Positions 1 through 50,829 are shown, counted from the first letter of the stretch. The stretch: 50,829 nucleotides of DNA from Bacteroidota bacterium (GCA_013298545.1 JAAFIA010000002.1:1-50829); one strand, 5' to 3'. Translations and numbers: made by a program. The notes: a model not told the origin generated them from the sequence alone.

Positions 1-23
1 AACTGCAACGGATGGTTGCAGTT
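1..23 (+). promoter_or_regulatory. Perfect hairpin upstream of atpF
   Basis: The arms AACTGCAAC (1-9) and GTTGCAGTT (15-23) are perfect reverse complements around a 5-base loop. No T-run follows, so it is not a classical terminator. It lies just before atpF, probably in the atpE-atpF gap (atpE itself is outside the window). An RNA-processing or partial-attenuation role is an inference. Confidence 0.45.
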
Positions 24-82
24 GATGTACTCCAAAAACCAGTTTGAAACAAACTACGGCAACCGCCAAAATATTTCATACC

Positions 83-577
83 ATGGATTTGATTACACCC
101 GGCATAGGACTCGTATTTTGGATGACACTCGTCTTCCTCATCGTTCTATTCATCCTCAAAAAATTTGCATGGAAGCCGATTCTGAACATGATCAAAGAGC
201 GCGAAGAGTCGATCGACAACGCTTTGAAATCTGCAGAAAAAGCTAAGGCCGAAATGGCCGCGCTCAAATCCGACAACGAACGCATCGTGGCTGAAGCACG
301 CCAAGAACGCGACCGTATGTTGAAAGAAGCGCGCGACATGAAAGACTCCATCGTGGCTGAAGCAAAAACAAAGGCAAAAGAAGAAACCGACAAGATGCTC
401 TCTATTGCCCGCGAAACCATTCAGAACGAGAAAATGGCAGCTATCACCGAACTCAAAAATCAGGTGGCTACCCTTTCTATCGACATCGCAGAGAAAATTC
501 TCAAACGCGAACTTTCGTCAGAAAACAAACAAAAAGAACTTATCGGCGACCTGATGAAGGACGTCAAAATGAACTAA
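83..577 (+). CDS. atpF: ATP synthase F0 subunit b
   Basis: Subunit b is the peripheral stalk that holds the F1 head against the membrane Fo sector. The 164-residue protein has one N-terminal membrane segment (about residues 7-27) followed by a long charged coiled coil to the end, the usual layout and length. I chose ATG 83, which gives MDLITPGIG, because this directly precedes the membrane helix. An upstream in-frame ATG at 44 would add 13 residues that look unrelated. It is the first complete gene of an atpF-H-A-G series and ends 3 bases before atpH, so the two are surely co-transcribed. Confidence 0.95.
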   Translation: MDLITPGIGLVFWMTLVFLIVLFILKKFAWKPILNMIKEREESIDNALKSAEKAKAEMAALKSDNERIVAEARQERDRMLKEARDMKDSIVAEAKTKAKEETDKMLSIARETIQNEKMAAITELKNQVATLSIDIAEKILKRELSSENKQKELIGDLMKDVKMN

Positions 578-580
578 GTC

Positions 581-1138
581 ATGCGCGAATCTCGGGTATC
601 TTACCGTTACGCAAAATCGCTCCTCGATCTGGCCCTCGAAAAAGGTCAACTCGAAGACGTGCGTAATGACATGCTCTTGGTCAACAACACCATTCGTGAA
701 AACCACGAACTCGGTGTTTTGCTTCGTAGCCCCGTCATTAAAACCGATAAAAAGCAAGCCATTCTCAAAGCTATTTTCGGCGAAAAAGTAACGGTCATCT
801 CTGCTGAGTTTATGGACATCATTACCCGTAAACGTCGCGAAGGAGAACTTGAAGGCGTATCAAACGCATTTCTTAGTCAATATAAAAAGCATAAAAATAT
901 CCTCACCGCTGTTATCACAACATCACAAGGCCTCGATGCATCATTGCGTCAGCAGGTGTTGGATATTGTGCGCGGCTCCACAAAATCAGAAGTTGTGTTG
1001 GAGGAAAAAATTGATGCCACACTCATCGGTGGATTTGTCCTTCGTGTAGGCGATCAGCAGGTTGATGCCAGCATCATCCGCCAGATTCGCAACCTCGAAC
1101 GCAGTTTCAGCGAGAATCCTTACGTTAAAGAATTTTAA
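581..1138 (+). CDS. atpH: ATP synthase F1 subunit delta
   Basis: The delta subunit caps the F1 head and binds the b stalk. At 185 residues it has normal family length, with the typical N-terminal helical domain (SYRYAKSLLDLALEKG near the start) and the C-terminal segment GGFVLRVGDQQVDASI that marks the OSCP/delta family. It starts 3 bases after atpF and is followed 25 bases later by atpA. It acts at the inner face of the cytoplasmic membrane. Confidence 0.96.
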   Translation: MRESRVSYRYAKSLLDLALEKGQLEDVRNDMLLVNNTIRENHELGVLLRSPVIKTDKKQAILKAIFGEKVTVISAEFMDIITRKRREGELEGVSNAFLSQYKKHKNILTAVITTSQGLDASLRQQVLDIVRGSTKSEVVLEEKIDATLIGGFVLRVGDQQVDASIIRQIRNLERSFSENPYVKEF

Positions 1139-1163
1139 TTAAACGCCTTACAATAACAACACC

Positions 1164-2747
1164 ATGGCAGAAGTAAAACCCGCAGAAGTATCAGCAATCC
1201 TGCGTCAACAACTAGCCGGATTCAAATCGGCTAAAGAAATGGAAGAAGTGGGAACCGTTCTCCAAGTTGGCGACGGTATTGCCCGCATTTATGGCCTTTC
1301 AAACGCCCAATCTGGCGAATTGATCGAATTTGAAAACGGCCTTCGTGGCATCGTTCTCAACCTCGAAGAAGACAACGTTGGTGTCGTATTGCTCGGCCCA
1401 TCTACTGGAATCGCTGAAGGAGCAACCGTACGCCGTACAGGTAAAATTGCTTCTATCAACGTTGGTGAAGGCATGCTTGGCCGTGTTGTTGACACACTCG
1501 GAAATCCAATCGACGGTAAAGGCCCAATCAAAGGCGAAACCTACGAAATGCCATTGGAACGCAAAGCTCCTGGTGTTATCTTCCGTCAGCCCGTAACGGA
1601 ACCACTTCAAACTGGTATCAAAGCGATTGACGCGATGATTCCTGTTGGCCGTGGTCAACGCGAATTGGTTATCGGTGACCGTCAGACAGGTAAAACTGCG
1701 GTTTGTATCGATACCATCATCAACCAAAAAGAATTTTATGCTGCCGGTCAGCCTGTATTCTGTATTTATGTAGCTGTTGGACAAAAAGGTTCGACGATCG
1801 CTAACGTAGTACGTGTACTCGAAGAAAACGGCGCTATGGCTTATACCGTTGTTGTGGCTGCTCCTGCTGCTGATCCTGCTCCAATGCAGTTTTACGCACC
1901 AATGGCTGGTGCTGCAATCGGCGAATTTTTCCGCGATACTGGCCGTCCTGCTTTGATCGTTTATGATGATCTTTCTAAACAAGCCGTTGCTTACCGCGAA
2001 GTTTCCCTCCTGCTCCGTCGTCCTCCAGGACGTGAAGCGTACCCCGGTGACGTATTCTATCTTCACAGTCGTTTGCTTGAGCGCGCCGCGAAGGTGAACG
2101 CTTCTGACGAAGTTGCAAAAAACATGAACGATTTGCCTGAATCAATTCGTCACCTCGTTAAAGGTGGTGGCTCATTGACCGCGCTTCCGATCATCGAAAC
2201 ACAAGCGGGCGACGTTTCTGCATACATTCCAACCAACGTAATTTCAATTACCGACGGTCAGATCTTCTTGGAAACCAACTTGTTTAACGCAGGTATTCGT
2301 CCGGCAATTAACGTAGGTATTTCGGTATCGCGTGTAGGTGGTAACGCTCAGATTCGTACCATGAAAGCAGTTGCCGGAACGTTGAAACTCGACCAAGCGC
2401 AATACCGCGAATTGGAAGCGTTTGCAAAATTCGGTTCTGATCTTGACGCTGCTACCAAATCGGTTATCGATAAAGGTGCTCGTAACGTAGAGATTTTGAA
2501 GCAAGGCCAGTTTTCGCCCATGAAAGTAGAAGAGCAAATTGTGATCATCTACTGCGGAACAAAAGGGTTGTTGCGTGATGTTCCTGTAAACAAAGTTCGC
2601 GAATTTGAAGCCGACTTGCTTGCATACATGCGCGCAAAACACAGCGACGTTCTTGCTGAATTGAAAACAATCAAAAAACTGGAAGAGAAACAAATCAGCG
2701 CGATTGAAGCTGCTGCGAAAGATCTTTCAGCCAAATACAAAGCTTAA
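1164..2747 (+). CDS. atpA: ATP synthase F1 subunit alpha
   Basis: This is the non-catalytic nucleotide-binding alpha subunit of the F1 hexamer (527 residues, standard length is just over 500). Visible motifs are the Walker A loop GDRQTGKTA (about residues 171-179), the alpha/beta signature region around [19 protein letters not shown], and the arginine-finger region [11 protein letters not shown]. Its catalytic partner atpD is not here. In many Bacteroidota the atp genes are split, with atpD-atpC elsewhere, which fits this layout. The gene is intact and co-directional with its neighbours. Confidence 0.98.
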
Positions 2748-2756
2748 TCGTAGCAT

Positions 2757-2780
2757 CATTGGCTGCGCAAGCAGTCAGGT
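2757..2780 (+). promoter_or_regulatory. GNRA-loop hairpin between atpA and atpG
   Basis: The sequence GGCTGC-GCAA-GCAGTC (2761-2776) forms a 6-bp stem, including one G-U pair, closed by a GCAA tetraloop. It occupies the 45-base atpA-atpG gap. No T-run follows. Such an element could stabilise or separate segments of the atp transcript; this role is inferred. Confidence 0.4.
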
Positions 2781-2792
2781 AAACTAACTACC

Positions 2793-3662
2793 ATGCCGAG
2801 TTTAAAAGAGGTCCGCAACCGAATTACATCTGTCTCCTCGACACAGCAGATCACCAGTGCCATGAAAATGGTATCGGCTGCCAAGTTGCGTCGTGCGCAA
2901 GATGCAATCACCCAAATGCGTCCTTATGCCACTAAACTGCGCGAGATTCTCGAAAATCTCAGTGCCTGTTTAGACAGCAGCGAGGGCGTTTATTCCAAAC
3001 AACGCGAGGTCAAAAACGTGTTGATGGTGGTCATTACATCGAACCGTGGTTTGGCGGGCGCATTCAATGCCAATATTGTGAAAGCGGCGACACGCACCAT
3101 TCGCGAAAATTATTCCAATGCCAATATTCAGTATTTGGCTATTGGTAAAAAAGGTGGCGACGCTTTTCGCAAAACAGCTTATACCGCTGCGTTTAGCGAT
3201 TTCAATGGCAACGAATTGTTTGACAATTTAGCTTTTGCGCGTGTAGCGCCTGTGGCCGAACGCATCATGCAAGCATTTGCTGACGGGCACTACGATAAAG
3301 TTGTACTGGTGTACAATCAGTTTAAAAACGCAGCCGTGCAATTGCCAACCGTAGAACAGTTTTTACCAGTTGTTCCTACACAAGGCAAAGAAACGAGCAA
3401 AACAGATTATTTGTTTGAGCCTGGCAAAGCCGAGATTGTTGAAGATTTGATTCCACGATCATTGAAAACACAACTCTACAAAGCCTTGCTCGATTCTGTT
3501 GCTGCCGAACACGGTGCGCGTATGACAGCGATGCACAAAGCAACGGACAACGCTAAAGATTTGCTGCGTTCATTGCGTATCACATACAACAAAGCCCGTC
3601 AAGCTTCGATTACCAACGAGATTTTAGAGATTGTTGGTGGTGCAGAGGCGTTGAATGGATAA
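2793..3662 (+). CDS. atpG: ATP synthase F1 subunit gamma
   Basis: The gamma subunit is the rotating central shaft of F1. The 289-residue protein begins MPSLKEVRNRITSV, continues with the typical N-terminal helix (SAMKMVSAAKLRRAQ), and ends with the conserved C-terminal helix (RMTAMHKATDNA and SITNEILEIVGGAEA). Length and both terminal signatures match the family. It is the last gene of the visible atp operon and is followed within about 20 bases by a strong intrinsic terminator, so transcription of this part ends here without atpD-atpC. Confidence 0.97.
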   Translation: MPSLKEVRNRITSVSSTQQITSAMKMVSAAKLRRAQDAITQMRPYATKLREILENLSACLDSSEGVYSKQREVKNVLMVVITSNRGLAGAFNANIVKAATRTIRENYSNANIQYLAIGKKGGDAFRKTAYTAAFSDFNGNELFDNLAFARVAPVAERIMQAFADGHYDKVVLVYNQFKNAAVQLPTVEQFLPVVPTQGKETSKTDYLFEPGKAEIVEDLIPRSLKTQLYKALLDSVAAEHGARMTAMHKATDNAKDLLRSLRITYNKARQASITNEILEIVGGAEALNG

Positions 3663-3678
3663 GTTTTTCACGTTTTTT

Positions 3679-3714
3679 AAAGCGTCGCAAGTAGCCTTGT
3701 GACGCTTTTTTTGT
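3679..3714 (+). terminator. Intrinsic terminator of the atp operon
   Basis: A 12-13 bp stem (AAAGCGTCGCAAG, 3679-3691, pairing with CTTGTGACGCTTT after a TAGC loop, one G-U pair) is followed by a T-rich tail. Confidence 0.9.
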
Positions 3715-3769
3715 TTTTGGATGCGTAAGAGCAGTCTTGTTCTATCTTTTTCTTGATGATGAATTGATA

Positions 3770-3777
3770 TAGGTTTG
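3770..3777 (+). promoter_or_regulatory. Possible -7 promoter element (TAGGTTTG)
   Basis: TAGGTTTG fits the Bacteroidota -7 consensus TAnnTTTG and lies 26 bases before the start codon at 3804. No well-spaced -33 TTTG is visible, so the assignment is tentative. Confidence 0.35.
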
Positions 3778-3803
3778 ATGTTGAATCATAATTCTTATCA
3801 AGC

Positions 3804-6206
3804 ATGAAAATCCTTTTCCGCTATCTTGTCTTAGTTATCTTTTTTTGTTTTTCGCAAAAAAGCAATGCTCAGGTAACGATTACTCAGTTTACAACAACGG
3901 TTCAAAACCAAGGTTGTTTCATTCCTATGGTTGTAACGTTTGGCATTCAAGGCTATATCAATAATTATGTTTTGAATGATTCTGTAACAGTACACATCGA
4001 CTTTGGCGATTCGAATGATACAACATTTAGATCCCCAACGATACAGTCGTTTCAATACGGATACTTCTATACATTTGCCAATCATACCTATACGACGGTA
4101 AATATCTTTCCGGTAATGACCATTGTTACAGGGCCAAATAATTTTGCAGATACTACAAGTGCAGCATTTATGACTACAACAACTTGTAACAACGTTACCG
4201 GAAAATTATTTCTTGATTTTGATGGCAGTTGCTCGTTGACTGCTGGCGACTCGGTCATGGCCAATACACCCATTTATTTAAAAAACAATGGACATATTGT
4301 TGCACAAGGAGGTACAAATGTATTGGGCGATTACATGATAAGTGCGGCTCCTGGTTTTACCTATCAGTTGTTTGCTGGCGATACCAGTCGTTCTACTTTA
4401 AATGCCGTAATTCCATTGTCGTGTTCGAGTAGCCAAGGTATGAGCATTACACCTGCCCCATCAATCAATCAGGATTTGATTGTTTTAGATACCTCAACGG
4501 TTATACTTATTAACGCGCTCGATACGAATTCTCAAGTATTGAACAACTGCGTTCCTTATACTACTAATTTTTCCGTTTTCGGCCGTGTTTTTAATCCGTC
4601 GCTTCAGGATTCCATTGCGCTCTATTTTAATTTTGGTGATGGCCAAGATACAACGTTTTGGGTAAGTGTTTGGTTCGTTGGCCCTTACGAAGGGCAATTT
4701 TCGGGTTCTGTCCCTCACACATTTTATGCGCAAGGATTATACAATGCTCTTTATGCTGCAACGCGGAATGATGGAACGGCAGATACACTCGTTCGTTATG
4801 CTGAAGTTAATGTTGCTGATAGCTGTGGTAGTATTCAAGGGTATGTGTATAACGACATTAATGGAAATTGTATTTACGATAGTGGCGATCTACCGTTGAG
4901 CAACGAGTTAATAAATTTAACGCTCAACAACAACACCATCGTTAGCACAATGACAGATATATCTGGCCACTACTCTATTAGTGCAAGTATCGGCAATTAC
5001 ACGCTTTCAATAAATACTGTTCTCCTTTATACAAAAGCTTATGTTCCTGTTTGTCCAGCATCGGGTTCCAGTAGCATAACAGTAAGTGCTAATACAACAT
5101 TTGCAGATTTTGCGGTGGAGTGTGTTACAGGATTTAACTTTATTCCATATACAACTATAACAGGTTCAATTACACCAACAACAACTGCTATTATTTATCC
5201 TTTGTCACAGAGTTGGTCTTGTCTTCCTTCTTCGGGTATAATTCACTTGATTCTTGATCCAAAAGTTTTTTTTGTTTCAAATAGTAATGCAAACAACACA
5301 TACTCTTTTCATGGCGATACCATTTCTTGGCCTTTCTATGGTCTGCAAACAGGCGACCATTTTATTGGAAACGCCGCTTATAACGGCGTAAGCGTACAAG
5401 GCGTTCCTAGTTTATTACCCACAGATACACTATGTTTTAATGTCCTTGTTACTCCACTTGCAGGAGACATTAATCCATCTGATAATTTATATACGTTTTG
5501 TGAATTAGCATACACTCCGTACGATCCCAATGCAAAATATGTATCGCCAGAAGGCATTGGCGCATCAGGAATTATTCCTGCTGATACCGCATTAACATAT
5601 ACGGTTCAATTTCAAAATACCGGAACCTTTGCCGCACGCGATATTTATATTTTAGATACGCTCGATGCCGATTTGGATTTGGCTACGCTTGTCGTTCTTG
5701 GCAGCAGTCATCCGATGGATGTGCAAATTTTGCCCGGAAATGTATTGCGTTTCAATTTCCCGCTCATTTGGTTGCCCGACAGCAACTCAAACGAACCAGC
5801 TAGTCATGGCTGGGTGCACTACTACATCGATCAAAAACAAAACCTTGCGCCTGGAACAGTGATTGAAAACACGGCATCTATCTATTTCGATTTTAATGCG
5901 CCAGTGGTTACAAACACAACCATCAACACCTTAGAAAATCCAGCAGCAATAGAACAGTTTGTGTCTGAAAATGGTGTTGCTGTTTTCCCAAATCCGGCAA
6001 GCGATGAAATCAATTTAGTTTTTGAAAAATCATTTATGGGAACAATTATGCTAACAGATGCTTTGGGACGTGTTGTACAACTACAAAGAATAAACACAAA
6101 CACGACAGCCAAATTGATGTTGGAAAACTTACCTGCGGGCGTTTACTCGCTTGTGATTCAGGATGGCGAAAAACAGGTGGTGAAGAAGATTGTGGTGGCA
6201 AGGTAG
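3804..6206 (+). CDS. T9SS-secreted multidomain protein (PKD-like, SdrD-B-like, DUF7619-type)
   Basis: This 800-residue protein has a signal peptide (about residues 1-22, ending SNAQ) and a C-terminal T9SS type A sorting domain (about 725-800, with VFPNPASDE and LPAGVYSLVIQDG). Between them I see two PKD-like beta domains containing HIDFGDSNDTTF and YFNFGDGQDTTF, two SdrD-B-like segments (LFLDFDGSC and YVYNDINGNC) that usually act as spacers, and a region from about 570 to 705 (DPNAKYVSPEG...LTYTVQFQNTGT) typical of DUF7619 conserved-repeat domains. The protein is therefore exported, its tail is removed, and it is released or anchored to the surface. An adhesin or structural role is likely, but no enzyme domain is seen and the substrate is unknown. 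Confidence 0.85.
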   Translation: MKILFRYLVLVIFFCFSQKSNAQVTITQFTTTVQNQGCFIPMVVTFGIQGYINNYVLNDSVTVHIDFGDSNDTTFRSPTIQSFQYGYFYTFANHTYTTVNIFPVMTIVTGPNNFADTTSAAFMTTTTCNNVTGKLFLDFDGSCSLTAGDSVMANTPIYLKNNGHIVAQGGTNVLGDYMISAAPGFTYQLFAGDTSRSTLNAVIPLSCSSSQGMSITPAPSINQDLIVLDTSTVILINALDTNSQVLNNCVPYTTNFSVFGRVFNPSLQDSIALYFNFGDGQDTTFWVSVWFVGPYEGQFSGSVPHTFYAQGLYNALYAATRNDGTADTLVRYAEVNVADSCGSIQGYVYNDINGNCIYDSGDLPLSNELINLTLNNNTIVSTMTDISGHYSISASIGNYTLSINTVLLYTKAYVPVCPASGSSSITVSANTTFADFAVECVTGFNFIPYTTITGSITPTTTAIIYPLSQSWSCLPSSGIIHLILDPKVFFVSNSNANNTYSFHGDTISWPFYGLQTGDHFIGNAAYNGVSVQGVPSLLPTDTLCFNVLVTPLAGDINPSDNLYTFCELAYTPYDPNAKYVSPEGIGASGIIPADTALTYTVQFQNTGTFAARDIYILDTLDADLDLATLVVLGSSHPMDVQILPGNVLRFNFPLIWLPDSNSNEPASHGWVHYYIDQKQNLAPGTVIENTASIYFDFNAPVVTNTTINTLENPAAIEQFVSENGVAVFPNPASDEINLVFEKSFMGTIMLTDALGRVVQLQRINTNTTAKLMLENLPAGVYSLVIQDGEKQVVKKIVVAR

Positions 6207-6265
6207 TTTTATAGCCCGCGTTTTCAATGTAACAAAGATGGCTTTTGTGGAAAATAACCTGTGTA

Positions 6266-6991
6266 TTATTCGTAAACATACTGGAAGATTGTAGCGGGTC
6301 GCGGACGATCTGCAAGCCAAATTTCAAAATCGGTATTTAAACCAAAGTCATCGTGTACAATAGCCTGACTGATTAATCCGTCTTTTCGATAGGAATACGA
6401 TATGTTGTAAATTACACTTGGCGATGGTAATTCGTCAGGTGGTGCTTGTGTTCCATTAAGCCCTTCTTGAAAAATCAAGCGGCCTAGTGAGTCGTAAGAA
6501 AAGTTTTCTTGCGAAACCATGACTATCGCCTCGGGTTGACAAGTCATACGAACAAGCTGCCCAGAATCGTTATAAAAATAATTTTCCGTTAGGCTTCCTT
6601 TTTCACAACTGTATATTCGTCGTTGAATCAATTGCCCTTGTTCGTTATACCAATTGCGAAAACCAATGGAATCGAAAAAACACTGTTTTTTTTGCTTCTG
6701 CAAACAACATATCAATCTCCCCAAATTATCGTACGTTATTGCATAACGACTTGTATCTGAAGATCCAAAGTCATAAAATGATTTTTCTTTTATCGGAAAA
6801 TGTTGTTGCGAATTCCAAACCCAAACAGTATCAGTCAAACTATCCTGCATCAACCGCAAGACGGTAATTTTTCTAATGGCTAATTGACGAACGAGTACGC
6901 TATCAGGTATGCGTTGCGCAAATACTGAATTTGAAAAAAGAGAAACAACAACGGTAATTTTCCATAAAGCAAAACGCACAACATCCATCAT
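6266..6991 (-). CDS. Secreted protein with YD-like repeats, function unknown
   Basis: The 241-residue product has an N-terminal signal peptide (cut probably near VFAQ, residues 22-26). The body contains several motifs of the form Y-D-x-L-G-R-L and Y-N-D-S-G-Q-L (ITYDNLGRLIC, WYNEQGQLIQ, FYNDSGQLVR, FSYDSLGRLIF), which resemble the YD/RHS-type short repeats found in many Bacteroidota surface proteins. There is no T9SS tail and no lipobox. Its start overlaps the stop of the upstream capA-like gene (ATGA overlap at 6988-6991), so the two are translationally coupled. It converges with the T9SS gene ending at 6206. Function not recognised. Confidence 0.7.
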   Translation of the reverse strand: MMDVVRFALWKITVVVSLFSNSVFAQRIPDSVLVRQLAIRKITVLRLMQDSLTDTVWVWNSQQHFPIKEKSFYDFGSSDTSRYAITYDNLGRLICCLQKQKKQCFFDSIGFRNWYNEQGQLIQRRIYSCEKGSLTENYFYNDSGQLVRMTCQPEAIVMVSQENFSYDSLGRLIFQEGLNGTQAPPDELPSPSVIYNISYSYRKDGLISQAIVHDDFGLNTDFEIWLADRPRPATIFQYVYE

Positions 6992-8232
6992 CGCTCCACC
7001 ACATTACCCGTCCGCTTGCGCATCATCACTTTCGTATCGCCATAAGCTTCGCACATTTTACGCTTTGATTCGCCATCAATCCAATTGGGCAACGAATCAT
7101 TTTCGCACCAATTTGCAGGCAAAATCAAATAGTTTTTTTTCTGCGGCGAATAATTGCGGTACACCCATGTTGGTGTAAATGCCGCAGGAAGCAATTTCGC
7201 TTTTCCGGTTGTTGCATTGTACTCCAGTTCTAGATTTAAAATGACACCAGCATCGGTATAGCGCCAATACTGATTGGAAATAAAATTCCCCAACGACCAA
7301 GCCACCAAGCCCGAATCGAGCATGGCGCCGTTTTGTGTTTTAAAATATTCTACTGGACCAACCACATGCGGATGCGCACCAATCACCAAATCGGCACCCG
7401 CAGCCACCGCATACCGAAACATGGTGTCTTGTTGGGGCACAGGTTCTGCCCTATTTTCCCAACCCCAATGATAAAAGACCAAAACCAATTGCGCACCTTG
7501 CACACGCGCACGTTTCACATCATCTGTAACCAATGTACTATCCGCCACATTCAACATCCATTTATGATTGGCCGATGGATAAGCACCATTTGTTCCGTAA
7601 GTATAATTTAGAATACCAATACGCAAGCCTTTTAAATTCACAATCCGCACCGAGTCGCGATCGGCTTGTGAAGTGAATGTTCCGGTTGTTGGCAATTCAT
7701 TTAAACGCAATTGTTCTAACGTGCGCAGCAAACCCTCTTCGCCCGTATCCATGCTGTGGTTGTTGGAGGTTACCAAAAAATCGAACCCCGCTTTTTTTAG
7801 TGCCGGAATATACGCATCGGGTGTATTGAATGCCGGATAACCGCCATACGGCAAGCGCTTTCCAGCAGTTGTCGTTTCTAAATTTCCTATTGTAAAATCT
7901 GATGCCGAGAGTGCTGCTGCAATTTCATCAAACGTTCCCGTAAAATCATAACTACCATCTGCTTGCCGCGCGCAATTCATTTGCGGCACATGGCACATCA
8001 AATCGCCCACAAAAGCCATGCTGATGCGCACCGTGGAATCGGCCAGGACTGTAGGGGCTTTTGCCAAAACAGGGGCCGAAGGCCGAACACGATCAATCAA
8101 AACACCACACAAAACCAAGACCGGAAAAACAAGCAAGACCAACCAGAGCGCACCCGGTACTGCTGGAATAGAAAGCCGGAGAAAGCCTCGCTCAGAGGTA
8201 TCGACAGCAATTGGAAAGGCAAGAACAACCAT
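6988..8232 (-). CDS. CapA-family calcineurin-like phosphoesterase, membrane anchored
   Basis: The protein belongs to the CapA/PgsA family of metallophosphatase-fold proteins associated with extracellular poly-gamma-glutamate or other envelope polymers. Family motifs are present in order: AFVGDLMCH, IGNLETT, TSNNHSMD, FYHWGWE, IGAHPHVV and WSLGNFIS, supplying the Asp/Asn/His metal ligands. One membrane segment (about residues 25-45 of the ATG form) puts the catalytic domain outside. I prefer ATG 8232; an in-frame GTG at 8247 adds five residues and follows a stop codon directly. No other poly-glutamate synthesis genes are nearby, so the substrate is open. It is coupled by ATGA overlap to the downstream secreted protein. 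The N-terminus is uncertain because an overlapping frame also encodes a plausible start (see findings). Confidence 0.8.
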   Translation of the reverse strand: MVVLAFPIAVDTSERGFLRLSIPAVPGALWLVLLVFPVLVLCGVLIDRVRPSAPVLAKAPTVLADSTVRISMAFVGDLMCHVPQMNCARQADGSYDFTGTFDEIAAALSASDFTIGNLETTTAGKRLPYGGYPAFNTPDAYIPALKKAGFDFLVTSNNHSMDTGEEGLLRTLEQLRLNELPTTGTFTSQADRDSVRIVNLKGLRIGILNYTYGTNGAYPSANHKWMLNVADSTLVTDDVKRARVQGAQLVLVFYHWGWENRAEPVPQQDTMFRYAVAAGADLVIGAHPHVVGPVEYFKTQNGAMLDSGLVAWSLGNFISNQYWRYTDAGVILNLELEYNATTGKAKLLPAAFTPTWVYRNYSPQKKNYLILPANWCENDSLPNWIDGESKRKMCEAYGDTKVMMRKRTGNVVER

Positions 8233-8379
8233 GCTACAAAGTAACACCTCTTAGACCAATTATCAAACCAAGGGGGCTTCTTACCCGCTATTTTAACAGC
8301 CATACACTATGCATATTTTGACAAATACTTGCTTTTTTTGGACAATTCCCTGCTTTTCAGCTCTTTTCAAAAAAATATA

Positions 8380-8410
8380 TTTGGATTATCCAATGTCTTT
8401 CCTATATTTG
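8380..8410 (+). promoter_or_regulatory. Bacteroidota-type promoter (TTTG-N19-TATATTTG)
   Basis: TTTG at 8380-8383 and TATATTTG at 8403-8410 are separated by 19 bases, an excellent match to the -33/-7 consensus TTTG...TAnnTTTG. It serves the lipoprotein gene starting at 8496. An upstream in-frame ATG at 8421 would lie almost at the transcription start, which argues for the ATG at 8496. Confidence 0.8.
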
Positions 8411-8495
8411 TTAATAAGAAATGAATAAGTCGGGCTGTCAAATGTCATTATTCATTTTCAAAAAAGACTCAACCACCTCTAATAAACAGAAGATC

Positions 8496-9284
8496 ATGAA
8501 AAAATCCCTCCTTCTCGTTCCCGCATTTGCGTTGGCTTTCGGCCTCAACTCATGCAAAAAAGACGACACAGCAGAATCTGGAGAAATCACCTCCGTTTCT
8601 ACAAAATACAAAGCATTTGTCATGAAGCACTCTGCTACATGGTGTGGCCCTTGCGGAACGTATGCATATCCTGCAGTTCACGATTTGCTCGAACAACAAG
8701 GCGATAACGTAACGTGTATCTACATTCAAGATGGTGATGATCTTGTAAGCACTGCTAACATTCCTGCCGGCCAGTCAGTTCTTGCCGACCATTGGGGTTT
8801 TGGACTTCCTGGCTCTGCTGTAAACGCAGGTCCTGAAACTTACCCGTCTTTGAGTGCACTCAACACACAAGTAAATACAGCACTCAATGCAAATCGTTCT
8901 GCAAAAGCAGGTATCGGTATTTCGCACGTTGTAGAAGCTGCTGGTGTTAAAGTAACTGCTAAAGTTGTTGCTTTTTCTGATCTTCCTTCTGGCACATACA
9001 GCCTTGCGCTTTACCTCACCGAAGATAACATGATGGAACATCAAAATGGTCTTACTGCAACTGAGGTTGAATTTGACCATGTACTCGTAGGCATTGCCGA
9101 TGGAAAAGCTTTTGGAACAACTTTGTTTTCTACTGCTACAAAAGGTCAGAAATTTGATAAAGAAGTAACCATTCCAATTTCTGGTGCTGTGCGTAACCGT
9201 GCCAACCTTCGCGTTGTTGCTGTTCTCTGGAAACTCGACGCAAACGGCGAACCTGTTGATGTGATCAACTCAAACGTATATTAA
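8496..9284 (+). CDS. Thioredoxin-fold lipoprotein (Omp28-like)
   Basis: The 262-residue product is a lipoprotein (signal MKKSLLLVPAFALAFGLNSC, with the lipidated Cys at position 20) whose mature part begins with a thioredoxin-like strand and active-site motif HSATWCGPCG. The pattern of a Trp-Cys-Gly-Pro-Cys motif followed by a long beta-rich C-terminal half matches the Omp28-type lipoproteins of Bacteroidota. Both active-site cysteines are present, so thiol-disulfide activity in the periplasm or at the outer membrane is plausible, although Omp28 proteins are also reported as adhesin-like. The start at 8496 is chosen from the signal peptide and the promoter position; the longer form from 8421 would put 25 extra residues before the signal. 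It is monocistronic, with its own promoter and a strong terminator. Confidence 0.85.
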   Translation: MKKSLLLVPAFALAFGLNSCKKDDTAESGEITSVSTKYKAFVMKHSATWCGPCGTYAYPAVHDLLEQQGDNVTCIYIQDGDDLVSTANIPAGQSVLADHWGFGLPGSAVNAGPETYPSLSALNTQVNTALNANRSAKAGIGISHVVEAAGVKVTAKVVAFSDLPSGTYSLALYLTEDNMMEHQNGLTATEVEFDHVLVGIADGKAFGTTLFSTATKGQKFDKEVTIPISGAVRNRANLRVVAVLWKLDANGEPVDVINSNVY

Positions 9285-9298
9285 TCTGCTGTCTTTTT

Positions 9299-9335
9299 TA
9301 AAAAGCAAGGATCAAACCGATCCTTGCTTTTTTTT
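9299..9335 (+). terminator. Intrinsic terminator after the Omp28-like gene
   Basis: A 13-bp perfect stem (AAAAGCAAGGATC, 9301-9313, with GATCCTTGCTTTT, 9319-9331) surrounds an AAACC loop and is followed by a run of T. Confidence 0.95.
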
Positions 9336-9357
9336 ACACTTTTTTTAGCTCGTTACT

Positions 9358-9999
9358 ATGAAACTCAAAGCCTTCCTACTCATTTTACTCTGCGTTATTT
9401 TTGCTGCTCCCGACCTCGATGCAGAAGCCATGAAAAAGAAACGCCGTAAAAAGAAACGCCGTAAAAAAGGAAAAGTCGTTGCTTTCAAACAAGGACAAAT
9501 CGGGATTGCCGCTTATGGTGGTTTCGGTGTAAAAACCGACTACAAAAAATCAGACTATTCCTTATATGGAACCAACGAAATCAAAAAAGGATTTCCGCTT
9601 GGTTTCCGCGCCGAATATGGCGTTACCGATTTCCTCGGTATCGGTCTTGGTTTTGGTATGTATAAAGAAGCCCTCACCATTACCGATGTAACCAACGAAA
9701 CAAACGTGTTTGGATTTGATCACAGTTTCAAAATGATTTCAATCCGTCCTGCATTTCACGTTCCTCTCGGTATGGCCAAACTCGATCCGTATGCTGCTCT
9801 TTCTGTTGGCCCTGTTTTGGTAAAAGCAAAAGCTACTGGCGACAATAACTTTGTACAAGAACCGTTGAAGAACGGATTCTTGTTTGGAGCACATGCTGGC
9901 GCAAACTATTACTTCACCGAAAACATTGGTGCATTCGCAGAAGTTGGCTACGGCAAATGGGTGCCCCTTGTCAACTTCGGACTAGCTGTTAAATTCTAA
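9358..9999 (+). CDS. Outer membrane beta-barrel protein with a basic tract after the signal peptide
   Basis: The 213-residue protein has a signal peptide (about residues 1-23, ending DAEA) and a body with alternating glycine/aromatic strands (IGIAAYGGFGV, FLGIGLGFGMY, FLFGAHAGANYYF) and a final strand VPLVNFGLAVKF ending in Phe, as in small OmpA-like or OMP_b-brl barrels. Residues 25-39 are almost all Lys/Arg (MKKKRRKKKRRKKGK), an unusual composition immediately after a cleavage site. It starts only 22 bases after the previous terminator, so it has little room for a promoter and may depend on read-through. A hairpin terminator follows. The specific role is unknown. Confidence 0.75.
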   Translation: MKLKAFLLILLCVIFAAPDLDAEAMKKKRRKKKRRKKGKVVAFKQGQIGIAAYGGFGVKTDYKKSDYSLYGTNEIKKGFPLGFRAEYGVTDFLGIGLGFGMYKEALTITDVTNETNVFGFDHSFKMISIRPAFHVPLGMAKLDPYAALSVGPVLVKAKATGDNNFVQEPLKNGFLFGAHAGANYYFTENIGAFAEVGYGKWVPLVNFGLAVKF

Positions 10000-10020
10000 T
10001 TTTCTTTCTTCATTCACTTA

Positions 10021-10070
10021 CACAAGGAGTAAACGGTAAACAAAAACCTGTTTGCTCCTTGTGCATTTTT
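10021..10070 (+). terminator. Intrinsic terminator
   Basis: CACAAGGAGTAAAC (10021-10034) pairs with GTTTGCTCCTTGTG (10050-10063), giving a 14-bp stem with one G-U pair, followed by CATTTTT. It closes the barrel gene that ends at 9999. Confidence 0.85.
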
Positions 10071-10074
10071 AATC

Positions 10075-10842
10075 ATGGCTTTACGTCTTCCTCGTTTATT
10101 TTTTAACGCCGTTTTTGCGCTCTTGTTGGTTTGCATAAGCAATACGCTATTTGCTCAAAAACAAAAACCCGCGCATTGGCTTTACGCGCAAGAAAATGCG
10201 TCGTACAACAAACAACTGCATGCCTTTGGCTACGGCATTGGCATACGCCGATCTACATTTTATGTGAGTGCCGGATTTGTACGCGGTTTTGACAAACAGT
10301 TCATCAGCGCCGATCAGCGCGATGATGATAAAGCCAAACAAAAAATTAGCGACAGCCCAACCATTTCCGTTAGTCCAAAACCAGCCAATTCGTATTTAGA
10401 ACGCTGCAATTCCAATTACACCGGAAATCAATATCGGCTCGGCTTTTCAACCTTCCTGCGCCGCAACGATACGCTCGACCGCAAGGCTTTTTCTGGACCC
10501 TTTGCTGGCATCGAAGTCGTTTACATCCAACAAAACGAAACACAAGAAATTACCTATAAACGAAACGACTCTGAAGAGCGTTTTTACTATGCTGGAAAAC
10601 ACACCTTTAAAACATGGGGCGCAGCTTCGCACATCGGGTGGCAATTTGTTTTGGCTAAACAACGCCTCTACATCAAACCGGCTATCGTTATTCCATTCTA
10701 CTACCCACTCATTTCCGAATACAACCTCAACAGCCCATTTACCGGAATTAAATATGAAGGCATGGTGCGTGTTTCTTGGCGTATAAATAAAGCCGAAGAA
10801 ACTTCAGGCGAAGGAAAAGCAAAAGTGCGCGAGAAAATTTAA
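10075..10842 (+). CDS. Secreted/outer-membrane hypothetical protein
   Basis: The 255-residue product has a signal peptide (residues 1-27, ending LFAQ) and a body of amphipathic beta-like strands (HAFGYGIGIRRSTFYVSAGFV, AASHIGWQFVLAKQRLYIKPA, FTGIKYEGMVRVSWRI). This resembles a small envelope beta-barrel, but I recognise no family. It lacks a lipobox and a T9SS tail. The C-terminal about 18 residues are charged and rich in Lys and Glu, probably an extension after the last strand. The start sits 5 bases after the preceding terminator, and a bidirectional terminator follows. Confidence 0.65.
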   Translation: MALRLPRLFFNAVFALLLVCISNTLFAQKQKPAHWLYAQENASYNKQLHAFGYGIGIRRSTFYVSAGFVRGFDKQFISADQRDDDKAKQKISDSPTISVSPKPANSYLERCNSNYTGNQYRLGFSTFLRRNDTLDRKAFSGPFAGIEVVYIQQNETQEITYKRNDSEERFYYAGKHTFKTWGAASHIGWQFVLAKQRLYIKPAIVIPFYYPLISEYNLNSPFTGIKYEGMVRVSWRINKAEETSGEGKAKVREKI

Positions 10843-10870
10843 TTGATACATCAACTACTTTATTCCACTA

Positions 10871-10906
10871 AAAAACCCGTTTGCCATACAAAGCAAACGG
10901 GTTTTT
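10871..10906. terminator. Bidirectional terminator between convergent genes
   Basis: AAAAACCCGTTTGC (10871-10884) and GCAAACGGGTTTTT (10893-10906) form a perfect 14-bp stem with an 8-base loop. The T-run on one strand and A-run on the other allow it to end both the gene at 10075-10842 and the condensin operon. Confidence 0.95.
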
Positions 10907-10926
10907 TATTTATTCGTGCTGACCGA

Positions 10927-13900
10927 TTAATTCTGCGTCTGCAACGTTTTGATGTAATCTTCCAATCGCTCCACAATCTGATCGTAGCTGAATTGCGCTA
11001 ACGGTGTTGGGTTCACGTTGTGGTATTCTGGATTGTTGTTTTTACGCAACGTATAGATGTTTTGGCGACCTTCTTCAAAACGACCAATTGGATCAATTGT
11101 CATCGTGAGAATTTGATAGTCGTAGTTCTTCGCCAACTCATACAACATGTCGAAGTTTTCGCCCAAGCCCGCAACCTCGTCAATGGTCATGAAACGAATA
11201 CCCTTTTTGATCTTGCGGTCTTTGAGGCTCTTGCGGTCGCTGTCGATGATGGATAAACGCGCAATACACAAGAGCGAAAGCATGGTGTAGTTTTGTCCGT
11301 TCGACCCAGGCGCATCTTCACCTTTCGGTGTTTTCAAACTGATCGACAAATCGAAATACGATTTGGGATTGGTAAGTTTCTTGATGTCTGGACGAACGTT
11401 CTTGCCATCGCTGTGTTCTAAGAATGCACGGAGCAAAATTGCGTCAGCGCCTTCGTTTTCGGTCTCAAACATTTTAAACAAACCAACATTTTGCGCTTTG
11501 GCCGCAATTTGTTTGTTCAAGTTACGAATCCAGCTGATCGGATAGGCTTTGGATGGATCGAAGTTGATCTCCGCGTAGTGGCCGCCCGAAATTTTGTTTT
11601 GGCGGAAGAAGTCGCGCATGTCTTCTACACGGTCGCGGTATTCGCTGTACACTTCTTCAATCTTAGAAAAAATGCTTGTGATGATCTTCAACTTGTGGTC
11701 GTTGATCTCGTTCATTTTCTGGTTGATGCTGCGCAAATGTTCTTCCACATCGCTCGCCAAATCTTCTTCAACACGTGCCGAATTTTGAACAATTTTCGGC
11801 AACATCACTTCGGCCAAAGTTTGGAAATCGTAGCGGTGATCGCCTTTCAAACGCTCATCGTCGATGTTGAATTTATCGTCGCGCAGAATTGTTTCGTAAT
11901 TTGTCTCGTAGGCTTTCTGCGTCGTAATCACGCTTACTTTTGCTTTGTTGACAACACTTTCTTCCACCTGCTCGGTCAATTCTTCCGGCTTAAATTCGCC
12001 AATCGTCTCTTCGTATTTCTTGAGGTTTTCGCGGAAACGGCCTTCGAGTGCCGGCATCTGCTCCATCAAACTCACCAAACGCGCATCTAAACCACCTTGC
12101 TTGCGCGAAATTTCTTGCAAGCGTTGCGAGAACGCATTGTGCAACATCTTCACACTTGAGCCGTGCTCTTTCTCAATGGCGCGTACTTCCTGATCTACTT
12201 TTACTTGACTTTGTTCGCCCTCTGATGGTTTCAAGAATGCAATCACATCTTTTTCCCACTCCACAAAACGCTCATCCAAAACACGACGCTCTTGGCGGAA
12301 ACTTTTCAGTTCTCGTTCTTTTTCTGGAAGGTCGGTAATTTCCAACTGTTTGAGCAAACCTTCAAGTGCCACCATACTTCCTTGTGAATTGGAAATCACA
12401 TCGTCAGCATCTTTGAGTTTGCTCAAGGCATCTTCCCACGATTTTTTTGCTTCTTCGTATTGCAGACGCAAATTGTTCTGTGGGTTGGTATAAAGTGTAA
12501 TTGTTGTATCAAAATCTTCGCGCGACATGAGCATCGTATCATCTGGACGGAAGCGCGAAAGCTCTTCGCGATTGACCCAAATGTCGGAGACCGATTGGTT
12601 GAAACCAAACTCAACCAATTGGTCGCGCAAGGTGCGGTGGCGATCGCGTTCGGCGTAAAGTTTTTCTAATTCTTTACCAATCGTATCGCCGTATTTTTTG
12701 AGTTCTTTTTCAATCGTATCGGGATTGTTGAAGATTTGTTTGGCCACCATCGGCACAAATTCCAACACACCCCCAAGGCTTACCCAAAAGCCTTTGTCTT
12801 CTTTCGCTACCGCTTTCACACTTTCAAAAAGTGCTTCCGGTTTTGGAATGTAGCGCGCACCTTCTTTTAAAGCATCTGGTTTTTTCGTGCTCAATGCTTT
12901 GAAGTGCATGAGGATCGATTCTTCCTCCTTGCTCAATTTTCCGGCATTGCGAATGGCCCACTGAATTACAGAATCTGTATTGTCTGTATTGAACAAAGGC
13001 TGCAATTGTTCCAACCGCGCAATGTCAACCTCCAGATTGTCCATCAAGCCATCGTACTCCGCAGAAGCCAAGCGGTAATCTTGCGACCAAGTAGAATCAA
13101 CAAAATCTTGATAGATACGACGATCAACGAGGAACTGTTCAAACTCCTCGAAGCGGCGTTTGTCGCGCGCGATTTTATCTTGCTTGTAAAACTGATCGCG
13201 AACTTGTTCCAAATTGTTGTTGTACATGCGCAACCAATTCTCCACCACTTTTACTTTTGTCCACTTGGCGCTCGCTTCATCGTATTCTTGTTGCGCAATG
13301 CGGTAAGCGTTTTCGTACGACGCTCTATTTTTCTCCGAGAACTCGCGGTTTTTCTTTTTCGCATCGAGTTCTTGTTCTAGTTTTTCGCGTTCGGAAGCAA
13401 TGCTGTCAAGCTCACGCTCAACGGCTTCGGTATTCAATTCGTTGACCCGCTTTTCAAATAAAATCTGTTGCAGGTTGACGTGTGCCACTTCTTTTTGCGT
13501 GCGCACCAAATCGCGACCGATCACATCTTTTTGTTGGAATGCCCAGCCCGTTTCGAGCAAAAGCGCACGACTCGTTGCCTTATCGCGTTTCTTTTTGTCT
13601 TCGAGCAAGGCCAACAAGCGATCTTTTTTCAGCTTGATGGTTTCATACACCCGTGCGCGACGTTTGTATTCTTCGTGCGCTTCTTCGATTTCTTTTTTAC
13701 GCTTTTCGTATTCTTTGTTCTGATCGTCGTCGTTGGCAAAAAGGAAGTTTTTCAAATCTTCCGATTTTGCACCAACACCTTTACCACGCGAGAACGATTG
13801 AATGATTTGCGCAAATGTTTTCAGCTTCTTTTCGTCCTGACTTAAATCGAGCGAGAGGATTTCGTTGTTAAACAAAATCCGGTGATACTCGGAGGTGCGC

Positions 13901-14412
13901 TGGTTGAAATGCTTCAGCATATAACCGCGCTGTTCGAGGACTTCTTTCAACTTATCAATTGGCAGAATTTGATTGCCGAACAAAAAGTCGCGGTACAACA
14001 AAAACTGATCAAACGATTGTAAATTATTTTCATGCTCCGACGAAAAGTTTTCGCCACGCTGAATGATGAATGGATAAATGGAACGCGCATTGGTTTGAAT
14101 GTGCGTACCCACAATGATGTATTGTCCTTTCTCCACTTCAATGTTGACAAACGCATAACCAAGACCCGCGCCGTCGTGCTTGAGTACAACACCTTCGACG
14201 GTTCGTTTTTCGGTGGTCATGACATCTGTTCCCGATTCCCAGTATTCTTTCTTGGCAACGAAGATGAGCTGGAGCAAATCGGCGATAACCGATTTTCCCG
14301 AGCCGGAACCACCCGTAAAATCGGTACGGAGCGGATGCAGCAAATAGTCACAGTTGTTGTGGTAAATCACACCAACGGTGGAGAGCGAAAATATGCGTGG
14401 ATATTGTTTCAT
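10927..14412 (-). CDS. mksB: SMC-like ATPase subunit of an MksFEB/Wadjet-type condensin (MksB/JetC-like)
   Basis: The 1161-residue protein has the SMC layout. An N-terminal ATPase half carries a Walker A loop GGSGSGKS (residues 34-41). Long coiled coils with charged heptads (about 220-450 and 640-860) surround a globular middle (about 480-640). The C-terminal ATPase half has a Walker B FMTIDEVAGLG near residue 1090. The region where the SMC signature (SGG) should be reads PGSNGQNYTMLSLL, so the signature is atypical. It is the last of three co-directional genes (kleisin-like, small winged-helix-like, SMC), the arrangement of MksF-E-B and of Wadjet JetA-B-C. The complex would load on DNA and extrude loops, in chromosome condensation or plasmid restriction. 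No MksG/JetD nuclease is in the window. The subunit assignment is strong; the biological role is inferred. Confidence 0.8.
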   Translation of the reverse strand: MKQYPRIFSLSTVGVIYHNNCDYLLHPLRTDFTGGSGSGKSVIADLLQLIFVAKKEYWESGTDVMTTEKRTVEGVVLKHDGAGLGYAFVNIEVEKGQYIIVGTHIQTNARSIYPFIIQRGENFSSEHENNLQSFDQFLLYRDFLFGNQILPIDKLKEVLEQRGYMLKHFNQRTSEYHRILFNNEILSLDLSQDEKKLKTFAQIIQSFSRGKGVGAKSEDLKNFLFANDDDQNKEYEKRKKEIEEAHEEYKRRARVYETIKLKKDRLLALLEDKKKRDKATSRALLLETGWAFQQKDVIGRDLVRTQKEVAHVNLQQILFEKRVNELNTEAVERELDSIASEREKLEQELDAKKKNREFSEKNRASYENAYRIAQQEYDEASAKWTKVKVVENWLRMYNNNLEQVRDQFYKQDKIARDKRRFEEFEQFLVDRRIYQDFVDSTWSQDYRLASAEYDGLMDNLEVDIARLEQLQPLFNTDNTDSVIQWAIRNAGKLSKEEESILMHFKALSTKKPDALKEGARYIPKPEALFESVKAVAKEDKGFWVSLGGVLEFVPMVAKQIFNNPDTIEKELKKYGDTIGKELEKLYAERDRHRTLRDQLVEFGFNQSVSDIWVNREELSRFRPDDTMLMSREDFDTTITLYTNPQNNLRLQYEEAKKSWEDALSKLKDADDVISNSQGSMVALEGLLKQLEITDLPEKERELKSFRQERRVLDERFVEWEKDVIAFLKPSEGEQSQVKVDQEVRAIEKEHGSSVKMLHNAFSQRLQEISRKQGGLDARLVSLMEQMPALEGRFRENLKKYEETIGEFKPEELTEQVEESVVNKAKVSVITTQKAYETNYETILRDDKFNIDDERLKGDHRYDFQTLAEVMLPKIVQNSARVEEDLASDVEEHLRSINQKMNEINDHKLKIITSIFSKIEEVYSEYRDRVEDMRDFFRQNKISGGHYAEINFDPSKAYPISWIRNLNKQIAAKAQNVGLFKMFETENEGADAILLRAFLEHSDGKNVRPDIKKLTNPKSYFDLSISLKTPKGEDAPGSNGQNYTMLSLLCIARLSIIDSDRKSLKDRKIKKGIRFMTIDEVAGLGENFDMLYELAKNYDYQILTMTIDPIGRFEEGRQNIYTLRKNNNPEYHNVNPTPLAQFSYDQIVERLEDYIKTLQTQN

Positions 14413-14434
14413 CTTGCGATGTTGGTTTTAAAAA

Positions 14435-15133
14435 TCAGTCTTGTGTTTCGTCTTCTACTGCGTAAAGTCCGCCCGTGCGTTCTTCCATCACATTCGTTTC
14501 GTCGATGAGGCGATCGATGTTGTGAATTTCGTACGAGTACATGGTAAACAAACGCTCAATAGAAGGCATAATCTCAAACACCTCGCGGTTGCGGATGTCG
14601 TAATTGATCCATCCCAACCGTTCAAATTCTTTCAACGAATTGCGAACCCAATCGTCGATTGTGTTTTCGTCAATTTCGGTGGCTTCCTTCTCGCGGCGTT
14701 TTGCAAACAAATTGTAGATGTAGTTTTTGTACTCTTCGTTTGTCTTGATGAGTTGAATCAAATCAGGAACAAAAATATCGTTGACAAAAAACTTATCGAT
14801 GCGGTGAATTTTGAGCAAGAGAATTCCGAGCAAGGTATGTTCGGGCGATAATTTCTTTGCCCGTGTTTTGACAATGCCGCGGCTTTCGTCGTCGATTTCA
14901 AGGTAGAAATAACGGGTATAATCAGAGCCTTTGCCAGCCAAATTGACTTTAAACAAATTGCGGTAATACGCGCGCAACTCATCTTCAAATTTCTCAATGA
15001 AATTGAAGAGTTCTGTTTGGTGCGGGAAATTCTGAACGTGTTGGCCCATCTTCAACGCGATGTCGAGATCGGCAAACAAATTTTCAGCTTCTTCTGTTTC
15101 TAAGAAGCTATATTTTTTATTTGCATCTTCCAT
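14435..15133 (-). CDS. mksE: MksE/JetB-like condensin accessory subunit
   Basis: A 232-residue, mostly helical acidic protein with no membrane segments. Size, position between the kleisin-like and SMC-like genes, and the central helical part (about 90-190, with LGILLLKIHRIDKF and RREKEATEIDENTIDDWVRNSLKEF) match the MukE/MksE/JetB class, which binds the kleisin as paired winged-helix proteins. Its start overlaps the end of the upstream kleisin-like gene by 34 bases and it ends 22 bases before the SMC gene, so translation is coupled. Primary sequence similarity to MukE is low, and the call rests mainly on gene order and size. Confidence 0.7.
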   Translation of the reverse strand: MEDANKKYSFLETEEAENLFADLDIALKMGQHVQNFPHQTELFNFIEKFEDELRAYYRNLFKVNLAGKGSDYTRYFYLEIDDESRGIVKTRAKKLSPEHTLLGILLLKIHRIDKFFVNDIFVPDLIQLIKTNEEYKNYIYNLFAKRREKEATEIDENTIDDWVRNSLKEFERLGWINYDIRNREVFEIMPSIERLFTMYSYEIHNIDRLIDETNVMEERTGGLYAVEDETQD

Positions 15134-16503
15134 ATTCCAATATTGGGTTGTTTGGGATCAAGTACGAATTCTTCGGTAACGGTAACTTCAAATTCTTCTT
15201 TCTTAGAAAACTCTTTGAGCACAAGTGTGGCTTCTTTTACCGCAGCTTCGTAATCATTGTCCTTTGCAAGAATTTTGTAGTAGTAATCGCCGAAATTGAT
15301 TTTTTTCTTCTTGGTCAAATCGTTACAAATAACGTTGAACCATTCTTCAATGCGTTTGTCGCGCGCAATTTGTTGGCGACGTACTTCGGCCTGAAGGGCC
15401 AAATCGTCTTCATCAAAATCGAGCACAGCCGCATTGACTGGTGGCGGATCGAGCAATTGCAAATAGTCGATGCTGGTGATGCGCGAACGATCGCTGTACA
15501 CTTCTTTTTGGGCAATATTTTTAGGCAAAAACACATCCACTTCATGCACCTTGCGATCTTTCAATTTCTTGGTGCGGTAAAATTTGCTCGATGAATTTTT
15601 GAAGAGGTACAACAAAAACGATTCGATCTTACGGTCAAATTCGCGTTTCTCGAAATCGTTGTAAAGCTTGTTGATTTTTGGTTTGATGCGGTCAATGGTA
15701 TGACTGACATTGATGAGGCGATGCTCGATGTCTTTGAAGAAGGAACGCACTTCGCGTTTCATTTCGCGGTATTCGTACACCTCGCCCAGATTTGCATCGT
15801 CGAGCAATTGCTTGATGTCGTCTTTCGATGAAAACGCACTTGACAATTTATCGGCTTGTTCTTTGATTTTGTCGAGTAAAGCTTCGCAGCCGATGAGCAT
15901 TTCGCGGAAATTGTCGTATTCGTTCTTAACCAAATCGTTCAACTGATCAACGGTTTCTTCGATTTGATTTTGAAGGGCGCGCAATTGCGAACTGATGTCG
16001 TTTTTGTTTTTGAAAAACTGCGTGTGGTACCAGTGCCGGAAATCGTCGATCGATTCGAGTTTACGCCCAAGCAACAACACCAAGTCGTTGAAGGTCTTCT
16101 GAATCTGCGACGGATTGATGGCGGTATGCACTTCCTTTTCGAGCAAATCGCAGAAATTTTCGGCGTAGGTGCTGAGTTGGTACGTTTTTTCTTCGATGTT
16201 TTTATCGAGGAAGTGGCGCAGTAAGCGGTGAAGCGTTTCGTCGTACTTCTGTGTTTCTTCGCCTCGGGCAGAACTCATGCCGAGTTCGGTATAAACCTGT
16301 TTGATGGTTTCAACGATGATGCGCTCAGGAAACGTGCGTTCGATGGTGCCGCTTCTTACTTTTTGGTAAATGGCGAGCACAATGAGTCCGTCTTCTTGAC
16401 GGGGAACGAGCAGGTTGTAGCGTTCGCGCAGCAGTTTGGGGAAGTGCAGCGGGCGTGTAGCACGGGCCGCGGGCGGAACGATGGAGAGTTGTTTTTGCTG
16501 CAT
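15100..16503 (-). CDS. mksF: MksF/JetA-like kleisin subunit
   Basis: The 467-residue cytoplasmic protein is helical and charged throughout. The N-terminal part (HFPKLLRERYNLLVPRQEDGLIVLAIYQKV, split by short turns) looks like the winged-helix start of MukF/MksF kleisins. A middle coiled coil (about 165-290) links to a C-terminal domain that ends in short beta segments (FEVTVTEEFVLDPKQ). It is the first gene of the three-gene condensin operon and overlaps mksE by 34 bases. A -7 element TAAATTTG lies only 7 bases upstream of the start codon (16510-16517), suggesting a nearly leaderless transcript. The kleisin would bridge the SMC head domains. Confidence 0.7.
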   Translation of the reverse strand: MQQKQLSIVPPAARATRPLHFPKLLRERYNLLVPRQEDGLIVLAIYQKVRSGTIERTFPERIIVETIKQVYTELGMSSARGEETQKYDETLHRLLRHFLDKNIEEKTYQLSTYAENFCDLLEKEVHTAINPSQIQKTFNDLVLLLGRKLESIDDFRHWYHTQFFKNKNDISSQLRALQNQIEETVDQLNDLVKNEYDNFREMLIGCEALLDKIKEQADKLSSAFSSKDDIKQLLDDANLGEVYEYREMKREVRSFFKDIEHRLINVSHTIDRIKPKINKLYNDFEKREFDRKIESFLLYLFKNSSSKFYRTKKLKDRKVHEVDVFLPKNIAQKEVYSDRSRITSIDYLQLLDPPPVNAAVLDFDEDDLALQAEVRRQQIARDKRIEEWFNVICNDLTKKKKINFGDYYYKILAKDNDYEAAVKEATLVLKEFSKKEEFEVTVTEEFVLDPKQPNIGIWKMQIKNIAS

Positions 16504-16509
16504 ATGTTA

Positions 16510-16517
16510 CAAATTTA
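16510..16517 (-). promoter_or_regulatory. -7 promoter element of the condensin operon
   Basis: On the minus strand the bases read TAAATTTG, a perfect TAnnTTTG, with the mksF start codon 7 bases downstream. The -33 element is weak. Confidence 0.55.
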
Positions 16518-16543
16518 CCCTTCCAAAGCCTCCAATTTCACGG

Positions 16544-16606
16544 TGTTGAAATCTTGTTGAAACTCTCTGCTAACCCTTGAAAACAATGCCCTTTTGTTGA
16601 AATCTT
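16544..16606. repeat. Three TGTTGAAA repeats in the mksF-DUF3137 divergent promoter region
   Basis: TGTTGAAATCTT occurs at 16544-16555 and again at 16595-16606, with a related TGTTGAAACTCT at 16555-16566. The first two copies are 11 bases apart, i.e. on the same helical face. They sit between divergent genes and could be regulator-binding sites; no regulator gene is adjacent. Confidence 0.45.
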
Positions 16607-16645
16607 TTGCCCGATTTTACTTGCAAAACCGCGATTTTTGCCTAC

Positions 16646-17665
16646 ATGAGTAGATTGCTCCAATCCGAAGGCGTAAATCCGGTCTCCGTTTCGCTCTCTT
16701 TTTCGGAAGCCGAAATGGCGCGTTTGAAGAAAATTGCGTTTCAACAGCGGGTGGCGAGAAAGCGCGGATTGATTCTTACGCTTGTCTTTTTAGTTGGGGT
16801 AGTCCCCTTCATTTTCGGTGTTATTTTCGATCAAATTTGGCTTGTTATTTTGGGCGGTACCGTTGGTTTGGCTGGCGCACTTATACTGCTCGGTTGGTTT
16901 ATTGTTTTTCTGCCCGAAAACGAAGACGTTAGCAAACGTTGGAAAAAAATTGTTCTCCCGCACCTTCTGGATGCTATTGGTATTCAAGGCGAATACCATG
17001 TAGCGCATGATCTTGCCGTAAAAACATTTTTAGCCGCTGGCCTATTCAAAGAAAACTACTCGTACTTCTCCCGTGAAGATTGTTTTCTCGGAACCTATAA
17101 AAACGTTCGGTTTGGTCTGTACCAGTTGGCTGTTCAGTACCGTCTTCATCAGCGCGATTTTCTAACCAATCATTTCTACGGCCTTGTGCTTCACGTTCCG
17201 CTCCAGAAAAAATTCTCCGGCGTTTGGATCATCCCTAGAAACCGCCGTACCACCCACGAGTCTGACGATTGGTTGTTGCCTGTTTTGGAATACCGCCGTA
17301 AAAAAGAAGGAATCGTTGCTGTACCAAGTGGTCATCCTGAGTTTGATGCCTGCTTCTCGGTGTTCTGCTACCATCCGCAAGAAGCTGCAATCCTGCTCAA
17401 GCCTTGGTTTTGTACCCTGTTGGTACGCGTTCAAGAAACGTGGGAAAATGGCCTCGCCCTCTCTTTTGTCAATCAATTGGCGGCCTTGCATGTAGGCCAC
17501 ACATCGCCCAAATTTGACCTACATTCCGATCAAGATGCTCTTCCGGTTGCACCCGATGCGCAACTGCAAGTCTTGCGTGAGTTTACGTTATTGGCTACAA
17601 CCATGCATGAAACGGCACATACCAATAAATTTGATGGTTCGGAGTACAATGATCTATTTTTATAA
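16646..17665 (+). CDS. DUF3137-family membrane protein
   Basis: The 339-residue protein (from ATG 16646, MSRLLQSEG) has a short cytoplasmic N-terminus, two membrane helices (about residues 38-60 and 64-86) and a large soluble domain. The segment around FDACFSVFCYHPQEAAILLKPW, followed by a stretch describing a compact alpha/beta domain (VQETWENGLALSFVNQLAALHV), matches the DUF3137 pattern known from Bacteroidota and Proteobacteria. The earlier start at 16607 adds 13 residues that do not resemble the family. It is divergent from the condensin operon and its stop codon sits inside a terminator hairpin. Function unknown. Confidence 0.65.
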   Translation: MSRLLQSEGVNPVSVSLSFSEAEMARLKKIAFQQRVARKRGLILTLVFLVGVVPFIFGVIFDQIWLVILGGTVGLAGALILLGWFIVFLPENEDVSKRWKKIVLPHLLDAIGIQGEYHVAHDLAVKTFLAAGLFKENYSYFSREDCFLGTYKNVRFGLYQLAVQYRLHQRDFLTNHFYGLVLHVPLQKKFSGVWIIPRNRRTTHESDDWLLPVLEYRRKKEGIVAVPSGHPEFDACFSVFCYHPQEAAILLKPWFCTLLVRVQETWENGLALSFVNQLAALHVGHTSPKFDLHSDQDALPVAPDAQLQVLREFTLLATTMHETAHTNKFDGSEYNDLFL

Positions 17666-17693
17666 CCGCAATTATAATCTCGGTTATTTTTTA
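17662..17693 (+). terminator. Terminator overlapping two stop codons
   Basis: ATAACCG (17662-17668) pairs with CGGTTAT (17681-17687) and is followed by six Ts. The stop of the DUF3137 gene and the stop of the convergent STAS-like gene both lie in the stem. Confidence 0.65.
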
Positions 17694-18091
17694 CGGATTT
17701 CGAGCAGCCATTTATGTGCCGCCTCAATATCATTGAACATTTTGGTGGACCGCTCTGGGCGATTCATGCGGATATAAACATTTCCCATAATGCGTGCTGC
17801 CATTGAACTCACAACCAAAGCCATTGCGGCATGATATTTTGCGCTTTCTTTTCCTGCAACAAATGCCCGCGCTTCATCCGAAATATCGGCTATTTCACGC
17901 ATGTCAACCAAAACATAAAATGGCTTTTCGGGGTTGTATGTCTCCATCCCACGACCGCGAATCGCCATAACATCGTCCAATGTAAGTTCCACATCAGGCA
18001 TCATGACAATCCAAGACACCTGATCTTGATCCGAAAATAATTCGGCTTTCTCGGGAACAATCCGCAGGTTGATTTTTTGTCGTTCTTCCAT
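17684..18091 (-). CDS. STAS-like DUF7793-type protein
   Basis: The product (135 residues from ATG 18091, MEERQKINLRIV; a start at 18109 adds 6) is a small soluble alpha/beta protein. The order of elements, namely an initial beta pair, then VELTLDDVMAI, a strand with YVLVDMREIADISDEAR, then ALVVSSMAARIMGNVYIRMNRPERSTKMFND and a final helix AAHKWLLEIRKK, fits the SpoIIAA/STAS-like proteins annotated as DUF7793 in Bacteroidota. The role of this family is not known to me; regulatory protein-protein contact is the general theme of STAS folds. It is convergent with the DUF3137 gene. Confidence 0.65.
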   Translation of the reverse strand: MEERQKINLRIVPEKAELFSDQDQVSWIVMMPDVELTLDDVMAIRGRGMETYNPEKPFYVLVDMREIADISDEARAFVAGKESAKYHAAMALVVSSMAARIMGNVYIRMNRPERSTKMFNDIEAAHKWLLEIRKK

Positions 18092-18237
18092 TCCGTTGCC
18101 AATATACAAAGCTCCGGCAATTATTCAAGTTCCCGTTTTCTCTTTTTGTTTTCAGAGGCATTGGTCGCTTCGTTCCTTTTTAGACGTGAGACCACATCCT
18201 CTTTTGCGCACAGAAAACATCCTGAAATTTGTTCCTT

Positions 18238-20367
18238 TTACCGCAATGTGTCTAAAACCGGAGCATATTCTTGCAACCTAAAATCATCCCAATACGTCAT
18301 TTCCTTTTCAATGCCATTGTACCAAAACGTAACGCGGAATTTCGGATCGGCAAAATCCATCGGTAATTCAAACCATGTTCCCACTTCGCGCCAACCGTTT
18401 CCTTTGTCAGATTTGATGCCGAATCCAGACTCATACATTTCCGTACCCGTTGAATCGTGCGCAGCCAACACACCATCAAAGCCCGGTCCTTGTCGCCAAA
18501 TGCTCAAGACATAACGATGTCCGCGATGCGCATCGATCCAGAATCCCATACCACCCGGCTCTTTAGCAGAAGACTGAATAGACGCTTTGCCCGTATGTGC
18601 ATGCGAGAAACACATCCACGGCCCACCATCGGCAAAAATACTCGTGTCGGAAGTGAAGAATTGCTGCTTGTCTGGCGTTCGTCGCTCAAAATCAATGTTT
18701 ATTTCCCGCACCAATTGCCAGTGTATTTTCACGCGGCTTGGATTCATATTCATCTCCACGATCTCTGCCTTGGTTTCTGGGTTCTGGTAAATCTGCTTAA
18801 ATGAAACGCCTGCCGAGTCTTTGCTATAAGCCTGCAATACCTGCTTGGCCGCATCGAGTGCCCATGCTTGTCCGTGCAAATTATGCAACCACAAACGCCC
18901 CTTCATCAATAACGAATCCGGCGCACGTCGTCCATCCCAATCTAAAAACCACTTCTTCCCCGGATCAAAAAACAAATCATTTGGATAGATTTTTTTTAGA
19001 ATCGGATTGTATTCTGAACGCATATCGCCCGCATACGCCCAGCCCATATAATGCGCGGGTAAAGGAGATCCTGAGGTCAAGTCGCCTTCTAAAAAATGAA
19101 CCGTGGTAACATTCGGATCTCCTTCAAAATAATCGGCTGTATAATAATGGCTGTTGTGTTTATGCGGATAGTATTCGTGATTTGTCTCCATACGCGTGTA
19201 CAATGCGTATGTAAAAATCAATGCTACAACGACCAGACGCGTTGAGGTAAGTTGGCGCAAGAATCGTTCTGGCAAGTATGTGGCGAGAATGACCAGCAAC
19301 ACCCATGTCGCCAACATCAGTTGCGTATGGGTTGGAATAAGGTAGTGAAACGAGTAATGCTTTGCGGTAAGTACCACATTCAACAAAAACGAAACCATAA
19401 GACCAACAAGCAGCCATGCCATGCGCGGCTGTTTTTTTCGAATGCCAGAACCCGGAAACCAAACCAAAATGGTAGCCAGCAAAGTCAGCGCGACAATCGT
19501 TGTAAATAAATACTCTGTTGTAAAAATCTGCACCAAATTTTCGGAAAATGCTTTTGCATCAACAATGCCTTCGCCGCCCATGCCATAGCGCCCCGTATGG
19601 GTTGCCATGCTCGACGCAAAAGCAAAAAAACGTTCAATCCGATTCCAGATGGGCCAAACAAACAGCGTTGCAAACACAAATGAGCCAAGCGTATAAATCA
19701 CTTTAGAACGCCAGCCTTGAAGCAAGAAAAACGGAATGGCCAATATCGGCAACGAAGACACTTTCGTTGCTAAAAGCCAGCCCGCAACAGCCGCAAACCC
19801 AAGCACAATATTCCGTTCGTGTTTTTTATCGTCTGGATTGCGGTAATGATACATAAACACCAATGTCGTTAGCCAAATGCCACCCAAGATGACAAACGGC
19901 TCTGTCATCACCCGCGAAATGTGAATGAATACAATGGACGAAAACAGGGTAATGGTTTGCGCAAAAAGAGCTTCGTGCATGCGGCTTGTCAAGCGCAATA
20001 CCGTCTTTCCCAAAACACCAACAAAAAATCCGATAATCACAATTTGCGAAAACACAATGACGTGTAAATACACCTCTGGATTGCGCAACACATCTTCGGC
20101 CAGCGGAATGCCTTGTCGGAAAAGGTGTGTAATCCAGATGATAATGGCACAAAAAACTTGAATCGTACTGCCCGGATGGTCGGTGTGGCCAATGCGCAAA
20201 TTTCCATCGGCCAAACTCAATCCATTATACAAATACGGATAAGCCGGGTCATGCCCGAACATAAAAAATGGGCCGCTTGTTTGGTAATAATAAAGCGCAA
20301 GTAATGTTCCCGATAAGGGAATAAGCCAAAGCAGCAAGCGTTGCCGGAATGATTGGGAAGAAAGCAC
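18238..20367 (-). CDS. GT39-type membrane glycosyltransferase with C-terminal beta-sandwich domain
   Basis: The 709-residue protein has about ten membrane helices in residues 1-385, with the first large loop containing FGHDPAYPYLYNGLSLADG and HTDHPGSTIQ, acidic and His-Pro motifs typical of GT-C fold polyprenol-sugar transferases (GT39/ArnT/PMT-like). Residues about 390-709 are outside the membrane; the last 150 (FADGGPWMCFSHAHTGKAS to the end) read as a galactose-binding-like beta-sandwich. Such enzymes move sugars from undecaprenyl/dolichyl-type carriers onto proteins or polymers in the periplasm. Its start lies 40 bases after umuC, so it may be co-transcribed with umuC. The sugar and acceptor are unknown. 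Confidence 0.7.
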   Translation of the reverse strand: MLSSQSFRQRLLLWLIPLSGTLLALYYYQTSGPFFMFGHDPAYPYLYNGLSLADGNLRIGHTDHPGSTIQVFCAIIIWITHLFRQGIPLAEDVLRNPEVYLHVIVFSQIVIIGFFVGVLGKTVLRLTSRMHEALFAQTITLFSSIVFIHISRVMTEPFVILGGIWLTTLVFMYHYRNPDDKKHERNIVLGFAAVAGWLLATKVSSLPILAIPFFLLQGWRSKVIYTLGSFVFATLFVWPIWNRIERFFAFASSMATHTGRYGMGGEGIVDAKAFSENLVQIFTTEYLFTTIVALTLLATILVWFPGSGIRKKQPRMAWLLVGLMVSFLLNVVLTAKHYSFHYLIPTHTQLMLATWVLLVILATYLPERFLRQLTSTRLVVVALIFTYALYTRMETNHEYYPHKHNSHYYTADYFEGDPNVTTVHFLEGDLTSGSPLPAHYMGWAYAGDMRSEYNPILKKIYPNDLFFDPGKKWFLDWDGRRAPDSLLMKGRLWLHNLHGQAWALDAAKQVLQAYSKDSAGVSFKQIYQNPETKAEIVEMNMNPSRVKIHWQLVREINIDFERRTPDKQQFFTSDTSIFADGGPWMCFSHAHTGKASIQSSAKEPGGMGFWIDAHRGHRYVLSIWRQGPGFDGVLAAHDSTGTEMYESGFGIKSDKGNGWREVGTWFELPMDFADPKFRVTFWYNGIEKEMTYWDDFRLQEYAPVLDTLR

Positions 20368-20407
20368 GTGCGAAAATACGAGTTTTGGGCATTAGCACCA
20401 GAAAAGA

Positions 20408-21709
20408 TCAATGTGCTTTGAGACGAAAAATATCGCGGCTTCGTGTAGTGTATGCTGGCGAGAGGAAATCGCGGCGCAACATCCAGCCACGTGTTGTTTT
20501 TTCTTCTGCCGATGGTTCTGCAAATGAGATGTTTCCTTGAACCGCTGTTTTTACCAAATCGCCGCCATATCGTTTATTGATGCGATCCATGGCTTGCATG
20601 GCTTCTTGAAGGCGGATGCGGTTTCCGGTTTCAAACAAATCGCCTTGGACTTGATTTTGTAAGATGAAATCGCTGATGGTAACACCACTTCGTTTGTACC
20701 GGAGTCCGTCGCGAAAAATTTCTTCGATGCCTTGCAGCGCGATGCGGATGAGCGTGGGCGTATCGTTTTGCGGAATGGGTAAAATATACGTGCGCGAACC
20801 CGCATACGGCGCATGTTGTGTTTCGGTGCGCGAGGTTTCGAGATAAACGTGTACCACACGCGCCACACACCCTTGCGCACGAAGTTTTTCGGCACAGAGC
20901 GCCGCAAAATTTGCTGTTGCTTCTTTAATATCGGCAAGTGCCGTCAAGCGTTTTCCAAAACTGCGCGAAGTACAAATATTTTGTTTCATCCCAGCCGCAT
21001 CTTGCAAATCAAGGCAAGATCGTCCCGCCAATTCGCGGAGCAAACGCAAGCGCACCACCGAGTATTTTCGCTGAACATACCGTTCCGATGCGCATCTAAA
21101 ATCCCAAGCCGTATGAATACCATCGGCCTGTAAACGTTTTCCCACGCGCCGCCCAATTCCCCACACATCGGCAACTGGTGTTTGCTCTAGGGTAGCGCGA
21201 ATTTCGGCTTCGCCATGAAGCAGCAAAACACCTTTGGCTTCGGGAACTTTCTTGGTATGGCGGTTGGCTAGTTTTGCAAGCACTTTGGTGGGCGCAATGC
21301 CTACCGAAACGGGTATTCCGGTCCATTGCAAAATCCGCGCGCGAGCCTCAACGCAACGGCGATGCGCTTCTTGCGGATCGATTCCGCGCAAATCGACAAA
21401 GGCTTCGTCGATGGAATACACTTCTACACGAGGAAATAAGTGTTCCAAAATTTGCATGACGCGGTTGGAAAAATCGCCGTAGAGTGCGTAGTTGGACGAA
21501 AAAACATGCACGGCATTTTCCCGAAAAAAATCGCGGCGTTTGAATTCAGGCTCGCCCATGAGAATACCGAGTGCTTTGGCCTCGTTGCTGCGCGAAATGA
21601 CACAGCCATCGTTATTGCTCAACACCACAACGGGCTGCTTTTCGAGCGCAGGACGAAAAACGCGTTCGCAACTGACAAAAAAATTATTGCAATCAACAAG
21701 AGCAATCAT
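20408..21709 (-). CDS. umuC: DNA polymerase V catalytic subunit
   Basis: This Y-family translesion polymerase (433 residues; E. coli UmuC is 422) has all expected marks. The N-terminus [18 protein letters not shown] carries the first catalytic Asp and steric gate region, [20 protein letters not shown] follows, and [10 protein letters not shown] carries the SIDE catalytic acids. Then come the helix-hairpin-helix thumb ([15 protein letters not shown]) and a little-finger/C-terminal domain. It bypasses DNA lesions in the SOS response with UmuD'. Upstream, on the same strand, lies umuD, but 596 bases of minisatellite DNA separate the two, whereas umuDC genes are normally adjacent. Confidence 0.95.
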
Positions 21710-21722
21710 GGGTTATTGTATT

Positions 21723-22297
21723 GCGGTTTGTAAACATAGGCGTGGAGCAAGTTCCAGATTTCAAGTTCCAAGTTCCAAGTTCCAGTTTCCAAGTTCCAAT
21801 TTCCAGACTCCAAGTTCCAGTTTCCAGACTCCAAGTTCCAGGTTCCAAGTTCCAAAGCATTAAAATTAATGGGGCGGTTTGTAAACACAGGCGTGGGGCA
21901 AGTTCCAGATTCCAAGTTCCAAGTTCCAGATTCCAAGTTCCAAGTTCCAAAGCATTAAAATTAATGGGGTGGTTTGTAAACACTGGCGTGGGGCAAGTTC
22001 AAAAAGGTGTTGGTTTGAATGTGTCTTGTTTAAGATTTGGGGGGCTTGGGATTTGGAGCTTGGAACTTGGAACTTGGAATCTGAAGTTTGGGATTTTAAA
22101 CACAGGCAAGGAGTACGTTTAAAGGGTGTTCGTTTAAATGTGTCTTGTTTATGGTTGGTGTCTTGGGATTTGGAACTTGGAACTTGGAAACTGGGGTTTG
22201 GGATTTTAAACACAGGCAAGGAGTACGTTTAAAGGGTGTTCGTTTAAATGTGTCTTGTTTATGGTTGGAACCTGGAACTTGGAACTTGGAACTTGGT
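21723..22297. repeat. Composite minisatellite (AAGTTCC heptamers) between umuC and umuD
   Basis: This 596-base gap without a gene is filled by nested repeats. Heptamer runs built on AAGTTCC (21749-21855, 21899-21951) are followed by the same heptamer in reverse complement, GGAACTT (22057-22080, 22167-22190, 22266-22296). The runs are separated by longer direct repeats, one starting GGTTTGTAAACA (three copies, about 21724, 21875, 21970) and one starting GTTTGGGATTTTAAAC (two identical 73-base copies, 22086-22158 and 22196-22268, exactly 110 bases apart). Opposite-sense heptamer runs could fold on each other in the umuD-umuC transcript. The open frames in it encode only low-complexity ELGTWN-type peptides and are not genes. 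Confidence 0.95.
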
Positions 22298-22305
22298 GCC
22301 TTCCC

Positions 22306-22674
22306 TTACATTTTCCGAACGAGGTAAGCCACAACGCCCCAGAGCGTAACGGCTGTCTGTTGTTGCGAAGAGATTTCTTTCCCTGATGCCGTGCGGAGGA
22401 CGGTTTTTCCGTTCTGTTTTTGGTAACGGGCCAAGCCCAATTCGCCACCAAAGGCGCAGACACACAAACATCCCGAATAAGGCGCAAGCGAACGGTCAAT
22501 CACCAACACATCGCCATCATTTAAGCCCAAACTGGCAAAGCGGTTGTCTTGCGCGCGCATGTAAAACGTTGCGGGTGCGTTGGTCTGAAAAAACTGTTCG
22601 AGTTTTAAGGGTTCGCTGAGGTAGGATTCGGCGGGGGAAACAAATCCGGTAGCAACACTGGCAGTAAACATCAC
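22306..22674 (-). CDS. umuD: UmuD-like protein lacking the autoprotease residues (UmuD'-like)
   Basis: The 122-residue protein aligns with UmuD across its beta-rich domain: SPAESYLSEPLKLEQFF, ATFYMRAQ, LNDGDVLVIDRS and the end TLWGVVAYLVRKM. Compared with E. coli UmuD, the catalytic Ser60 in GDSM corresponds to Arg45 (AQDNRF) and Lys97 corresponds to Ala82 (ELGLARY). The cleavage position (Cys24-Gly25) corresponds to Thr9-Gly10, so only about nine residues of the removable arm remain. An in-frame TGA at 22690-22692 rules out a longer N-terminus in this frame. GTG 22674 or ATG 22671 is the start. It probably acts as a constitutive UmuD' partner for UmuC, or it may be decaying. Confidence 0.85.
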   Translation of the reverse strand: MMFTASVATGFVSPAESYLSEPLKLEQFFQTNAPATFYMRAQDNRFASLGLNDGDVLVIDRSLAPYSGCLCVCAFGGELGLARYQKQNGKTVLRTASGKEISSQQQTAVTLWGVVAYLVRKM

Positions 22675-22777
22675 ACTAGGTTTTAAGGTTCAGTATTTTT
22701 CGGAAAACAGCATGTACGGCTATTTTCGTTCATTCTCTTAAACCCCTGTGCGCGTGTATAACAGGATTTATAGTGCA

Positions 22778-22807
22778 AGTATAGCGCACGAAAGGGGCCC
22801 TTGTCAA
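22778..22807 (-). promoter_or_regulatory. Candidate umuD promoter (TTGACA-N18-TATACT)
   Basis: On the minus strand TTGACA (22807-22802) is followed after 18 bases by TATACT (22783-22778). The same stretch also gives TTG-N21-TATACTTG, close to the Bacteroidota TTTG...TAnnTTTG form. It would yield a leader of about 95 bases before umuD. The rest of the 243-base gap up to the divergent GT2 gene shows no gene. Confidence 0.5.
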
Positions 22808-22902
22808 GTTTTTGCGTGGAAATACGCATTTTCTGTTTGTTTTGAGGAAATACAATCACTGATTTCCCCCACCCCACATTCCCCCGCTCAACCGAAAAAC
22901 TG

Positions 22903-22910
22903 TATTTTCG
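22903..22910 (+). promoter_or_regulatory. -7-like element TATTTTCG before the GT2 gene
   Basis: TATTTTCG matches TAnnTTYG and ends 8 bases before the start codon at 22918, implying a very short leader. No clear -33 element. Confidence 0.4.
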
Positions 22911-22917
22911 CACCTGC

Positions 22918-23655
22918 ATGAGCGCGGCACAACTCCTTTCTATTGTTATTCCGGCCTACAACGAGGCGGCAACTATCCATCTTATTTTAGATAAAGTGCT
23001 TGCTGTGCAATTGATTGGTGGTGTTCGGAAAGAAATTATCATTGTCAATGATTGCTCCAAAGACGATACGCCTGGAGCCATTCAACGGTACATCGACGCA
23101 CACCCCGACGCTGGCATTCGCCTGTTTAACCAACCCAAAAACATGGGAAAAGGGGCAGCCTTGCACAAAGGAATTGAATTGTCAACGGGCAACTGGATCA
23201 TCATTCAGGATGCCGATTTGGAATACGATCCCGAAGAATACAATATTCTACTTAAACCCATTTTAGATGGTTTTGCCGATGTTGTTTTTGGATCGCGTTT
23301 TATGGGTGGCAGCCCGCACCGGATTTTATTTTTCTGGCATACGATCGGGAATAAATTTCTCACGTTTCTCTCCAACATGTTCAACAATTTGAATTTGACG
23401 GATATGGAAACGTGTTATAAATTATTCGATGCAAAAATGTTGCAATCGCTCTACCTGCGCGAACGGCGTTTTGGTTTTGAGCCAGAAGTAACGGCAAAAA
23501 TTTCGCGCATTCCCAATGTGCGTATTTACGAAGTGGGCATTTCGTATTATGGCCGCACGTATGAAGAGGGAAAGAAAATAGGTTGGAAAGATGGATTCCG
23601 CGCCATCTGGTGCATTTTGCGTTATGGGTTCTGGGGCGGGAAATTTCTGAAATAA
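22918..23655 (+). CDS. Family 2 glycosyltransferase (polyprenyl-phosphate glycosyltransferase type)
   Basis: The 245-residue cytoplasmic enzyme has a GT-A nucleotide-sugar fold: [17 protein letters not shown] near the N-terminus, [26 protein letters not shown], and a metal-binding DAD in [14 protein letters not shown], then GSRFMGG. The C-terminal part ([50 protein letters not shown]) is characteristic of dolichol/undecaprenyl-phosphate mannose or glucose synthase relatives. These make lipid-linked sugars that GT39-type enzymes use; two such enzymes are nearby. It converges with the 480-residue membrane protein (2-base gap). Confidence 0.88.
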
Positions 23656-23657
23656 AT

Positions 23658-25100
23658 TTACCTGATTCGATTGGTATCGTTTGCGTTGGCGCGAACGCGG
23701 TACACGTGTACACGAAACTGTTGCGCAGGCGTATAGTCTTTCATTTGCGAAGAATCGGTGTAAATTTCTTCGAATCGGTTTTTGTTGGCAAACGTTTCTA
23801 GGCGGCAATCGCTTTCGCTTGGGTTGAAGTGCGAATCCCAAATGATAATATCGTTTTGCTGAAACAACCAAGTCGAATCAACGCCAAAAAGCGCAATGCC
23901 ATCTTTCGTATTGGCGAAGCTTTTGTTGAGCAGAAAACGCATGTAGGGAAAATGCACATACGTTCGATTTTGATCGAGTTTTTGTTGCTTCAAAAAATCT
24001 GCTGTGCGGTGAAGGGCTTGTCCAAAAAAAGCATCCTCTTGAAACGGCAGCTTATGTTGTTTGAACGGCATCCAAACGTGGAGCGCGAGGATGATAACAG
24101 TGAGCGCGGGGGCAATTTGCGGGCGGGAAACAAGCAGCAAGCGCATGGTTCGCAAGCCGCGCAAGGCCACCAACGCTGCAAGCGGCATAACACTCGCCAT
24201 CACCCGCCAAAGACCCAACGAACCACAAAGACCTTTCCACCAAAAAACAACATGTGCACCATAAAACAACAGAAAACAACCCAACACCAATATTAATTCA
24301 TCCTGCCGCACACCCTGTGCCTCTTTTTTGCGAAGCACAGGAATGGCATACACCAACAAGGCAAAAACCAAAAGTGCCGTTAGCGACCAGCCAAAAATAA
24401 ATTCGCTCGCCCCGAAAAAATGACCAAACGAACCATGTCCATACGGACTGATTGCGTTATATGGATTTTGTGAAAATACCCAGAGAAAATCATGAACATA
24501 AATTCCTCCAACAATGCTATACACAAGTGTTCCCGCGCCTAAAAGCAAAGCCGCAAACCATTCGCGGCGCATGAAGAAAAACAGGCCTACAAGCGGCAAC
24601 AGAAAAAAGCCTTCGCTGCGCACAAAAGGTAAAAACGAAAGCAGTATAGCGGCTGTTTTAAAATTTCCTTTTACAACACCATAAAGCCCTACAATCAAAA
24701 CGAGGCCAAACAACGGTTCCGTCAATCCACTCAATGAAACAACAAATGCCAGTGGTGCAAAAACCGCTAACAGCGCGGCAAGTGGAGCTTCACGCCATTT
24801 CCAGTGTGCCGCAATTTTCCACGCAAAAAATCCACTCGCCAATAAACAACCGATATTGAACGTAACCACGCCTTTGTAACCCGCTTGTGCAGGCAAACAC
24901 GTAAGCAGCGTATAAATGGGTTTATTCCAATGGTGCAGCAACAAACTTGGTTGTTCGGTTGCGGCTTTTGAAATCATGTAATGCAAGATGCCGTCGCCTG
25001 TATCGTAAACGCCTTCTGCTCCGAGGTTGAAATACATCAACAGCAGAAATAGGACTGGAAAAAAAATCCAGTACCAATACGATTCAAGTTTTTGAAGCAT
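23658..25100 (-). CDS. Polytopic GT-C-type membrane protein, putative glycosyltransferase
   Basis: The 480-residue protein has about ten membrane helices. The first outer loop contains YDTGDGILHYMI and LLLHHWNKPIYTLL, i.e. an acidic pair followed by a His-x-Asn-Lys-Pro motif, resembling the loop of GT39/ArnT relatives. A soluble C-terminal tail of about 110 residues (FKQHKLPFQEDAFFGQ onwards) lies outside the membrane. It follows the ABC ATPase gene by 9 bases on the same strand, and so is probably co-transcribed with it. It may use lipid-linked sugars made by the adjacent convergent GT2, which is an inference from neighbourhood. Confidence 0.6.
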   Translation of the reverse strand: MLQKLESYWYWIFFPVLFLLLMYFNLGAEGVYDTGDGILHYMISKAATEQPSLLLHHWNKPIYTLLTCLPAQAGYKGVVTFNIGCLLASGFFAWKIAAHWKWREAPLAALLAVFAPLAFVVSLSGLTEPLFGLVLIVGLYGVVKGNFKTAAILLSFLPFVRSEGFFLLPLVGLFFFMRREWFAALLLGAGTLVYSIVGGIYVHDFLWVFSQNPYNAISPYGHGSFGHFFGASEFIFGWSLTALLVFALLVYAIPVLRKKEAQGVRQDELILVLGCFLLFYGAHVVFWWKGLCGSLGLWRVMASVMPLAALVALRGLRTMRLLLVSRPQIAPALTVIILALHVWMPFKQHKLPFQEDAFFGQALHRTADFLKQQKLDQNRTYVHFPYMRFLLNKSFANTKDGIALFGVDSTWLFQQNDIIIWDSHFNPSESDCRLETFANKNRFEEIYTDSSQMKDYTPAQQFRVHVYRVRANANDTNRIR

Positions 25101-25109
25101 GTTTGCGTT

Positions 25110-27071
25110 TTAAAAGAAACGGCCTCCGGCCATGCGTTTGCGGGCAATGGCTGCACGGATATCGTCCAGTTCGCCTTTCGGAATCGCGCTGATTAATTTT
25201 TGCGTGTATTCCGTTTGCGGTGTGTTGTAAATCGCATCGGCATCGCCCATCTCTTCAATTTTTCCATTGTTCATCACCACCATGCGATCGCTCATGAATT
25301 TAACCACCGAAAGATCGTGCGAAATAAAAATGTAGGTAAACTTAAATTCTTGTTTTAGCTCATTCAACAAATTCAATACTTGTGCCTGAACAGAAACGTC
25401 GAGCGCAGAAACAGACTCGTCGCAAATAATAAATTGTGGATTGAGCGCAAGCGCGCGGGCGATACAAATACGCTGTCGTTGCCCTCCCGAAAACTCATGC
25501 GGATAGCGGTAATAATGCGATTCATTCATATTTACCCGACGCAACAATTCGAGCGCTTTGGCTTTGCGTTCAGCATCATTCGCACCAATACCATGTACAC
25601 GCATGGGTTCTGTAATCGCATTGCCAATTGTAATGCGCGGGTTGAGTGATGAGTATGGGTCTTGAAAAATAATTTGAATGTCTTTCCGCATGGCCCGCAT
25701 TTCGGCCGTTGGAATATGCGTGATGTCTTTGCCTTTGAAAATAATTTGTCCACCTGTTGGTTCAATCAACCGAAGAACCGTTCGGCCAAGCGTTGTTTTT
25801 CCGCAACCCGATTCACCCACAAGACCAAGCGTTTCGCCTGGATAAACATCAAACGAAATATCATCAACCGCTTTTTTCCACGACGTTGCTTTTCCAAAAA
25901 TATTGCGCGTTGTTGGAAAATAGGTGCGGATATTCTTCAACTGAAGCACGGGGGTATTGGCGTATAGTTTTTCGTGCTGTTGTTTGCGTTCTTCGGGCGT
26001 TACAAAAACACTATGCAAAACCTCTTGTACCGATTGTGTGATTTCAACGAGGTTGCCTTCATCGTCGGTTTTCATAAAATCAGAAACCGTTGGCAATATT
26101 TGTAAGCGTTTGTTGAGTGGCGGACGGCAAGCGAGCAAGCCTTTGGTGTAGGGATGTTTGGGGTCGGCAAAAATATCGAGCACAGGACCTTGCTCTACAA
26201 TTTCGCCTTTGTACATAACAACCACGCGATCGGCGAGTTCGGCAATAACACCCAAATCGTGCGTGATAAACAGAATACTCATGTCGTTTTCTGTTTGCAA
26301 TTCCTTCATCAATTCCAGAATTGTTTTCTGAACCGTAACATCGAGCGCTGTTGTTGGCTCATCTGCAATGAGCAATTGTGGGCGGCACGACATGGCCATG
26401 GCAATCATGACCCGTTGTTTTTGACCGCCTGATATTTGGTGCGGGTAGCTATAAAAAATGCGCTCTGGATCGGGCAATTGTGTTTGCTCAAACAAACTGA
26501 TGGTTAGTGCGCGGGCCTGTTTTTCTTTGGTGGTGTAATAGCGTTTAAACTGTTGCTTCGTTACTTGTCGAATTGGTCCTGTGATGAATGAAAACGAACG
26601 ATCAAGGCCACGTATGATATTTTCTACGGTATTTTTCCCTTTCGAGATTCCCTCAAATGTTTTGTGGCGCAAAATTGCTTCCATCACTTGTTCGCCGCAG
26701 GTATAAACTGGATTGAGCGAAGTCATCGGCTCCTGAAAAATCATGGCAATTTCGTTTCCGCGAAGCGAACGCATGTCTTTTTCGGGAAGTTTAACCAGAT
26801 CGGTCAAGCCACGCGAGCGCGAATTGAACATGATTTCGCCTCCGGTAATTCGTCCCGGCGGATTGGGAATAAGGCCCATTACCGAAAGTGCGGTAACCGA
26901 TTTTCCAGATCCAGATTCGCCAACAACACCAATGGTTTCGCCTTTTTCAATGGCAAAACTAATCTCGTTTACGGCGCGCATGGTTTGCCCGTCGGTACGA
27001 AATTCGGTTACAAGATTTCTGACTTCGAGCAGGGTTCTGCCGCTCTCCAAATCAACTGATACGGAATCCAT
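25110..27071 (-). CDS. Double-ATPase ABC transporter protein (DppD-DppF/GsiA-like)
   Basis: The 653-residue protein fuses two ABC ATPase domains. Domain 1 (about 10-310) has Walker [10 protein letters not shown], signature [14 protein letters not shown] and Walker [13 protein letters not shown]. Domain 2 (about 365-640) has [26 protein letters not shown] and [12 protein letters not shown]. Each carries the extra oligopeptide-type C-terminal segment ([22 protein letters not shown]). This is the arrangement of peptide/nickel or glutathione importer ATPases. Domain 1 contains an insertion of about 60 residues ([17 protein letters not shown] to EKQARAL) between the Q-loop and the signature. No permease or binding protein is nearby, so the partner subunits must be encoded elsewhere. 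Confidence 0.92.
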
Positions 27072-27190
27072 AAGGGTTTAAAAATACGGATTCGGGTGGA
27101 ATTGGCGACGGATTCTTTATAATCTGCCGTGTTTTTGTCGGAAAGAACGAGCGATTGATCGAAAGGCGGGTTTCTGCCGGATCAAAAGCG

Positions 27191-27198
27191 TAACTTCG
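27191..27198 (+). promoter_or_regulatory. -7-like element TAACTTCG before the crotonase gene
   Basis: TAACTTCG fits TAnnTTYG and ends 21 bases before the start codon at 27220. Confidence 0.35.
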
Positions 27199-27219
27199 CC
27201 CCCGTTTAAAACACGAACT

Positions 27220-27999
27220 ATGGCTTTCGAAAACTTGCTTTATGCTGTCGAAAACGGCATCTGCACCATTACCATCAACCGCCCCGACAAACTCAATGCG
27301 TTGAATTTGAAAACGCTTGACGAATTACGAACTGCGTTTAGCGATGCGGTTTCTGATGCGGCTGTCAAAGGAATTATTCTCACCGGAGCTGGTCCAAAAT
27401 CATTTGTGGCTGGGGCTGATATTTCCGAATTTTCTGGCCTTACTGCCGATGCTGGCCGTACGTTTGCCGCCAACGGCAATGCGATTTTTAAAGCCATTGA
27501 GCTTTGTCCAAAACCCGTTATCGCTGCGGTCAATGGTTTTGCTTTGGGCGGCGGTTGCGAGTTAGCAATGGCCTGCCACATGCGCATTGCCTCCGAATCG
27601 GCTAAGTTTGGTCAGCCCGAAGTGAATCTGGGCCTTATCCCAGGATATGGCGGAACACAACGTTTGACCCAACACATTGGGCGCGGTCGTGCAACCGAAT
27701 TGCTCATGACGGGCGACATCATTAATGCGCAAGATGCTTACCGTGTTGGTTTGTGCAATTATCTCGTAACACCAGAAGAATTGATTCCGAAGTGTACCGA
27801 AATTTTACAGCGAATCGCTTCAAAAGCGCCTTTTGCCGTAGCGCAAATTGTAAAATGTGTTGACGCACATTATACCGATGGCGTCAATGGTTTCGATGCC
27901 GAAATCAATGCGTTTGGAACGTGTTGCGGCACCGAAGATTTTCGCGAAGGCGCATCTGCTTTCCTCGAAAAACGGAAACCTGTTTTTACCGGAAAATAA
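27220..27999 (+). CDS. Enoyl-CoA hydratase/crotonase
   Basis: The 259-residue protein is a full-length crotonase. The oxyanion-hole motifs FVAGADISEF and GFALGGGCELAMACH are present. Both catalytic glutamates are conserved, in GGGCELA and GQPEVNLGLIPGYGG. This combination points to true hydratase activity (addition of water to trans-2-enoyl-CoA) in fatty-acid beta-oxidation or a related CoA pathway in the cytoplasm, rather than an isomerase. It stands alone between divergent and convergent genes, with a TAACTTCG element upstream and a strong terminator 15 bases after the stop. Confidence 0.93.
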   Translation: MAFENLLYAVENGICTITINRPDKLNALNLKTLDELRTAFSDAVSDAAVKGIILTGAGPKSFVAGADISEFSGLTADAGRTFAANGNAIFKAIELCPKPVIAAVNGFALGGGCELAMACHMRIASESAKFGQPEVNLGLIPGYGGTQRLTQHIGRGRATELLMTGDIINAQDAYRVGLCNYLVTPEELIPKCTEILQRIASKAPFAVAQIVKCVDAHYTDGVNGFDAEINAFGTCCGTEDFREGASAFLEKRKPVFTGK

Positions 28000-28014
28000 A
28001 ATACACCACAATAA

Positions 28015-28052
28015 CGAAAGAGGCTTCTACGCATGTGTAGAAGCCTCTTTCG
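28015..28052. terminator. Bidirectional terminator
   Basis: CGAAAGAGGCTTCTAC (28015-28030) and GTAGAAGCCTCTTTCG (28037-28052) form a perfect 16-bp stem with a 6-base loop, between the crotonase gene and the convergent lipoprotein gene. Confidence 0.9.
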
Positions 28053-28081
28053 CTTTCATGGGTTCGCGGGAGTTTCGGTTC

Positions 28082-28576
28082 CTAGTCTTCGCGGTAAAAC
28101 GTTTTCTCTTCGTCTTTATCAAAGAAGAACGAAATGCTAGAATACTTTTCAATGTATGCTTTCAATTCAGACGATGAGGCAAATTCTTCAGTAATGTTGT
28201 CGGTAACACCTTTGAGTTTTACGCGGTCTTCGTCTTTCTTCTCAAACTTGTAGATGTAGTATTTGCGCGAAGAGGCATCGCTGCTTTCTTCATAAACGTT
28301 CATGTACGTTTGATCGCTCACTTTCGAGGTGAAACCGTAATAAGTAGTTGGTTCATCGTCGCTACCTATTTTTTTCTTGACAATTTTATACATATTGTCT
28401 TCAATCGTTACTTTATAGCGGTAGTCATCGCTTCCTTTTTCACTGAAGTTTCCTTTGAGCGAAGCATCTGGCTTTGCTTTCGACACATCGTCAACAGGAA
28501 CTTTTGATTCGTAGGGGCAACCCATAAAGAGCAAGCTCATGGAGCCGAAGAGAGCAAGGAGTTTGAATGATTTCAT
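28082..28576 (-). CDS. Small lipoprotein, paralogue 1
   Basis: The product (164 residues from ATG 28576) has a lipoprotein signal MKSFKLLALFGSMSLLFMGC with the lipidated Cys at residue 20, and a mature part starting PYESKVPVDD. It is very similar to the product of 30268-30756; both share KVPVDD, MYKIVKKK, YYGFTSKV, SSRKYYIYKFEKK, VKLKGVTDNITEEFA and SFFFDKDEEKTFY. The upstream in-frame start at 28603 overlaps the promoter element at 28601-28608, so I use 28576. The family is not recognised; a small beta-rich domain followed by a helical end is seen. The cell location is the outer membrane or periplasm. Confidence 0.8.
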   Translation of the reverse strand: MKSFKLLALFGSMSLLFMGCPYESKVPVDDVSKAKPDASLKGNFSEKGSDDYRYKVTIEDNMYKIVKKKIGSDDEPTTYYGFTSKVSDQTYMNVYEESSDASSRKYYIYKFEKKDEDRVKLKGVTDNITEEFASSSELKAYIEKYSSISFFFDKDEEKTFYRED

Positions 28577-28600
28577 AAGGGTGGTTTTGTTTTGTTGAAT

Positions 28601-28635
28601 CAAAAATAAGGTCTTGCGTGTTCGTATTTACAAAA
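28601..28635 (-). promoter_or_regulatory. Promoter of lipoprotein paralogue 1 (TTTTG-N22-TATTTTTG)
   Basis: On the minus strand TTTTG (28635-28631) and TATTTTTG (28608-28601) are 22 bases apart, a good match to the phylum consensus, about 25 bases before the start codon. Confidence 0.65.
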
Positions 28636-28658
28636 CACGTTTTTTTAATCGCTTTCGA

Positions 28659-29942
28659 TTATTCGCGAATAATCTTTCGACTAATGATACCATCTGCCGT
28701 TACAATACGCAATACATAAACGCCCGCTGCAAGGTTTTCGAGCGAAATGGTATTGCGGTTGGTGTTTGTTTTTTCGAGCAGCAATAAGCGTCCACTCATA
28801 TCATACAGTTCTATTGCGGTGATGCGCATGCGCGAAGATTCAATGGTCATGGCATCGCTTGCTGGATTTGGGAAAACAACAATATCGTCGTTGATTAAAA
28901 CGGGTTCTTCGCTCGATGTGAGAATCGATAAATCGCAGAGAACGCCAGAGAGGATTGATGTATCGCAAACCACAAGTGGCGTATATTGTAGCAAACCTAA
29001 ATTCACATCGTCGTAAGCATCGTATATTAAAACTCCGAGCGCAATTGGATTGGTTGTGCACCAACAATTGTTCGCAATGCTGATGTTGTAATTCTGCGTA
29101 TTGATGGCGTTGAAATTGACATTCTCGCAAATAATATTGTTCGATCCAAGCCCGTTTCCGGTAATCACAATTCCCGTATCGTTGCGCGAAATGATGTTGT
29201 TGTTGACGTTGTAGAATCCTTCGAAGAATCCTTGTACGCCCGTTCCGTTATAGATGATGGTGTTGTTTTGCAAATCGCCACGGCCACCGTAAAGTGCCGT
29301 TGTATTGCTGCAAAAAATAGAATTGGTTACATCAATGCGTTCTGTTGCCCACAGGCCAAACGTATTGTATTCAAAGAAACAATGATCCACATCTTTATCT
29401 GCCTGATTTATGGCGGCGTAGTTGTATCCAAAATAGCAACGCGTAACCGTTGCTGCAATACCAGAATAGCCTGTAATGCCTAGCGTATTATATTTGAACG
29501 ATGAGTTCGCAATAGAAAAGGGGCCGCCACCAAAACAACACACATTTTCGAGTGCTCTTTCTGCATGATTGAATACCGCGTATTGGATCGTTGCCGTTGC
29601 GCCTTGCGTATTATCAATCACCACACCAACCCACGATTGGGGTTGGTTGTTGATGCTATCTGCTGGAATAAAATAAACCGAATCGGAGGATGTTCCTTGC
29701 ACGTTCAATGTTCCGCGAATATTCAAGACCACATTGGCACTAAATTTCAACACCGTTCCCGGTTGAATTGTAAGTGTAAACCCCGGAAATAACGTGGTTG
29801 TATCCGTAATGAGGTAAGGACTTCCGGCAATTGTCCATGTTTGATTGACGAAAAGACCACCGCTGATAGTCGTTTGCGCTTGACTTTTAAATCCACACAG
29901 AAGTAGAACTAAAAGAACGAGAGACTGTATTTTCTTTTCCAT
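28659..29942 (-). CDS. T9SS-secreted parallel beta-helix protein
   Basis: The 427-residue protein has a signal peptide (ending SQAQ, about residue 22). Next comes a leading segment WTIAGSPYLITDTTTLFPGFTLTIQPGTVLKF typical of the start of beta-helix adhesins, read here in two short pieces. A run of short rungs follows (FNHAERALENV, NSSFKYNTLGITG, CYFGYNYAAINQ, CFFEYNTFGLWA, NSIFCSNTTALYG, NNTIIYNGTGVQG, NNIISRNDTGIV), then a T9SS type A tail (VFPNPASDAMTIE... ENLAAGVYVLRIV). Export by the type IX system to the surface or medium is expected. Carbohydrate binding or cleavage is common for this fold, but no catalytic residues can be identified. Confidence 0.85.
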   Translation of the reverse strand: MEKKIQSLVLLVLLLCGFKSQAQTTISGGLFVNQTWTIAGSPYLITDTTTLFPGFTLTIQPGTVLKFSANVVLNIRGTLNVQGTSSDSVYFIPADSINNQPQSWVGVVIDNTQGATATIQYAVFNHAERALENVCCFGGGPFSIANSSFKYNTLGITGYSGIAATVTRCYFGYNYAAINQADKDVDHCFFEYNTFGLWATERIDVTNSIFCSNTTALYGGRGDLQNNTIIYNGTGVQGFFEGFYNVNNNIISRNDTGIVITGNGLGSNNIICENVNFNAINTQNYNISIANNCWCTTNPIALGVLIYDAYDDVNLGLLQYTPLVVCDTSILSGVLCDLSILTSSEEPVLINDDIVVFPNPASDAMTIESSRMRITAIELYDMSGRLLLLEKTNTNRNTISLENLAAGVYVLRIVTADGIISRKIIRE

Positions 29943-30012
29943 GCGTTTGTGTTGTTTGTTTTACAATACTAACCATTTCGGGTGAATTTCGCCTACGTTT
30001 TTTGTGTTTTTC

Positions 30013-30181
30013 TTAGAGCCTGTTTAAAATTTGTTTTTGAGAATTGTTATGATGCATTTTTGTGCCAGACGAGGCGCGTTTTGAAGGCCATAGCAGTGCG
30101 ACTACGGTCAAAAAACGCAACGAAGTATGGTGCAAAAAGGCGCATAACAAACTCAAAGGATGAAATTTAAACAGGCTCTTA
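30013..30181. mobile_element. Palindromic MITE with TTA target duplication
   Basis: The element (30016-30178, 163 bases) starts GAGCCTGTTTAAA and ends TTTAAACAGGCTC, near-perfect terminal inverted repeats. TTA stands directly outside both ends (30013-30015 and 30179-30181). The interior also pairs with itself (for example GCGTTTT with AAAACGC, and TTGTTATG with CATAACAA), so the whole unit can form one long hairpin. It has no coding capacity. GAG ends with a 3-base T-N-A duplication fit the IS1031 group of the IS5 family, from general knowledge. With the terminator that follows, this accounts for the 325-base gap between 29942 and 30268. Confidence 0.75.
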
Positions 30182-30203
30182 CGCAGCCAACAAAATGTGT
30201 GTT

Positions 30204-30265
30204 GTATCCAAAACAAAAAAACGGGTTCTGCACAATTGCAAAACCCGTTTTTTTGTTTTGGATAC
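30204..30265 (-). terminator. Very strong terminator of lipoprotein paralogue 2
   Basis: A 24-bp perfect inverted repeat (30204-30227 with 30242-30265, containing AACCCG and its complement and T/A runs) encloses a 14-base loop that can also pair TGCA with TGCA. It lies 3 bases after the stop of the minus-strand gene. Confidence 0.9.
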
Positions 30266-30267
30266 AT

Positions 30268-30756
30268 TTAGTTTTTGTAGAATGTTTTTTCTTCGTCTTT
30301 ATCGAAGAAGAAAGAGATTTCAGAATACTTTTTGATGTATGCTTTGAGTTCGGCAGAAGTAGCAAACTCTTCGGTGATGTTGTCTGTAACACCTTTGAGT
30401 TTTACGCGGTCTTCGCCTTTTTTCTCAAATTTGTAGATATAATACTTGCGTGAAGAAGCGTCACCATCTTCATAAACGTTCATGTACATCTGATCGTCAA
30501 CTTTTGATGTAAAGCCATAATAAATGGTTGGCTCATCTTCGCCTGTTGTTTTTTTCTTCACGATCTTGTACATATTTCCTTCGTGTGTTACATTATAAAC
30601 ATAGTCGCTAGTGCCTTTTTCGTCGTATGCACCTCTGCATTCAGAATCTACTTTTGCGTTTGACAGATCGTCAACAGGAACTTTTGATTCGTAGGGGCAG
30701 CCCATAAACATTAAACTCATAGAGCCAAAGAGGGCTAACATTTTTACTGATTTCAT
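30268..30756 (-). CDS. Small lipoprotein, paralogue 2
   Basis: This 162-residue lipoprotein (signal MKSVKMLALFGSMSLMFMGC, Cys at 20, then PYESKVPVDD) is a close paralogue of the one at 28082-28576, with long identical stretches in the C-terminal half and a more variable segment at about residues 33-60 (DSECRGAYDEKGTSDY against DASLKGNFSEKGSDDY). It has its own -7 element TAAATTTG upstream and a strong terminator downstream, so it is monocistronic. Function unknown. The two copies flank the T9SS beta-helix gene and the MITE, pointing to a local duplication. Confidence 0.8.
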   Translation of the reverse strand: MKSVKMLALFGSMSLMFMGCPYESKVPVDDLSNAKVDSECRGAYDEKGTSDYVYNVTHEGNMYKIVKKKTTGEDEPTIYYGFTSKVDDQMYMNVYEDGDASSRKYYIYKFEKKGEDRVKLKGVTDNITEEFATSAELKAYIKKYSEISFFFDKDEEKTFYKN

Positions 30757-30783
30757 CTGGTTGTTTTTTAAGAGTGAGATTTA

Positions 30784-30791
30784 CAAATTTA
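30784..30791 (-). promoter_or_regulatory. -7 promoter element (TAAATTTG) of paralogue 2
   Basis: On the minus strand the bases read TAAATTTG, a perfect TAnnTTTG, 27 bases before the start codon at 30756. The -33 element is weak. Confidence 0.5.
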
Positions 30792-30859
30792 TTGTTTTTT
30801 GAATCGCTTACTTCGTTTATTCCACATTATTTTTGTGGCTATCAACGAAGGGCCGTTCA

Positions 30860-30907
30860 AAAGTCCGTTAGGCATTTGCAAAAAAGAGGCCAATTTTAGC
30901 GGACTTT
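30860..30907 (+). promoter_or_regulatory. Inverted repeat in the leader of the envelope operon
   Basis: AAAGTCCG (30860-30867) and CGGACTTT (30900-30907) are perfect complements; with G-U pairs the stem extends to about 12 bp around a 24-base loop. It lies 43-90 bases upstream of the flippase start, in a 193-base gap that holds no other gene. It may be an operator or an RNA structure; the role is unknown. Confidence 0.35.
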
Positions 30908-30949
30908 CGTAAGTATAAACCAATCGGGGCTGAAAAGTTACCACGAAAT

Positions 30950-32470
30950 TTGAGTTCCTTAAAGAAATTAGCTGGACAAACGGCTGTGTATGGCATGAGT
31001 ACGATCTTCGGACGTTTGCTCAACTATGCACTGGTTCCTTTCTATACTTACATTTTTGGAACACCATCTGATTTTGGTCTGAATACGGAGTTTTACGCGT
31101 ACATCTCGTTTCTGAACATCATTTTCACGTATGGCATGGAAACGGCTCTTTTTAATTTTTCGACAAGTGAGTTGGACAAAAACAAGGTTTATAGCACGGC
31201 GGTACAAAGTCTTGTTGTGTCGTCCTTGGTTTTAACCATTCCATTTTTAGTTTTTGCCGAACCGATTGCCGATGTCTTGCGTTATCCCGGTCAAAGTTCA
31301 TTTATTGTTTGGGCCATTCTTATTGTACTGACCGATGCGCTTGCGGCGATTCCATTTGCAAAACTGCGCGAGCAGAACCGCGCCAAGCGTTTTGCAACAA
31401 TCAAACTGGTCAATATTTTCATCAATTTGGCCGTCAATTTTTTCTTTATTGGTTGGTGCAAATGGGCGCACGAAAACCAACCCGGAAGTTGGGCAGGCTC
31501 GCTTTACAATCCAGAAATCGGAATTGGGTATGCTTTTCTGGCCAATCTCATTGCCAATGTGGTTTCGCTCGTGTTGTTACTCCCACTATACCGAAATTTG
31601 CGCGGGGGCTTCGATCGCCCGTTGTTGCGGCGCATGTTGGCTTACGCCTTACCGCTGCTCGTGGTGGGGCTTGCGGGCATGACGAACGAAACGATGGATC
31701 GTATTTTGCTCAAATACTTATTGCCCGCCGGAACAGGAGAAACACAGGTCGGAATTTATGGCGCGTGTTATAAAATTTCGATTCTGATGACCATTTTTAT
31801 TCAAGCTTTTCGGTATTCGGCAGAACCATTCTTTTTTGCTCAACGCAAAGAGGCGGATGCAGGCGAAACGAATGCCAAGGTGATGACTTTTTTTGTGGCG
31901 TTTTGCTTGATTATCTTTCTTGGAACAACGCTCAACCTGTCGTGGATTCAGTATTTCGTTGGCAAAAATTTCCGTGTCGGCCTTCCGGTTGTTCCGATTC
32001 TTTTGCTGGCCAATTTGTTTCTTGGGGTGTATTTTAACCTTTCTATTTGGTATAAACTTACTGGTCGTACGCGCTTTGGTATGTGGCTCACACTCATTGG
32101 CGCAGTAATTACACTCACACTCAATTGGCTTTGGATTCCATCTTCGGGTTATTTTGGCGGTTACATGGGTTCGGCTTGGGCAACCTTGATTTGTTATGCG
32201 ATCATGATGGTGCTCTCGTATTGGATGGGGCAACGTCATTATCCGATTCCGTACAATTTGCCACGCATGTTTGCCTATTTCGCACTTGCCTTGTTGTTTT
32301 ATTTTGTTGCTGTTTTGCTGCCCGATTTTTCGGTGGCCATCACGCTAACCATAAACAACTTGCTTTTGCTTGTCTTTATCGGAATAATTATTGCTGTTGA
32401 AAAACCACATCATTTGTTGCGCAAAACGTCAAAAAATCCGAGCGAGCCTACAAATCAATTACCTTCGTAA
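30950..32470 (+). CDS. MATE/Wzx-type oligosaccharide flippase
   Basis: The 506-residue membrane protein has about 14 membrane helices and the start of the polysaccharide biosynthesis family ([30 protein letters not shown]). Such proteins flip lipid-linked sugar units across the cytoplasmic membrane. The start is TTG 30950, giving MSSLKKLAG; no ATG or GTG lies in a suitable place upstream. It is the first gene of a series with dut 4 bases downstream. The same neighbour order (flippase, dut, nucleotidyltransferase, TPR, DUF4292, M23) is familiar in other Bacteroidota, supporting a role in an envelope polysaccharide. Confidence 0.85.
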
Positions 32471-32474
32471 ACAC

Positions 32475-32909
32475 ATGAACGTACGCATCATCAACCAATC
32501 GCGCCACCCGCTCCCCGCCTACGCCACCGCTGCGTCAGCCGGCATGGATCTCCGCGCAAACCTCGACGCTCCCATCACGCTCGCCCCACTCCAACGCGCA
32601 CTCGTCCCAACGGGCCTTTTCATCGAACTTCCCGAAGGATTTGAAGCCCAAGTACGACCACGTAGCGGGCTCGCTGCAAAAAACGGCATTACCGTACTCA
32701 ATAGCCCAGGAACAATCGATGCCGATTACCGCGGCGAAATCAAAGTTATTTTAGTCAACCTCTCAAACGATCCGTTTACCATCGAAGATGGCGAACGCGT
32801 GGCCCAACTCGTTGTTGCCGCACATGCCCGTGTCGATTGGCAGGAAACAAACTCCTTGGCAGAAACCGAGCGCGGAAGCGGCGGCTTTGGCCATACTGGA
32901 AAAAACTAA
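32475..32909 (+). CDS. dut: dUTP diphosphatase
   Basis: The 144-residue enzyme hydrolyses dUTP to dUMP and keeps uracil out of DNA. All five motifs of trimeric dUTPases are present: [32 protein letters not shown] and [11 protein letters not shown] start at ATG 32475 (MNVRIINQS), which aligns with family starts; the longer frame from 32391 overlaps the flippase gene. It sits 4 bases after the flippase and 33 before the nucleotidyltransferase in the envelope operon. Confidence 0.97.
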
Positions 32910-32942
32910 TTCAAAACATCCCTAGCGCAGAGAACCTGTTTT

Positions 32943-33956
32943 ATGAAAATTATTATCCCTATGGCCGGAATGGGCAAACGCATGCGCCCGCACACCCTCA
33001 CTGTGCCCAAGCCATTATTGCCCGTTGCCGGAAAACCAATCGTTCAACGCCTTGTCGAAGACATTGCACAAGTGTGTAACGAATCCATTGAAGAAATTGC
33101 GTTTGTGATCGGACCATCTTTTGGTGCCGATGTCGAAAAAATGTTGGTTGATGTGGCCGCGAAACTTGGCGCCAAAGGAAGTATTTGGTACCAACACGAA
33201 GCACTCGGAACAGCCCATGCCATCATGTGCGCCGAGTCGGTACTTGGCGGAAAAACGGTTGTCGCTTTTGCCGACACGCTGTTCAAGGCCGATTTTAAAA
33301 TGGATACCGCGCAAGAAGGAATTATTTGGGTGCAAAAAATTGACGACCCGCGCGCGTTTGGTGTGGTGAAGGTCAATGCTGATGGACACATCACCGATTT
33401 TGTCGAAAAGCCACAAACCTTTGTTTCCGACCTCGCAATCATTGGCATTTATTATTTCAAAGACGGTGATTACCTCAAGCGTGAATTGAAATATTTGCTC
33501 GACAACAACATCCGCGAAAAAGGCGAATTTCAATTGACCAACGCGCTCGAAAACATGAAAAAGCAAGGGGTGAAATTTTCGCCTGGCCAAGTTACCGAGT
33601 GGCTCGATTGCGGAAACAAAGACGCAACCGTTTATACCAATCAACGTGTTTTAGAATTCCGTAAAAACGATGCGGCTTTAGTTTCTGCTTCGCACAAAAA
33701 CGAAAACAGCGTCATCATTCCGCCATGCTTTATTGGCGAAAATGTGATTCTGCGCAATACCGTAATTGGCCCACACGTTTCTATTGGTCACGATTCGCTT
33801 GTCGAAAACAGTGTTGTGAGCAACAGTATCATTCAACAAAACACAAAGCTGCGCAACGTCAACATCAGCAATTCCATGATCGGGAATTATGCCGAAATCA
33901 GTGGCAAGGCGGAGGACTTGAGCGTGGGTGATTACAATACGATGAACCTGAACTAA
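32943..33956 (+). CDS. Sugar-phosphate nucleotidyltransferase with left-handed beta-helix
   Basis: The 337-residue enzyme has an N-terminal nucleotidyltransferase domain: PMAGMGKRMRPHTLTVPKPLL with the activating-loop pattern G-x-G-x-R-x-x-P-x-T and lysine of PKP, FADTLFKAD for the metal/nucleotide site, DFVEKP, and WLDCGNKD. A C-terminal segment (about 255-325) of hexapeptide repeats (IIPPCFIGENVILRNTVIGPHVSIG) forms a left-handed beta-helix, as in GlmU and glucose-1-phosphate thymidylyltransferase relatives. It activates a sugar-1-phosphate with NTP for polysaccharide or cell-envelope synthesis. The exact sugar is not readable from the sequence. TPR gene 5 bases downstream. Confidence 0.9.
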   Translation: MKIIIPMAGMGKRMRPHTLTVPKPLLPVAGKPIVQRLVEDIAQVCNESIEEIAFVIGPSFGADVEKMLVDVAAKLGAKGSIWYQHEALGTAHAIMCAESVLGGKTVVAFADTLFKADFKMDTAQEGIIWVQKIDDPRAFGVVKVNADGHITDFVEKPQTFVSDLAIIGIYYFKDGDYLKRELKYLLDNNIREKGEFQLTNALENMKKQGVKFSPGQVTEWLDCGNKDATVYTNQRVLEFRKNDAALVSASHKNENSVIIPPCFIGENVILRNTVIGPHVSIGHDSLVENSVVSNSIIQQNTKLRNVNISNSMIGNYAEISGKAEDLSVGDYNTMNLN

Positions 33957-33961
33957 ACGAA

Positions 33962-35746
33962 ATGGCGTTGTTCAAACACGTTGGATTTTTGGCGGTCTTG
34001 CTCCTGTTGGTAGCAAGCGGCTGCAAGCACACCAAACCGACGACCGCTACAAACACCAATCAGCGTCCACCAGAAAACACCGTTCCTACACGCAAGGATG
34101 CCAAAAGCATTGATAAGGTTCGCGAAGAAGCTGTGTTTGTGCGCGCTTGTACGGAGAAAATGATTGGCAATCACCGCGAAGCGCTTGCGTTGTTTCGCGA
34201 ATGCATCGAGCTTAATCCCTTCAATGCTGCTGCTAATTACGAAGCTGCCGGAATTTGTTTGTTGCTGCAACAGCCCGAACGGGCATTAAAATATGCCGAA
34301 ACGGCCGCCAATCTGAATGCCGGAAACACCTGGTACCAACTACGGTATGCCAGCGCATTGCAGGCCAATGGAAAATACGATGACGCTGCCAACCGCCTCG
34401 AAAAAATTGCCAACACACAACCCGCGCGCTGGCAATACAAACTCACCTATGCCGACGCGCTCACACAAGCCGGACGGGTAAAAGAAGCGATTGCCGTTTA
34501 CGACGAAGTAGAAAAGGATCAAGGTATTTCTGATACGCTCGGCATGTTGCGCATTCGTGCGTTGAAAAAAATAAATGACAAAAATGGTATTGTTGCTGCG
34601 TACGAAAAACTCATCACCGCATTTCCTTACGAAACAAAATACTACTTGCAGCTAGGCAACGAATACAGCGCCACAGCACAACCCGACAAAGCAGCCGCAA
34701 CATACCGCCGCTTGCTTGCTAAAGACCCGTCAAATGGTCGCGCACATCTTGCTCTCGCCACTTATTATAGAAGTACAGGAAATGCAAACGAGGCGTATAA
34801 AGAAACCGTTGCTGCTTTTTCGAGTTCGGAAACGCCGCTTTCCGAAAAAGTAAACATCATGCACACGCAGTATGGTGCAGAAAACACCACAACGGCCCTG
34901 TCGGCACAACAACGGCGCGAGGCCGATACGTTGCGCAAAATTTTAACGCGTATCAATCCTGACGATGCGGCCACTTGGAAAATCAATGCCGATTATTTGT
35001 ACCGCGACGGAAACTGGGCGGAAGCCCGTAAAAATTACCGCAAGGCTGTTACCATTGACCCTTCATCGTGGAATCCGTGGATGCGTTTGTTGGAACTGAA
35101 CGACCGCTTGAAAGACACGGCTTCGCAGCTTACGGAGGCCAAGCAGGCGTTAGAATTGTTTCCTAGTCAACCTTCGGCTTATTTTTACTATGGACAATTG
35201 ATGTTGCAGCAAAAACGGTGGAAAGATGCGATTGAGCCACTCAGCACGGGCGCATCGTATGTTACGGATGATCCTGAGTTTGAAGTAAAGTTTTACTTGG
35301 GTTTAATTGAAGCGTTCAGCAACCAGAACAAACCGGAGCGTACAGACGATTACTACGAAAAAATTCTGCGGCTACAGCCCGAAAACACCGTTGCCGCACT
35401 GGGTTATGCAACATCATTGACAAACCGCAACCTCAAACCTGTACGTGCTGAAGAACTGGCACAACTTGTGCTGAACAAAGAACCAGAAAACGCAGCAGCA
35501 ATGGATGTATTGGCATGGAGCAAATATCAACTCGGATCGTATCAAGATGCGAAAAGTTGGATGGAAAAATCGCTTGCTAAAAATCCGAAAAGTGCGCGGG
35601 CCAATGAGCGCATGGGCGATATTCAACATGCTTTAAACAACGATGTCGAAGCCGTCCGCTACTGGAAAAAAGCCCGCGAAATTGGTGGTGCAAATCCTGC
35701 TCTCGATAGAAAAATTGAACGTCGAAAATTGGATCATGAAGAATAA
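33962..35746 (+). CDS. TPR-repeat lipoprotein
   Basis: The 594-residue protein is a lipoprotein (signal ending LVASGC, Cys at about 20) filled with tetratricopeptide repeats from about residue 60 to 580, for example GNHREALALFRECIELNPFN, YDDAANRLEKIA, PDKAAATYRRLLAKDPSN, WAEARKNYRKAVTIDP and YQDAKSWMEKSLAKNPKS. TPR arrays act as scaffolds for protein complexes. Its position in the conserved operon upstream of DUF4292 and an EnvC-like protein suggests a role in envelope assembly at the periplasmic side of the outer membrane. It overlaps the next gene by 11 bases. Confidence 0.85.
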   Translation: MALFKHVGFLAVLLLLVASGCKHTKPTTATNTNQRPPENTVPTRKDAKSIDKVREEAVFVRACTEKMIGNHREALALFRECIELNPFNAAANYEAAGICLLLQQPERALKYAETAANLNAGNTWYQLRYASALQANGKYDDAANRLEKIANTQPARWQYKLTYADALTQAGRVKEAIAVYDEVEKDQGISDTLGMLRIRALKKINDKNGIVAAYEKLITAFPYETKYYLQLGNEYSATAQPDKAAATYRRLLAKDPSNGRAHLALATYYRSTGNANEAYKETVAAFSSSETPLSEKVNIMHTQYGAENTTTALSAQQRREADTLRKILTRINPDDAATWKINADYLYRDGNWAEARKNYRKAVTIDPSSWNPWMRLLELNDRLKDTASQLTEAKQALELFPSQPSAYFYYGQLMLQQKRWKDAIEPLSTGASYVTDDPEFEVKFYLGLIEAFSNQNKPERTDDYYEKILRLQPENTVAALGYATSLTNRNLKPVRAEELAQLVLNKEPENAAAMDVLAWSKYQLGSYQDAKSWMEKSLAKNPKSARANERMGDIQHALNNDVEAVRYWKKAREIGGANPALDRKIERRKLDHEE

Positions 35747-36608
35747 GCTGCGCTTTTTATTACTCTCTTTTCTTGCGCTGTTGGCGACCGTTCAGGCATG
35801 CCGCAACAAGAAAAACACACAAGCCACAACGGGCACAACAACAGGCTGTAAGCTCGATTACCGCTTGCCCAAACCCTTGATGGCCGACATGCGAAAAAAA
35901 GAATTTTCGTTTGAATGGCTTTCCACCAAACTCGAATGTGAAGCCGCTTCCGATAGCTCCAATGTCAATTTTGGAATTGTCATGCGCATGCGTCGCGATA
36001 GCATCATTTGGCTCAACATTACAGATGCTATCATTGGCATTAAAGTGGCCCGTGTACGCATCAGTACCGATTCTGTGTTCTTTGTCAATTACCTCAACAA
36101 CACCTGCTTTCGAGGCGATTTCGCCTACTTGAGCCAATTGCTACAAACCGAAGTTGACTTTGAATTACTACAATCCATGCTCGTCGGAAATAGTGTTGGT
36201 TTTTATGAAGAAGATGAAAAGTTGCGCTCCTCCGTCAATCAAGATGATTGTAATTATACGTTGAGCACCGTTCGCAAACGCAAGCTACGCAAGGTAAACG
36301 AAGGCCAGTTTGTTCCGCAAGAAGACCCGATTCAAACAATTTCGCTCGATCCACAATCGTATAAAATCATCCGCTTGTTTTTTCTCGATGCCCAAAACCG
36401 CAGCGTAACGGTAAATTATTCCAATTTTGAATTGATTGATTCGCTTGCATTTCCGCGTCGTGCCGAATTTAAAGCCTGTGGAAATAAGAAAACCGCCTTG
36501 CTCAACGTTACTTACGGTAAAATAAACCTCAATCAACCGCAGCAATTTCCTTTCACCTTTCCAGATGACTGCAACCCGATTATTATCGACCCGAACAAGC
36601 AGCGTTAA
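35736..36608 (+). CDS. DUF4292-family lipoprotein
   Basis: The 290-residue product starts MKNKLRFLLLSFLALLATVQAC, giving a lipobox VQAC with lipidated Cys at 22. The mature part (DMRKKEFSFEWLSTKLECEA, SIIWLNITDAIIGIKVARVRIS, ISLDPQSYKIIRLFFLDAQNRSVTVNY) is beta-rich like LolA/LolB-type proteins, and the operon position is that of DUF4292. ATG 35736 is chosen because the signal begins there; the longer frame from 35643 overlaps the TPR gene much further. It may help move lipoproteins or lipids, which is only inferred. It overlaps the EnvC-like gene by 44 bases. Confidence 0.8.
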   Translation: MKNKLRFLLLSFLALLATVQACRNKKNTQATTGTTTGCKLDYRLPKPLMADMRKKEFSFEWLSTKLECEAASDSSNVNFGIVMRMRRDSIIWLNITDAIIGIKVARVRISTDSVFFVNYLNNTCFRGDFAYLSQLLQTEVDFELLQSMLVGNSVGFYEEDEKLRSSVNQDDCNYTLSTVRKRKLRKVNEGQFVPQEDPIQTISLDPQSYKIIRLFFLDAQNRSVTVNYSNFELIDSLAFPRRAEFKACGNKKTALLNVTYGKINLNQPQQFPFTFPDDCNPIIIDPNKQR

Positions 36609-37974
36609 AGCCATTGTGCTTTCGTTGGTTTTGTTGTTGGCGCTTGTTGTGCTTGCGCCGGCTGTTTTTGCGCAGAAAAAAACAAAGAAGAAAAAGCCCG
36701 CTACCGAAAAGCAGGATAAATCGGCTTTGCAAGCAAAAAAACAAAACCTTCAAAAAGACATTGAAAGCACTAATGCACTCTTAAAAGAAACGCGCAAAAG
36801 CAAAAAACTTTCGCTCGGGCAATTGGTGGTGCTCAACAAAAAAATTGAAGCGCGCGAAGAATTAATTGGAACGATTAGCGGCGAAATTGGTGGCCTCAAC
36901 AAACAGATTTCAGAAAATACAACGGCTGTAACAGCACTCGACGAAGAGATCAAACGCCTGAAAGCAGAATACGCGCGCATGGTTGTGTTTGCATACCGCA
37001 ACCGCAGCGCCTACCAGCGCATGATGTTTATTTTTTCTGCGGGCAATTTCAATCAGGCGTACAAGCGCATGAAATACTTGCAACAAGTAAGTGAGAGCCG
37101 CCGCATGCAATCCGAAAAAATTAATTCGCGCCAGCAAGAACTCAATCAAAATATTCAAGCGCTCGAATCGCAAAAAACAGAAAAACAACAGTTGCTTGGT
37201 ATTGAAGAGGTTGAAAAAAATTCGTTGCTCACCGACAAAACCGACAAGGAAAAAACATTCAATGAATTGCAGAGTAAAGAAAAACAACTGAAAGACGATT
37301 TAGAGAAAAAGAAAAAACAAGCGGCCACAACCGACCTTGCCATTCAACGCTTAATTCAAGAAGAAGCCGAACGCGCCGCCGCCGCTGCTGCCAAGCAAGC
37401 CGCCAAAGCCAATGCGAAAACAACAGCCAAAACAGAACCGAAAGCAACCGACCCGAAAACCAATCCTGTTGTTGCCAATCCGAAAACAAACAATCCGCCA
37501 AAAACAAATGCAGAGCCACCCAAACTTGTGCTGACACCAGAAGCCGTTTCACTCGGAAAAGGATTTGCTGATAATCAAGGCCAATTGCCTTGGCCCGTTG
37601 CCCAAGGAAGTATTGCCGAGCGCTATGGCCGCCATCCGCACCCCGTTTTGGCCCACGTAGAAACAAACAACAACGGCGTTGATATTGCTACCACCCGCGG
37701 AGCCGCCGCTCGTGCCGTTTTTGATGGAGAAGTAACTGGCGTAACCAATATCCCCGGCTCAGGATGGCTCGTCATTGTACGCCACGGCGATTACCTCACC
37801 GTCTATGCACAACTTTCCGAAGTCTCTGTAAAAACGGGCGATAAGGTCAAAACCAAACAAACCATTGGCAAAGTAGCCGAGAATGATGATGGTGGATCTG
37901 AATTGCATTTCGAGGTCTGGAAAAGTGGTTCTGGCAAAATGAATCCTGAACTTTGGTTGGCCAAAAATCATTAA
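36565..37974 (+). CDS. EnvC-like murein hydrolase activator with degenerate M23 (LytM) domain
   Basis: The 469-residue protein has a signal peptide (ending VFAQ, about 37), a basic stretch, a long coiled coil (about 55-265, with MFIFSAGNFNQAYKRMKYL typical of EnvC) and a low-complexity Ala/Lys/Thr/Pro linker (265-325). A C-terminal LytM domain runs from about 335 to 469. The usual metal ligands are mostly gone: the HxGxD pattern reads NNNGVD, the Y-x-H motif reads YAQL, and HLHFE reads SELHFE, keeping only one His. So it should regulate an amidase rather than cut peptidoglycan itself. It is the last gene of the envelope operon, with a GC-rich hairpin downstream. Confidence 0.88.
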   Translation: MTATRLLSTRTSSVKAIVLSLVLLLALVVLAPAVFAQKKTKKKKPATEKQDKSALQAKKQNLQKDIESTNALLKETRKSKKLSLGQLVVLNKKIEAREELIGTISGEIGGLNKQISENTTAVTALDEEIKRLKAEYARMVVFAYRNRSAYQRMMFIFSAGNFNQAYKRMKYLQQVSESRRMQSEKINSRQQELNQNIQALESQKTEKQQLLGIEEVEKNSLLTDKTDKEKTFNELQSKEKQLKDDLEKKKKQAATTDLAIQRLIQEEAERAAAAAAKQAAKANAKTTAKTEPKATDPKTNPVVANPKTNNPPKTNAEPPKLVLTPEAVSLGKGFADNQGQLPWPVAQGSIAERYGRHPHPVLAHVETNNNGVDIATTRGAAARAVFDGEVTGVTNIPGSGWLVIVRHGDYLTVYAQLSEVSVKTGDKVKTKQTIGKVAENDDGGSELHFEVWKSGSGKMNPELWLAKNH

Positions 37975-37990
37975 CCCTTGACTTAAAAAA

Positions 37991-38018
37991 CGGCTGCCCG
38001 TCGTTCTAAGGGCAGCCG
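37991..38018 (+). terminator. Probable terminator of the envelope operon
   Basis: CGGCTGCCC (37991-37999) pairs with GGGCAGCCG (38010-38018) around a 10-base loop; the tail is CTTCATT, a weak T-run. The remaining bases up to 38248 hold no gene. Confidence 0.6.
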
Positions 38019-38119
38019 CTTCATTACATAAAATCAGGTTCCCTGATTTTACAGACCCAACACAAATTCCCTCCTTTTAAACAAACAAAGCACCATTAGT
38101 TTGCAAAAGTGGCATCTGG

Positions 38120-38154
38120 GTTTGTAAAACATCCTTTCTATTTGCTTTACAAAC
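38120..38154 (+). promoter_or_regulatory. Inverted repeat GTTTGTAAA...TTTACAAAC upstream of the sensor kinase
   Basis: GTTTGTAAA (38120-38128) and TTTACAAAC (38146-38154) are perfect complements spaced by 17 bases, about 95 bases before the kinase gene. The symmetric 9-base arms suggest a dimer-binding operator, possibly for the LytTR regulator encoded in the same operon. Confidence 0.4.
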
Positions 38155-38247
38155 ACGGGTTCATAAACTCAAACGAGGTTTTGGCAAACGCAGTTAAGCT
38201 AAAGCAATATAAAAAACACATCTTTGTCCAGGTTTTTACTGGCTTTT

Positions 38248-41169
38248 ATGCAACACACTTTTTTGCATTTGCTTTTTTTTGAAACAACCCGTTGGAGAAG
38301 GCTTCTTGCGGTGTTTCTGTTTTTTATCCAAAATCAAGCAAACGCACAAGACCCCAATTACATCACGATTGATAAAAGCAAAGGACTTCCTTCCAATAAC
38401 GTTTACAACCTAATTCAAGACAGTAAAGGTTTTATTTGGGTTGCTACCGAAACCGGATTAAGTCGTTACGATGGCTATCAGTTTAAAACCTATTCCAATC
38501 CAACACAAACGTCAAAATCCGGATCCGAGATTCATGAAGATGTTTATGGCCGCATTTGGTACGAAAATTTTGATGGGTATTTGTACTATGTAGAAAATGA
38601 TTCATTGCATGCACTCAAGCAAAATAAAACAGGAGGTTATTCTCCTTATGGTCTTTCAAAAAAAACGCTCTTTCACATCTCCGAAAAAGGAGTTGACCTG
38701 TATGACCTGAAAACACTTGCCTTACGCAAAACCATACCACTCAAAAACAAACAAGCACTCGTGTATGCTCAGGGATCGGGAAACCTGTATTATGTTGGTA
38801 CAAAAAACGATCTTTTAGTTTTCGATGATTTGGGTAAAACAAAACATGTTTCTAATCAGCTTGAGGAAGGAAAAATGATTGCTGTTTCGAATGGCGGCCT
38901 TTGGTTTTATAACCCTTCGCCGCCGAATGTTGTTCGCCATTTTTCCGAATACAACATCCTTCCCCTTTTTACCAATCAGAACAACACGTTTGTAAATTCC
39001 ACTTCATTTTCTGGAGACTATGTCTGGTTCTGCTCTGCGTCTGGAACGTATGCATACAGCATAACGGGTTCGCCGTTAGAAAATGGCCGTACGTTTTTTA
39101 CCGGAAAAAGTATTTCCTGTGTTTTTAAAGACCGCGAGGCTAATTATTGGTTTTGTACAACCAATGAAGGCATTTTGTTTGTGCCGGATTTTGCTTCGCG
39201 AAGACTTGTTCCCGAAAAAAATATCCGTCGCCTTGCTTTGTATAACGATCAACTTTTTTTCGGAACACAGAGAGGTGAGGTTTGGCGTTTGAACGACCAA
39301 AAAACACAACAAATCTTTAAAAGTGGATCGGGGCATTCGGTCGATTTTCTAGAATCGGGCGATGCGTTTGCTCCTTTGTTTATAACAACAGATAGTTTTT
39401 TTGTTTTAAAAGACAACGCGATTCTGAAACAACATTCTGTTAGCGTGAAAGACTGCTGCCCAATTGCTCCAGGAACGTATGCTTGTGCGTTGACGGGCTA
39501 TGCTGGACTATTTTTTGCAAAAGACAGCCCAGATAATGTCTGGAAACATCTTTCTTGGGGACGTTTTGATTCTGTAGATCATTTGAAATCCGCTTTAGGA
39601 TATATGCTTTTAGAAAGTGTACGCGCAAAATCGGTGGCTTGGGATGCTGCTTCACAAACTATTTATTATGCAACAAACAAAGGGCTTTTTGCGGCAACAC
39701 AACAGGGCTTGACAGAATTAAAAGATGTCGAAAAAAGTATATACTTATCGCGTATTGCTTTTTATGGCGGTGTTTTGTATGGTCTTTCTACACAGGGAGA
39801 AATTTTGACTTTTCAGAACAACAAACTTACCGCGGTTTGTAATCAAAAATATGGGTTACGCTCATCCGAAGTCCGCAGCATGAAGCTGTGTGGTCATTTG
39901 CTCTTCTTTTCCACGTCATCAAAAATCTGCTATCTTGATTTAGATGCTCCAAGTTCTTCCCCTGTTTTTTTTCCGGTATATGCGTCTGACATCAATGATA
40001 TTGCTTTGTGGAAAAACAAAATATACCTAGCCTCGCCATCGGGCTTATTGTCTTTCGACTTAACGTCTGCGTCAACGATTTCAGAACAACCCAGATTTGT
40101 CTTAACTGGTTTTTTTGCCAACAAACAACTGTTAAGCCGTTCCGAAAAAATACGGTTGACCTACAATCAAAATACGATTGAGATTGCTTATGCGATTTTA
40201 TCATTTAAAACCGAATCGGGCTATCCTTTGTATTATCGCATCAACGATCGCGATTGGGAGATTTGTTCTCCAAAGTCGCGTTCCTTGTTGCTTGCGGCAC
40301 TTTCGCCAGGCGATTACGTGGTTCGGTTTCGGTTGGGCGATGCTTCCGAAAACAAACCCGTTGCGCTTCAACTGAATTTTACAATTGAGCAGGCTTGGTG
40401 GAAAAAGTGGTGGGCTTTGCTTTTTTATATTGTAAGTTTTATCCTTATCTTATTGTTAGTTTACAAACGACAAATTCGCATTCAGGCGCGTAAAAACAAG
40501 TTGTTGACGGAGAAAATAGAATTGGAGAAAAATTTAAATCGCTCAATTCTAACGTCCATCAAGTCGCAGATGAATCCACATTTTTTCTACAATGCGTTGA
40601 ACACGATTCAGTCGTTTATTTTTGAAAACGACAAACAGAATGCGGGAATTTATTTGTCGAAGTTTTCAAAACTCACGCGCATGGTACTCGAAATGTCGGA
40701 GAAAGAAAATATTTCGTTGAAAGAAGAAATTACGGCTTGTACCTTATACCTCGAACTCGAACAGGCGCGCTTTAGTGAAGATTTTTCGTTTTCGGTTGTG
40801 GTCAATGGTTGTCTCGATACCGACCTTATTCGGCTTCCGCCCATGATTATTCAGCCTTATATCGAGAATGCGGTTAAGCATGGTTTACTTCATAAAAAAG
40901 GAGCAAAAAACCTCTCCGTTATATTTGCGTGTGCTACAAAAAACATCGTCGTTACTATCGAAGATAACGGCATTGGTCGTGAGCGTTCCGCGCAACTCAA
41001 TGCCATCCGACAAGACAAACACAAATCGTTTGCAAGCGAAGCCACCAAAAAACGGCTAGAACTGCTCAATCACGAGCGTTCTCATTTACTCAGTGTAACA
41101 TACACCGATAAACACGACGAATCTGGACTAGCAACCGGAACGTTGGTTCATATCTATATCCCTATTTAA
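38248..41169 (+). CDS. Propeller-type LytS-family sensor histidine kinase
   Basis: The product (973 residues from ATG 38248; a TTG at 38224 would add 8) has a signal/anchor (to about residue 33, ending NQANAQ). A seven-bladed two-component-regulator-type propeller follows in the periplasm (GLPSNNVYNLIQDSKGFIWVAT... GLSRYDG, repeated pattern), then a Y_Y_Y-like domain (LTYNQNTIEIAYAILSF, PGDYVVRFRLGD), one membrane helix (about 725-745) and a His_kinase (PF06580) domain. The catalytic motif SQMNPHFFYNALNTI carries the phosphorylated His; PPMIIQPYIENAVKHGL and VTIEDNGIGRERS form the ATP site. It pairs with the LytTR regulator 3 bases downstream. The signal sensed is unknown. Confidence 0.92.
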   Translation: MQHTFLHLLFFETTRWRRLLAVFLFFIQNQANAQDPNYITIDKSKGLPSNNVYNLIQDSKGFIWVATETGLSRYDGYQFKTYSNPTQTSKSGSEIHEDVYGRIWYENFDGYLYYVENDSLHALKQNKTGGYSPYGLSKKTLFHISEKGVDLYDLKTLALRKTIPLKNKQALVYAQGSGNLYYVGTKNDLLVFDDLGKTKHVSNQLEEGKMIAVSNGGLWFYNPSPPNVVRHFSEYNILPLFTNQNNTFVNSTSFSGDYVWFCSASGTYAYSITGSPLENGRTFFTGKSISCVFKDREANYWFCTTNEGILFVPDFASRRLVPEKNIRRLALYNDQLFFGTQRGEVWRLNDQKTQQIFKSGSGHSVDFLESGDAFAPLFITTDSFFVLKDNAILKQHSVSVKDCCPIAPGTYACALTGYAGLFFAKDSPDNVWKHLSWGRFDSVDHLKSALGYMLLESVRAKSVAWDAASQTIYYATNKGLFAATQQGLTELKDVEKSIYLSRIAFYGGVLYGLSTQGEILTFQNNKLTAVCNQKYGLRSSEVRSMKLCGHLLFFSTSSKICYLDLDAPSSSPVFFPVYASDINDIALWKNKIYLASPSGLLSFDLTSASTISEQPRFVLTGFFANKQLLSRSEKIRLTYNQNTIEIAYAILSFKTESGYPLYYRINDRDWEICSPKSRSLLLAALSPGDYVVRFRLGDASENKPVALQLNFTIEQAWWKKWWALLFYIVSFILILLLVYKRQIRIQARKNKLLTEKIELEKNLNRSILTSIKSQMNPHFFYNALNTIQSFIFENDKQNAGIYLSKFSKLTRMVLEMSEKENISLKEEITACTLYLELEQARFSEDFSFSVVVNGCLDTDLIRLPPMIIQPYIENAVKHGLLHKKGAKNLSVIFACATKNIVVTIEDNGIGRERSAQLNAIRQDKHKSFASEATKKRLELLNHERSHLLSVTYTDKHDESGLATGTLVHIYIPI

Positions 41170-41172
41170 CCC

Positions 41173-41940
41173 ATGAAAAAATATACCGCAATCATTATTG
41201 ACGACGAGCTACGCGCGCGCACCTTACTTTCGGGCATGATGCAGGAATACGCGCATGACTTCGATATTGTGGCTGAAGCTCACGACCTGCCAAACGGTGT
41301 TAAAGCAATTCGCAAACTGAATCCTGATTTGGTTTTTCTCGACATTGAAATGCCCGGGCATTCGGGTTTAGAATTGCTTGACTTTTTCAACGACGATGAA
41401 ATTAATTTCAGCATCATTTTCACTACGGCATATAGCAATTATGCGATACAAGCATTCAAGCTTTCGGCCATTGACTATTTATTAAAACCCATTGAAGTAC
41501 AAGAATTAATCAATGCCTTGGATCGTTTCCGTAAAAAAAGCGAAACGAAAAATAATTCTTTAGATATGGCGGTGCTCAAAGAAAATGTACAACGAAACGA
41601 TTTCAAACGCATTGCGGTACCAAGCGGAAACGCCATTAAATTTATCGACCTCCACAACATCCTCTTTCTCAAAGGCGAAGGTTCTTACACAGAAATTAAT
41701 TTTGTCGATCAGTCGAAATTAATCGTGAGCCGAACGTTGAAAAATTTTGTCGATATGTTTCCTGAAAATCATCCCTTTGTGCGTTGCCATAAATCGTTTA
41801 TCGTCAACACAAAATTTATTTGCGAATACGTCAAAGCAGATGGTGGCTACTTTGTTTTACCCGGCAATCAGCATGTTTCTGTTTCGTCAGATCGTGTTGA
41901 CGATATTTTGAAACTGGTTACGTTTATTGGTCGCTCGTAG
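41173..41940 (+). CDS. LytTR-type response regulator
   Basis: The 255-residue protein has an N-terminal receiver domain (about 1-125) with the acidic pair IIDDE, phospho-Asp in FLDIEMPG, Thr/Ser switch TTAYS and conserved Lys in LLKPI. A C-terminal LytTR DNA-binding domain (about 150-250) contains ILFLKGEGSYTEI, SRTLKNF and FVRCHKSFIVNTKFI. It is the partner of the upstream kinase (3-base gap). LytTR domains bind paired direct or inverted repeats; GTTTGTAAA arms upstream of the kinase could be such a site. It ends 6 bases before the convergent SnoaL-like gene. Confidence 0.95.
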   Translation: MKKYTAIIIDDELRARTLLSGMMQEYAHDFDIVAEAHDLPNGVKAIRKLNPDLVFLDIEMPGHSGLELLDFFNDDEINFSIIFTTAYSNYAIQAFKLSAIDYLLKPIEVQELINALDRFRKKSETKNNSLDMAVLKENVQRNDFKRIAVPSGNAIKFIDLHNILFLKGEGSYTEINFVDQSKLIVSRTLKNFVDMFPENHPFVRCHKSFIVNTKFICEYVKADGGYFVLPGNQHVSVSSDRVDDILKLVTFIGRS

Positions 41941-41946
41941 AGCGCA

Positions 41947-42396
41947 TCACTCTCCACTAAAATTATCATAGTAGGTATAATCTTTGGTGATCAATCCGTT
42001 TTCGATGGTGAAGATGGTGCATATAGGCAATTCAAATTTTGTTTGATCGGGTGCTGTTCCCGTAGAAATAAATTCTACCACAATGTGTTTTTCGCCCGAA
42101 GGATAAATGGCCACAACCTCATCGTGCAAATCGGGAAAAAGTTGATTGAGTTCGGTGTATTTTTTAATCGTTTGTTCGCGTGTTTGTTTTACGATGCCAT
42201 TGCCCAGTGAAGGATCTTTAAAATCGGCCACTTCGGTGTACATGGCGGCCATTTTTTCCCAGTCGTGTTTGTTGAAATGAGCGAAATACGTTTTTACCCA
42301 TTCGGTTTTTGCATTGCTGTTTTCCATTGGTGGAGGTGTTGGGTTGTTGCAAGAGAAAAAAGCAACAACGAGTGTGAACATAAACAGGTTTTTCAT
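41947..42396 (-). CDS. SnoaL/NTF2-like lipoprotein
   Basis: The 149-residue protein has a lipoprotein signal MKNLFMFTLVVAFFSC (Cys 16) and a mature domain of NTF2-like/SnoaL-like pattern: KTYFAHFNKHDWEKMAAMYTEVADF, then KYTELNQLFPDLHDEVVAIYPSG and VVEFISTGTAP, ending in FTIENGLITKDYTYYDN. These small cone-shaped folds bind small ligands or act as polyketide-cyclase or isomerase-like enzymes, and the function here is open. It is a single gene between the LytTR regulator (convergent) and the Crp/Fnr regulator gene, whose stop lies 65 bases upstream. Confidence 0.8.
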   Translation of the reverse strand: MKNLFMFTLVVAFFSCNNPTPPPMENSNAKTEWVKTYFAHFNKHDWEKMAAMYTEVADFKDPSLGNGIVKQTREQTIKKYTELNQLFPDLHDEVVAIYPSGEKHIVVEFISTGTAPDQTKFELPICTIFTIENGLITKDYTYYDNFSGE

Positions 42397-42461
42397 GGTC
42401 TGCTGGTTTTATGGAGCAAACGTAATCCGTTCATCAATGAACACACTTAACAAATGATAAT

Positions 42462-43031
42462 TTATTTGCTTTTACGCAAGCGACTGAGCGATACGGGGGT
42501 GATGCCAATAAAACTAGCAATGTCTTTGAGCGAAAAGCGTTGGAATATTTCGGGTTGTTTTTGCATCAAATACGCGTAACGTTGTTTTGCATCGTAATTG
42601 AGCAAAAGACGACGCAATTCAAACTCCATCACAAATTGCCGCTCGGCCATGATGCGGCCAATCCGTTCTAAGTATGGCGACTGGTCGTAGCATGTGAGCA
42701 ATGCAGCATAATTCAAGGCATAGATCGAACAGTCTTCAACGGCTCGAAACCCGATTTCTGAAGGCGTATGCGTAGCAATGCTATGGTAATCGATAAACAA
42801 ACTAAAGGCTGTAAAAAAATGGGTATTGCGTTCTTCGCCGTTGTTCAGTTCATACACTTTTACGGCGCCTTTTTCTAAAAACCAAAGGTGTTTACAGTAT
42901 TTCCCAATGGGATGCAAGTCTTCATTTTTGGCAATGGTAAGCGGTTGCATCGTGCTTGAAAGCAGTTGCCATTCGTGTTCAGGCATTGCTCCAAAAAGAT
43001 TTTCGAGAAAAACGCGGAGGCTGTTGTCCAT
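42462..43031 (-). CDS. Crp/Fnr-family transcriptional regulator
   Basis: The 189-residue protein (from ATG 43031, MDNSLRVF) has a cyclic-nucleotide-binding-like beta-roll (about 20-120, with GKYCKHLWFLEKGAVKVYEL and RNTHFFTAFSLFIDYHS) and a C-terminal helix-turn-helix (FSLKDIASFIGITPVSLSRLRKSK). There is no cysteine cluster as in FNR, and the cAMP-pocket residues of Crp are not conserved, so the ligand is unknown. A -7 element TAGTTTTG at 43049-43056 supports this start; longer forms up to 43157 would overlap the divergent ridA promoter and coding region. It is divergent from ridA. Confidence 0.85.
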   Translation of the reverse strand: MDNSLRVFLENLFGAMPEHEWQLLSSTMQPLTIAKNEDLHPIGKYCKHLWFLEKGAVKVYELNNGEERNTHFFTAFSLFIDYHSIATHTPSEIGFRAVEDCSIYALNYAALLTCYDQSPYLERIGRIMAERQFVMEFELRRLLLNYDAKQRYAYLMQKQPEIFQRFSLKDIASFIGITPVSLSRLRKSK

Positions 43032-43048
43032 AACGAAACCATTGTTTT

Positions 43049-43056
43049 CAAAACTA
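43049..43056 (-). promoter_or_regulatory. -7 promoter element (TAGTTTTG) of the Crp/Fnr gene
   Basis: Minus-strand TAGTTTTG fits TAnnTTTG and lies 17 bases before the ATG at 43031. Confidence 0.5.
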
Positions 43057-43085
43057 AGAAGTTTTTTCAATTCCGGCATCTCGCG

Positions 43086-43093
43086 TATCTTCG
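43086..43093 (+). promoter_or_regulatory. -7 element (TATCTTCG) of ridA, implying a leaderless transcript
   Basis: TATCTTCG ends only 4 bases before the ridA ATG at 43098, so the mRNA would start at or near the start codon. Confidence 0.4.
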
Positions 43094-43097
43094 TAGC

Positions 43098-43517
43098 ATG
43101 AGCGAACAATCCATTCATTCGGGCAAAGCACCAGAGCCTGTTGGCCATTATCCACACGCACGTCGCGTTGGCAATTTACTTTTTCTTTCAGGCGTTGGTC
43201 CACGCGAGCGTGGAACAAAAAAAATCCCTGGCGTAGAATTGGATGCCGATGGAAAAATCGTTTCGTACAGCATCGAAACGCAATGCCGCAGTGTTTTTCA
43301 AAATGTGAAAAACATTCTCGAAGATTCAGGCAGCAGTTGGGATAAAATTGTGGACGTAACGGTTTTTTTGACCAACATGAAGGATGATTTTCCAACGTAC
43401 AATAAACTTTGGGCGGAGTATTTTGCCGAAAATCCGCCTTGCCGCACCACGCTCGAAATTAATTGCTTGCCCACACCGATTGCCATTGAACTAAAAGTTT
43501 TAGCCACCATCGACTGA
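43098..43517 (+). CDS. ridA: RidA-family deaminase
   Basis: The 139-residue protein belongs to the RidA/YjgF/UK114 family, which hydrolyses reactive enamine/imine intermediates from amino-acid metabolism. Visible marks are GHYPHARRVGNLLFLSGVGP near the start, the alpha/beta core with NVKNILEDSGSSWDKIVDVTVFLTNM, the conserved Arg in PCRTTLE and the end PIAIELKVLAT. I start at ATG 43098 (MSEQSIHSG); the longer frame from 42966 overlaps the divergent Crp/Fnr gene. It overlaps the following lipoprotein gene by one base (TGATG), so the two are coupled. Confidence 0.9.
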   Translation: MSEQSIHSGKAPEPVGHYPHARRVGNLLFLSGVGPRERGTKKIPGVELDADGKIVSYSIETQCRSVFQNVKNILEDSGSSWDKIVDVTVFLTNMKDDFPTYNKLWAEYFAENPPCRTTLEINCLPTPIAIELKVLATID

Positions 43518-44155
43518 TGCGCACGCTGTTTTGCTGTTGCATGCTTTTTTTGCTTGCCGCGTGTTCGGGAAAACCGAAACCGATTCGAAGTGGGCAAATT
43601 GTAGATACAGACGGAAGGCCTGTTGTGTGGACACAACAACTCATCAACGATTCGTTTATTGAAGAAGGTGTTTACAACGGTCATTTGCGTTGGTGGAAAT
43701 ATGCAAAAACACAAAAAGAATTTGACGATAGCACGTTTTATCAGGTTGATTTTTATGATAACGGGGCTGTGCGGATGCAGAAGCATTTTAAACATGGTAT
43801 TCCTGATGGCCAATGGCTTCAGTACTTTGAAACGGGCAAAACAAAATCGAGAACGCAGATTCAACATGGAAAGGCGGTCGATTACAAAGCGTACAATGAG
43901 CAAGGGGCGGTAGTTGTTACTGCGCACTACACAAGCGATAAATTGATGGAGCGTTCGGAGTATTATCCAGACGGAACTCCTTTTCAGCAAATGACGACCG
44001 ATTCGTTGGGTGCGGGGCGTTGTACAACTTATCACTCTAATGGCGAAAGAAGTGCGGAGGGAAACTTGATTCGTTTTGCTCCGGGCGGCATTTGGAATCG
44101 TTGGGATTCTTTGGGCAATAGCTTACCAGATACGTTATACAAATTGCCGCGATGA
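43517..44155 (+). CDS. MORN-like (YwqK-type) repeat lipoprotein
   Basis: The 212-residue lipoprotein (signal ending LLAAC, Cys 16) carries several MORN-like repeats: VYNGHLRWWKY, DFYDNGAVRMQKHFKHGIPDGQWLQYFETGKTKSRT, YKAYNEQGAVVV, YYPDGTPFQ, YHSNGERSAEGN, GIWNRWDSLGN. Proteins with this repeat are often annotated as YwqK-family antitoxins, but the repeat is a general one and I see no toxin partner. The gene overlaps both neighbours (1 base with ridA, 4 bases with the GT39 gene), forming one translational unit. Function unknown. Confidence 0.75.
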   Translation: MRTLFCCCMLFLLAACSGKPKPIRSGQIVDTDGRPVVWTQQLINDSFIEEGVYNGHLRWWKYAKTQKEFDDSTFYQVDFYDNGAVRMQKHFKHGIPDGQWLQYFETGKTKSRTQIQHGKAVDYKAYNEQGAVVVTAHYTSDKLMERSEYYPDGTPFQQMTTDSLGAGRCTTYHSNGERSAEGNLIRFAPGGIWNRWDSLGNSLPDTLYKLPR

Positions 44156-45564
44156 ATGTTAAACAGAATCCGTGGTTGTTTTTCGCATTAGGCGTTTGCG
44201 CGTTGATTGTGCTTCCGTTTTTGTTTATGGAAGGTATGTTTGCCGATGGGCTTTTGTATGCGGCGGTGAGTCGGAATTATAATGCGGGTATTGGTTCGTT
44301 TTGGGAGATGTCTTTTAGTTCTACCATACACACATCCTTTCATGAACAGCCGCCCTTATTGTTTTTTCTTCAGGGTTTCTTTTTTCGTGCCCTCGGCGAT
44401 TCGTTTTATACCGAACGGTTTTATGATTTGCTGATGTTTTTGCTCTGCTTGTTTTTGCTCTTGCGCATCTGGCGGCTGTTCTCCAAAGAATCGGGATGGT
44501 TGGTGGTGGTGTCTTGGCTACTTATGCCCACGGTGTCGTTTGCGTTTATCAACAATTTGGAAGAGGCGACAATGACGGTTTTTGTTTTGGCGGCGTTTGT
44601 GCATTTGATTCGAGCCTTGCACTTGAAACAGAAGCCGATGTTACATTTGTTTGTGGCGGGTGTATGGCTAGTTTTAGCGGGAATGACCAAAGGTGTTCAA
44701 GGATTGTTTTTGATTGCTGCGCCAGCGTTTTGGTTTTTGTGTTTGCGTGATGTGTCGTTTTGGGAAACGGTTAAACGTTCGGTTTGGCTTGTTTTGCCCT
44801 TGTTGCTTTTTTCTGCGTTTGTTTTTTATTACGAGCCTGCATACCGAAGTTTTGAAGCGTATTTCGCAAGTCGTTTTGGGAAAACATTTTCGGGCATTTT
44901 GAACACGAGCGATTCGCGTTTTTTTCTACTGAATGCGTTGGTGCAGCAATTGCTTTTGCCGCTTGCTTTTTGCTTGCTTTTATATTTCATCTTCCGCAAA
45001 CGCCTGAAAAACACGACGGGCTGGAAAACACATAGCGGCTTAATTTTATTTCTGCTGGCGTGTGGTTTCTCGGGTATTTTGCCGTTGATGGTAACCCTCG
45101 AGCAACGTACATTTTATTTGGTTACGGGTTTGCCGTTCTTGGCCTTAGCGGCGGGTGTGTGGCTGATTCCGCAGGTGCGTGAGTTGCGTTACGAAACACA
45201 GATGCGCGGGGGCTTGCGGGGGGCAATGGTGGTTTCGGGTTTCGGCTTATGGTTTATTGCGGCGGTGTTAACGGTGGTGTTTGCCGGAAAACCAAAACGC
45301 GATGCGGATTTTATTCACGACATCAACCTTGTTGCTCAGGAAATCGGTAAAAACAAAACCCTTGTTGTTGATGATAAACTCTACAACAATTGGGGCATGA
45401 CGAATTATGCCATGCGGTTTCATCAATTGGCTTTTACCACAAGTCTCGAATCGGAATGGGTGGTTTCGTTGGGTGCAAAACAAGATTCTTCTTTGCTTGC
45501 AAGCGAACAAAACAAAAACTTGCGTTTGCTTCGTTTGTATAAAAGAGTGCCGCTCAAAAAATAA
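44152..45564 (+). CDS. GT39-type polytopic glycosyltransferase
   Basis: The 470-residue protein has about eleven membrane helices. The first outer loop contains FADGLLYAAVSRNYNAGIGSFWEM and HTSFHEQPPLLFFLQGF, i.e. the Asp-Gly and the H-x-Q-P-P-L motif of ArnT/GT39/GT83-type glycosyltransferases, which use lipid-linked sugars on the periplasmic side. It has a soluble tail of about 90 residues. It overlaps the MORN-like lipoprotein gene by 4 bases (ATGA), so it is in the same operon. It is the third such membrane protein in the window; sugar and acceptor are unknown. Confidence 0.8.
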   Translation: MNVKQNPWLFFALGVCALIVLPFLFMEGMFADGLLYAAVSRNYNAGIGSFWEMSFSSTIHTSFHEQPPLLFFLQGFFFRALGDSFYTERFYDLLMFLLCLFLLLRIWRLFSKESGWLVVVSWLLMPTVSFAFINNLEEATMTVFVLAAFVHLIRALHLKQKPMLHLFVAGVWLVLAGMTKGVQGLFLIAAPAFWFLCLRDVSFWETVKRSVWLVLPLLLFSAFVFYYEPAYRSFEAYFASRFGKTFSGILNTSDSRFFLLNALVQQLLLPLAFCLLLYFIFRKRLKNTTGWKTHSGLILFLLACGFSGILPLMVTLEQRTFYLVTGLPFLALAAGVWLIPQVRELRYETQMRGGLRGAMVVSGFGLWFIAAVLTVVFAGKPKRDADFIHDINLVAQEIGKNKTLVVDDKLYNNWGMTNYAMRFHQLAFTTSLESEWVVSLGAKQDSSLLASEQNKNLRLLRLYKRVPLKK

Positions 45565-45611
45565 GTCTTTTTTATTGCTGGTTTTTTTCTATTCTTGTTA
45601 AAAAAAGAGCC

Positions 45612-46169
45612 ATGACTCGTTTTCTATTCTTTCTTGTATTTTGCTTCTGCACAAGCAAAATCGCTGCGCAAACAACTACCGACACGCTCAAACACAAACG
45701 TTTTTTTGAACTCAGTTTCGGACAATCGGTCTTGTTTATTTCCGATAGTAAAGTCATCAACATCCGTAACCAATCGGCGGTTGTAGTACCAACAAGTGCG
45801 ATTTTATTTTTTGCCGAATTTCGTCCCGATAAAATCATACGCATTCCGGTTTTCTTCAACTTGCCTACGGAGAGCAAACAGTTCTTGGTAAACGGGCAAT
45901 TGGTGAATGAAAAATCGAATCCAACATTTGGTACGGGTTTAGAGTTTCGTTTGTTTAAACTTGGCCTCGATGCCAAATCGAGTATTGAATTGGAAGTTGG
46001 GCCACTCGCGAGTGTTATTGTTCCAAAAGGGAAAATGCGCGTTTTACCATTGCTAGCCGGTCGTTTTCGCATTCGTCGCGGCGAAAATTTTGTGATGTAT
46101 GTGGGCGGAAGCTATTCGTTTGGCATCAATACGTTTGGCTTGCTTTATGGAACAGGAACCATTTTTTAA
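45612..46169 (+). CDS. Secreted/outer membrane hypothetical protein
   Basis: The 185-residue protein has a signal peptide (residues 1-19, ending KIAAQ) and a beta-strand-rich body (FFELSFGQSVLFI, NPTFGTGLEFRLFKLGL, IELEVGPLASVIV, ENFVMYVGGSYSFGINTFGLLYG) that ends in a final Phe, as in small beta-barrels. No lipobox and no T9SS tail. It starts 47 bases after the GT39 gene and is followed 9 bases later by a Zn-ribbon protein gene. The family is not recognised. Confidence 0.6.
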   Translation: MTRFLFFLVFCFCTSKIAAQTTTDTLKHKRFFELSFGQSVLFISDSKVINIRNQSAVVVPTSAILFFAEFRPDKIIRIPVFFNLPTESKQFLVNGQLVNEKSNPTFGTGLEFRLFKLGLDAKSSIELEVGPLASVIVPKGKMRVLPLLAGRFRIRRGENFVMYVGGSYSFGINTFGLLYGTGTIF

Positions 46170-46178
46170 TTTTTACAG

Positions 46179-46946
46179 ATGTACATACAAGAAGTTTCGA
46201 TAGAAAATAAATCGGGAGGCATTAGCGATTCTTTCTTGGACGCGTTTGATTTGTTAATGGATTTTTACCGAGGAAGCGGACAAACGCAAGGAAGGGTTGA
46301 ATCGCAATATGTTTCGGGAAATAAAATTTACGCACTTCCTTTCACACACGAAAAGAATGCGCTAGATAAGCAACACAATAACTTTTATGTGAATCGGCAA
46401 CTGCGTTACCTTGAAGACTTGGCGCAAAATTCATTGGAAATAAAAACCCTTGGAAAATCATCCGCAGAATATGAGGGACCTTGTGCCTGTGCAAAACCTT
46501 CTTTTTATATTCTCGAAACAAATCGACATCGTATTGGCTCGCCTTTGATTTGTGGTTCATGTAATGGTTGTGTTCCCTTGTATCGTATTCCTGTTTACGA
46601 AGATCACGGCTATAGGCTTTTGCTGAGTTGGGAGACAAACTATCAATCTTGCGACGCATTGCAGAGAAATTGTGAAGTTGGTGAGCGTTGGGCTTTAAAT
46701 CAAATGCAGTATTTTGATTCTCCGCTTTCAAAACAGGGCCGCGAACTTTGTGCTGGTATCACCAGCCGAACACAAATTCCGACATACTATTTTTTGCATA
46801 ACTATCGGCTTGTGAAAGACAAATTAGCCGAACACAAATGTCCCTGTTGCGGGAAGAAATGGGTTTTAAAGTCAACTTTACAGGATGAGTATGATTACAA
46901 ATGTGATGCTTGTCATTTAATCTCCTGTGTTTCTAAGAGGTCTTAA
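46179..46946 (+). CDS. Zn-ribbon protein, possibly DUF2310 family
   Basis: The 255-residue cytoplasmic protein ends in a cysteine zinc ribbon: CPCCGKKW (about residues 220-227) and CDACH about 20 residues later, with a further Cys. A central part carries two more paired sites, GPCACAK and CGSCNGCVPLYRIP, so up to about ten cysteines could hold metal. Length, a start like MYIQEVSIEN and the C-terminal ribbon resemble the DUF2310 group, annotated as possibly nucleic-acid binding. I am not certain of the family. It follows the previous gene by 9 bases. The last 125 bases before the next gene hold no convincing CDS. Confidence 0.55.
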   Translation: MYIQEVSIENKSGGISDSFLDAFDLLMDFYRGSGQTQGRVESQYVSGNKIYALPFTHEKNALDKQHNNFYVNRQLRYLEDLAQNSLEIKTLGKSSAEYEGPCACAKPSFYILETNRHRIGSPLICGSCNGCVPLYRIPVYEDHGYRLLLSWETNYQSCDALQRNCEVGERWALNQMQYFDSPLSKQGRELCAGITSRTQIPTYYFLHNYRLVKDKLAEHKCPCCGKKWVLKSTLQDEYDYKCDACHLISCVSKRS

Positions 46947-47053
46947 AAGCACTGTTTTTTAAGCATTGTTGCACAGGAAGGCATTCCGATTTCTCGGGAT
47001 CTGTGGAACGTATTTTATCCGAAACATAAAACTTCTATGCCATTCGGAATCCT

Positions 47054-47061
47054 TATCTTTG
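47054..47061 (+). promoter_or_regulatory. -7 promoter element (TATCTTTG) before the epimerase-CBS gene
   Basis: TATCTTTG is a perfect TAnnTTTG and ends 10 bases before the ATG at 47072. It would drive the three-gene sugar-acid cassette; no clear -33 element. Confidence 0.5.
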
Positions 47062-47071
47062 CCTCTGATTT

Positions 47072-48088
47072 ATGAAAATCTCCGCTTCCATTTATTCAAG
47101 CCCCGATCGAAGTTTAGCAGCTATTGTTGCTGATTTGGATGCGCATGGTATCGAGTATTTTCATGTCGATTGCAACGACGATCCGAAGGTGTTTGAAGAC
47201 ATTGATTTCATTCGTCAGCATTCAAAAACTCCGATTGATTTACACATCATTACAGCCGATCCCGAAAAGTACTTTTCGCTTCTGGCACAACATCCGCCCG
47301 ATTATGTAACGTTTCAATACGAAGACGTTGCCGACAAATCGGTGCTCAAACGCATTCCGAAAAATGTGGCGCGGCGTTTGGGCTTTGCCATTACTGCGGT
47401 TTCCGATCCGGCAGTGTTTGAGGAGTACGCCGATGTGTTTGATTTTGTTTTGCTTATGGCAACCATTCCGGGCAAAAGTGGCGGTTCGTTTAACAAAGAT
47501 ATTTTCCGAAAAATCAGACAAGTAAAAAAGCGGTGGCCCGAAAAACGGGTGCATGTTGACGGTGGCGTAAACGGCGAAGTCTCGTTTATTCTGCGCAACA
47601 TGGGCGTTTATGCTTCGGTCTCTGGCTCGTATTTGTTTAAAGCTGCAAGCATTGGTCTGGCATTGCTCAACCTGAAATCGAACGAACATGAATCGCATTT
47701 TCAAGTGCGCGATTTTATGTTGGAGGTAAATGAAATTCCGACCTTGCTTCCGCAAATGCGTTCGTTCGAAAATATCTTGCGCAGCATTGAAGTGGCGGGT
47801 TTGGGCTTTACCATTTTGGTGGACGAAAAAAATACGCTTCAAGGAATCATTAGCAACGCAGATGTGCGCAAAGGTTTGCTAAAAAATATTGATACTATCG
47901 AATCGATTACGGCAAACGATCTGACCAATTACCATCCGGTAACGGTCAACGAAAATGCGAGTGTACAAGATTTGTTGCGTTTAATTAAATCCAAACAATT
48001 TCCGATTTCTTATTTGCCTGTTGTCAACGACCAAAACGCGGTTACAGGCGCACTTACATTCTTCAACCTGATTAAAGGCGAGGCGTAA
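47072..48088 (+). CDS. Ribulose-phosphate 3-epimerase-like barrel fused to a CBS-domain pair
   Basis: The 338-residue protein has a TIM barrel (about 1-205) like pentulose-phosphate 3-epimerase: ISASIYS at the start, metal-site residues His31 and Asp33 (FHVDCND), His58 (IDLHII), the phosphate loop MATIPGKSGGSF and Asp163 in VHVDGGV. The loops differ from housekeeping Rpe: the usual DVMDG reads DCNDD and ITVHVE reads VTFQYE. Residues 210-338 form two CBS motifs (GIISNADVRKG, PVTVNENASVQDLL, YLPVVNDQNAVTGAL) like those of KdsD arabinose-5-phosphate isomerase. A DAHP-synthase-like gene follows 26 bases on. It probably epimerises or isomerises a sugar phosphate feeding that enzyme. Confidence 0.82.
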   Translation: MKISASIYSSPDRSLAAIVADLDAHGIEYFHVDCNDDPKVFEDIDFIRQHSKTPIDLHIITADPEKYFSLLAQHPPDYVTFQYEDVADKSVLKRIPKNVARRLGFAITAVSDPAVFEEYADVFDFVLLMATIPGKSGGSFNKDIFRKIRQVKKRWPEKRVHVDGGVNGEVSFILRNMGVYASVSGSYLFKAASIGLALLNLKSNEHESHFQVRDFMLEVNEIPTLLPQMRSFENILRSIEVAGLGFTILVDEKNTLQGIISNADVRKGLLKNIDTIESITANDLTNYHPVTVNENASVQDLLRLIKSKQFPISYLPVVNDQNAVTGALTFFNLIKGEA

Positions 48089-48114
48089 CAAGCCTTGTAC
48101 AAAAAATAATAAGC

Positions 48115-49116
48115 ATGATTATAGAACTTAAATCGTCTGTTTCCGAAGCACGTGCGCAGGAACTTGCACAACAAGCCAAAGCATTTTGTATTCATTATGA
48201 TGGTCGCTGGACACTCATCACATCGTCGTCGCTGAAAGCACTCGATCCTTCGTTTGAAAGCGAAACCGAGCGTTTTACGGTGCTTGCCGATGATATTCAA
48301 TTGGCTTCGCGGGTGTGGAAAAAAGAAACGCGCACCATTACGCTTCCAAACGGAATTGCCTTGGGCGGTTCTACGGGCAATACGATTCTGATTGGCGGGC
48401 CTTGCTCGGTTGAGTCGGAAGAGCAGATTGAGCAGAGTGCGCAATTGATGGTGGAGCTTGGTGTTTCGACCTTGCGGGCGGGTGCATACAAGCCGCGCAC
48501 ATCGCCTTATACGTTTCAAGGAATGGGCTTAGATGGCTTGAAGTTGTTGGCGAAAATGCGCGAGAAATATGGCTTAAACGTGATTACGGAAGTGCGCGAC
48601 GCTACGCATATTGAAGAAATTATTGAGCATAGTGATATTATTCAGATTGGTGCAAAGTCGATGTACGATCATGGTATTTTGAAGCGTTGCGGAAAAACAC
48701 AGAAGCCGGTTTTATTGAAACGTGGCTTTGGAACAACCTTGCAAGAATTTGTGCAGTGCGCCGAGTTTATTTTGTCGGGTGGCAATCCGAATGTGATTTT
48801 GTGTGAGCGTGGTTTACGCACATTTGAAACCAAAACGCGTTTTACACTTGATTTGTGTGGTGCGGCGTGGATGAAGGAATACACCAACTTGCCGATTATT
48901 TTGGATCCAAGTCATGCCATTGGGTATGCGTATGGCGTTCCTGATTTGGCGCGGGCGTGTTGCGCGATGGGTGTAGATGGTTTGTTGATTGAAGTGCATC
49001 CAAATCCGAAAGTCGCGAAATCGGATGCGTCGCAACAATTAAATCACGATGAGTTTCGTGCGTTGGCGGGATCGCTGAAGGCGGTTGCGCAAGCGGTTGG
49101 AAAACGAATTGCTTAA
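48115..49116 (+). CDS. Type I-beta DAHP synthase-like aldolase (3-deoxy sugar-acid synthase)
   Basis: The 333-residue enzyme has a small N-terminal ferredoxin-like domain (about 1-75) and a KDO8P/DAHP synthase barrel. Conserved marks: GGPCSVES (metal Cys97), AGAYKPRTSPYTFQG, LKRGFGTTLQEF, ILCERGLRTFET, DPSHAIG (metal His), EVHPNP (metal Glu) and KSDASQQL (metal Asp). It condenses phosphoenolpyruvate with an aldose phosphate, normally erythrose-4-phosphate for the shikimate pathway. The stretch usually written QIGARNMQNF reads QIGAKSMYDH, and RNTLDLS reads RFTLDLC, so the aldehyde-side pocket is altered. Flanked by a sugar-phosphate epimerase-CBS and a KdsC-like phosphatase, it may instead make a KDO-like acid. 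Confidence 0.88.
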   Translation: MIIELKSSVSEARAQELAQQAKAFCIHYDGRWTLITSSSLKALDPSFESETERFTVLADDIQLASRVWKKETRTITLPNGIALGGSTGNTILIGGPCSVESEEQIEQSAQLMVELGVSTLRAGAYKPRTSPYTFQGMGLDGLKLLAKMREKYGLNVITEVRDATHIEEIIEHSDIIQIGAKSMYDHGILKRCGKTQKPVLLKRGFGTTLQEFVQCAEFILSGGNPNVILCERGLRTFETKTRFTLDLCGAAWMKEYTNLPIILDPSHAIGYAYGVPDLARACCAMGVDGLLIEVHPNPKVAKSDASQQLNHDEFRALAGSLKAVAQAVGKRIA

Positions 49117-49126
49117 TTTTTTTGCG

Positions 49127-49759
49127 ATGGACGTGTTTGCAGCAAATCTCTCTTTTTTGAAACAACAGTTTCCAGCAATTCATTTTCCAGCAGGAACTAG
49201 CGTGGCGGATTTAGTGTTTATTTCAGACGCAACAAAAATTCCGACAGATTTATTGTTGCGTGTAGATTTGGAAAAACGCGAAGCCATGCGCAGCAAAAAT
49301 ATTCGTTTGGTTGTTTTTGATATTGATGGGGTAATGACGGATGGCGGCATGTTTTATACGGAAAGTGGCGATGAGTTTAAAAAGTTTAATGCGAAAGATG
49401 GTTTAGCGGTGCGGGCATTGGCCAAACGTGGCATTGCAACAGGAATTATTTCGCATGGTTTCAATACAAATTTGATTCAGCGTCGCGCAGAGCGGTTGTT
49501 GATTGAGCGCGTGGCGGTTGATGCCGTTACACCCAAATTGGAAACATTAAATCGTTGGTGCGCAGAATTAAATATTACACCACAGGATGTGTGTTTTATT
49601 GGCGATGATTTGAACGATACCGACATCATTCAAGCGGTTGGATTTAGTGCTTGTCCGGCAGATGCTGTTGCTGGTGTAAAAGCCATGGTGCATGTTATTT
49701 TGCGGGCGGGTGGCGGCGCGGGTTGTGTGCGGGAGTTGGTCGATGTGTATTTGAGTTGA
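49127..49759 (+). CDS. KdsC-like HAD phosphatase with N-terminal extension
   Basis: The 210-residue protein (from ATG 49127, MDVFAANLS) has an extension of about 60 residues and then a HAD domain of the KdsC type. Motif I is VVFDIDGVMTDGG with the two catalytic Asp; FNAKDGLAVRALAKRG follows. Motif II reads IISHGFNT, where KdsC has ITGR, keeping a Ser/Thr; motif III Lys is in TPKLETL; motif IV is GDDLNDTDI. It ends GGGAGCVRELVD as in KdsC. KdsC removes phosphate from KDO-8-phosphate. Its start is 10 bases after the DAHP-synthase-like gene, completing an isomerase-synthase-phosphatase set. Substrate specificity cannot be read. Confidence 0.85.
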   Translation: MDVFAANLSFLKQQFPAIHFPAGTSVADLVFISDATKIPTDLLLRVDLEKREAMRSKNIRLVVFDIDGVMTDGGMFYTESGDEFKKFNAKDGLAVRALAKRGIATGIISHGFNTNLIQRRAERLLIERVAVDAVTPKLETLNRWCAELNITPQDVCFIGDDLNDTDIIQAVGFSACPADAVAGVKAMVHVILRAGGGAGCVRELVDVYLS

Positions 49760-49800
49760 GTTTCTGTATTCCCTTTTTTGAACGCGTGTAAAAACAAAAA

Positions 49801-49830
49801 CCCCGTACCAGCAATGCCGATACGGGATCA
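49801..49830 (+). terminator. Weak terminator-like hairpin
   Basis: CCCGTA (49802-49807) and TACGGG (49821-49826) pair around a 13-base loop; the tail is TCATTTATTTT. It lies between the phosphatase gene and the convergent T9SS gene. Confidence 0.4.
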
Positions 49831-49849
49831 TTTATTTTATGCTTTCTAC

Positions 49850-50829
49850 TTACTGAACGACAACGCGCGTGTATGCAACGCCTTGTTCTGTTTGCAATTT
49901 GAGGTGGTAAATACCTGCTGCAAGGCCATTGACAGAAATTGAACGCGACTGTACGCCAATACCCTGTGTTCCGAATGATTCGAAGCGAACAAGTTTGCCT
50001 GACACATCAAAAAGCTCAACGGAAACTTTGCCCGCGGATGCCAGTTCAAATTTCACGTTCATCTGATCAGAAGATGGATTCGGATAAACCGAGAGGCCAA
50101 AATCCAAATCGTTTTCTGCGATGCTGGTCGGGTCTGTTCCCATAACGCGAATATCGTCTATCGCGATCAGGTTGTCATCAATATCATCGTGCAGGAATGC
50201 GATGTAAATGCTCTGCCCCGCATACTGTGCGAGTGAAACGTTAAACGGACGAAGACGACCAATCATGCGCGACGAATCCGAAGCCGGATCAAACTCGGTG
50301 TAGGTAGAATCCCAACCATGTATAAACGGGGCAAGCGGATTTGCGGTAGCTCCGGGATTGAACGTATAAGATGAAAATGCAAATGGTGCATTTTGGTTGT
50401 TTAGCGATGTGTATTCGCTGGCAACAAAAAGTGTATCGGTAAAATTATTGAGGTCGTTCTGGGTTGTCGAGACCACTATTTTGTACCCATCGAGGTAACG
50501 TGGCGTCTGGCGCGGGGCCGACTTCCAGTATAGTGTAGCATTCGCATCGATAATTTGAATGGACGGAAGAATCATCCAATTGCTGATCGGTGTTACACCG
50601 TCGTTGGTCCAAGAATTTGATCCCATACAAGAAACCTGTGCGGCTGTATCGTTATCGGAAAAAGGCTGTGTCCAAAACCATTCTCCGGGGCGACCACTGC
50701 TGCTGCCGTCGGCAAGTTGGTCAAGGTCATAGCTATACCAGTTTGTATCGTTGGATATTCCTGGAGGAAAAGTGCCGACTTGCATATAAACGGAAGGATC
50801 GGAATTAAAATCGCTGAACAGCAACGTAT
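49850..50829 (-). CDS. T9SS-secreted protein with choice-of-anchor J domain (5' end outside window)
   Basis: The visible 324 residues are the C-terminal part of a larger exported protein; the reading frame continues past the right edge. A jelly-roll-like domain contains WFWTQPFSDND, SNSWTNDGVTPISNWMILPSIQI and YKIVVSTTQND, then IYIAFLHDDIDDNLIAIDDIRVMG, which is the pattern of cleaved-adhesin / choice-of-anchor J domains. A T9SS type A tail follows (LSVYPNPSSDQMNVKF... GLAAGIYHLKLQTE). The protein is secreted through the type IX system and may bind carbohydrate or cell surfaces. The signal peptide and real start are not in the window. Confidence 0.85.
   Translation of the reverse strand, partial: TLLFSDFNSDPSVYMQVGTFPPGISNDTNWYSYDLDQLADGSSSGRPGEWFWTQPFSDNDTAAQVSCMGSNSWTNDGVTPISNWMILPSIQIIDANATLYWKSAPRQTPRYLDGYKIVVSTTQNDLNNFTDTLFVASEYTSLNNQNAPFAFSSYTFNPGATANPLAPFIHGWDSTYTEFDPASDSSRMIGRLRPFNVSLAQYAGQSIYIAFLHDDIDDNLIAIDDIRVMGTDPTSIAENDLDFGLSVYPNPSSDQMNVKFELASAGKVSVELFDVSGKLVRFESFGTQGIGVQSRSISVNGLAAGIYHLKLQTEQGVAYTRVVVQ

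Follow-up and report, generated by a model that had tools for sequence, protein, structure and literature searches.

A conserved Rpe-CBS gene cassette as a candidate replacement for the KdsD-KdsA front end of Kdo synthesis

The window analysed here is a stretch of 50,829 nucleotides from a member of the Bacteroidota, and it carries a compact set of three genes with the following features.

47054-47061, plus strand: match to the Bacteroidota -7 consensus, TATCTTTG (TAnnTTTG pattern)
47072-48088, plus strand: gene 1, Rpe-type barrel with a CBS pair (ORF, 338 aa)
47702..48073, plus strand: CBS pair inside gene 1, from profile matches to the CBS domains of solved A5P isomerases
48115-49116, plus strand: gene 2, DAHPS type-Ibeta-like synthase with N-terminal domain (ORF, 333 aa)
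49127-49759, plus strand: gene 3, KdsC-family HAD phosphatase (ORF, 210 aa counted from the ATG at 49127)

A sequence-only reading of the window had described three co-directional genes 26 and 10 bases apart, and all three reading frames were located again as described. An alternative start of gene 3, a TTG at 49085, would make it overlap gene 2. The same reading had also seen a good -7 element in front of gene 1. The position is suitable, 10 bases before the ATG, but TAnnTTTG is observed 48 times in the window where 48.6 are expected. By count the match is thus no more than chance, and the promoter element was dropped as supporting evidence.

Residues 1 to about 203 of gene 1 form an Rpe-type TIM barrel, to which a KpsF/KdsD-like CBS pair (about 211-334) is fused; its Pfam matches are PF00834 (89.7 bits, residues 2-189) followed by CBS (44 bits). 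The AF2 model (pLDDT 90.8) finds its top structural match in the RPE structure 2fli, with Z 24.8 and an rmsd of 2.4 over 202 residues. Fourteen residues, S6, H31, D33, H58, Q82, E84, M129, P133, G134, S136, G138, D163, G185 and S186, are invariant in 26 whole-genome orthologs. They include the metal residues His31, Asp33, His58 and Asp163 that had been named beforehand, which are also invariant in a further set of 39 rows that overlaps the first in part and includes other genomes. This invariant catalytic and metal set speaks against an inactive barrel, which had been named beforehand as a possible refutation. The protein shares with Rpe the fold, the His-Asp-His-Asp metal and catalytic set with its catalytic Asp pair, and the phosphate-binding GS. 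It differs from Rpe in the added CBS fusion, in the missing substrate loop DGxFVPN, in Q for H and in PGxSGG for PGFGGQ, and it scores 78.8 with the RPE equivalog TIGR01163, where the cut-off is 212.6. Loss of the substrate loop, together with other active-site residues that are changed yet invariant, fits a new substrate. An ordinary, separate Rpe is present alongside gene 1 in most other cassette genomes, whereas in the window's own genome (G000) gene 1 is the only PF00834 protein. The CBS pair, which had been called KdsD-like, indeed finds its nearest profiles in the CBS domains of solved arabinose-5-phosphate isomerases (4o9k at E 2e-12, 3fna at 4e-9, 3k2v at 2e-8; 5e-6 for 4o9k by phmmer), and the CBS part of TIGR00393 matches with 49 bits (E 6e-13). 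KdsD/KpsF itself combines a SIS domain with a CBS pair, and gene 1, which has no SIS domain, matches the CBS part only.

Gene 2 had been placed in the KdsA/DAHPS superfamily, and there it stays, with 224 bits to PF00793 and a TIGR01361 score of 314 above the cut-off of 267.75. This score, the KPRTS motif and the metal ligands are those of a DAHP synthase of type Ibeta. It does not read as a KdsA, since the TIGR01362 comparison is 120 versus 314 and KPRTS stands in place of the KdsA motif. The KPRTS motif and the metal residues C97, H267, E293 and D304 are invariant. The AF2 fold is that of the T. maritima DAHPS 1rzm (Z 39.6 over 329 residues) with the T. maritima-like N-terminal domain kept, so that the likeness to the type-Ibeta enzymes of T. 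maritima and P. furiosus covers the fold including this domain, the metal ligands and KPRTS. In contrast, 34 columns are fixed differently from the canonical DAHPS of the window's class. Several of these fall in a distinct loop, IGAKSMYD. Gene 2 is further set apart by DPSHAxGYAYG and by more fixed columns, and its genomic context is Kdo, not shikimate. We infer that the loop aligns with the KdsA loop bearing the mutated residues F114 and R117 of the solved Neisseria structures. Convergence onto KdsA residues was considered as well and rejected, 3 of the 34 distinctive columns being in common.

Gene 3 is KdsC-like, as first read, being a HAD protein by Pfam with a score of 121.8 for subfamily TIGR01670 (cut-off 106.95). 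It shares this subfamily and the catalytic residues with KdsC and the KDN-9-phosphate phosphatases (HAD IIIA), and the catalytic Asp, the Lys and GDDxND are invariant. It differs from them in motif II, which is ISxGF instead of ITxR, in an N-terminal extension of about 55 residues that is missing from many orthologs, and in scores below both equivalog cut-offs (120.6 versus 208 for the KdsC model NF007019, 142 versus 180 for KDN9P phosphatase). In about 14 cassette genomes gene 3 is the sole KdsC-family protein. A canonical KdsC is found besides it in eight of the nine gammaproteobacterial cassette genomes searched, so that gene 3 there may be redundant or act on something else.

The cassette is widely conserved. 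Among 99 relatives from the window's class, a count that includes G000, Rpe-CBS is found in 26 (23 full-length and 3 diverged). Conservation of the neighbours, on which the first interpretation had been made to depend, holds: gene 2 lies 3' of gene 1 on the same strand in 26 of 26, followed by gene 3 in 24. The spacing of genes 1 and 2 is within about 100 bases in nearly all 26 (about 1.7 kb in G004), and 4-base overlaps between cassette genes are frequent. From a second collection, of named genomes, the best 80 of 384 relatives were kept; in these 80, gene 2 lies within about 400 bases in 75 and gene 3 as well in 65, the exceptions being largely contig ends. The three-gene arrangement is far beyond chance, and the same gene order is kept across Bacteroidota and in some Gammaproteobacteria. 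Among the hosts are Crocinitomicaceae, Brumimicrobium, Saprospiraceae and Marivirga sericea DSM 4125, and on the gammaproteobacterial side Thiohalophilus thiocyanatoxydans DSM 16326 and several Chromatiales/Ectothiorhodospiraceae MAGs. Many of the genomes are MAGs, and the pattern also holds in nearly complete genomes and isolates. In the window's class neither a conserved fourth gene nor a linked glycosyltransferase was seen, other genes being common to at most a few loci. One exception, G034, has KdsA and genes 2 and 3 with gene 1 missing, and could be a transition state; at every other locus the Rpe-CBS gene adjoins gene 2.

Kdo is the sugar that anchors outer-membrane lipopolysaccharide (LPS). 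Nearly all bacteria with LPS require it, and KdsA and KdsD are textbook enzymes and drug targets. The same 99 genomes were scored for the KdsA, WaaA, KdsB-type and KpsF/KdsD families. KdsA is present in none of the 26 cassette genomes, and the whole cassette in none of the 69 KdsA genomes (65 above the cut-off, 2 just under it, and 2, G024 and G093, with partial matches on contigs); Fisher's test, with kinship ignored, gives p 5e-20. The other four genomes have neither: two are incomplete, one is reduced to 0.5 Mb, and one, G060, is also without a WaaA match. Nor does any of the 26 cassette genomes have a KpsF/KdsD above the cut-off. In another set, of 50 cassette genomes (46 new, the other four sharing contigs with the first set as judged by length), no KdsA exceeds the cut-off; nine are labelled Gammaproteobacteria, Thiohalophilus thiocyanatoxydans DSM 16326 among them. 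This brings the cassette without KdsA to at least 72 sequenced bacteria over both sets. On the WaaA tree the state changes between cassette and KdsA ten times by parsimony and at least three times on well supported branches, and a cassette genome and a KdsA genome of the same genus (G074 and G031) are sisters, all of which indicates that the exchange happened repeatedly.

The later steps of the pathway are retained. A WaaA match is present in 23 of the 26 cassette genomes and missing from G003, G030 and G047 (the last 69% complete), and 25 have a KdsB-type gene, so that the cassette co-occurs with KdsB and WaaA and without KdsA or, in the 99-genome set where it was scored, KdsD. Residues of KdsB and WaaA that might betray another sugar were considered, and none is cassette-specific: no column is fixed differently between cassette and KdsA genomes in KdsB (20 versus 20) or WaaA (19 versus 20), and identity between the sets equals identity within them. 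Unchanged KdsB and WaaA argue that the same sugar, Kdo, is delivered, a close analogue being still compatible. The gammaproteobacterial genome G106 reads yrbG, gene 1, gene 2, gene 3, kdsB, kdsC, lptC, lptA, lptB, rpoN; compared with the E. coli order (yrbG, kdsD, kdsC, lptC, lptA, lptB, rpoN), the cassette sits in the kdsD slot. At four further loci (L090, L092, L094 and L096) it is divergent from an adjoining kdsB-kdsC-lptC-lptA-lptB, and 3' of the Thiohalophilus cassette lie a heptosyltransferase and kdsB.

A second CBS fusion bears on the role of gene 1. FSA-CBS, a fructose-6-phosphate aldolase/transaldolase-type (TalC) domain with a KpsF-like CBS pair, is found in many KdsA genomes without KdsD; it is full-length in 17 KdsA genomes, 14 of these without KpsF. 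Locus L082 has kdsA, FSA-CBS, a weak KdsC-like HAD gene and kdsB, in that order. The Schiff-base Lys is kept in all nine examples checked from KdsA genomes, and two relatives from family f3 have lost it; in that family the CBS region of the cassette barrel is degenerate. E. coli FsaA converts glycolaldehyde and glyceraldehyde 3-phosphate into A5P, and only A5P (PMC9947464). FSA-CBS resembles gene 1 in bearing a KpsF-like CBS pair on a non-SIS barrel, in adjoining Kdo genes and in its occurrence in genomes without KdsD, but its catalytic domain is a Schiff-base aldolase and its synthase is an ordinary KdsA. We regard it as a second, independent replacement beside the Kdo genes. The same type of CBS pair on gene 1 and on an FSA adjoining KdsA suggests that this pair marks the A5P-supply step, and its presence on three catalytic folds at the same position of the pathway supports gene 1 as a regulated supply enzyme.

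The exclusion of KdsA, the retention of KdsB and WaaA and, in Gammaproteobacteria, the position in kds/lpt clusters together point to Kdo itself. They also support what the sequence-only reading had suggested, an alternative route in which a sugar-acid synthase is fed by an epimerase-type enzyme and not by an aldose isomerase, with substrates, products, direction and regulator being those that we infer. It is very probable that the cassette replaces the KdsA step, whatever product KdsB and WaaA accept; that it replaces the entire KdsD-KdsA(-KdsC) front end is strongly supported, and that it makes ordinary Kdo through A5P is likely.

Gene 1, proposed here as a regulated supplier of an aldose phosphate with A5P favoured, would replace KdsD, its Rpe-type metal barrel forming most likely D-arabinose 5-phosphate. 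In RPE chemistry a proton next to a metal-bound carbonyl is removed and then returned on the opposite face. By one route this enediolate and two-Asp chemistry would work one carbon along, as a 2-epimerisation of ribose 5-phosphate to A5P; by the other, A5P would be formed from ribulose 5-phosphate. The CBS pair would regulate gene 1, probably by sensing CMP-Kdo, the suspected ligand of a feedback site. Gene 2, a DAHPS-derived PEP aldolase that we propose to be a Kdo-8-phosphate synthase evolved separately from KdsA, would replace KdsA in joining A5P and PEP, and gene 3, the proposed Kdo-8-phosphate phosphatase, would replace KdsC and remove the phosphate. The product would then pass into the unchanged KdsB and WaaA steps. 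A narrower version would make gene 1 a non-redox aldose-phosphate 2-epimerase on the Rpe barrel, one that depends on a metal and turns R5P into A5P or E4P into threose 4-phosphate, and would make gene 2 an independent origin of Kdo-8-phosphate synthase from DAHPS. This version is tentative, and we give it somewhat less than an even chance. Compared with the KdsD-KdsA-KdsC pathway of E. coli and most Gram-negatives, the cassette would keep the logic of a CBS-regulated aldose phosphate supply, a PEP aldolase and a HAD phosphatase, and it has the same downstream KdsB and WaaA and, in Gammaproteobacteria, the same genomic slot. It differs in that its first step has an Rpe-type metal barrel, not a SIS isomerase, its second enzyme comes from DAHPS type Ibeta, not KdsA, and its genes form one tight operon. 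We found no chemical record of Kdo, enzyme assay or sugar analysis for any cassette organism.

Among the alternatives, the one that survives best is that the cassette makes a seven-carbon analogue of Kdo: the barrel would convert E4P to threose 4-phosphate, gene 2 would form 3-deoxy-D-lyxo-heptulosonate 7-phosphate and gene 3 would dephosphorylate it. We hold this to be unlikely. The retained DAHPS-type KPRTS and the few columns in common with KdsA leave room for a C4 aldose phosphate and a C7 product, as do the distinct loop of gene 2 and a motif II in gene 3 unlike that of KdsC or KDN9P phosphatase; by our own reasoning an E4P-type substrate would also preserve the distance from reacting carbon to phosphate found in Ru5P epimerases. 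KdsB and WaaA would have to accept the shorter sugar, and the inner core would then differ chemically; yet neither enzyme has cassette-specific columns, and KdsA has been swapped repeatedly between sister lineages. The canonical KdsC kept in Gammaproteobacteria also speaks against a C7 product, and the type-Ibeta DAHPS of Pyrococcus furiosus, with this same KPRTS motif, is reportedly ambiguous for A5P.

Less probable again is that gene 1 acts as a genuine ribulose-5-phosphate 3-epimerase and that the cassette makes another 3-deoxy sugar acid (e.g. DAH for a surface glycan), the loss of KdsA being coincidental or covered by an unseen enzyme. The barrel does retain the RPE catalytic set, and G000 has no other PF00834 protein to serve as Rpe; however, most other cassette genomes have one, gene 1 is far below the RPE cut-off and without the substrate-loop residues, and neither KdsA exclusion in 72 genomes nor a location in kds clusters fits coincidence. 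That gene 2 is an ordinary shikimate DAHP synthase in a fortuitous operon, as its TIGR01361 score and KPRTS motif might suggest, is highly improbable, because G000 also encodes a DAHPS-chorismate mutase fusion (which removes the objection, raised beforehand, that gene 2 might be the only shikimate DAHPS there), a second canonical DAHPS occurs in several cassette genomes, the cassette loci of the window's class were not seen to have an aro neighbour in common, gene 2 has its 34 fixed differences, and Rpe-CBS is its constant partner outside G034.

Replacement of KdsD-KdsA(-KdsC) by the cassette stands as the preferred reading. No description of an Rpe-CBS fusion, an FSA-CBS fusion or a KdsA-free Kdo route was found in the open-licence literature, and the exchange seems to be undescribed; it is also chemically surprising. 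It points to a kind of reaction that is not known for the Rpe barrel. Genes misannotated as ribulose-phosphate 3-epimerase and DAHP synthase thereby gain a testable role. If the 2-epimerase and the independent synthase are true, there would be, with FSA-CBS, three unrelated CBS-regulated feeds into Kdo synthesis. The use of one kind of CBS pair as a portable regulator for three catalytic folds has general interest. Repeated replacement, if true, would account for the presence of LPS genes without KdsA in a large group of Bacteroidota and in some Gammaproteobacteria.

A fusion of a fructose-6-phosphate aldolase/transaldolase domain to a KpsF-like CBS pair (FSA-CBS) was observed in nine loci of related genomes (L069, L074, L075, L077, L078, L082, L083, L272, and L273). 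At most of these loci kdsA and a gene for a KdsC-like HAD protein adjoin the fusion, at several also kdsB, and the genomes concerned possess KdsA and lack KdsD. FSA-CBS is apparently a second, undescribed stand-in for the A5P isomerase.

L082:5822-9228, FSA-CBS fusion region
L077:4463-5230, HAD protein of ~240 aa adjoining FSA-CBS
L082:7708-8427, HAD protein of ~240 aa adjoining FSA-CBS

Both HAD proteins score far under the KdsC cut-off, and no KdsC-family protein attained E 1e-20 in the genomes of such proteins (G016, G067, and G087); they would represent a further divergent phosphatase.

One relative, G034, carries cassette genes 2 and 3 but not gene 1, together with KdsA and a KdsD-like protein.

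L228:7728-9444, cassette genes 2 and 3 (G034)

This KdsD-like protein, like those of G043, G056, and G083, consists of SIS only, without CBS (~205–212 aa), and its gene adjoins kdsA in G034 and G056. Gene 1 aside, no ordinary ribulose-phosphate 3-epimerase was found in the whole genome of the window's organism (a MAG, 97% complete), unlike in related cassette genomes. The cassette is also present in MAGs recorded under the names Chryseobacterium, Thalassobius, Planktophila, or Chitinophaga (L098, L107, L117, L134, and L147); these taxon labels may be wrong.

In G059 and G095 (family f3) the CBS region of the cassette barrel is degenerate. Their FSA-CBS relatives retain an intact CBS pair and are missing the Schiff-base lysine.

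L087:5889-6890, lysine-less FSA-CBS relative (second example in L268)

These relatives are possibly a pseudoenzyme serving as a separate regulator.
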